The notes under the pieces: model-generated
What the model was told of the DNA's origin: nothing
The model's input: the letters and a program-made list of their open reading frames with translations, nothing else
Database searches by the model: none
Shown: one piece after another, positions 1 through 32,814 of the stretch
How positions within the stretch are numbered: position 1 is the first letter of the stretch
Layout: the number at the start of each line of letters is the position of its first letter
Source of the DNA: an uncultured Chthonomonas sp.
GTDB taxonomy: Bacteria > Armatimonadota > Chthonomonadetes > Chthonomonadales > CAJBBX01
DNA: 32,814 bases
Reading direction: 5' to 3'
Assembly: GCA_903885605.1 (NCBI GenBank)
Contig: CAISJD010000106.1
Coordinates: 1 to 32,814, forward strand
Program-made: the position numbers and the translations under genes

Positions 1-1793
1 GCCACGAAGACGTTGTTCCGAATGGGGCTACCGCCGCCGCCGTTGAACTTGATCACGGCGGTGGAACCTGCCCGGGCAAAGACGTTCTCCTCGATCGTGG
101 CCGTGTAGACGCAGCTGTCATCGATGTAGATGGCCTGTACCCCGTGGGCATCCCCCATGCCGGACTTCAGGTCGTGGATGTAGTTGCGCCGGATGGTATA
201 GCCGCACGCGCTGGGGTCACGCCCTACGTAGATCGCCGCGCCGTCACCGATCCACGTGCAGACGCCGCCAATCTCGTTGCCCTCGATCACATGATCGTTT
301 CCGTGGAGCATGACGGCCTGCCCGGGGCTATCGGCCAGGAGGCAACGGTTGACCCGGTTACCCACCCCATCGACGCTCACATGCGGGCGGACGTGCCAAT
401 CCCAGCGGGCAACGCGCTCGATCCGGCAGTTCTCCACCGCGTTGCCCCCGGGCTTCAGCGTGCGGCGGTCGCCGCCGCCCATCACAACGCCGGCTGCACC
501 GGTGTCCAGGATATCGCACCCCGTCACGGTGTGGCCGGCGCCGCAACGCCGATCCCACGCAGTGTCGTCGTAGAGGCGCCGGTTCAGGTCGCCCAGCACC
601 CGTGAGGCGGGCTTGCCCGGCGCCCCGATCCAGCCGCCGCGAGGATCTACCACGGCGGCCCCCTGCCCCATCTGGACGCCCACCAGTCCGAGGTTCCGGA
701 GGATGCAGCCGCCGATGACGCAGCCTGAGCCGCCCTCCATGTAGACGGCGGAGCCCCGCGTGTTCTCCAGTGTCAGGTCGCGCACGACCATGTGAGACGC
801 ATCCATCAACGCCACCAGGGGCGCCTCCAGGAGGGATAGCTGCACGATCGCGCCGGTGAGCGGCCGCGGCGGCAACCAGTAGATGCGGAGGGCCTGGCGG
901 TCCACGTAGTACTCGCCCGGGGCATCCAACTCCTCAAGCAAGTCGAGCGCGTACCATCCGCAGATCGCCTTCGCCGCTACGCCGTAGATGTGCGGCATGG
1001 CAGTCGTAATCGTCCGTTGCGCCGCATCGACGGAGGCGACAGGCAGCAGGTCGGCGGAGAAGGCGTAGTTGAAAACGCCCGCAACGCTCATATCGCGGGC
1101 CGCGCCCCAGCGGGCGATGCGCTGAACATCCACCTGGAACGTCGCGCCCTTACCCCCGTAGTCGCCGTCCCGCGGAACACTGCCCGGGTTCACCACCTTC
1201 GTGATCGGGATCAGCGGAGCGCCCGCATCGGGGTAGCGGGCCAGCACCTGCGGACGTCCGTCCATCGAGAGCTCCACGGGCGCGGGCCGGCATGGCCTGG
1301 CATGTCCATGGGCTCCCAGCGGCGGGCAGTCCGTGATGCCCAGCGCCCGCAGGTCGGCAACACGCACGCGTCCGACGGCAGGCTGCGGCAGGCGGGCGAG
1401 GGCGGCGGAATCGGTCACAGGGGCCCAGGCAGCCTCGGGAACCACCACACCGCCGTCGAGGACGGCCCGCTCACCGGGCGCAGAGCGGATCACGGTGGGA
1501 TCCGACGCCGTGCCGCTATCGGCCGGACCCAGCTCCAGCGTGGCTGACCGACGGTACCGCCCCCCGCGCAACCAGAGCGTGCCGCCTCCGGCGCCCTTGA
1601 GCCTGCGCAGTGCGTCGCGGCCTGCTTCGATCGTCTGCTTGGGGTGCGCCCGGCTTCCGTCTGCGGCATCACTGCCGTCCACTGCCACCCAGACCTCGGC
1701 GGGAGCGGCGAACGACACCGCAGGTACAGCGCCTACCAGCGCCAGCAGTGCAGCGGCGGCCGCGGCGCGCAAGGAGGGTCGCCGGATCCTCAT
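1..1793 (-). CDS. Secreted right-handed parallel beta-helix protein, 3' end cut by window edge
   Basis: Reading the complement from an ATG at 1793 gives an open frame to base 1 (597 codons, no stop), so the C-terminus is missing. Residues 1-29 form a signal peptide: Arg-rich start, Ala/Leu core, then SFAAPAE. The mature part begins VAVDGSDAADGS, the usual start of secreted beta-helix proteins. The second half has Asn/Gly/Val-rich coils such as NTRGSAVYMEGG, VIEGNEIGG and TIRRNYIHD, typical of pectate-lyase-like right-handed beta-helices. The segment YYVDRQALRIYWLPP resembles the inserted strand region of large beta-helix glycoside hydrolases (GH141-like) and polysaccharide lyases. The exact activity is unknown: lyase, epimerase and glycosidase are all possible. 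Its ATG overlaps the TGA of the upstream SGNH gene (ATGA), so it is probably cotranscribed with the MBOAT/SGNH pair and may act on the same extracellular polymer. Confidence 0.88.
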   Translation of the reverse strand, partial: MRIRRPSLRAAAAAALLALVGAVPAVSFAAPAEVWVAVDGSDAADGSRAHPKQTIEAGRDALRRLKGAGGGTLWLRGGRYRRSATLELGPADSGTASDPTVIRSAPGERAVLDGGVVVPEAAWAPVTDSAALARLPQPAVGRVRVADLRALGITDCPPLGAHGHARPCRPAPVELSMDGRPQVLARYPDAGAPLIPITKVVNPGSVPRDGDYGGKGATFQVDVQRIARWGAARDMSVAGVFNYAFSADLLPVASVDAAQRTITTAMPHIYGVAAKAICGWYALDLLEELDAPGEYYVDRQALRIYWLPPRPLTGAIVQLSLLEAPLVALMDASHMVVRDLTLENTRGSAVYMEGGSGCVIGGCILRNLGLVGVQMGQGAAVVDPRGGWIGAPGKPASRVLGDLNRRLYDDTAWDRRCGAGHTVTGCDILDTGAAGVVMGGGDRRTLKPGGNAVENCRIERVARWDWHVRPHVSVDGVGNRVNRCLLADSPGQAVMLHGNDHVIEGNEIGGVCTWIGDGAAIYVGRDPSACGYTIRRNYIHDLKSGMGDAHGVQAIYIDDSCVYTATIEENVFARAGSTAVIKFNGGGGSPIRNNVFV

Positions 1794-2704
1794 GGGCTTC
1801 GTCTCCCCGTCGGCGCAGGACCCGCGTCTGCCGCCAGCGACTGGGCAACGCGATCGGAGTACTCCATGGCGCATGCGTCCCTCAGGTGCGAACCGTCGAA
1901 CGTGCTGAGGTCCGTCCCATCGACGCTCAGCCAGCGTCCACCCGCGGCGGCGAACGAACGCCTGAACGCCTGCCAGTCCATGCCGCTCAGCCTGTCCTCG
2001 GCATCCCGTATGGCCGACGCCACCGGCACTCTCAGCGCGTAGACCCGGATGCCTGCCCGCCGCCACCGGCGCGTCCTTCCAATGACGCCACTTACCATCG
2101 CCGGGCTCACACGCTCACGCGCATAGGTCTGGCGAACCATGGGCAGGTAGGCGTCGGGGTTCTCGGGCGTCATGCGTCTGGCGGCCCAGCCATCCATATG
2201 GAACGCGCAGGTGACCTTGTAGCCACGAAGCCTGCCGCCCAGGGCGTTGACGTCCACCGGATCGAGCACGCCGCCGAAGCGGCGGTCCCACCAGAGGGTC
2301 GGAGGGGACGTCTGCCTCAAAACAGTGAACTGGTTCTGGGCGGCGCCACCCTCCAGGAAGTTGTGGGGAGCGATACCCAACACGATCACCCGGTCAACAG
2401 AAGCTGGATCCAGCACGCGCTCGACCGCATCCATGTACTGCGGAGTGTAGACGCAGGCGCTGAAGCCGTAGTTGGCAATACGCCGACCGGGCATACGCCG
2501 GGCCATGGCCGCCGGCGAGAGGCCCGAATAGACGCGGGAGCAGCCGGCCAGGACGGCGTCGGCGTCGGCCCTGTGCCCCACCTTGATCGCCCAGAAGCGC
2601 GATTCCGACAAACCCGTGGAGGCAGACACCAGGCGCACGGCGGCGATCGCGCCGAACACCAGGGCCGCACTGGCAAGAAGGAGTTGCGGCCTCAGGCGAT
2701 CCAT
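1790..2704 (-). CDS. SGNH-type O-acetyltransferase partner of MBOAT (AlgJ/AlgX/DltD-like)
   Basis: This 304-residue protein has one N-terminal membrane segment (about residues 7-27) and then an extracytoplasmic domain. Block I is G54-C55-S56-R57 in AGCSRVYSGLSP, matching the GSSRVYRG type motif of MBOAT-associated SGNH proteins, with Ser56 the presumed nucleophile. The C-terminal D270-G-S-H273 gives the Asp-x-x-His of block V. The start at 2704 is chosen because GAGGGTG lies just upstream and the hydrophobic segment begins there; an in-frame extension to 2848 reads into the MBOAT gene and looks non-coding. It lies 10 nt after the MBOAT stop and overlaps the beta-helix gene by ATGA. By analogy with alginate acetylation, it would receive acetyl groups moved across the membrane by the MBOAT protein and transfer them to a polysaccharide. 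The acceptor is unknown. Confidence 0.82.
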   Translation of the reverse strand: MDRLRPQLLLASAALVFGAIAAVRLVSASTGLSESRFWAIKVGHRADADAVLAGCSRVYSGLSPAAMARRMPGRRIANYGFSACVYTPQYMDAVERVLDPASVDRVIVLGIAPHNFLEGGAAQNQFTVLRQTSPPTLWWDRRFGGVLDPVDVNALGGRLRGYKVTCAFHMDGWAARRMTPENPDAYLPMVRQTYARERVSPAMVSGVIGRTRRWRRAGIRVYALRVPVASAIRDAEDRLSGMDWQAFRRSFAAAGGRWLSVDGTDLSTFDGSHLRDACAMEYSDRVAQSLAADAGPAPTGRRSP

Positions 2705-2714
2705 GCTTGCACCC

Positions 2715-4127
2715 TCAGAACTGGAAGTAGATGAATGCGGCGCCGGGGCCGCGCAGGAAGACGCACATGGCCAGGATGAGCGCGAGGTAGACGGGCTCCA
2801 GCGCTCGGATGGCATTGGACCGCCAGCACGCCAGATCGCCCCAGCCATGGTAGTGGTACGTTTCGCGTCCGATGGCCAGCAGGCCCGCGATAGCGGCAGG
2901 CAGGCTGATGGCCGCGACGGGAGCCCACGTGGAATGCGCCGGGTTGAGCATCACGGCGAGCACGCTCACCGCCTTGCCCAGGGTCGGCGCTCGGAACAGG
3001 ACGTAGGCGATGTTCACGAGGACTATGCAGATCAGCGTTGCGGCGAGGCGCCCCCACCGCATCCGCGCTAGTCGCTCAGGCCACCGCGTCACCCGCTCCA
3101 CGCTGGTGTAGAGCGCATGAACGGCGCCCCACGCGATGAAGTGCCAACCGGCGCCATGCCAGAGGCCGGAGACCAGCATGGTGATCCACATATTGCGGTG
3201 GGCGGCCCAAGCGCCCTTGTGCGAGCCTCCCAGCGGCAGGTAGACATAGTCGCGGAACCATGTCGAGAGCGAAATGTGCCACCGCGTCCAGAACTCGCGC
3301 ATGGACCGCGAGATGTAAGGGTGGTTGAAGTTCAGCGGGAAGTCGTAGCCCATCCACTTGGCGAGCCCTCGCGCGATGTCTGTGTAGCCGCTGAAGTCGC
3401 AGTAGATCTGGAGCGAGAACATGGTCGCGATCACCCACCAGTAGGGCGCCGATTGCGGTATGAGCGCCTGGTTGTAGGCGGCGTTCACGGCCGGCGCCAG
3501 TTGGTCGGCGATCACCATCTTCTTGAACAGCCCGTGGATGATGAGCCGCGTCCCCTCCCAGACCTGATCCGCCGTCGGCTTGCGGTTGGCTAGGATCTGC
3601 GGCAGCAGGTCATACGGACGGATCACCGGTCCTGCAACCAGGTGCGGGAACATGGAGAGGAACGCGAAGAACTGCACCAGGTCGCGAGTGGGCTTCACCT
3701 TGCCCTGGTAGACATCGATCGTGTAGCTGAGCGACTCGAAGGTGTAGAAGCTGATGCCCACCGGCAGGATCAGGTCATAGACGGGCACGCTCAGCGGCGC
3801 GTGGGCGAGACCGAGGAGGGCATTTGCGGCTCGCGCCGCGAAACCTGAGTACTTGAAGATCAACAGCGAGCCCACATTGCCCACCAATGAGAGCGCCAGC
3901 CAGAGGCGCTTGCGCTCCGGCCGGCGTTCCATGGCAATGCCCGCGGCGAAGTCGATCAGCCCGGTATAAACCAGCAGGAATACGTAACGCCAGTCCCACG
4001 CGCCGTAGAAGGCGAACGATGCAAGCGTTAGGAAGGCGAGCCTCGGCCGCAATCGATCGCGCAGCAGGCGCCAGATCGGGAAGAAGCAGCACGCGAAGAC
4101 GACGAAGGCGAACGAGTTGAACAGCAT
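2715..4127 (-). CDS. MBOAT-family O-acyltransferase (AlgI-like)
   Basis: A 470-residue polytopic membrane protein of the normal length for the AlgI/DltB group. It carries the family landmarks: LPVGISFYTFESLSYTIDVY (120-139), FPHLVAGPVIR (160-170), the CDFSGYTDIARG stretch (243-254), REFWTRWHISLSTWFRDYVY (277-296) and GLWHGAGWHFIAWG (321-334), with the presumed catalytic His324 and a second conserved His337. The family moves acyl groups, usually acetyl, from a cytoplasmic donor across the membrane for polymer O-acylation. It starts 6 nt after the tricorn-like gene and is followed 10 nt later by its likely SGNH partner. No strong Shine-Dalgarno sequence is seen, so translation may be coupled to the upstream gene. 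The family is clear; the substrate (exopolysaccharide or another glycan) is inferred from the neighbouring beta-helix protein. Confidence 0.93.
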   Translation of the reverse strand: MLFNSFAFVVFACCFFPIWRLLRDRLRPRLAFLTLASFAFYGAWDWRYVFLLVYTGLIDFAAGIAMERRPERKRLWLALSLVGNVGSLLIFKYSGFAARAANALLGLAHAPLSVPVYDLILPVGISFYTFESLSYTIDVYQGKVKPTRDLVQFFAFLSMFPHLVAGPVIRPYDLLPQILANRKPTADQVWEGTRLIIHGLFKKMVIADQLAPAVNAAYNQALIPQSAPYWWVIATMFSLQIYCDFSGYTDIARGLAKWMGYDFPLNFNHPYISRSMREFWTRWHISLSTWFRDYVYLPLGGSHKGAWAAHRNMWITMLVSGLWHGAGWHFIAWGAVHALYTSVERVTRWPERLARMRWGRLAATLICIVLVNIAYVLFRAPTLGKAVSVLAVMLNPAHSTWAPVAAISLPAAIAGLLAIGRETYHYHGWGDLACWRSNAIRALEPVYLALILAMCVFLRGPGAAFIYFQF

Positions 4128-4133
4128 GGAGAG

Positions 4134-7100
4134 CTACTTGCGTCCCTGCGTTCTCTCGCGGGCGGGCCCGGCGGCCTTGAGCAACTCGGCGACCGCCGCC
4201 TCGAGCTGGCGGTCCTTGTCCGCCACGATCTCCTCGGGAGCGTGATCGACCTCCACATCCGGCGGGCAGCCGTTCAGCTCCATGTCCTTGCCGTCCAGCG
4301 TATAGCTCCCGACGGCGGGCATGCGCAGGCTGCTGCCGTCGATGAGGGTGGCGCCGCCGGTGCCGATGACGGAACCATGGGTCGAGACGCCCACGGTCTT
4401 CCCCAGGCCCAAGCCGCGAAAGCCCCAGGGGAAGACCTCAGCATTGCTGAACGACTGGCCGTTAATGAGCACCACCATGGGCTTCGTGAACGCCGGCATC
4501 GGCGCGGGAAGCCGCTCCGGGCTGCCCCGGAGGGTGCGGTAGCCGAAGACGCGGTTGTTGAGGATGCTGAACATCTCATCGGCAACGCTACCGCCGCCGT
4601 TGAAGCGGAGGTCCAGCACCAGGCCGTCGCTGCCCTGCGCTTCGGCCAGCGCCACGCGGCGGAACTCCTCCAGCTGGGTAACGCCCATGCCGTTCATGTG
4701 CACATAGATGAACCGGCCGCCGGAGAGCTTCTCCGTGCGCGCCCTCCGCTCACGGACCCACTGCTCATAGGCCAGGCTGCGCTGCGTGGCGCCGGAGATC
4801 GGGCGGAGTGTCACGGTGCGCGTCTTGCCGTCGGTAGCGACCGTGAGAGAGAGCTTCTTGCCGGACTTGTCGGCAAGAAGGCGGTAGAGCTCCTCGTTGT
4901 GCGTGACCGGCGAGCCATCGACGGCGGTCACCACGTCGCCCGGAGCCAGCTTGCTGCCCGCTGCCGCCGCCGGTGTGCGCTCAACGACCGTGGCCACCTT
5001 GACGCCGGGACCTGCGAAGGGGTCGTCGAACGTGACGCCGAGGGCGGCCGTCGATGCGCCATCGGAGTCGCGGCCGCCAGAGAGGCCCGTGTGGCTGGCG
5101 TTCAGCTCTCCCAACGCCAGGTTGAAGAGGGTGTAGAAGTCCTCCCGGTACGTGATGTCTGCCACCACGGGCCGGTAGCGCTGCCGGACAGCATTCCAGT
5201 CGCAGCCGTGCATCTTCTCGTCATAGAAGCCGTCGCGCATCTTACGCCACGCCTCGTCGAACATCTGCGTCAGCTCGGCTCGCGTGTCCAAATCCATGGT
5301 TGCGGTCAGGGACAGAGCAGACGGCGTAGCCCCCGATGCCGCACCGGCGGCCGACGCAACGGCGGGCGCGGCAGCCGTGGGCAGGCTCTTGACCTGCCCG
5401 CCGGAAATCCAGTAGATCGTCGATCCATCGGGGCTGAACTGCATGGCCCGGCCGCTCTCGCCGGACTGCGTGATCCGCGTCGAGGCCCCGCCCGCCGTCG
5501 GCGCCTTCCAGAGGTCGGAGCGGCCCAGCGTGCCCATGAAGAACCAGAGGGTCTGGCCGTCGGGCGAAACGGCGTATGAGGTGGTGCCGGCATCGCTTGA
5601 GGTGACCTGCTTCGAGCGGGTGTGGATCTCCTCCAGGTCGATGACGACCTTCGGTGGCGCGGCCGGCTGCGCGGCCGCGGTGTCGGATCCGCCTTCACCC
5701 GAGGCGCGCCTGCGAGGTGCGGCAGAACGGCCTGATGCGGCGGAGGCGCCCTCGTCCGCGCCGTAGGTCCAGCGTGTCTCCTTGAGGGAGAGCGAGTAGA
5801 TCTGGTTCTTGCCGCTCCGGTTGGACTGGAACGCGAGCGTCTTGCCGTCGGCGGACCACTGCGCATCGGCTGTGACGCCGGGGTACCGGGAGAGATCGGT
5901 GTCGGCTCCGCTCTCCATGGAGAGCAGGTGCAACGATCCGATCGTGCCCGCCGAGTGCGACTTGACGAGGTGGTAGGTGACCCACTTGCCGTCGGGCGAC
6001 CAGGCGTGCCCGCCGATGCTCGGGCCACGGGCCACTACCTTCGGCTCGCCGCCGACGGCAGGGATGACGCAGAGCTCCTGACCGTCGCCGCCGCGGAGGA
6101 ACAGGACCTGCTTGCCGTCCGGCGCGTAGACCGGCACACACTCGGCGGCCTCCTTGGAACCCACGAGCTTGCGGGTCTCCTTGCCGGGCACGGTGGCAAT
6201 GTAGATGTCGGGCTCGCCGGAGCGGTCCGAGGTGAAGGCCACCTCCTTGCCGTCGGGCGACCAGACGACATCCTCCTCGCGCTGCGTGGTGTCCGTGATG
6301 CGCACGGCCTCGCCGCCGGAGACCGGCTGCACGAAGACCTCGCCATGGACGATGAAGGCCACCTGCTTGCCGTCCGGGGAGAGCATCGCCTCTTGCACGC
6401 TGTTCGCGTAGACGGTCTTGCGTACGTTGTTCTCACGGTCGTCCGAGGCAGCGGTCACGCGAACCTCACGGAGTTCGCGTGTCTTGAGGTCCAGCCACCA
6501 GAGCCCGAAGTCGCGCTCGAAGACCATGGCAGAGCCGTCGCGGGCGATGGACGGGTAGTACATGGTTCCGACAGTGAAGCGTGTCACCTGCTCCGTGGGC
6601 TTCTCGCCCAACCGTCGGCGGTAGATGTTGGAGGTTCCGGTCTGGTCGGAGACGTAGTAGACAACCTTGCTGTCCGGCGCGAAGAGCGGCCACCGTTCGT
6701 TGTGCGGCGTCCGGGTGAGCAGTTCGCCCTGGGTTCCGGCGGCCGTCATGACCATCAGGTCTGAGTTCGCCGAGCCTCGGTAGCCCTTGCGCGTCCAGGA
6801 TCCGGATCGGGTGCAGGCGATCCACCTCCCGTCCGGGCTCATGCAGGCGTTACCCAACGGCTCGTCGTCGTACCGCACCAGGCGCGAAGAGCCCTTCTTC
6901 ACGTTCACCGCGTAGAGGGCGGTCGTCCGCGTGGCCTCGCGCGAGGAGGCGAACAGGACCTCTGCGCCGTCCGGCGACCATCCGCTCACGGCGTCGTCCG
7001 CGCTGTGGTAGGTCAGCCGCTTCGCCGTCCCGCCTGCAGCAGGGATGAGGTAGACGTCGTAGTTGCCCTCGCGCTTGGAGGAGAAGGCCAGCCACTTGCC

Positions 7101-7340
7101 GTCAGGCGACCACGCGGGAAGCTGGTCATGGGCGAAGTGGACCGTGACGCGCTGAGCGGCGCCGCCGGCGACCGGGGCGGTCCAGATATCGCCTTTGTGA
7201 CCGAAAGCGATGCTCCGGCCGTCGGGCGAGAGCGCCGGGTGCCGAGCGAAGCGGATCGCGCTCGGGACCGGTGGCTCCTGAGCAGCAGCCACCGACGCCA
7301 ACGCGCAGAACGTGTGGAACAGACGCATCGCACGGACCAT
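4134..7340 (-). CDS. Tricorn-like serine protease (beta-propellers, PDZ, S41 core)
   Basis: The protein is 1068 residues, close to archaeal tricorn and its bacterial homologues. The ATG at 7340 is preferred over 7388 because GGGGAGG stands 8 nt before it and a signal-peptide-like stretch follows (LFHTFCALASVAAA). The N-terminal half has many PD40/WD-like blades of the form LSPDGRSIAF, WSPDGKWLAF and YAPDGKQVLF, arranged as propellers. A low-complexity Ala/Ser/Arg linker lies around residues 530-560. A C1-type helical region follows, then a PDZ domain (VKVATVVERTPAAAAGSKL, LAPGDVVTAVDGSPVT), then the protease core with VLDLRFNGGGSVADEMF. The probable nucleophile is the second Ser of NGQSFSNAEVF, near residue 965. 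Tricorn proteases degrade peptides; this one is probably exported. It sits 48 nt after the CDF gene and 6 nt before the MBOAT gene. The native substrate is unknown. Confidence 0.93.
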   Translation of the reverse strand: MVRAMRLFHTFCALASVAAAQEPPVPSAIRFARHPALSPDGRSIAFGHKGDIWTAPVAGGAAQRVTVHFAHDQLPAWSPDGKWLAFSSKREGNYDVYLIPAAGGTAKRLTYHSADDAVSGWSPDGAEVLFASSREATRTTALYAVNVKKGSSRLVRYDDEPLGNACMSPDGRWIACTRSGSWTRKGYRGSANSDLMVMTAAGTQGELLTRTPHNERWPLFAPDSKVVYYVSDQTGTSNIYRRRLGEKPTEQVTRFTVGTMYYPSIARDGSAMVFERDFGLWWLDLKTRELREVRVTAASDDRENNVRKTVYANSVQEAMLSPDGKQVAFIVHGEVFVQPVSGGEAVRITDTTQREEDVVWSPDGKEVAFTSDRSGEPDIYIATVPGKETRKLVGSKEAAECVPVYAPDGKQVLFLRGGDGQELCVIPAVGGEPKVVARGPSIGGHAWSPDGKWVTYHLVKSHSAGTIGSLHLLSMESGADTDLSRYPGVTADAQWSADGKTLAFQSNRSGKNQIYSLSLKETRWTYGADEGASAASGRSAAPRRRASGEGGSDTAAAQPAAPPKVVIDLEEIHTRSKQVTSSDAGTTSYAVSPDGQTLWFFMGTLGRSDLWKAPTAGGASTRITQSGESGRAMQFSPDGSTIYWISGGQVKSLPTAAAPAVASAAGAASGATPSALSLTATMDLDTRAELTQMFDEAWRKMRDGFYDEKMHGCDWNAVRQRYRPVVADITYREDFYTLFNLALGELNASHTGLSGGRDSDGASTAALGVTFDDPFAGPGVKVATVVERTPAAAAGSKLAPGDVVTAVDGSPVTHNEELYRLLADKSGKKLSLTVATDGKTRTVTLRPISGATQRSLAYEQWVRERRARTEKLSGGRFIYVHMNGMGVTQLEEFRRVALAEAQGSDGLVLDLRFNGGGSVADEMFSILNNRVFGYRTLRGSPERLPAPMPAFTKPMVVLINGQSFSNAEVFPWGFRGLGLGKTVGVSTHGSVIGTGGATLIDGSSLRMPAVGSYTLDGKDMELNGCPPDVEVDHAPEEIVADKDRQLEAAVAELLKAAGPARERTQGRK

Positions 7341-7388
7341 GGCGTAGCCTCCCCTAACCCTGTCTGTTTGCAGGCGGCCAAGGAACAC

Positions 7389-8318
7389 CTAGCCGCCCGT
7401 CCTGCCGTTCGCCGCCACCATCGGACAGACCATCTCCTGCGGCTCGTGGCCCACGACCTCGACCTGCACCGTGGAGTGCAGGATACCGTGGCGATCGGCC
7501 AGGGCCGCCTCGATCGCCCTGAGGCTTGCCTGGACCTCAGGCAACGCCGCCGGGGCCAGGAGCACATGGGCGCTGCAGGCCGTCGCGCCCGGACCGAGCG
7601 TCCAGACGTGGAGATCGTGCACACCCTCGACGCCCGGCAGCGCCAGCAAGTCGCCCTCCACCGCGGCCAGTTCCAGGCCGGCCGGAGTGGCCTCCATCAG
7701 GACATCGACGGCCTCCTGCAAGACACCCCAGCTGCTGTAGAGGATGAGGGCGCCGATCGCCAGCGAAACGATGGGGTCCGCGATGACCCACCCGGTCCGG
7801 CTGATGATGAGGCCGGCCGCCACGACGCCGACGGCCGAGACGGCATCGCCGAGCATGTGGATATAGGCGCTACGGATGTTGATGTCGTGCTTGGATCCGG
7901 CGTGCAGCCAGTAGGAGATCAGACCGTTGATCAGGATGGCCGCGGCGGCCGTCCAGACCATGGCGCCGCCCTGCACCTCGCCGGGCTTGCCCAGGCGCTG
8001 GTACGCCTCCCAGAAGATGCCCAGCGCGATTATCACCAGCGAAACCGAGTTGGCCAGCGCCGCAAGGATCGCAACACGATGGAAGCCGTACGTCCTGCGC
8101 GCGGTGGCCGGCTTGCGTGCCGCCGACAGGCCGTACCATGAGAGGGCCAGGGCAACTGCGTCGGCGAAGTTGTGGCCGGCGTCCGAGAGCAACGCCAGAC
8201 TGCCCGACCGCGTCCCCACGACGACCTCGAAGGCCACGAAGGCGAAGGTCAGGACCATCGAGACGCCCAGGCGCCGCCCGGCATCGGCCATATGCTCTGC
8301 GTGGCAATGCCCGGCCAT
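7389..8318 (-). CDS. Cation diffusion facilitator, Zn2+ exporter (CzcD/ZitB type)
   Basis: A 309-residue cation diffusion facilitator. The N-terminus has a short metal-binding-like stretch (HCHAEH). The membrane domain carries H49-N-F-A-D53 in LLSDAGHNFADA and H154-M-L-G-D158 in YIHMLGDAVSAVG, the HDHD set of zinc-preferring family members. Six membrane segments are visible, followed by a C-terminal cytoplasmic domain (LPGVEGVHDLHVWTL, then HILHSTVQVE) that dimerises in this family. It would export Zn2+, and perhaps Cd2+ or Co2+, in exchange for protons. It lies 18 nt downstream of serC and 48 nt upstream of the tricorn-like gene, so a shared transcript is likely. Tricorn-like enzymes have no obvious need for zinc export, so the grouping may be only operonic. 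Confidence 0.95.
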   Translation of the reverse strand: MAGHCHAEHMADAGRRLGVSMVLTFAFVAFEVVVGTRSGSLALLSDAGHNFADAVALALSWYGLSAARKPATARRTYGFHRVAILAALANSVSLVIIALGIFWEAYQRLGKPGEVQGGAMVWTAAAAILINGLISYWLHAGSKHDINIRSAYIHMLGDAVSAVGVVAAGLIISRTGWVIADPIVSLAIGALILYSSWGVLQEAVDVLMEATPAGLELAAVEGDLLALPGVEGVHDLHVWTLGPGATACSAHVLLAPAALPEVQASLRAIEAALADRHGILHSTVQVEVVGHEPQEMVCPMVAANGRTGG

Positions 8319-8336
8319 CTTAGCGCAGGAGCCCGG

Positions 8337-9422
8337 TCATGCGCGCGCCTCGGCGAAGCTCGTGAGGTAGTCGGCCAGAGCTTCGGCGCCTTCGTGCGGG
8401 AAGGCGTTGTAGATCGACGCTCGGAAGCCGCCCACGGACCGGTGGCCCTTCAGGCCGCTCATGTCGCGCTCCTTAGCGCCCTGCAGGAAGGCAGGCTCGC
8501 GATCCTTGTCGAGCAGGCGGAAGACGATGTTCATGATCGACCGGTCGCAGATGCGGCGCACCGGAACGTCAAAGACATCCGGATGGGTGTCGAGCGCAGC
8601 GTAGATGAGGGCGGCTTTGCGCCGGTTGCGCGCCTCGACCACGGCCAGGCCGCCCTGGGCCTCGACCCACTGCGCCACAAGGCCTACCACATAGATGCCG
8701 AAGACGGGAGGCGTGTTATAAAGGGAGTCATTCTTCACGTGGGTGGCGTAGGCGAGCATGGCGGGCAGGTCGGGCGAGGCATGGGAGAGGAATGAGCGGC
8801 GCGCGATGACCACCGTAACGCCCGCCGGACCGGCGTTCTTCTGCGCACCGGCATAGATGAAGGCGCAGCGCGTGTGATCGATGTCCCGCGCCATGAAGTC
8901 TGAAGACATATCCGCGGCCAACGGCGTGACGCCCGTGACCGGCAGGTCGCACCACTGGGTACCTTCGATCGTGTTGTTTGTAGTGATATGGTAATAGGCC
9001 GCGCCGGGCGCGGGCGGCTCGAACGCGGGTATCTCGGAGTAGTGGGCATCGACGGACGAGGTCGCGACGCGCACGCCGCCGTAGCGACGGGCCTCTTTCA
9101 TAGCCTTCAGCGACCACTCACCGGTATCCACATAGTCCGCCGATCGACCCTCCGACAGGAAGTTCATGGGCAGCATGGCGAACTGCAGGCTGGCGCCGCC
9201 GCCGAGGAACAGCACTTCGTACTCGTTGGCGTCCAGGTTGAGCACGCGCAGCAACGCGGCCTTGGCCTCCGCGTGGATGGCCGCGAACTCACGGCCCCGA
9301 TGGCTGATCTCGAGGATCGACATGCCCGACCCATCGACCTCCAGCACGGCCTGCGACGCCTGGCGCAGCACCTCCTCAGGCAGGATGGCTGGACCCGGGC
9401 TGAAGTTGTAGATGCGTTTCAT
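8337..9422 (-). CDS. serC: Phosphoserine aminotransferase
   Basis: The 361-residue protein has the standard SerC length. It begins MKRIYNFSPGPAILPEEVL and has the early SILEISHRGREF motif (36-46), LFLGGGASLQFAMLPMNFL (71-89), HITTNNTIEGTQW (145-157), and the PLP lysine K195 in YAGAQKNAGPAG. The C-terminal KGHRSVGGFRASIYNAF is also typical. The ATG at 9422 is chosen by homology: an in-frame extension to 9776 runs back through the intergenic region into the opposite-strand sugar-binding gene. The enzyme makes 3-phosphoserine from 3-phosphohydroxypyruvate and glutamate (serine synthesis) and can serve the pyridoxal phosphate pathway. It is the first gene of a six-gene minus-strand run; serA is not nearby. 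Confidence 0.97.
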   Translation of the reverse strand: MKRIYNFSPGPAILPEEVLRQASQAVLEVDGSGMSILEISHRGREFAAIHAEAKAALLRVLNLDANEYEVLFLGGGASLQFAMLPMNFLSEGRSADYVDTGEWSLKAMKEARRYGGVRVATSSVDAHYSEIPAFEPPAPGAAYYHITTNNTIEGTQWCDLPVTGVTPLAADMSSDFMARDIDHTRCAFIYAGAQKNAGPAGVTVVIARRSFLSHASPDLPAMLAYATHVKNDSLYNTPPVFGIYVVGLVAQWVEAQGGLAVVEARNRRKAALIYAALDTHPDVFDVPVRRICDRSIMNIVFRLLDKDREPAFLQGAKERDMSGLKGHRSVGGFRASIYNAFPHEGAEALADYLTSFAEARA

Positions 9423-9470
9423 GGCCTGTTCCGTGTGCTGGGATGCCGGGTCGGGCCGGAGGGCACGCTC

Positions 9471-9491
9471 CCGGGCAATTAGGTTACCCGG
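9471..9491. promoter_or_regulatory. Imperfect inverted repeat in divergent intergenic region, operator-like
   Basis: CCGGGCAA and TTACCCGG are 8-nt arms with one mismatch around a 5-nt centre (ttagg). They lie in the 148-nt divergent gap between serC and the sugar-binding protein gene. Farther right, TAATCT at 9535-9540 could be a -10 box for the ABC genes, about 30 nt before the ATG; no good -35 is seen. The repeat could bind a regulator of sugar uptake, but short GC-rich dyads also arise by chance in this base composition. Confidence 0.3.
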
Positions 9492-9570
9492 CAAGTGCGA
9501 ACCAATCAGGGCAGGAAACGGGCCCCGGAGGGTGTAATCTACCGGTGCAACCATCGAGGTGACTACCAGT

Positions 9571-10932
9571 ATGCGCGTCTTCTTCGCCGCAACCTTCGTC
9601 GTCCTGATAGCGCTCTCGCTCCTGGCATGGTCCATTCGGCCCAACGTGGCCGAGCCCGGCAAGACGGCGCTCACCTGGGTCTCTGACGACAACCCGGCCC
9701 GCCGCGAGCAGATCAACCTTTTCAACCGGCTCCACAAGGACCTGACCTTGCGGCTGGACCCGAACAACACGGGCATGGAGAAGGTGATCGTCCAGTCGCT
9801 GGCCGGCGTCGGCCCGGACCTGTTTGACTGCTACGACACCTTCCAGCTCTCTGCCTACGTCAAGTCCGGCATCGCATGGAACGTGACCGACGAGCTGGCC
9901 AAGCTGGGCCTCGACCCAGCCAAGCAGACCTGGAAGGCCGTCCAGGCGGACTCGATCTACGAGGGCCGGGCCTACGGCTTCGGCAACAACGTGGGAGCCG
10001 ACGCGGTCTGGTTCAACAAGAGCATCTTCGACCGCGAAGGCATCCCCTACCCCAAGGGCCCCTGGCGCTGGCCCGAGTTCATCAAGCTGGCCCAGCGGCT
10101 GACTCATCGTGACGCCAACGGGCGGGCCACGCAGTTCGGCTTCATGTGCGAATGGTGGCAGTGGCTCCACTTCGTCTACCAGTTCGGCGGCCGGGTCTAC
10201 TCGGAGGACGGCACACGGTGCGTCGTTGACTCGCCGGAGACGGTGGCCGCGGTGCAGCTGCTGTATGACCTCATCTACAAATACAAAGTGATGCCGAGCC
10301 CCGTTGAGGAGGCCGCCATGGCCACCCAGGGAGGCTGGGGCTCGGGCACCATCACGCGGTTCGGCGCCGACAAGGGCGCCATGGCGCTGGGCGGGCGATG
10401 GTGGCTCTGCACCCTGCGGGACTACAAGGGGCTGCGCCTGGGCGTGGTGGAGTGTCCCTACAGCGTGAAGCGCGTCTTCCGAGGCTACGGCAAGGGCACC
10501 CTGATCAACAAGAACAGCCCGCACCGCCAGGAAGCGCTGAAGTTCCTCGTCTACCAGGCCGGACGCGAGTACAACCAGCTGATCAACGACCAGGCCGACG
10601 CGCTGGGACCGGTGGTGCAGTTCGCGTACGAGCCGCGCTACCTGCTGAACCCCAAGCATCCCGAAGAGGACTACAACGTCGTCTGGCGCGATGCGCTGGA
10701 GAGGGCCACTCCCGACCAGTACTCGCCCTTCATCAACGGCCAGGTGGCGCTCCGGCTGCTGAACAAGCAACTGGACCTCGTCAAGAACAACCAGAAGACC
10801 GCGAAAGCAGCCATGTGCGACGCGGCGCTGCAGCTGAACCGTGAGATCGCGCGCGGGCTGGAGCAGGACCCCGAGCTGGCGCGGCGCTACCGCGAGATCA
10901 CCGGCCGCACGGCCCCAGGAGGCGCCCAGTGA
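9571..10932 (+). CDS. Extracellular sugar-binding protein of ABC importer (family 1)
   Basis: This 453-residue protein opens with one strongly hydrophobic segment (VFFAATFVVLIALSLLAW) and then a soluble ligand-binding domain. Family signs include LTWVSDDNPARREQINLFNR near the start, VGPDLFDCYD, YGFGNNVGADAVWFNKSIFD, and the later AMALGGRWWLCTLRDY and GTLINKNSPHRQEALKFLVY. ATG 9571 is preferred to GTG 9559 because GAGGTG at 9556-9561 is then a well-placed ribosome binding site. No lipobox cysteine follows the hydrophobic segment, so the protein is probably periplasmic or anchored by the uncleaved segment. Its stop overlaps the first permease start by GTGA. It is the capture subunit for a mono- or oligosaccharide; the sugar is not evident. 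Confidence 0.92.
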   Translation: MRVFFAATFVVLIALSLLAWSIRPNVAEPGKTALTWVSDDNPARREQINLFNRLHKDLTLRLDPNNTGMEKVIVQSLAGVGPDLFDCYDTFQLSAYVKSGIAWNVTDELAKLGLDPAKQTWKAVQADSIYEGRAYGFGNNVGADAVWFNKSIFDREGIPYPKGPWRWPEFIKLAQRLTHRDANGRATQFGFMCEWWQWLHFVYQFGGRVYSEDGTRCVVDSPETVAAVQLLYDLIYKYKVMPSPVEEAAMATQGGWGSGTITRFGADKGAMALGGRWWLCTLRDYKGLRLGVVECPYSVKRVFRGYGKGTLINKNSPHRQEALKFLVYQAGREYNQLINDQADALGPVVQFAYEPRYLLNPKHPEEDYNVVWRDALERATPDQYSPFINGQVALRLLNKQLDLVKNNQKTAKAAMCDAALQLNREIARGLEQDPELARRYREITGRTAPGGAQ

Positions 10933-11909
10933 GCGGCAAGCTTCGACCCGGAGAGGCCCGGAACCGTCGTGACACGGTGGCGGCCCTCCTCTTCCTGCTA
11001 CCGAACTTCCTGGGCTTCGTCATCTTCACGAGCGGGCCCGTGATCTTCTCGTTGGCGGCCAGCTTCACCAACTGGAACCTGCAGCAGACCGTGCCGTTCC
11101 GCTGGGTGGGTTTTGAGAATTACGGGCGGCTCCTGGCCGACCCTGAGTTCCACCTCTACGCGGTGAACACGGCCTACTTCCTGCTGGGTATGCCGCTGGC
11201 CATCGCGGGGTCGCTCTGCCTGGCCATGATGCTGAGCCAGAAGCTGAAGGGCATCGTCGTCTACCGCACCCTCTTCTACCTGCCCAGCTTCACCAGCGGC
11301 GTGGCACTGATGATCCTATGGAAGGCGCTCTACAACCCGGACTTCGGCCCGGTCAACGCCATGATCGACTGGGTGACGCACAGCCTGCACCTGAGCATCG
11401 CCGCGCCGCAGTGGCTGCTCTCCACCCAGAACGTCCTTGGCCTCGACGTGGAGAAGGTCGGCTTTACCGCCAAGCAGCTGGGCATCGGCGCCCGAGACGC
11501 CATCATCATCATGGGCATATGGACGGCGGTGGGCGGCAACAACATGCTGCTCTACCTGGCCGCGCTGACCAACGTGCCGCAGGAGCTGAGCGAGGCCGCC
11601 GAGCTGGACGGCGCGGGACCGTGGCAGGTGTTCCGCAACGTGACCTGGCCGCAACTTGCCCCGACGACGTTCTTCATCGTCGTCATGAGCTTCATCGGCG
11701 GCCTGCAGGGCGGGTTCGAGCAGGCCCGGGTGATGACCGCCGGAGGGCCGGCCGGCACCACCACGACGCTGGCGTACCACATCTACACCAAGGCCTTTGA
11801 GGAGTTCCAAATCGGCTACGCATCGGCCGTCTCATGGGTGCTGTTCGCACTCGTGTTCGCGGCAACGGCCGTGAACTGGAAGTTCGGCAACCGGGAGGTG
11901 AGCTACTGA
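10929..11909 (+). CDS. ABC sugar transporter permease (MalF/UgpA type)
   Basis: A 326-residue inner-membrane permease with about six membrane segments, starting from GTG 10929, which overlaps the previous TGA. The first segment is VAALLFLLPNFLGFVIFTSG. The EAA loop, which contacts the ATPase, is EAAELDGAGPWQVFRNVTWP, close to the family consensus. The periplasmic loop between membrane segments 3 and 4 is longer than usual (about residues 135-185). It pairs with the following MalG-type permease. No ATP-binding subunit is encoded here; many such systems share an MsmK/UgpC-type ATPase encoded elsewhere. Confidence 0.94.
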   Translation: MSGKLRPGEARNRRDTVAALLFLLPNFLGFVIFTSGPVIFSLAASFTNWNLQQTVPFRWVGFENYGRLLADPEFHLYAVNTAYFLLGMPLAIAGSLCLAMMLSQKLKGIVVYRTLFYLPSFTSGVALMILWKALYNPDFGPVNAMIDWVTHSLHLSIAAPQWLLSTQNVLGLDVEKVGFTAKQLGIGARDAIIIMGIWTAVGGNNMLLYLAALTNVPQELSEAAELDGAGPWQVFRNVTWPQLAPTTFFIVVMSFIGGLQGGFEQARVMTAGGPAGTTTTLAYHIYTKAFEEFQIGYASAVSWVLFALVFAATAVNWKFGNREVSY

Positions 11910-12724
11910 TGGCCAAACCGATCCGGACCGTACTGATCTATCTGGGCTTGAGCCTCGTGGCCCTGACGATGCTGCTGCCGTTCCTCTGGATGGTGCTGGC
12001 CAGCCTGAAGCCGCTGCGCGAGGTGGAGATGCTCAACCCGCTCCCCACCGAGTGGCATCCGGAGAACTATCGCAAGGTCTTCGAGCAGATCCCCTTCGCG
12101 CGGTACTACTTCAACAGCGTCTTCATCTCGGCGTGGATCACCTTCCTGCAGTGCCTGACGAGCTGCATGGCGGCGTTTGCCTTCGCCCGGCTCAACTGGA
12201 AGGGACGCGACGGCGTCTTCCGGCTATACCTCGCCACGCTGATGATCCCCGGCGTCGTCACCATGATCCCGAACTACACGCTGATGGTGAAGCTGCACAT
12301 CCTGGACAGCTACACGGGGCTCATCGTGCCCGCCAGCTTCAGCGCGTTCGGCACCTTCCTGCTGCGGCAGTTCATGCTGACCATCCCGCCGGCCCTGGAC
12401 GAGGCCGCTGAGATTGACGGGGCGGGACGCTGGCAGGTCTTCTGGGACGTGATCATGCCGCTGGCCAGGCCCGGCATCATCACCCTGGGGATCTTCACCT
12501 TCATGGGCACCTACGGCTCGTTCTTCTGGCCGCTGATCCTCATCAAGAGTGAGCACCTGCGCACCCTGCCCATCGGTATGCTCTTCTTCGACACCAACTA
12601 CGGGCGGCAGACCAACCTCATCATGGCTGCCAGCGTGATGAACATCATCCCGCTCATCATCCTGTTCGTCACGTCGCAGAAGTTCCTGGTGAAGGGCATC
12701 CAGCTAGGAGCCGTCAAGGGGTAG
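11909..12724 (+). CDS. ABC sugar transporter permease (MalG/UgpE type)
   Basis: A 271-residue permease. ATG 11909 shares one base with the stop of the preceding gene (TGATG), and GGGAGGTGAG stands upstream. It begins with a membrane segment (VLIYLGLSLVALTMLLPFLW) followed by MVLASLKPLREVEML, which is typical of MalG-type proteins. The EAA loop reads EAAEIDGAGRWQVFWDVIMP. The protein ends SQKFLVKGIQLGAVKG, the conserved end of the family (VKGLTAGAVKG type). It forms the heterodimeric channel with the previous gene product. Confidence 0.95.
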   Translation: MAKPIRTVLIYLGLSLVALTMLLPFLWMVLASLKPLREVEMLNPLPTEWHPENYRKVFEQIPFARYYFNSVFISAWITFLQCLTSCMAAFAFARLNWKGRDGVFRLYLATLMIPGVVTMIPNYTLMVKLHILDSYTGLIVPASFSAFGTFLLRQFMLTIPPALDEAAEIDGAGRWQVFWDVIMPLARPGIITLGIFTFMGTYGSFFWPLILIKSEHLRTLPIGMLFFDTNYGRQTNLIMAASVMNIIPLIILFVTSQKFLVKGIQLGAVKG

Positions 12725-12758
12725 ACGCTCAGGCAGGACTTTTGCCTTGTTAACGGCA

Positions 12759-12792
12759 TCAACAACGTCAATGGCGTCATTGACGTTGTTGA
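12759..12792. repeat. Perfect 15-bp inverted repeat between convergent genes
   Basis: TCAACAACGTCAATG (12759-12773) is followed after GCGT by its exact reverse complement (12778-12792). The right arm continues with a second tandem copy of GACGTTGTT (12782-12790 and 12791-12799). It is clearly less GC-rich than the flanks. It lies in the 105-nt gap between the converging MalG-type permease and Gfo/Idh genes, so it could be a bidirectional transcription stop or RNA-stabilising hairpin. No T-run follows on either strand, so it is not a classical intrinsic terminator. Confidence 0.75.
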
Positions 12793-12829
12793 CGTTGTTG
12801 GCATCAGTGACCGACAAACGGCACTGGGC

Positions 12830-13831
12830 CTATGCCAGGGGCAGGAGGACCCGCTCCTTGCGCCGCGCCGACTCCAGGATGGCCAGCGTCAGCTCGATGT
12901 TGGCCATCCCCTCCTCACCGGGGATGGTGCAGGGCTTGTCCTCGGCGATGGCCTCCACCCACTCCCGGATCTCGCGGCGCAGGCCGTACTCGCGGTCGGC
13001 GGCCACCTGCTCACCGGTCAGGTCCAGCGGCGCACGGCCCGTGTGCGATCGGTACGTGAAGGTCTGGCCCCACTGGAACCGGACGGCGCCCTCGGTGCCG
13101 CTGATCTCCACCTCGGCGCGACCGATGGCGTTGTACATGCCCTCGTTCAGCATGCAGACCGCCCCGCTCTCGAACTCCACCACGGCCGTCGTGCAGACGG
13201 ACCAGAGCGGGCTGGCCGGATCGATGACGAAGTCCCAGCCGGTCACGGCGACAGGCTTGCCGAAGACGCAGCGCATGAAGTCGATCTCGTGGACCGAGAC
13301 CTCAAAGAGGTGGTGCCAGACCTTGGCGGGATCGTCGCGCCAGGTGCCGTCCCAGTGCGGCTTGGGCGGGCCGTAGCGGTAGATCGTGCCGTACTTCAGC
13401 TGCCCGAGCTCACCCGCTTCGGCCATCTCGATGGCCTTGGCGAAGTCCGGAATGTAGCGCAGGACCTGACCGATCTGCAGCTTGAGCCCACGCGAAGCGC
13501 AGGCGTCGATCATGGCTCGGCAGTCTGCCATGGAGCCGGCCATGGGCTTCTCGCAGAAGACGTGCTTGCCGGCAGCGGCCGCCGCCAGGGTGCAGGGCAG
13601 GTGGCAATGGTTCGGCGGGGCGACGATGGCCGCGTCGAACTCGCACTCCGCCAGCGCCACGTCCCAATCAGGCCACGCCGGCACGCCCAGATCGGCGACC
13701 AGCCGGCCGCGGGCGCCTTCGTCGGGATCGACGCCACCCACCAGGCTGACTCCGGGGATCGAGTCGAGCTGCCCTACCAGGCCGCGGCCCATGCCGCCAC
13801 ATCCCACCAGCACCACGCGCAGGTCCGCCAT
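12830..13831 (-). CDS. Gfo/Idh/MocA-family oxidoreductase
   Basis: A 333-residue NAD(P)-dependent dehydrogenase. The Rossmann motif is VVLVGCGGMGRGL (6-18), the cofactor and substrate motif is CEKPMAGSM (93-101, the EKP motif), and HEID (181-184) carries the catalytic-region histidine. The start at 13831 is set by AAGGAG about 7 nt upstream; a longer in-frame extension to 13894 lacks such a site. The family oxidises sugars, inositols or sugar derivatives. It converges on the sugar ABC operon and may act on the imported sugar, though it belongs to the opposite-strand run, 84 nt after the ceramidase-like gene. Confidence 0.93.
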   Translation of the reverse strand: MADLRVVLVGCGGMGRGLVGQLDSIPGVSLVGGVDPDEGARGRLVADLGVPAWPDWDVALAECEFDAAIVAPPNHCHLPCTLAAAAAGKHVFCEKPMAGSMADCRAMIDACASRGLKLQIGQVLRYIPDFAKAIEMAEAGELGQLKYGTIYRYGPPKPHWDGTWRDDPAKVWHHLFEVSVHEIDFMRCVFGKPVAVTGWDFVIDPASPLWSVCTTAVVEFESGAVCMLNEGMYNAIGRAEVEISGTEGAVRFQWGQTFTYRSHTGRAPLDLTGEQVAADREYGLRREIREWVEAIAEDKPCTIPGEEGMANIELTLAILESARRKERVLLPLA

Positions 13832-13857
13832 CGCACACTCCTTACCTTCTGTGTCGC

Positions 13858-13874
13858 GCCGCCTCCGAGGCGGC
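13858..13874 (-). terminator. GC-rich hairpin between ceramidase-like gene and dehydrogenase gene
   Basis: GCCGCC and GGCGGC form a 6-bp stem around a 5-nt loop in the 84-nt gap. There is no T-run after it in the minus direction, so it could weaken read-through or be chance in GC-rich DNA. The rest of the gap shows nothing clear apart from the ribosome binding site of the dehydrogenase. Confidence 0.2.
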
Positions 13875-13915
13875 AAGGTTGCAGCGGCCCGCACACGCGT
13901 CGGGCGGGCGGCAGG

Positions 13916-15301
13916 TCACAACGTCAGCCGGCGCAATCCACAAGCTGCCGCGTCGCGCACCCTCTCCATAGAGCCGGGCGAGACGACTGCGTGCACTGCC
14001 GCGTAGGATCCGACATCGAATGCGTCCTCCTCGGGCAGGAAACCGAAGTAGGGACCATTGGCGAATGAAGCCACCATCACGAGCCGCTGCGGGAAGAGCG
14101 ACCTCACCTGGGTCTGGAAACCCACGGAGGCGTTGTGAGGTTGCGACACAAGGAAGACATCGCCCAGGCGCCAGGCCCAGACTGTGGTGCCGGCCATGGG
14201 CCCGGATCCGGTGGATTGCCGCAGGCGGTGCCATGTCCGGGCGCGCTCAGCGGCGACGCGGTCGTGGGCGGCTTCATAGTCGGTCTGGTGCTGCGTGAAG
14301 GTGGTGGCGTCGCGCATGAAGAGGTCAACCTCGACGCAGAGCGCGGCGCAGGCCGAGGCGGGCCCGGCCGGCAGGCTCTTCCAGAGCGCAAGGGGCACGT
14401 CGCTGTTGGCCACCGACGAGAACTCCAGACGGGTCCTCGGAGGAAGCATGCCATCCAGCCCTGCCAGCACGCTGTAGCCCATGCGGCGCCCGTTGCGCTC
14501 CACGAACTCGACGGCGCCGCTGAACTGGTCGCGCGGCGCCTGGTTCGCACATGCGCCCTGGATAAACGCCAGCGGAGCCCCTGTGGCGTCCTCCACGATC
14601 TGTCGCATGGATCCGACCCAGTCCGGCGAGATCAGGGCCGATGTCCAGCCCAAGCTCGTCAGGTCGCAAGCGTAGTTGACCAGGGTGACCAGCGGGCGTC
14701 CCGTAATGGCGGTGACGCGGCCGAGCAGGAGCTTGTGGTCGGCCGGCAGGCCGGGGTGGAAGCCACAGATGACGCGGGGATGACGCGGGTCAGGGAGGTC
14801 CTGGTTTGTGGCGAGCCCACAGCGGACCGAGGCGAAGCTGATCGTTGAAGGCTCGGCGCCCTCGCAGGCGGCACGCGCGGTGGCCGCCGCTTCGGCCTCA
14901 AGGCGATCCAGATATGGCCCGATATGCTCGCCGCCCGGCCGGTCGGCATCGGCCCGGGCCAGGCAGGGGCCGGCATGGGTATGCGAAAGGCAGATGACCA
15001 GATGCGACGGGGCCACCTTGAGCGCGTCGGCCACGGCCTGCCGCAACCTCGCCTCATCCTCGGCGCAGCGCCACCAACCCAGGTCCATGGTCAGGAGCAC
15101 CATGGGCATATCATCGACCCGGTGCCGAAACGAGACAGCCGTCAGCGTCAGGGGTCGGTGTACGCCCCGCGCCACGTCATGGGTGCCGACGAGCCAGTTG
15201 CGCGTGGCAATGCCGACAGGCGGCGTGATGTCCGCCCGTGCGGCCCCCACGTAACCCGTGAAGCCTGGGTGGCTGTATGACAGGTCCGATCCCTCTCGCA
15301 T
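13916..15301 (-). CDS. Neutral/alkaline ceramidase-like hydrolase, altered metal-site residues
   Basis: A 461-residue protein with the layout of the neutral/alkaline non-lysosomal ceramidase N-terminal domain. It opens VGAARADITPPVG and has LLTMDLGWW (Asp73) and LSHTHAGP (His107 and His109). The segment VNYACDLTSLG (208-218) corresponds to the family ACHPTSLG, where the His is a zinc ligand; here it is Asp213. The later QPHNAS (387-392) stands where homologues usually have Pro-x-Glu, with Glu another ligand. There is no signal peptide, and the fibronectin-like C-terminal domain of true ceramidases is absent. AGGGAG lies 6 nt before the ATG. Many bacterial relatives have no known lipid substrate and occur in sugar-use gene clusters. 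This one could therefore be a diverged hydrolase or an inactive relative. The family is likely, the activity uncertain. Confidence 0.82.
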   Translation of the reverse strand: MREGSDLSYSHPGFTGYVGAARADITPPVGIATRNWLVGTHDVARGVHRPLTLTAVSFRHRVDDMPMVLLTMDLGWWRCAEDEARLRQAVADALKVAPSHLVICLSHTHAGPCLARADADRPGGEHIGPYLDRLEAEAAATARAACEGAEPSTISFASVRCGLATNQDLPDPRHPRVICGFHPGLPADHKLLLGRVTAITGRPLVTLVNYACDLTSLGWTSALISPDWVGSMRQIVEDATGAPLAFIQGACANQAPRDQFSGAVEFVERNGRRMGYSVLAGLDGMLPPRTRLEFSSVANSDVPLALWKSLPAGPASACAALCVEVDLFMRDATTFTQHQTDYEAAHDRVAAERARTWHRLRQSTGSGPMAGTTVWAWRLGDVFLVSQPHNASVGFQTQVRSLFPQRLVMVASFANGPYFGFLPEEDAFDVGSYAAVHAVVSPGSMERVRDAAACGLRRLTL

Positions 15302-15348
15302 ACCGGCTCCCTACAGCGCGATGACGGTCAGCCGAACTTGCAGATGTA

Positions 15349-16443
15349 CTATTCGCGAGCAGTGGTCCGTTTTCCTCCTGCGGTGAGTGCGACTGTGACC
15401 TCACTTCGGTTGTGGAAGAGCCGGCGGGCGCCGACCACGCAGTATGCACCCTCCAACTGCCGAAGGCAGGCGCGCACGGATCCCAGTAGCGCCCGGTCCG
15501 TGACGCCGCCCTCGGGCAGCTTCAGCGTCATGACGGCCGGACCAGCCGGCGGAAGCAGCTGCGCCGCCCGAAGCATGATTGAGACCGACTCACGCGGGTC
15601 CAGCCGCATGTCGTTCACGATCACGTCCACAGGCCCGGCGTCGGCAAGGCGCTCCTCGACCCGTGACCGGAGGTGCGTGACCCGCCCGTCGCGCAGCAGC
15701 GCCGGGTCCAGCTTCGCCGGGTCCACGGCCACGACCGAGAGGCCCTTCTCCAGCAGCACACGGCTCCAGCCGCCCGGGGCAGCACCCATGTCCATGGCGA
15801 CGCCGGAGGCCGGAAGGACCATGCCGAAGACATCCAGCGCCTCAAGCAGCTTGAACTCGGCGCGGCTGATCTGGCCGTCGACCTGCAGGTAGCGGCGCTC
15901 GCCGCCAGGCCAGGTGCTGAGGTTCTCCGCGGCGTCGGAGACGCCCATGAGCAGCCTGTCGCCAAGCAACAGCGCCGAGACGATGCGCTCCGGGTGCGCC
16001 GTCTCGATCCGGCACTGCGTCACCTCCGCCGCCGTCGGCGCGAACCCGCGCTCCAGCGCCGTCATCCGTTCGGCACAGGCCGAGCCGCCCCGCTCCAGGA
16101 CCTGGCGGACCTGCACGGCCAGGACCGCGTCGGCCGGCGCCAGCTCCTCGAGCGCCTCCAGACCCCGCTTGAGCGCACCCATGACGCCGCGCGACGCGGT
16201 CACGGGCTGCTCCACTTGCACTGGAGCCAGATGGCGCAGGAAGACCGGCGCGACGCGCTTCACTTCGGCGGCGAAAGCCTCGAAGCCGTCGGGCAGGCTC
16301 ACCAGAGCCAGACCGTCCGCAAGCCAGCGCGGCGCGGGGAGGCTGGGCCATGCGTCGGCCAGCTCCAGGCGCAGAAGCCCCTGGGCCTCGGGGGCGCAGG
16401 TGAGCAACGCGCCGGTCCCGGCGAGAAGCGGTTCAGCGGTCAA
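15349..16443 (-). CDS. FtsJ/RlmM-like SAM-dependent RNA 2'-O-methyltransferase
   Basis: A 364-residue protein with an N-terminal region that may bind RNA and a C-terminal Rossmann methyltransferase. The K-D-K-E tetrad of 2'-O-ribose methyltransferases is complete: K198 in ISRAEFKLLEA, D278 in VNDM, K308 in MTLKLPEGG and E348 in NRSEVTVAL. The SAM loop is DMGAAPGGWS (218-227). RlmM of Escherichia coli methylates C2498 of 23S rRNA; this protein resembles it in order of motifs, but the exact target is unproven. It appears to start at TTG 16443, whose TTGA overlaps the stop of the CapA gene; no ATG lies before the conserved part. The next gene follows after 47 nt. Confidence 0.85.
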   Translation of the reverse strand: MTAEPLLAGTGALLTCAPEAQGLLRLELADAWPSLPAPRWLADGLALVSLPDGFEAFAAEVKRVAPVFLRHLAPVQVEQPVTASRGVMGALKRGLEALEELAPADAVLAVQVRQVLERGGSACAERMTALERGFAPTAAEVTQCRIETAHPERIVSALLLGDRLLMGVSDAAENLSTWPGGERRYLQVDGQISRAEFKLLEALDVFGMVLPASGVAMDMGAAPGGWSRVLLEKGLSVVAVDPAKLDPALLRDGRVTHLRSRVEERLADAGPVDVIVNDMRLDPRESVSIMLRAAQLLPPAGPAVMTLKLPEGGVTDRALLGSVRACLRQLEGAYCVVGARRLFHNRSEVTVALTAGGKRTTARE

Positions 16444-17420
16444 AGGTCTGCCTCCTCGGCGCGAACGCTAATGCGCCGCGCCTTGCCGGACGGCTCCGGC
16501 CTCCCCTTTCGGGCCCGGCAAGGCGTCCACGAGGCCGGGCCGGCGCCCGACGCACCCACCGTCACCGTCAGCACGCCCGTACCGAACGTGGCTGTGTTGC
16601 GGGCGTCGAACACGAAATTGCCGAGGGAGTATGCCACCAGCGACCGCCTGCCTGTTCGCCCGGACGCCACCCATGCCGCCGGCTGCAGGACGTGCGGATG
16701 GTGCCCCAGCACCACGTCGGCGCCCGCGTCGGCGGCCACCTTCGCCAGCCGACGCTGGGCGGCATTAGGCCGCGTGCGGTACTCGTCGCCCCAATGGAAC
16801 GAGGCGACGACCACGTCGGCGACCCGTCCAGCGCCCCCTACGGCTGCCCGCACGTTCTCATCCGATGCGTACGCGACGGTCGGGCGCGTGGCGTCGAGCA
16901 TGGACGTCTCGGCGGCGAAACGGCTGAAGCCCACGAACGCAACACGCACCCCTCGAACCGTGACCACGTGCGGCCGCAGCGCCTCCTCCAGCGTGGCGCC
17001 GGCGCCGCACCAGCCGATCCCCCGCTGCCGCAACCAGGCCATGGTGTGCAGCAGTCCGCGCCGACCGCAGTCCAGCGTATGGTTGTTGGCCAGCGACACC
17101 ACGCGGATGCCGGCCCACTCCAACGCCTCGGCGTGCGCCGGCCTGGCCCGAAAACAGAAGAGCTTGGGCGTCCGCTCCGCCGTAGCCGAAATCGGGCACT
17201 CCAGATTGGCGAAGCCGATGTCGGCAGCGGTGAGAACGCCGCGCACCTTGGCCCACGGGTAGGTCGCTCCCCGGCGCCTGATGCGCAACGCCACGCCGCG
17301 GTCGAGCATCACGTCTCCCACGGCGGCGACGGTCACCGTGCCGGGCGGGGCGCACAGGGCCGCCGATGGCTGCAAGAGCATCCAGGCGACCGGCAGCGTC
17401 AGCGCGAACCGAGGCGTCAA
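16440..17420 (-). CDS. CapA-family (PGA_cap) metallophosphoesterase-like protein, exported
   Basis: About 326 residues. The frame carries the full set of PGA_cap motifs: VAAVGDVMLDRGV, GFANLECPIS, VSLANNHTLDCG, ASFHWGDEY, LGHHPHVLQP and VAYSLGNFVFD. The Asp, Asn and His residues expected to bind metal in this calcineurin-like fold are present. No ATG fits. TTG 17420 overlaps the DUF3160 stop (TTGA); GTG 17423 is the alternative. A signal peptide follows (FALTLPVAWMLLQPSAALC). CapA proteins take part in poly-gamma-glutamate capsule formation, but no capB or capC is present here, and many lone homologues have unknown roles. It overlaps the methyltransferase gene by 4 nt. Confidence 0.88.
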   Translation of the reverse strand: MTPRFALTLPVAWMLLQPSAALCAPPGTVTVAAVGDVMLDRGVALRIRRRGATYPWAKVRGVLTAADIGFANLECPISATAERTPKLFCFRARPAHAEALEWAGIRVVSLANNHTLDCGRRGLLHTMAWLRQRGIGWCGAGATLEEALRPHVVTVRGVRVAFVGFSRFAAETSMLDATRPTVAYASDENVRAAVGGAGRVADVVVASFHWGDEYRTRPNAAQRRLAKVAADAGADVVLGHHPHVLQPAAWVASGRTGRRSLVAYSLGNFVFDARNTATFGTGVLTVTVGASGAGPASWTPCRARKGRPEPSGKARRISVRAEEADL

Positions 17421-19591
17421 CACCCGCTGGAGTATCCCTGCAGCTCCGCACCCGTAGCGGGCTTCACGGGGGTCAGGAAGCTCCGTGTCCACGCGGGCGG
17501 CACGGGCGCCTTCCCGGCCTTCAGCAGGTCGCGCCACCCGGCGTCCGTGAGGCGCTCGGAAGCCGGTTGCTTGAACTCATGGAAGCTGAAGGTCGCTCCC
17601 CGCGTCAGGGTCAGCTTGCCGCCCACACGAACGATGACGAGGATTTCGTGGGCCCTGCCGACACCTACCTCCAGGCAGAGGTCGGAGGCCGTATGCACGT
17701 CGGCCACCACGGCCATGTCGCGGTCCGCCTCGTCCACGAGGTCCCAGGTGTTGGGCGCGTTGTCCACGGTGGCCAGGGTCAGCATCTCGCACTTGGCGCC
17801 GATGTACTTGATCTCGAGGTACTCGGCCTCTGTGAGGGCCTGGTTGCGCAGCTCCTTCAGCGAGCAGGCGCGAAGGAACCGGACCAGCGACTCGAACTCG
17901 CCGAACCGGTCGCGCAGCCTTTCCGGCATAAGCTTCCGCCGCTCCAGGCCCTGCCGCGTCTGAGTGAGCAGGGCGGCAAGACGATCATAGAGCGGAACGT
18001 TGGGCTCCACGTAGCCCTTCGGCAGCTTCTCCTCCTCGCCGCCGCCACACTCCACGGCGCTCTGCTTGCCGTAGAGGATCGTATCGTGGCGAAGCTCGGC
18101 CCAGGAGCCCAGCGCCGTGTATAGCGATCGGTCGGCCCAGGCGGAGCCCTGCATGAACGAAGGGTAGCCCGCAGGAACGGGGCGCGTCACCTCGCGGAGG
18201 CAGTCAAGCCAGCTCCAGTAGAGCGACGAGGACCAGCGGGCGGGCGGGACGGCGGCGAACTCGGCGATGAGCTTGGCCCGCTCGGCATCGTAGGGCTTCC
18301 ATCCGTTGGTATTGAACGTCTTGGGATCGGCCCGGATGATCGCCTCGGCGCGCGGGCTCCCCAACACGGCCATCACGTCCATCCCGCAGGGGAATGGGCG
18401 CTCGATGGGTGCGCAGAGGCGCTGCATGGCGTCGCTGTCGGGGATGTACCGTTGGCCCATGACACGCATCTGCAGGTCCGGGTCGGGGTACGGCGGCGAC
18501 AGCTCCATGCGGGCGCGGATGCCGGGCCGACGCAGGGCGCCCACCGCGGTCCGCACCTTGGAGAGCGCCTCTGGCGACGCGTAGGCAGCGACCGCGTGCC
18601 CCTTCCCCAGCGCACGTCCTGCGGCGGCGGCGACCTCGGCGGGCGTCAGGTCATCGGCGGTGTTCACGTAGAACGAGGTGGGCTCGTAGACGCGCTGCCA
18701 GAGCGCGGTGGCCCTGGGAGCGGTCAGTGTACGGGAGAGGAGCAAGGCCTGGCGCAAGGGACCGTCGGCAGGGCTCTTATCGGAGAACTGCGGGGCGAAC
18801 GGGGCCAAGCCCAGCCACATCATGGCGCGGAAGTAGCGTTTCAGCCGATCCGACCGGGTGTAGTGGCCGCGCGGCACGAACTGCGAATAGTCCATCTTGT
18901 AGGGCAGGATGGCGCCCACGGCCCACCCCTCGTGCGCATCGATGAGGCGTAGCTCGCGGGCAACCATGGCGTCGGCGCCGGGCGGCAGGGCGGGGCTTCT
19001 GCCCAGCAGGCGGGCTGTCACCCCGGCGAAGGCCACGTTGCGCAGGGCGGCGTCCCGTATTACAGGCTCCCGTGCGCCGCGGAGCTGGGCCAGAGAGCCG
19101 CGGTGCATCTCGTCGGCCAACTGCCGCAGGGCCGGCACGAGGGACTCGGCCTCCACCGTGCGGAGCGTGTAGCCATAGAAGACATGGAAGAGCTGCAGCA
19201 CCAGGTCCACCGTGACGAACGAGGGCAGGTCCAGGTAATCGTTATTCTCGTAGACCTGGAAGAGCTGCTTGTGGTCCGTGGAGCGGCAGGCGAAGAGGTT
19301 CCGCGCCAAATGTGCGCGCACGGCGGGCTCCAGGTTCAGCGGGCGGTACTGCCCCAGGTTTGAGACCTCCTTCAGCGATGCACTCACGCGGTAGGGCTTC
19401 AATGAGGCCGGATACCGGGGCGCCACGGGCTTAGCGACGACCTTCGGCGGCGGCTGCGGCGCGGCAGGTCGGGCGGCCTGGGCGCGGGACGGCGGCAAGC
19501 GCCTCTCCGCGCGCGCCATGGGGGCTTCCTGGCGCGAACAACCCCCTGCAAGGAGCAGCAGGGCAACGGCCACGGCTGTGATGCGATGCAT
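17417..19591 (-). CDS. DUF3160 lipoprotein
   Basis: A 724-residue protein with signal sequence ITAVAVALLLLAGGC and a lipobox-like cysteine at residue 18, then an Ala/Pro-rich linker to about residue 60. The rest matches the DUF3160 type: NNDYLDLPSFVTVDLVLQL near the N-terminus, SFYVNTADDLTPAEVAAAA in the middle, VMGQRYIPDSDAM, the long helical middle, and TVDNAPNTWDLVDEADRDMA with VADVHTASDLCLEVGVGRA near the end. The function of DUF3160 is unknown. GGGAGGT stands before the ATG. It is flanked at 4 nt by the small exported protein and overlaps the CapA gene, so it is part of a tight operon of envelope proteins. Confidence 0.9.
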   Translation of the reverse strand: MHRITAVAVALLLLAGGCSRQEAPMARAERRLPPSRAQAARPAAPQPPPKVVAKPVAPRYPASLKPYRVSASLKEVSNLGQYRPLNLEPAVRAHLARNLFACRSTDHKQLFQVYENNDYLDLPSFVTVDLVLQLFHVFYGYTLRTVEAESLVPALRQLADEMHRGSLAQLRGAREPVIRDAALRNVAFAGVTARLLGRSPALPPGADAMVARELRLIDAHEGWAVGAILPYKMDYSQFVPRGHYTRSDRLKRYFRAMMWLGLAPFAPQFSDKSPADGPLRQALLLSRTLTAPRATALWQRVYEPTSFYVNTADDLTPAEVAAAAGRALGKGHAVAAYASPEALSKVRTAVGALRRPGIRARMELSPPYPDPDLQMRVMGQRYIPDSDAMQRLCAPIERPFPCGMDVMAVLGSPRAEAIIRADPKTFNTNGWKPYDAERAKLIAEFAAVPPARWSSSLYWSWLDCLREVTRPVPAGYPSFMQGSAWADRSLYTALGSWAELRHDTILYGKQSAVECGGGEEEKLPKGYVEPNVPLYDRLAALLTQTRQGLERRKLMPERLRDRFGEFESLVRFLRACSLKELRNQALTEAEYLEIKYIGAKCEMLTLATVDNAPNTWDLVDEADRDMAVVADVHTASDLCLEVGVGRAHEILVIVRVGGKLTLTRGATFSFHEFKQPASERLTDAGWRDLLKAGKAPVPPAWTRSFLTPVKPATGAELQGYSSGC

Positions 19592-19595
19592 GCCT

Positions 19596-20189
19596 CTACC
19601 TCCCTACAAAGAACGCCCGGCCGTCACCCCGGACGGCGACGCCGCGTGCGGCGCGAAGGAACCACGCGGACCTCCACCTACCCATACGGTACGCCAGCGT
19701 ATAGCCGAACCCGTTCCAGCGGTAGGCAGCGGCGCCGATGGAACCGTCACGCGCACGCTCCAGGGCGTAGAGCGCGGCCCCGACACCGGCCCGGCCGCGG
19801 CCATAAGCGAAGTCGACGAAGGGGCGGCTGAGCGCCGAGCCGAGCCAGACCGGGGCCAAGCGTCCCTCTCGAGGCTGCAGGACGAAGAGGCAGTTGTGGG
19901 GCGCCGGCCGGTAGCGGGTGGACTTGATCACCCCGACCACAATGCGGACCTTGCCGTCGCCGGCCACGTCGGCCAGTTCCAGCCGCCAGGGCCGCCAGCG
20001 TGCAGGCACTCCCGAGGCCACCAGACGTCCGCCCACGCGCACCCAGACGGCCGGATCGGCGGAGGAGGTCAGCGTAACTTCGGCGACGCCCCCGACGCCG
20101 GCCACGGGCCCAACGCGCCTCTGCTCCGCGACGGCAGCCTGCCCGACAAGCATGGCCATCGCCGCGGGCAGGAGCCCGCCGCGCATCAC
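19596..20189 (-). CDS. Small exported protein with FG-GAP/VCBS-like segment
   Basis: A 197-residue protein of unknown function. It starts at GTG 20189 or ATG 20186, just 1 or 4 nt after the preceding stop, with a probable signal peptide (MRGGLLPAAMAMLVGQAAVA). The segment ELADVAGDGKVRIVVGVIKS resembles the Asp-x-Asp-Gly calcium-loop and strand pattern of FG-GAP/VCBS propeller repeats. It is followed by CLFVLQPREGRLAPVWLGSA, as in a single propeller-type protein. The C-terminal part is rich in Arg, Trp and Gly. It lies 4 nt before the DUF3160 gene. It may work with DUF3160 and DUF4380 proteins at the cell surface, which is inference from context. Confidence 0.75.
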   Translation of the reverse strand: MMRGGLLPAAMAMLVGQAAVAEQRRVGPVAGVGGVAEVTLTSSADPAVWVRVGGRLVASGVPARWRPWRLELADVAGDGKVRIVVGVIKSTRYRPAPHNCLFVLQPREGRLAPVWLGSALSRPFVDFAYGRGRAGVGAALYALERARDGSIGAAAYRWNGFGYTLAYRMGRWRSAWFLRAARGVAVRGDGRAFFVGR

Positions 20190-20190
20190 C

Positions 20191-21126
20191 CTACCGGCTC
20201 GGCGCGGCGCGGCGGAGGCTCCAGATGGTGGTCAGGGTCTGGCTATCCCCCGGCTGCAGCAGGCGAACCGGGCCGAGGAGCTCGAGCTCCATGTACTTCA
20301 GCGGATCCGGCGAGGAGAAGATCTCCTGCGGGCATCCGCCGTCGGGGTAGCCGCCCTCCGGCTCGACCGTCGCCCGGAGCGTGAGCTCCCACGCGCCTAC
20401 CCGCGCTCGAACGAGGCCGTGCGGCGACCAGCCGCCGATCTTCGCCGCCTTGGCGGCGTGGCGGCGGAGGCGAACCGAACCAGGCCGGGCGGCGACATAG
20501 CCGGCCTGCGGGACGTTGGGCCCGATGGCAGTCCAGCCTTTCGGCAGGCCGGCGGAGGCGACGATGGGCATCTCGCACCAACGCGGCTCGGCGACCTGGG
20601 CCACTTCCCAGACGCTCCACTCCACGTCCTGGTCGCCGGTGTTCAGCATGGTGTTGCGGATCGTGACCGATCCGTCCGCGGCGTCCATGGTGATGACGCG
20701 CTCGAACCGGATGCCGGAGTTGGGGCTGGCGGCGCTGACCAGACGCACCGAGCCGCCCTTCAGCGCCGTCGCCGTATGCCCGATGCCGTCAAGGTATGGG
20801 TCGGGCGGCCAGTTCCACTTGCTCTGCGGCGCGGGCCAGAGCTTGTCGCCGCCGAAGTTGGCCCACTCCTTGCGCCCCTGGGCTAGGGTCACCGTCTTGC
20901 CGCGGAGGCCGGCCTGCTCCCAGAGCAGGTTCGGCCCCGCGGCAGGACCGTAGTAGACGATGCGGCCGATGGCAGGCGCCACGACCAGGCTCACCTTGCC
21001 GTTGCTGATCCGATAGCAGCCCGGCCACCCCTGGGTTGCCTCGCGCCGCACCGAAACGACCGGCGCGGCGTGGGCTTGCATGGACGCCAGAACCGCCACC
21101 AGCGCCACCGCCGCCGGAGCCTTCAT
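20191..21126 (-). CDS. DUF4380 family protein, exported, mutarotase-like fold likely
   Basis: The protein is 311 residues from ATG 21126, 2 nt after the stop of the upstream gene; longer in-frame forms only read back through that gene. Residues 1-20 are a signal peptide (APAAVALVAVLASMQAHA). It then shows VSLVVAPAIGRIVYYG, WANFGGDKLWPAPQSKWNWP and FERVITMDAADGSVTIRNT, typical of DUF4380 proteins, which look like galactose-mutarotase/aldose-1-epimerase-fold carbohydrate-binding proteins. The end is a beta-strand-rich SQTLTTIWSLRR. Its sugar-binding role is inferred from fold similarity; no catalytic activity can be assigned. Confidence 0.85.
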   Translation of the reverse strand: MKAPAAVALVAVLASMQAHAAPVVSVRREATQGWPGCYRISNGKVSLVVAPAIGRIVYYGPAAGPNLLWEQAGLRGKTVTLAQGRKEWANFGGDKLWPAPQSKWNWPPDPYLDGIGHTATALKGGSVRLVSAASPNSGIRFERVITMDAADGSVTIRNTMLNTGDQDVEWSVWEVAQVAEPRWCEMPIVASAGLPKGWTAIGPNVPQAGYVAARPGSVRLRRHAAKAAKIGGWSPHGLVRARVGAWELTLRATVEPEGGYPDGGCPQEIFSSPDPLKYMELELLGPVRLLQPGDSQTLTTIWSLRRAAPSR

Positions 21127-21128
21127 GG

Positions 21129-22667
21129 CTAGAACTGCGTCCCGCGTTGGCCGCCCGGGCCGCCGAAGCTCGGCGGCCCCGGCATGGACGATGGGCCGCC
21201 GAAGCCGGGTCGGCTGCCGAACGGCGATCCGGTGCTGAAGCCGGGGCCGCCCAACTGCCCCCGCGCCCGCTGGCGGGCCACGGTGAAGACCGGGAAGAGG
21301 ATCGCGGCCACTAGCGCGCAACAGACGATGCCGGGAAGGAAGATGGCCCCTACGGCGCCGCCGGTGGTGATGGCCTGCATCTCCCGAAGGAAGATGATCG
21401 TCAGTACGAGCGACCAGATGCCGACAATTACGCTGACGATCATCTGGACGGGAGCCAGCGCGGGCACGAACGCAGTCAGCAGGCCCACAGGGGCGGCGAT
21501 CACACCGGGGACGGAAGCGTACACCATTGCGCGGAAGGTGGCGTTGTAGCCTCGACGGCCGCCGAACATCATGACGAAGAGGTGCGTGATGCCGACGCCG
21601 ATGAACTCGCCGATAATGCCGAACGGAATGCCGAGGATGACCATGGCCGCGATGCCGACCGCTCCGCTGACACCCATCATGGAAGCGAGTTGGTTCTGGC
21701 TTCCCATACCGCTCATCGCGCCGCCGGTCGTGTTGGCGCCGCCGCCCGTGGCCATCCCGATGCCCGCGCCCACCGCCATGATCGCCATCTGCACGGCGAG
21801 CACGATCACCAGGAAGACCAGCGGAGCGCCCAGATCGGTCCAGCCCAGGTTGTCGCGACCGAAACCGGTGGGGTCCGCGATGATGCGCTTCACGGCATCG
21901 ATGCTGAACTTGCCGGGATCGTCTCCCACACCGGGCTGCGCCCCGCCGGGCATGGCGCTGTACGTTGAAGCGTACGGCCCGCCGGCAGGCGGAGCCGGGC
22001 GGGCGTATCCACCTGACCCTCCAGGCGGCGGCGGGGGCGGCTGGTGACCCGGCGGCGGCGGCTGGTATCCCTGTTGTTGGCCGGGCGGCGGGTAGGCCGT
22101 CGATCCCGGGCCGCCGGAACCGGGGAACGCCTGTGCGCTCTGGGTCGGTAGCGGGTTCCCGGCCAGGTCGGTCATCGGATGGGCCGGCGCGGCGCCGGCT
22201 CCTCCGATCGGATTGCCGGCCAGGTCCACGCGCTGCGTCTGCCCGGGCTGGGCGGCCGGCTGCCCGTAGGGGCTGGGAGCCTGCGCAGGCGCCGCGGCGC
22301 GGCTACGCAGCGATGCCAGGGCTCGGCTCACCTTCTCGTTGGCGGGGTCCACCTGGGCCGCCCGCTCCAACTCGGCGATCGCCTCAGGCGTGCGGCCGCT
22401 GCGGTCCAGCGCCACAGCAAGGTTGAAACGCACATCAATGCTGTCGGGCAGCATCCGCGCGGCATCCTGCAAGTGCCGCACGCCCTCGTCGAAGTTGCCC
22501 TTGCGCGAGAAAGCCACCCCCAGCATCTGGGCGGCTTCCGCAGAGTGCGCGTCCATATGGAGCGCATCCTGGAAGAGGCCGATCGCGTCGTCGATCCGGC
22601 CCTCCTGCAGGCATCGACGCCCTGCCAAGATGCAGCCCCCGGCATCCATCGGAAGCGAACCACTCAT
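21129..22667 (-). CDS. TPR and Yip1-like integral membrane protein with Pro/Gly linker
   Basis: A 512-residue protein. GAGGAG lies 8 nt before ATG 22667, and an in-frame extension to 22763 lacks support. Residues about 8-120 hold tetratricopeptide repeats, including AGRRCLQEGRIDDAIGLFQD, AAQMLGVAFSRKGNFDEGV and NLAVALDRSGRTPEAIAELE. A linker rich in Pro, Gly and Gln contains two DLAGNP copies and proline runs. The C-terminal half is a Yip1-type domain of about five membrane segments (LVFLVIVLAVQMAIMAVGAG, GIAAMVILGIPFGIIGEFIG and later ones), ending in a Gly/Pro/Phe-rich tail. The last membrane segment reads ALVAAILFPVFTVARQRAR. Yip1-type domains in bacteria have no settled function. It is the first gene of a tight operon leading to DUF4380. 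Confidence 0.82.
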   Translation of the reverse strand: MSGSLPMDAGGCILAGRRCLQEGRIDDAIGLFQDALHMDAHSAEAAQMLGVAFSRKGNFDEGVRHLQDAARMLPDSIDVRFNLAVALDRSGRTPEAIAELERAAQVDPANEKVSRALASLRSRAAAPAQAPSPYGQPAAQPGQTQRVDLAGNPIGGAGAAPAHPMTDLAGNPLPTQSAQAFPGSGGPGSTAYPPPGQQQGYQPPPPGHQPPPPPPGGSGGYARPAPPAGGPYASTYSAMPGGAQPGVGDDPGKFSIDAVKRIIADPTGFGRDNLGWTDLGAPLVFLVIVLAVQMAIMAVGAGIGMATGGGANTTGGAMSGMGSQNQLASMMGVSGAVGIAAMVILGIPFGIIGEFIGVGITHLFVMMFGGRRGYNATFRAMVYASVPGVIAAPVGLLTAFVPALAPVQMIVSVIVGIWSLVLTIIFLREMQAITTGGAVGAIFLPGIVCCALVAAILFPVFTVARQRARGQLGGPGFSTGSPFGSRPGFGGPSSMPGPPSFGGPGGQRGTQF

Positions 22668-22726
22668 CGAGGAACTCCTCTCCCCATCCGTGGAAGCGCC
22701 TGCCCGACTTGCGCCTCTCGTTGTAG

Positions 22727-22732
22727 AGTATA
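22727..22732 (-). promoter_or_regulatory. Possible -10 box for the TPR/Yip1 operon
   Basis: On the minus strand this reads TATACT, five of six matches to the sigma-70 type -10 consensus. It lies about 60 nt before the ATG at 22667 in the 150-nt gap behind the thioredoxin-like gene. No convincing -35 lies 16-18 nt upstream, so it is a weak candidate. Confidence 0.3.
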
Positions 22733-22802
22733 CGGCGCGCGGCTCAGGATCTCCTCTCGGCACACAGGCAATGGGTCTTCGCCCGAGGTCGAACGGTAAC
22801 TC

Positions 22803-22815
22803 GCGGCCGAGCCGC
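22803..22815 (-). terminator. Short GC hairpin after the thioredoxin-like gene
   Basis: GCGGC and GCCGC form a 5-bp stem with a 3-nt loop, starting about 3 nt after the stop of the thioredoxin-like gene. No T-run follows, so termination is only suggested by position. Confidence 0.25.
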
Positions 22816-22817
22816 CG

Positions 22818-23291
22818 CTACGATGCCGGAGGCGCCAGGCAAGCTACCAGCCACCGCCGAACCTCGGCCGACGGCAGGTAGCCCTGGCGCAGCTTGGTCT
22901 CGTGGCCGCCGATGTGCAGCACCAACATCGGCTGCGGATCGGCCTCGTACATCTTAACGAGGTCCGCGAAGCGTGCGGCATCCACCGTGACGATCAGGAT
23001 CTTGCCCGCGTCGATGGCCGCAAGAGCCTTCAACTCGGCCAGCAGACGGTCAGACGGATCGTCCTGGGGCTTCAGGTAGGCAGCCAGCACCGGGCCGCCG
23101 GCGTTGGCAAGCAGGCGCAGGTACCCGAACTTCGCCTCCACGGCCATCGGTGCATCGGGCGGCGGCAGGGGCTTGCGGCACTTGCCGCAGGTGGCCTCGC
23201 CGGACATGCGCTCATACGCCACCCGATTGCGCTGGCCGCACAGCCTGCACGGACCCACGACGCCCTGGTCATCCAGTATGAAATCGGCCAC
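22818..23291 (-). CDS. Zinc-ribbon thioredoxin-2-like protein lacking the redox CxxC
   Basis: A 157-residue protein starting from GTG 23291, with GGGAGGGG well placed upstream. The N-terminal zinc ribbon has C15-x-x-C18 and C35-x-x-C38 (CRLCGQRNRV, then CGKCRKPLP), the exact layout and wording of thioredoxin 2 (TrxC). The rest has the thioredoxin strand and helix rhythm: GGPVLAAYL, then GKILIVTVDA, then the cis-Pro-like PQPMLVLHIGG, then a last helix SAEVRRWLVACL. The active-site position that would hold WCGPC reads LKPQDDPSD, with no cysteine. It therefore cannot be a normal disulfide reductase and may instead bind a partner. The zinc-ribbon assignment is strong, the fold assignment fairly strong, the role unknown. 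It is divergent from ispG. Confidence 0.75.
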   Translation of the reverse strand: MADFILDDQGVVGPCRLCGQRNRVAYERMSGEATCGKCRKPLPPPDAPMAVEAKFGYLRLLANAGGPVLAAYLKPQDDPSDRLLAELKALAAIDAGKILIVTVDAARFADLVKMYEADPQPMLVLHIGGHETKLRQGYLPSAEVRRWLVACLAPPAS

Positions 23292-23455
23292 AAAACCCCT
23301 CCCGCACCGACGACGCTCTCCCGGTCATACCCAGCGTATACCCCATGGCGGCTCGCGTGTCCAACCTGGAGATGGAACTCGGCGGCGCACGATAAGGGTA
23401 CTCTTCACCGATGCGGCGGCGTAGGGCCGCGGGTCCGAACTGCGGGAGATTCGCC
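23292..23455. promoter_or_regulatory. Divergent intergenic region between thioredoxin-like gene and ispG
   Basis: This 164-nt region must hold promoters for both directions. Seen on the right are TACTCT near 23399 and the ispG ribosome binding site GGGAG (23443-23447). On the left is a near-dyad ggtcatac/gtatacc around 23323-23342, whose minus strand offers TATGAC and TATACG as weak -10-like boxes. No clear -35 and no riboswitch-like structure were found. Confidence 0.35.
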
Positions 23456-24721
23456 ATGCTTGAGCCCACCTACTGTCGCAGACGCACACGCCCCGTCTCC
23501 GTGGGACCCATCACCATCGGCGGGGACGCACCCGTGGTGGTGCAATCCATGATCACCGAGGAGACGCACAACGTCGCCGGAGCGGTGCGGCAGATTGTGG
23601 CAATGCACAGGGCAGGCTCTGAGATCGTGCGCGTGACCACGCCGAACCTGCAGGAGGCGCGTTGCCTGGGCGAGATCAAGGCCGAACTGCGGCGCGCCTA
23701 CCAGGATGTACCGCTGGTGGCCGATGTCCACCACCAGGGCACGGAGATCGCCGTGGAGGTAGCGCGGCACGTCGACAAGGTGCGCATCAACCCGGGGCTC
23801 TTCGTCTTCCGCAAGCCCGTCCAGCGGACGGAGGAGTACTCGCAGGACGAGATCGACGCCGAACTGGAGGCCATCGACCGGGAGCTCAAGCCCGTACTCA
23901 AGGCCTGCGCGGACCATGGCGCCGCCATGCGGATCGGTGTGAACCACGGTAGCCTCTCGGAGCGCCTGCTGGTGACCTACGGCGACACTCCCGAGGGCAT
24001 GGTGGAGAGCGCCATGGAATACATTCAGATCTGCCGGGCCAACGGTTACCATGACCTGGTGGTCTCGCTGAAGGCGAGCCGTGTCCCGGTCATGCTGGCC
24101 GCCAACCGGCTCATGGCCACGCGGATGGACGCGGCGGGCATGCACTACCCGCTCCACCTCGGCGTCACGGAGGCCGGCGACGGCCAGTACGCCCGGGTCA
24201 AGAGCACGGCGGGCATCGCTACGCTGCTTGCCGAGGGCATCGGCGACACGATCCGCGTCTCTCTCTCCGAGGATCCCGTCCGCGAGTTGCCCGTCTGCTA
24301 CGAGATCCTGCAGGCGCTGGGCCTACGGAAGACCCGCGTGGAGTTCGTCGCCTGCCCCGGCTGCGGCCGCACCAAGTTTGACCTGCCCACGGTCCTGGCC
24401 GAGGTCCGAGCCGCCACGGAGCACCTTGTCGGCCTCGACATCGCCGTCATGGGCTGCATTGTGAACGGACCGGGAGAGATGGCGGACGCCGACTACGGAT
24501 ATGTAGGCAAGAGCGGCGGCAAAGTGTCGCTCTACCGCAAACGGACCGAGGTGCGGACGGGTATACCGCAGGAGCGAGGCGTGGCGGAGCTGGTTGCGCT
24601 CATCAGGGCCGATGGCCGATGGACGGAGCCGCCCACACCCGCACAGGCCCAGACTGACCGCACGTATGGCCGACGCATCGGCGAAGCGCCCGGCGCCGCC
24701 GCAGGAGGAGAGACCCGATGA
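23456..24721 (+). CDS. ispG: 4-hydroxy-3-methylbut-2-enyl diphosphate synthase
   Basis: The 421-residue protein starts at ATG 23456 with GGGAG before it; an upstream in-frame ATG at 23411 lacks such a site. The enzyme makes HMBPP from methylerythritol cyclodiphosphate in the MEP isoprenoid pathway. Iron-sulfur ligands are present: C300 and C303 in [12 protein letters not shown]334 in GCIVNGPGE, with E341 the fourth ligand as in E. coli. The TIM-barrel part holds [23 protein letters not shown] and VRINPGLF. It has an extra segment of about 30 residues after INPGLF and the [20 protein letters not shown] motif found in the cyanobacterial and plant-like group, but not the large inserted domain of chloroplast or chlamydial forms. 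It overlaps sucC by ATGA. Confidence 0.97.
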
Positions 24722-25872
24722 AGCTGCACGAGTACCAGGCCAAGGAGCTCCTGGCGCGATATGGGGCGCCCACGCCCCGGTCCGGGGGCGTCGCATCAAC
24801 CCCTGAGGAGGTAGTGGCCGCCGTGGAAGCGCTTGGCGGTCGCGGCGTCCTGAAGGCGCAGGTGCATACCGGCGGGCGCGGCAAAGCCGGCGGCATCAAG
24901 GTCGCCGAGAGCCCCGCCCAGTCCCGCGAGCTGGCGCAGTCCATGCTCGGCATGCTGCTCAAGACGCACCAGTCGCCGCAGGGCGAGCGCGTCCTGAAGC
25001 TGCTGGTCGAGGAGCCCATCCAGATCGTACAGGAGTACTACATCGGCATCGTTCCGGACCGAGCCCGGCAGTGCCATGTCATCATCGCCAGCGCCATGGG
25101 CGGGATGGACATCGAGACCGTGGCCGAGGAGCACCCAGAGGCCGTGGTCCATGTGGCGGTTGATCCGGCGGTGGGCCTCCGCGACTTCCATGCCCGCATG
25201 GCCGTCTACGGTGCGGGCATCCCGGCGGAACACGCCAAGGCGGCAGCGGCGTTCGTGAAGACGCTCTACGCGGCCTACGACGCCTGCGACGCCAACATGG
25301 CAGAGATCAACCCCCTGGCCGTCACCAGCGATGGACGCCTCGTGGCCGCAGATGCCAAGATGGTCATCGACGATAACGCGCTCTACCGCCATGCCGACAT
25401 GGAGGCATGGAAGGAGGAGACCGAGGAAGATCCCATCGAGGCGGAGGCGCATCGGCGCGGCATCCAGTACGTGCGGCTGGGTGGCGACATCGGCGTCATC
25501 GGCAACGGCGCAGGGCTCGTCATGTCCACCCTCGACGAGGTGGCCCGAGCCGGCGGCAAGGCGGCGAACTTCCTGGACATCGGCGGCGGCGCCCGGGCAG
25601 AGACGGTCCGCAACTCGCTGGAGGTCGTGCTGCTGGACCCGAACGTGAAGGGCGTCCTATTCAACATCTTCGGCGGCATCACGCGCGGCGATGAAGTGGC
25701 CAAGGGCATCCTCGAGGCGACATCGGCCATGGATATCCGCGTACCTATGGTGGTCCGCCTGGCCGGCACTCGTGCAGCGGAAGGGCGCGCCCTGCTGGAG
25801 GGTAGCCCGCTGACGCCGGCGGAGACCATGCAGGAGGCAGCGGCCCGCGTTGTCGAACTAGCCTACGCCTGA
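24718..25872 (+). CDS. sucC: Succinyl-CoA synthetase beta subunit (ADP-forming type)
   Basis: A 384-residue ATP-grasp protein of standard length, beginning [16 protein letters not shown]. It has [19 protein letters not shown] (nucleotide-binding region), [27 protein letters not shown] and [20 protein letters not shown], all SucC signatures. It forms succinate and ATP from succinyl-CoA in the citric acid cycle together with SucD, the CoA-binding alpha subunit. The start codon overlaps the ispG stop. sucD is not next to it, which is unusual; the next gene is hslU. The alpha subunit must be encoded elsewhere if the enzyme works. Confidence 0.97.
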
Positions 25873-25910
25873 GCGCGGCGCCCGCCGCCGGACATGCAAG
25901 GATGCAACAC

Positions 25911-27365
25911 ATGGAAGACCTGACGCCGCGGCAGATCGTGGCCGAGCTCGACAAGTTCATCGTGGGCCAGGGAGACGCCAAGAGGGCCGTGGCCGTGGCG
26001 CTGCGCAACCGATGGCGCCGGCGCATGCTGGACGACGACCTGCGCGACGAGGTCATCCCCAAGAACATACTGATGATCGGGCCCACTGGCGTCGGCAAGA
26101 CCGAGATCGCCCGGAGGCTGGCGGCGCTGGCGGCGGCTCCCTTCATCAAGGTCGAGGCCACCAAGTTCACCGAGGTAGGTTACGTAGGCCGGGATGTGGA
26201 CTCAATCGTCCGCGACCTGGCCCAGACCTCCTACCGCATGGTGGAGGCCGAGAAGATGGCCGAGGTGCAGGGCCGCGCCGAGGAGCAGGCGATTGACCGC
26301 ATCGTCGAGATTCTGCAGCCCATGCCCGGATCGCGGCGCCGCAGGGGTGACGAGCAGCGCGCCAACGAGAAGTTCATGCACGCGCTGGGCAGTATCTTCG
26401 GCTCAGGCGGCCCGACGCAGCCGCCGACCCCTGAAAAGAAGGAGCCGGACGACGACGCCGAGGAGCAGCAGAGGCGCGAGAGGTGCCTCAGGATCCGCAC
26501 CAAGCTGCGAGAGCAGATCGCCGCCGGCCTCAAGGACGACGACCCCATCACCATCGAGACCGAGCAGTCGCAGGGCCCCATGATGCAGGTCCTCACGCCG
26601 CAGGGCATGGACGAGATGGGCATGGACCTGCAGAGCGCCCTCGGCAACATGATGAACAAGGGCAAGAAGAGCCGCAAGGTGACCATCGGCGAGGCCCGCA
26701 AGCTCCTGGCGCAGGACGAGGCCCGGAGCCTCATCGACACCGACGCGGTGCAGCGCGAGGCGATCGACCGGGCGGAGCAGAGCGGCATCGTCTTCATCGA
26801 CGAGCTGGACAAGATCGCCGGAAGGGGTGGCCATGGCGGCCCCGACGTCTCGCGAGAGGGCGTCCAGCGCGACCTGCTGCCCATCATCGAGGGCTCCACA
26901 GTCACCACGAAGTACGGCCCGCTCCGCACCGACCACGTGCTCTTCATCGGAGCCGGGGCCTTCAGCGTCGCGCGGCCGTCCGACCTGATCCCCGAGCTGC
27001 AGGGCCGCATGCCCATCCGAGTGGAACTGGAGAGCCTCACCGAGGCTGACTTCGTGCGCATCCTCACCGAGCCGCGCAACTCGCTCACGCGGCAATACAC
27101 GGCGCTCCTCGCCACCGAGGGTATCACGCTGGAGTTCGGCGACGACGCCATCGCCGAGCTGGCCCGCGTGGCCGACCAGGTAAACCGGACCAGCGAGAAC
27201 ATCGGCGCCCGGCGGCTCCATACGGTCATGGAGCGACTGCTGGAGGATGTCTCGTTCAACGCGCCGGACCTGGAGGAGCGAGCCCTGGCCCTGGACGCGG
27301 CCTATGTTCGCGGCAAACTCAACGACATCGCCAAGGATGAAGACCTGACCAAGTATATCCTGTAG
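25911..27365 (+). CDS. hslU: ATP-dependent protease ATPase subunit HslU
   Basis: A 484-residue AAA+ unfoldase. ATG 25911 ([20 protein letters not shown]) is preferred to ATG 25902 because AAGGA is well spaced only for the former. Walker A is GPTGVGKT (57-64), Walker B is VFIDELDK near residue 293, and the second-region arginine stretch [18 protein letters not shown] is intact. The intermediate domain (about residues 110-270) is longer than in E. coli, with a Glu/Asp-rich linker. The C-terminus DLTKYIL matches the tail that docks into HslV. With HslV it would form a proteasome-like protease, but hslV is not adjacent. It lies 38 nt after sucC and 35 nt before the hydrolase gene. Confidence 0.96.
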
Positions 27366-27400
27366 AGCTGAGGCGCAACGGCGGCAGAGGAGGCCAAGCC

Positions 27401-28903
27401 ATGGCAGCCATCGATCCCCGACACGTGATCCACCTTCAGAACGGGCACTTCACGCCTCATACCCAGACGCGCGCCACGGACCTGGACGCACTGCTCGATA
27501 CGTTCGACGCCGCCCGATCCCCCTCGGGCCTGGCCATCCACCTCCACGGCGGCCTGGTCTCCTACTCCGCCGCTTTGGAGATCGTCAGGGACCTGCAGCC
27601 GAAGTACACCGATGCAGACGCCTACCCGGTCTTCGTGGTATGGGAGTCGGGGCCGTTCGAGACGCTGATGAACAACCTGCAGGACATCGGCAAGACCGAC
27701 CTCTTTCGCGAGATGCTCCGGAAGCTGGCCGAGTGGGCGCTGAAGAGCCTGGGAGACGCCGTGGGCCTGCGAGGCGGCGGCCCGGCCCCGGTGGACCCAC
27801 AGGCCGTGGCCGATGCCCTGGACGCCTGGCACGCCGATCCCAGTGGCGGCGTGCCGTTCGTCGAGCTTGAGCTTCGCCTTGCGGGCGCCGATGCTCGGGC
27901 CGCCTCCCTCAGCCCTGACGCCATGCTCACGGAGCTGGAGGCCGACCTGGAGACCGACTTCAGGCTCACCGACGCCGTGCGCAACATACCATCCGGTGAA
28001 GCCGCCCGCTTGCGTGCCGCGGGCGTGGACCTCTTCGACGACGGTGGCCCCGGCGGACGCGGGTTCGTCTCCACGGCCAAGGCCGCGGTGTTCCTCGCCA
28101 AGCTCACGGTGGCTGTCGGCAGGAGGCTACTCAACGGGCGCGGCCACGGCCTCTTCGGCACCGTCATCGAGGAGCTGTACCGGGCCTTCGGCCTTGCCCG
28201 CGCGGGCAAGGAGTGGCTCTGGGAGCAGATGAAGCTCGACACCGAGCAGGCCTGCCGCGACGACCAGAAGCCGGGCAACGAGGCCGGCCTCACCGCGCTC
28301 CTGACGCGCATGGGCGCCCGGTACCCGGACCCGGCGCAGGCGCCACGCGTCACCCTCATCGACCACTCCACCGGGGGTGTCTACATCTGCCACATCCTGG
28401 ACGCGGCGGCCCGCCACGCCCCGGCGCTGACCTTCGATCTGGCGCTGCTGGCACCGGCATGCACCACCTCGCTCTTCAGGCGCGCCTACGATGCCCATCG
28501 GCAGCGCATCCGAGGAGTGCGTGTCTTCGGCATGAAGGACGCCGTGGAACGCGCGGATGCCATGGCCGAGCCCGTCATCGGCCCGGCGGGGCGCGCCCTC
28601 TACCCGCACTCGCTCCTCTACTGCGTGTCGGGCATCCTTGAGCCCGAGGTCGACACGCCGCTGCTGGGTATGCAGCGCTTCCTGATCGAAGAGGAGACCT
28701 TCGACGCGGCCCACTTCCCGGATGTTGCGTGGGCGCGCAAGGAGATCGGCTCGACAGGCGCCGTGGCCGCGGTCTGGTCCGAGCAGGTCGGAGTGCCGGG
28801 CTACGAGTCCCGGTCAAAGCGCCACGGCGACTTCGATGACGAGACGGTGACCATCAGCAGCGTGGCCCACATCTTGAAACACGGTATTGCGCCACGGCCA
28901 TGA
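27401..28903 (+). CDS. Alpha/beta-hydrolase-like protein of the caspase cassette
   Basis: A 500-residue protein with GAGGAGG before the ATG and no signal peptide. Strand and oxyanion motif IHLHGGLVS (47-55) and the nucleophile-elbow-like LIDHSTGGVYICHIL (319-333, Ser323) point to an alpha/beta hydrolase. The elbow is DHSTGG, not the usual GHSxGG. Between them lies a long, mostly helical region of about 200 residues, which would form an unusually large lid or insert. Following strands are FDLALLAPA and IRGVRVFGM. A candidate catalytic His is H475 in RHGDFDDET, near the C-terminus. The substrate (ester, lipid or amide) is not apparent. Its stop overlaps the caspase start by ATGA, so the two are probably made and act together. 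Close relatives were not recognised by name. Confidence 0.7.
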   Translation: MAAIDPRHVIHLQNGHFTPHTQTRATDLDALLDTFDAARSPSGLAIHLHGGLVSYSAALEIVRDLQPKYTDADAYPVFVVWESGPFETLMNNLQDIGKTDLFREMLRKLAEWALKSLGDAVGLRGGGPAPVDPQAVADALDAWHADPSGGVPFVELELRLAGADARAASLSPDAMLTELEADLETDFRLTDAVRNIPSGEAARLRAAGVDLFDDGGPGGRGFVSTAKAAVFLAKLTVAVGRRLLNGRGHGLFGTVIEELYRAFGLARAGKEWLWEQMKLDTEQACRDDQKPGNEAGLTALLTRMGARYPDPAQAPRVTLIDHSTGGVYICHILDAAARHAPALTFDLALLAPACTTSLFRRAYDAHRQRIRGVRVFGMKDAVERADAMAEPVIGPAGRALYPHSLLYCVSGILEPEVDTPLLGMQRFLIEEETFDAAHFPDVAWARKEIGSTGAVAAVWSEQVGVPGYESRSKRHGDFDDETVTISSVAHILKHGIAPRP

Positions 28904-29931
28904 CCGACTACGCCATCGTGGTGGGCATCGACCTCTACCCGGGCATCTCGCCGCTCGAAGGGGCCCAGCGCGACGCGGACGAGTTCGCCGCGTGGTTGAC
29001 GCTGCCGGAGGGCGGCGGAGTGGACCCGGCCAACGTGGTGCGGCTCACCACCGCCCGCTTCCATCCCCCGCTCCCGGCGCGCGCCTCCCAGGCGCAGCCG
29101 ACCGCCGACCAGTTCCGCGACACATTCATCGAGATCTTTACGGACGATAACGGACGAGTGCGGCCGCCGGCGGGACGGCGGCTTACCCTCTACTTCAGCG
29201 GCCACGGGTTCATGGGCAACACCACGGCCATCGAGCGGGCCATCTACTCGGCCAATGCCACGACGCTGGCCCCGGACCACATCGCCGCCACCCGGTACGC
29301 CAACTGGGCCGTCCGCGCGGGCCTGTTCGACGAGATGGTGCTGATCTGCGACGCCTGCGCCGACCTGTCGCTGACGACCAGCATCGCCGAACCGATCCTG
29401 ATGCCGCTCGTCAACGCGGCTCGAGCCGCCCGGGTGCGGACCTTCTACGCCTACGCGTCGCCTGCCGGAGCCAAGGCCCGCGAGAAGCCGCTGGGCGCCG
29501 ACAAGCAGGTGCGCGGCATCTTCAGCTACCTCCTCCTCGAGGCGTTGCGACAGGCCCCCGGCGCCGACGACGGCTGCGTCATGGCCACGCACGTCCGCGA
29601 CTACATCCACAACGCGTGGCCCGAGACCGCCGGGGCGGACATCCTGCCGCCGACCATCGCCGTGGAGCCGGCGCGCGACCTTCTGATGGCGCGCAGGCCG
29701 CCCACCGACAAGCAGCCCGCCACCACCGTGACCATCACGGCCGTCGGAGCTGGATCGGCGGAGCTCGTGGTCCTGGGCGGCAACGGCAAGGCGTGCCGGA
29801 CCGCCGCTCTGACCGACGGTCAGGCCGAGGTGTCGCTGCCCGCGGGGCTCTACAAGGCCGTCGTGCAGGGCACAGCCCGCTCAACGCTCTTCCAGGCCAT
29901 CGGGGAGGTGACCCGTGTCGATATCCCGTAA
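28900..29931 (+). CDS. Caspase-family (peptidase C14-like) protease
   Basis: A 343-residue protein. Residues 1-240 form a caspase p20-like domain: YAIVVGIDLYPGISPLEGA at the start, the catalytic His102 in LYFSGHGF, and the catalytic Cys153 in LICDACADLS, the DxC form of metacaspases and orthocaspases. Acidic residues around these suggest an Arg/Lys or other basic P1 pocket, which is not certain. Residues about 275-343 are a small beta-rich domain (VTITAVGAG, LPAGLYKAVVQG). No signal peptide or membrane segment is seen. It overlaps the hydrolase gene by 4 nt and the next gene by 17 nt. Bacterial caspase-like proteases may act in regulated cell death, stress responses or effector activation. 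The partner proteins here could be its substrates or activators, which is inference. Confidence 0.88.
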   Translation: MTDYAIVVGIDLYPGISPLEGAQRDADEFAAWLTLPEGGGVDPANVVRLTTARFHPPLPARASQAQPTADQFRDTFIEIFTDDNGRVRPPAGRRLTLYFSGHGFMGNTTAIERAIYSANATTLAPDHIAATRYANWAVRAGLFDEMVLICDACADLSLTTSIAEPILMPLVNAARAARVRTFYAYASPAGAKAREKPLGADKQVRGIFSYLLLEALRQAPGADDGCVMATHVRDYIHNAWPETAGADILPPTIAVEPARDLLMARRPPTDKQPATTVTITAVGAGSAELVVLGGNGKACRTAALTDGQAEVSLPAGLYKAVVQGTARSTLFQAIGEVTRVDIP

Positions 29932-31195
29932 TCGGAAGGCCCCGCTCCGCGTAACCGCCGCCGAGGAGGCCACGGAGATCTTCGTCATCGACTCGTCCCT
30001 GAGCCGTGTGGCGTCGGGAATGGGCTCTCTGGATGTGAAGGTTCGGCCGGGCATCTACAAGGTGCGCCTGCGCTCCGGCGCCTCCATGGAGGATACGCTG
30101 GTCGAGGTGCAGGAGGGCGACGGGGCCACCGTGGCGCCGCGCGCGATCGCGTTCGACAGCGCGGCGCCGTTGCACGGCACCCTCACCACGCACGAGCCCC
30201 ACCAGGCCGCCTGGGCAAGGGCATCCGAGCCTCCCAGCCTCCACTGGGGAACCGGCGCAGGGCTCTTCGTAATGGTACGCGACCCCGCCATCGTGCGGGG
30301 CAAGGAGAGCCGCACGGAGCCCTGGGCGGGCATCACGGTGCAGGACGCCGAGGGCCGCACGCTCGGCGCCATGGACAAGGATGGCGAACGGATGCAGGAG
30401 GTCGGCGTCGGCTGGCTCCACGCCGAGGCCGACCCCGGCATGCACCTGATCTGCGTGGACACCGGCCTGAGGGGCGTCCAGTGCATGGCCGTGCACCTCA
30501 GCCGCGGCTGGCAGACGCAGGTGATCCTCGCCACCGCAACGGTCATGCGCAGCCGGGTCGCCGGCGAGCGGGAGGACGGACCCGCGACGCTGCGGCGATC
30601 CTTGCGCCGGGCAGTGCCGGCCGATGCCGCGATCTTCTATGCGAGGCCGGGCGGGGCTCAGGATCCGGCGCAGGCCCAGGAGTTGCTGCGGCTCACGGAG
30701 CTCGTCCGCCAGGGCCTGACGCAGGGCCGTCCCACAGCGCCGCTGGCCGAGGTGAAGAGCGGCCGATGGAGCGCCACGGGCAACCCCATGCTGGCCCTGC
30801 TGACGGGCTACGTGGAAGCGGCCAAGCCCAAGCCGGACGCCAGGCTCCTGCGGTCGTTGGCCGGGGAGCTTGCCGCCGAGCTGCCCGGCCATCCGGACGT
30901 GCTGGCCCTGCACCTGCTGGCCGGCGGCAGCCTCACACCCAGGCGGAAGGGCGTCTCGACGATCACCTACCCCGCCCAGTGGGTGGCGCCGAACCCGGAC
31001 GACCCGGCCGGAAGGCCACAGCTGCTCCAGCCGCCGATGCTGGCCGCCGGCCTGCCCGCGTTGCTGGGCGCCATGGACCCCGCGCCGGGCAGCCTTGTCC
31101 AGCGCATCAAGGAGAGCCTGCTTCCGGGCGCGCCGTGGCTCGTCTGGCGCCGGACCGCTGCCACGCGGATGCGGTCGGCCCAGTCCGCTCGTTAG
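29915..31195 (+). CDS. Unknown partner protein of the caspase cassette
   Basis: A 426-residue protein starting at GTG 29915, with GAGGTG 5 nt upstream inside the caspase gene. Function not recognised. Residues about 10-75 form a beta-rich domain (LDVKVRPGIYKVRLRSGA) that lines up with the caspase C-terminus. Residues about 80-215 are another beta-rich region with LFVMVRDPA, AGITVQDAEG and ILATATVM. The rest is mostly helical, with GNPMLALLTGY near residue 290 and LPGHPDVLALHLLAGG near residue 330, which looks like a helical repeat or scaffold. No transmembrane segment or catalytic motif is seen. The gene order suggests a regulator, sensor or adaptor for the protease or hydrolase. Confidence 0.72.
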   Translation: MSISRNRKAPLRVTAAEEATEIFVIDSSLSRVASGMGSLDVKVRPGIYKVRLRSGASMEDTLVEVQEGDGATVAPRAIAFDSAAPLHGTLTTHEPHQAAWARASEPPSLHWGTGAGLFVMVRDPAIVRGKESRTEPWAGITVQDAEGRTLGAMDKDGERMQEVGVGWLHAEADPGMHLICVDTGLRGVQCMAVHLSRGWQTQVILATATVMRSRVAGEREDGPATLRRSLRRAVPADAAIFYARPGGAQDPAQAQELLRLTELVRQGLTQGRPTAPLAEVKSGRWSATGNPMLALLTGYVEAAKPKPDARLLRSLAGELAAELPGHPDVLALHLLAGGSLTPRRKGVSTITYPAQWVAPNPDDPAGRPQLLQPPMLAAGLPALLGAMDPAPGSLVQRIKESLLPGAPWLVWRRTAATRMRSAQSAR

Positions 31196-31216
31196 GCACT
31201 GGAGGTACCCCGGCGC

Positions 31217-32359
31217 ATGGGATCCCTGACCCTGATGGTACTCGCGCTCACCGCGCTGGCGGCCTCCGCGGCGGCTTCCGACGGAGTTCGGTTCACATCA
31301 CAGGCGCTCTACGCCTCGGGCGATGCCGGCCGCCACACCTACCGCATCCCGGCGCTGGCGGTGACGACGCGGGGCACGCTACTGGCCTTCTGCGAGGGAC
31401 GGCTTGGCTCGTCCTCCGACGCCGGGGATATCGACCTCATGCTGCGCCGCTCCACCGACGGCGGGCGGTCGTGGTCGAACCTGCAGGTAGTCTGGTCCGA
31501 CGGCGGCAACACCTGCGGCAATCCGTGCCCCGTGGTGGACCGCGCCACAGGCGATATCTGGCTGCTCGCTACCTGGAACCGCGGCGACGACCACGAGGCG
31601 CAGATCATCGATCAGACCAGCAAGGACACTCGTCGCGTCTTCGCCCTGGTCAGCCGCGACGATGGGAGGAGCTGGGACGGGCCGCGCGAGATCACCCCAT
31701 CCGTGAAGCTGCCCGACTGGACCTGGTACGCCACCGGCCCGGGCGCCGCCATCCAGCTTGAACGAGGCGGACACAAAGGCCGGTTGGTGGTCCCCTGCGA
31801 CCATATCGAAGCAGAGACCAAGCGTTACTATTCGCATGTCATCTTCTCGGATGACCATGGCCGGACGTGGCAGCTTGGCGGCACGACGCCGCGCGACAAG
31901 GTGAACGAGTGCGAGGTGGCTGAGCTGGCAGACGGGGCGCTCAGGCTCAACATGCGGAGCTACGACCCGGCCCTGAATGCGCGCCAGACCGCCATCAGCC
32001 ACGACGGCGGCGCCACATGGACCGACCAGCGGATCGTGCCCGAGCTGGTGGACCCCATCTGCCAGGCGAGCCTGCGGCGGCTCACATGGCCGGCACGCGG
32101 CAAGCCGGGGGCGCTTCTCTTCTCCAACGCGGCCTCCACCCGGAGGGAACGGATGACCGTCCGGGCGAGCCTCGACGACGGGGCGACCTGGCCGGTGGCG
32201 CGGCTCATCAGCCCGGCGGCGGCGGCCTACTCCTGCCTGGCTGCCCTGCCCGACGGCCGGATCGGGCTCCTCTACGAGACCGGCGAGAAGGGCCCCTACG
32301 AGCGGATCGACTTCGCCACGTTCGGGTTCGACTGGCTGCTACAGGGCGTCAAGCAGTAG
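31217..32359 (+). CDS. Secreted sialidase (exo-alpha-sialidase, GH33-like)
   Basis: A 380-residue protein with a signal peptide (LTLMVLALTALAASAAA) and GGAGGT before ATG 31217. The RIP motif YRIPAL carries Arg43. Asp boxes recur at STDGGRSW, SRDDGRSW, SDDHGRTW, SHDGGATW and SLDDGATW, as expected for a six-bladed propeller. Likely catalytic residues are D68 (acid/base loop SSSDAGDID), E231 in NECEVAEL, Y338 in AAAYSCLA (nucleophile), and the arginine triad R43, R247 (NMRSYD) and R309 or R310. It removes terminal sialic acid or related nonulosonic acids in this family; some close relatives act on other sugars. It follows the caspase cassette by 21 nt, but the two need not be functionally linked. 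Confidence 0.9.
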   Translation: MGSLTLMVLALTALAASAAASDGVRFTSQALYASGDAGRHTYRIPALAVTTRGTLLAFCEGRLGSSSDAGDIDLMLRRSTDGGRSWSNLQVVWSDGGNTCGNPCPVVDRATGDIWLLATWNRGDDHEAQIIDQTSKDTRRVFALVSRDDGRSWDGPREITPSVKLPDWTWYATGPGAAIQLERGGHKGRLVVPCDHIEAETKRYYSHVIFSDDHGRTWQLGGTTPRDKVNECEVAELADGALRLNMRSYDPALNARQTAISHDGGATWTDQRIVPELVDPICQASLRRLTWPARGKPGALLFSNAASTRRERMTVRASLDDGATWPVARLISPAAAAYSCLAALPDGRIGLLYETGEKGPYERIDFATFGFDWLLQGVKQ

Positions 32360-32360
32360 C

Positions 32361-32388
32361 CCGGGCCCGTGGCGGGTTCTTCGCCCGG
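32361..32388 (+). terminator. GC-rich hairpin after the sialidase gene
   Basis: CCGGGC (32361-32366) and GCCCGG (32383-32388) are complementary and lie directly after the sialidase TAG, with a long loop that can fold further. No T-run follows, so this is a weak terminator candidate. The remaining gap to 32546 shows only a poor promoter-like TTGCGA at 32404-32409. Confidence 0.3.
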
Positions 32389-32545
32389 CCTCAGGCACAC
32401 TATTTGCGACTAACACCTAAGCGCAGGGAACATCCTGGCACATCAGGCGTCCTCAAGGTATCGGTGCGCCCTTGCGTCGCGGAGTTGTGTCCGGCGTGCC
32501 GTGATGGGGTTCGGTCGGGCTCACCAGGGCCCGGGGAGGCACGAA

Positions 32546-32814
32546 GTGAGACAGCACGGCATTTTGTGGGTGCTGGGTGCAGTAGCAATCGCCCTGGCGT
32601 TCGCCGCAGCGTCTGTACCAGCGGCGAGTTCCGAGGATCTTGCCATCGACATCCAAGTGGCGCCGGCCACACTGCTGATCAATGCGAGCCAGGGCGGCTC
32701 TGTCACCGTCCACACCAACATCGCCTTCACCTCGGTGATGAAGGGCAGTGTGGCGCTCAACGGCATTTGCGCCTCTGCCACGTTCGCGGACCTGACCGGG
32801 TGCCTGGTTGCCAA
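32546..32814 (+). CDS. Exported protein of unknown function, 3' end cut by window edge
   Basis: Starting at GTG 32546 (with GGGGAG 7 nt upstream), an open frame of 89 codons runs to the end of the window. Residues about 6-30 form a signal peptide (ILWVLGAVAIALAFAAASVP then AASSEDL). The mature part starts as a beta-strand protein (IDIQVAPATLLINASQGGSV, then VTVHTNIAF), as in immunoglobulin-like or cell-surface folds. It has two cysteines (in LNGICAS and LTGCLVA) that could form a disulfide. No family can be named. Confidence 0.6.
   Translation, partial: MRQHGILWVLGAVAIALAFAAASVPAASSEDLAIDIQVAPATLLINASQGGSVTVHTNIAFTSVMKGSVALNGICASATFADLTGCLVA

Follow-up and report, generated by a model that had tools for sequence, protein, structure and literature searches.

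A thioredoxin 2-like protein that carries the zinc ribbon and lacks the CxxC active site in one genus of Chthonomonadales (Armatimonadota)

Proteins that combine a thioredoxin fold with the lack of a functional CxxC are already known. Examples are CnoX (YbbN) of E. coli and domains b and b' of PDI, which belong to a multi-domain human enzyme; to our knowledge, neither CnoX nor these PDI domains carry a zinc ribbon, unlike the protein described here. The PDI domains have been described as inactive thioredoxin domains (PMC9352907), and in CnoX a thioredoxin domain with the motif SXXC, which shows no oxidoreductase activity, is joined to TPRs (PMC6282202). As for thioredoxin 2 (TrxC), a review of Deinococcus thiol reductases reports that Cys-to-Ser changes in the zinc ribbon impaired the reduction capacity of the intact protein, and proposes a possible signalling role for the zinc that TrxC releases during oxidative stress (PMC8945050). 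A four-cysteine zinc ribbon is also found in Ruc (Rv0991c) of M. tuberculosis, which is described as losing its zinc on oxidation to become a chaperone, and as disordered outside the ribbon (PMC7448276). Besides, Salmonella thioredoxin has been reported to dock response regulators via a surface near the active site that is dispensable for reductase activity (PMC9584953). A TrxC with the ribbon kept and the reductase site lost did not turn up among the listed titles and starts of abstracts of the open-licence literature, preprints aside.

In the current study, we analysed a window of 32,814 nucleotides from an uncultured Chthonomonas sp. (contig CAISJD010000106.1), which contains a TrxC-like gene without the CxxC motif. 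A sequence-only reading had placed this gene at 22818-23291; the coordinates are correct, and the coding strand is the minus strand. The gene and its parts are the following:

22818..23291, minus strand: CxxC-less TrxC-like gene, 157 amino acids, GTG start; orthologues L027 and L026
23296..23303, minus strand: ribosome-binding-site-like GGGAGGGG, 4 bases before the GTG
23178..23249, minus strand: zinc ribbon, residues 15-38, C15-x2-C18 ... C35-x2-C38; Pfam PF21352 at residues 15-39
22833..23150, minus strand: predicted thioredoxin-like domain, residues 48-153, from hhalign, profile scores and an AF2 model
23049..23075, minus strand: former active-site loop LKPQDDPSD, residues 73-81, with C32 replaced by D77 and C35 by S80

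The genus comprises three draft genomes in the set searched, namely that of the window (G000), G001 and G002, and the gene is present in all three, together with a G-rich stretch ahead of its start codon. The orthologue in G001 (L027, CAJBBX010000040.1; uncultured Chthonomonas sp.) is 94% identical to the window protein, and the one in G002 (L026, JAPLCQ010000143.1; Armatimonadetes bacterium, isolate LacPavin) is 87% identical.

TrxC (NF008229) was the sole NCBIfam match of the window protein at E values up to 1 (39.8 bits, E 3.3e-10, residues 15-150), a score that does not reach the equivalog cut-off of 125 bits. The Pfam thioredoxin matches were also weak and below cut-off (Thioredoxin_6, E 0.0017; PF00085, E 0.04), and the closest solved structure by sequence was 7ysi, a thioredoxin 2 (E 2.1e-6). 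Residue numbers and roles below are those of E. coli thioredoxin, which we take as commonly given, placed by the WCGPC anchor. Compared with TrxC (PDB 2ppt, 7ysi, 3p2a, 7d6l), the CxxC-less protein has the same two-CxxC ribbon with its CGQxNR wording, a thioredoxin domain that aligns without gaps and the cis-proline, and both its best sequence match and its top Foldseek matches are TrxC proteins. It differs from them in having no WCGPC, D26, W28, W31 or K57. As an enzyme, the protein would thus fall outside TrxC on account of the missing WCGPC and the NCBIfam score, whereas its descent from TrxC appears well supported.

The ribbon is that of thioredoxin 2, as had been proposed from the letters: both CxxC pairs are present (C15-x2-C18 and C35-x2-C38), and so is the NRV wording (N22-R23-V24). 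The Zn_ribbon_Thio2 model (PF21352) gave 25 bits (E 1.7e-5) on the window protein, narrowly missing the cut-off of 27.1, and the same ribbon scored 28.3 bits in the genome search, above that cut-off. All four ribbon cysteines are invariant in the 15 aligned rows (3 CxxC-less and 12 intact proteins), and they are the only cysteines common to the three CxxC-less orthologues, C151 being Ser in G001.

The C-terminal part also matches thioredoxin 2. With hhalign, the three CxxC-less proteins aligned to a profile built from 10 of the 12 intact TrxC proteins of Armatimonadota over 153 columns including the ribbon (probability 99.8, E 6.5e-29), and the thioredoxin half alone scored 35.8-39.8 bits against the same profile (39.8 for the window protein), compared with 6.3 for the best of 1000 shuffles. 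An AlphaFold2 prediction from the three orthologues only was poor and unusable (pLDDT 48.5), its best PDB match being a weak one to TrxC 3p2a (E 8.2e-3). After adding 47 thioredoxin rows from viral contigs to the alignment, the pLDDT rose to 84.3 with a pTM of 0.82, and the predicted fold matched thioredoxin, with TrxC structures ranking first in Foldseek (2ppt_A, E 8.8e-11). The top VIA-align match was 2ppt_B (Z 15.8, rmsd 2.8, with 130 aligned residues between positions 6 and 153); ordinary thioredoxins tie with the TrxC entries within 1 Z but span the second domain only. Since the added rows are themselves thioredoxins, this steered model shows sequence and fold to be compatible without independently proving the fold, and it is in this predictive sense that a thioredoxin fold follows the ribbon.

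Within this domain, the redox site does read LKPQDDPSD at residues 73-81, and LKPQDDPS sits where the intact TrxC copies mostly have WAPWCGPC. The loop is PQDDPSD in the window protein and PNDDASD and PGDDASD in the other two orthologues; thus, the WCGPC that all 12 intact TrxC proteins of the phylum share is replaced by QDDPS, NDDAS or GDDAS in 3 of 3 orthologues. The loss extends beyond the two cysteines: D26, W28, A29, W31, C32, G33, C35, P40 and K57 are invariant in all 12 intact proteins and changed in all three CxxC-less ones, P34 is altered in two of the three, and the basic residue 36 has become Asp in each of them. In thioredoxins, the buried D26-K57 pair tunes the catalytic cysteine, and because this pair went together with both cysteines, the loss of the reductase site appears thorough. 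On the other side of the fold's record, the cis-proline is retained, preceded by Gln and not Ile, and the later G137 and P140 (window protein numbering) are kept in all 15 rows. D77, D78, S80 and D81 do not differ between the three orthologues, in contrast to the variable residues 76 and 79. This is a hint that the loop has been put to a new use, although three sequences cannot prove it. A sequencing or frame error concealing WCGPC, which the sequence-only reading had named as one of two findings that would overturn it, can be ruled out: the homologues do not restore WCGPC, the three genomes searched in the genus all show the CxxC loss, which a misread base would not explain, and no gap interrupts the alignment to intact TrxC at the site. 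The other finding, a C-terminal part that does not fold as thioredoxin, is not borne out by the profiles or by the steered model.

An intact TrxC with WAPWCGPC is encoded elsewhere in the window's genome (G000:C201:16032-16478), and G001 and G002 have intact copies too. Further thioredoxin-domain matches occur in the window's genome, the strongest of them TrxA-like (contig C11, 111.3 bits), as well as a thioredoxin reductase on contig C198 (357.3 bits, cut-off 343.45). With the intact TrxC, other thioredoxins and thioredoxin reductase present, the loss of the active site in one protein need not cost the cell its reductase.

The search of 291 Armatimonadota genomes (E up to 1e-5) gave 15 matches in 12 genomes, 3 of them CxxC-less and 12 intact, and all CxxC-less proteins came from a single genus. 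In the same 291 genomes, the ribbon family had matches at E up to 0.01 in 38 genomes, 15 of them over the cut-off. No additional CxxC-less TrxC was seen among the 30 ribbon loci listed, as read by a script with a strict pattern that missed loci at contig ends, of which those of G067 and G031 were recovered separately. A scan of genome contigs with patterns from the three close orthologues returned two loci, both of the same genus, and a viral scan with a mixed alignment returned no relative. Of the 157 plasmid records recovered, none reached 60% identity; the 20 that were listed are 24-28% identical, and the features named there are trxC, trxA or Trx-GI. Judged from these sequences, the CxxC-less protein, or pseudo-TrxC, is real and conserved, and in the genomes and collections searched it occurs in one genus only (three draft genomes).

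In the tree, the CxxC-less clade groups with the TrxC of G020, a member of another family of the order (96/93). Holding the clade sister to the genus's own intact TrxC was weakly rejected (p-AU 0.035), the branch being long, the tested groups having been picked after the first tree was seen, and G031 having been omitted as a long row. The description of the protein as a paralogue therefore stands as far as a separate intact TrxC exists in the genome, but it is not evidently a recent duplicate of the genome's own TrxC, and such a recent duplication is not favoured by the G020 grouping and the p-AU value. Following the tree placement, the CxxC-less copy may be an old or acquired TrxC line.

Judged from substitution ratios, the CxxC-less gene is evidently under purifying selection. 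Its dN/dS values for the three pairs of genomes are 0.071, 0.142 and 0.142 (dS about 0.5). The intact TrxC of these genomes gives nearby values (0.117, 0.098 and 0.106), and the ratios of ispG and the DUF3160 gene are 0.054 and 0.116. A pseudogene is rejected on the range of 0.07-0.14. The surroundings are also stable, as 14 of the 14 neighbouring genes tested matched in the same order in G001 and G002.

The explanation we favour for the pseudo-TrxC, with somewhat better than even confidence, is that of a selected, non-catalytic descendant of thioredoxin 2 which would work by binding a client. This supports the sequence-only reading of a redox-dead paralogue, whose binding or sensing role stays putative. 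Given that neither the active-site cysteines nor the helper residues remain, the protein is probably unable to reduce disulfides as thioredoxin does. Instead, its thioredoxin fold, with the cis-proline kept and the loop remade into an acidic xDDxSD turn, would dock on a client protein, as expected of an adaptor or holdase, and the ribbon, together with its single zinc ion, might provide a rigid second contact or an anchor. The chemical work would be left to the intact TrxC, TrxA and thioredoxin reductase. The docking of response regulators by Salmonella thioredoxin offers a background for such a role (PMC9584953); the clients of ordinary thioredoxin need not be clients here, because the docking surface is altered by the loss of W31 and by the Gln before the cis-proline. 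It is also not obvious that the ribbon should outlast the reductase, since the ribbon cysteines are reported to support reductase activity in intact TrxC (PMC8945050). The locus can be seen as a natural experiment separating the two halves of TrxC, in which selection keeps what the ribbon and the fold do without thiol chemistry, and a comparison of the two paralogues in one genome would make the purpose of the TrxC zinc ribbon directly testable.

As a tentative alternative, the protein could be a zinc-held redox or zinc sensor, in which an oxidant would convert the ribbon cysteines to disulfides, zinc would leave, and client binding would be switched on, as in Hsp33 and Ruc, or a partner would be released. 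The pseudo-TrxC resembles these proteins in having four cysteines expected to hold one zinc and no other conserved thiol, and both the oxidation-dependent chaperone activity described for Ruc (PMC7448276) and the zinc signal proposed for Deinococcus TrxC (PMC8945050) would give such a sensor precedents. Between G001 and G002, residues 2-47 show 0 nonsynonymous and 5 synonymous changes. On the other hand, 4.5 nonsynonymous changes separate G000 from G001 as well as from G002 over the same residues, where dS is low (0.14-0.31), so that these counts do not set the ribbon apart as specially constrained; the regional dN/dS is 0-0.11 for residues 15-47 and 0.06-0.17 for residues 48-157, both being noisy. 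The intact TrxC proteins retain the four ribbon cysteines just as well, so these cysteines may be purely structural. Besides, Ruc is described as disordered beyond its ribbon (PMC7448276), where the CxxC-less protein has a domain predicted to fold like thioredoxin. The names Hsp33 and Ruc were absent from the matches at E up to 1 in Pfam and NCBIfam, two collections that possibly have no model for these families. A more elaborate form of the sensor, which we consider rather doubtful, is that the reductase domain has turned into a client- or metal-binding module with its acidic xDDxSD turn, leaving the ribbon as the sole redox-sensitive element of a sensor that sits beside the intact copy. If true, this more elaborate form would define a new class of pseudoenzyme.

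A further explanation involves the gene that follows on the same strand:

21129..22667, minus strand: gene for a protein with TPR repeats and a Yip1 membrane domain (Pfam), the next same-strand gene, 150 bp downstream

The two neighbours could represent a CnoX/YbbN-like chaperedoxin split over two genes, with the CxxC-less thioredoxin acting together with the TPR protein. This agrees with the fusion of a CxxC-less, non-reducing thioredoxin domain to TPRs in E. coli CnoX (PMC6282202), with the match of the steered model to the YbbN structure 3qou (E 6.7e-7, rank 15 in Foldseek) and with the arrangement in all three genomes, in which the TPR-Yip1 gene has the same ATG and lies 150-152 bp from the CxxC-less gene. 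We nevertheless regard it as improbable. In contrast to CnoX, the pseudo-TrxC has no TPR in its own chain (no TPR match in the 157 residues of the window protein, Pfam, E up to 1) and no conserved extra cysteine: the WCxxC/SXXC motif of CnoX is DDPS or DDAS here, and its second conserved cysteine has no counterpart, C151 being absent in G001. The TPR gene, for its part, has a Yip1 membrane domain and is separated by the 150-bp gap with its own conserved TATAC box. The long TPR-Yip1 relatives of another genus (L054 and L055) gave no tblastn match to the CxxC-less gene alongside, in flanks of up to 1.5 kb, of which just 236 bases lie upstream of L055. Outside the genus, both parts of the TPR-Yip1 protein are spanned by one match each in G009 and G011 only, among the matches listed for 31 genomes of the order.

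That some unusual chemistry remains, with the ribbon cysteines or the acidic DDxSD loop catalysing a reaction or binding another metal, seems to us hardly probable either; the constant D77, D78, S80 and D81 between the variable positions 76 and 79 would suit it, but this pattern comes from three sequences, and no thioredoxin-fold enzyme with such a loop was among the matches listed. Finally, a decaying duplicate heading for loss, or an assembly artefact, is largely refuted and very improbable, as the very long branch relative to the intact TrxC proteins and the occurrence in one genus out of 291 phylum genomes stand against dN/dS values of 0.07-0.14 over three pairs at a dS of about 0.5 and against the fact that three separate assemblies preserve the open frame and the synteny.

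The genomic neighbourhood gives no functional link for the pseudo-TrxC. Its divergent neighbour, already recognised from the sequence, is constant in the genus:

23411..24721, plus strand: ispG, divergent neighbour (TIGR00612, 471.9 bits, cut-off 280.25)

The distance between ispG and the CxxC-less gene is 119 bp in the window and about 120 bp in G001 and G002. For the other nine family genomes, tblastn against the available stretches of the ispG loci (L071-L079, of which several are truncated by the end of a contig) gave no relative of the CxxC-less gene, so that the adjacency says nothing firm about its function. A scan of these nine loci for the C..C-C..C pattern returned short frames in L071 (88 aa) and L078 (95 aa), which by eye look like chance and are unlike TrxC.

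Beyond the TPR-Yip1 gene, the minus strand continues with a DUF4380 gene, a gene without a Pfam match and a DUF3160 gene. The DUF3160 (17417-19591) and DUF4380 (20191-21321) proteins, both on the minus strand, belong to families of unknown function and are kept in the genus. A GTATAC box lies upstream of both the TPR-Yip1 gene (in the intergenic stretch 22669-22817) and the CxxC-less gene (in the intergenic stretch 23292-23410) and is conserved in the three genomes by eye; a consensus scan of the surroundings found neither promoter nor terminator. The plus strand runs from ispG to sucC and hslU, the last of which (25902-27365) we take to be hslU-like from its sequence. No hslV was noticed beside it, and hslV is located on another contig of the window's genome (G000:C82:5841-6353). 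The sucC gene also adjoins hslU in three of the nine other ispG loci of the family (L071, L073 and L076). Further along the plus strand, a caspase-domain protein is encoded at 28900-29931 (Pfam Peptidase_C14, E 3.1e-6), flanked by two genes (27401-28903 and 29915-31195) without a Pfam match at E up to 1e-5; the frames of these three genes overlap by a few bases, and each of the genes is retained in G000, G001 and G002.
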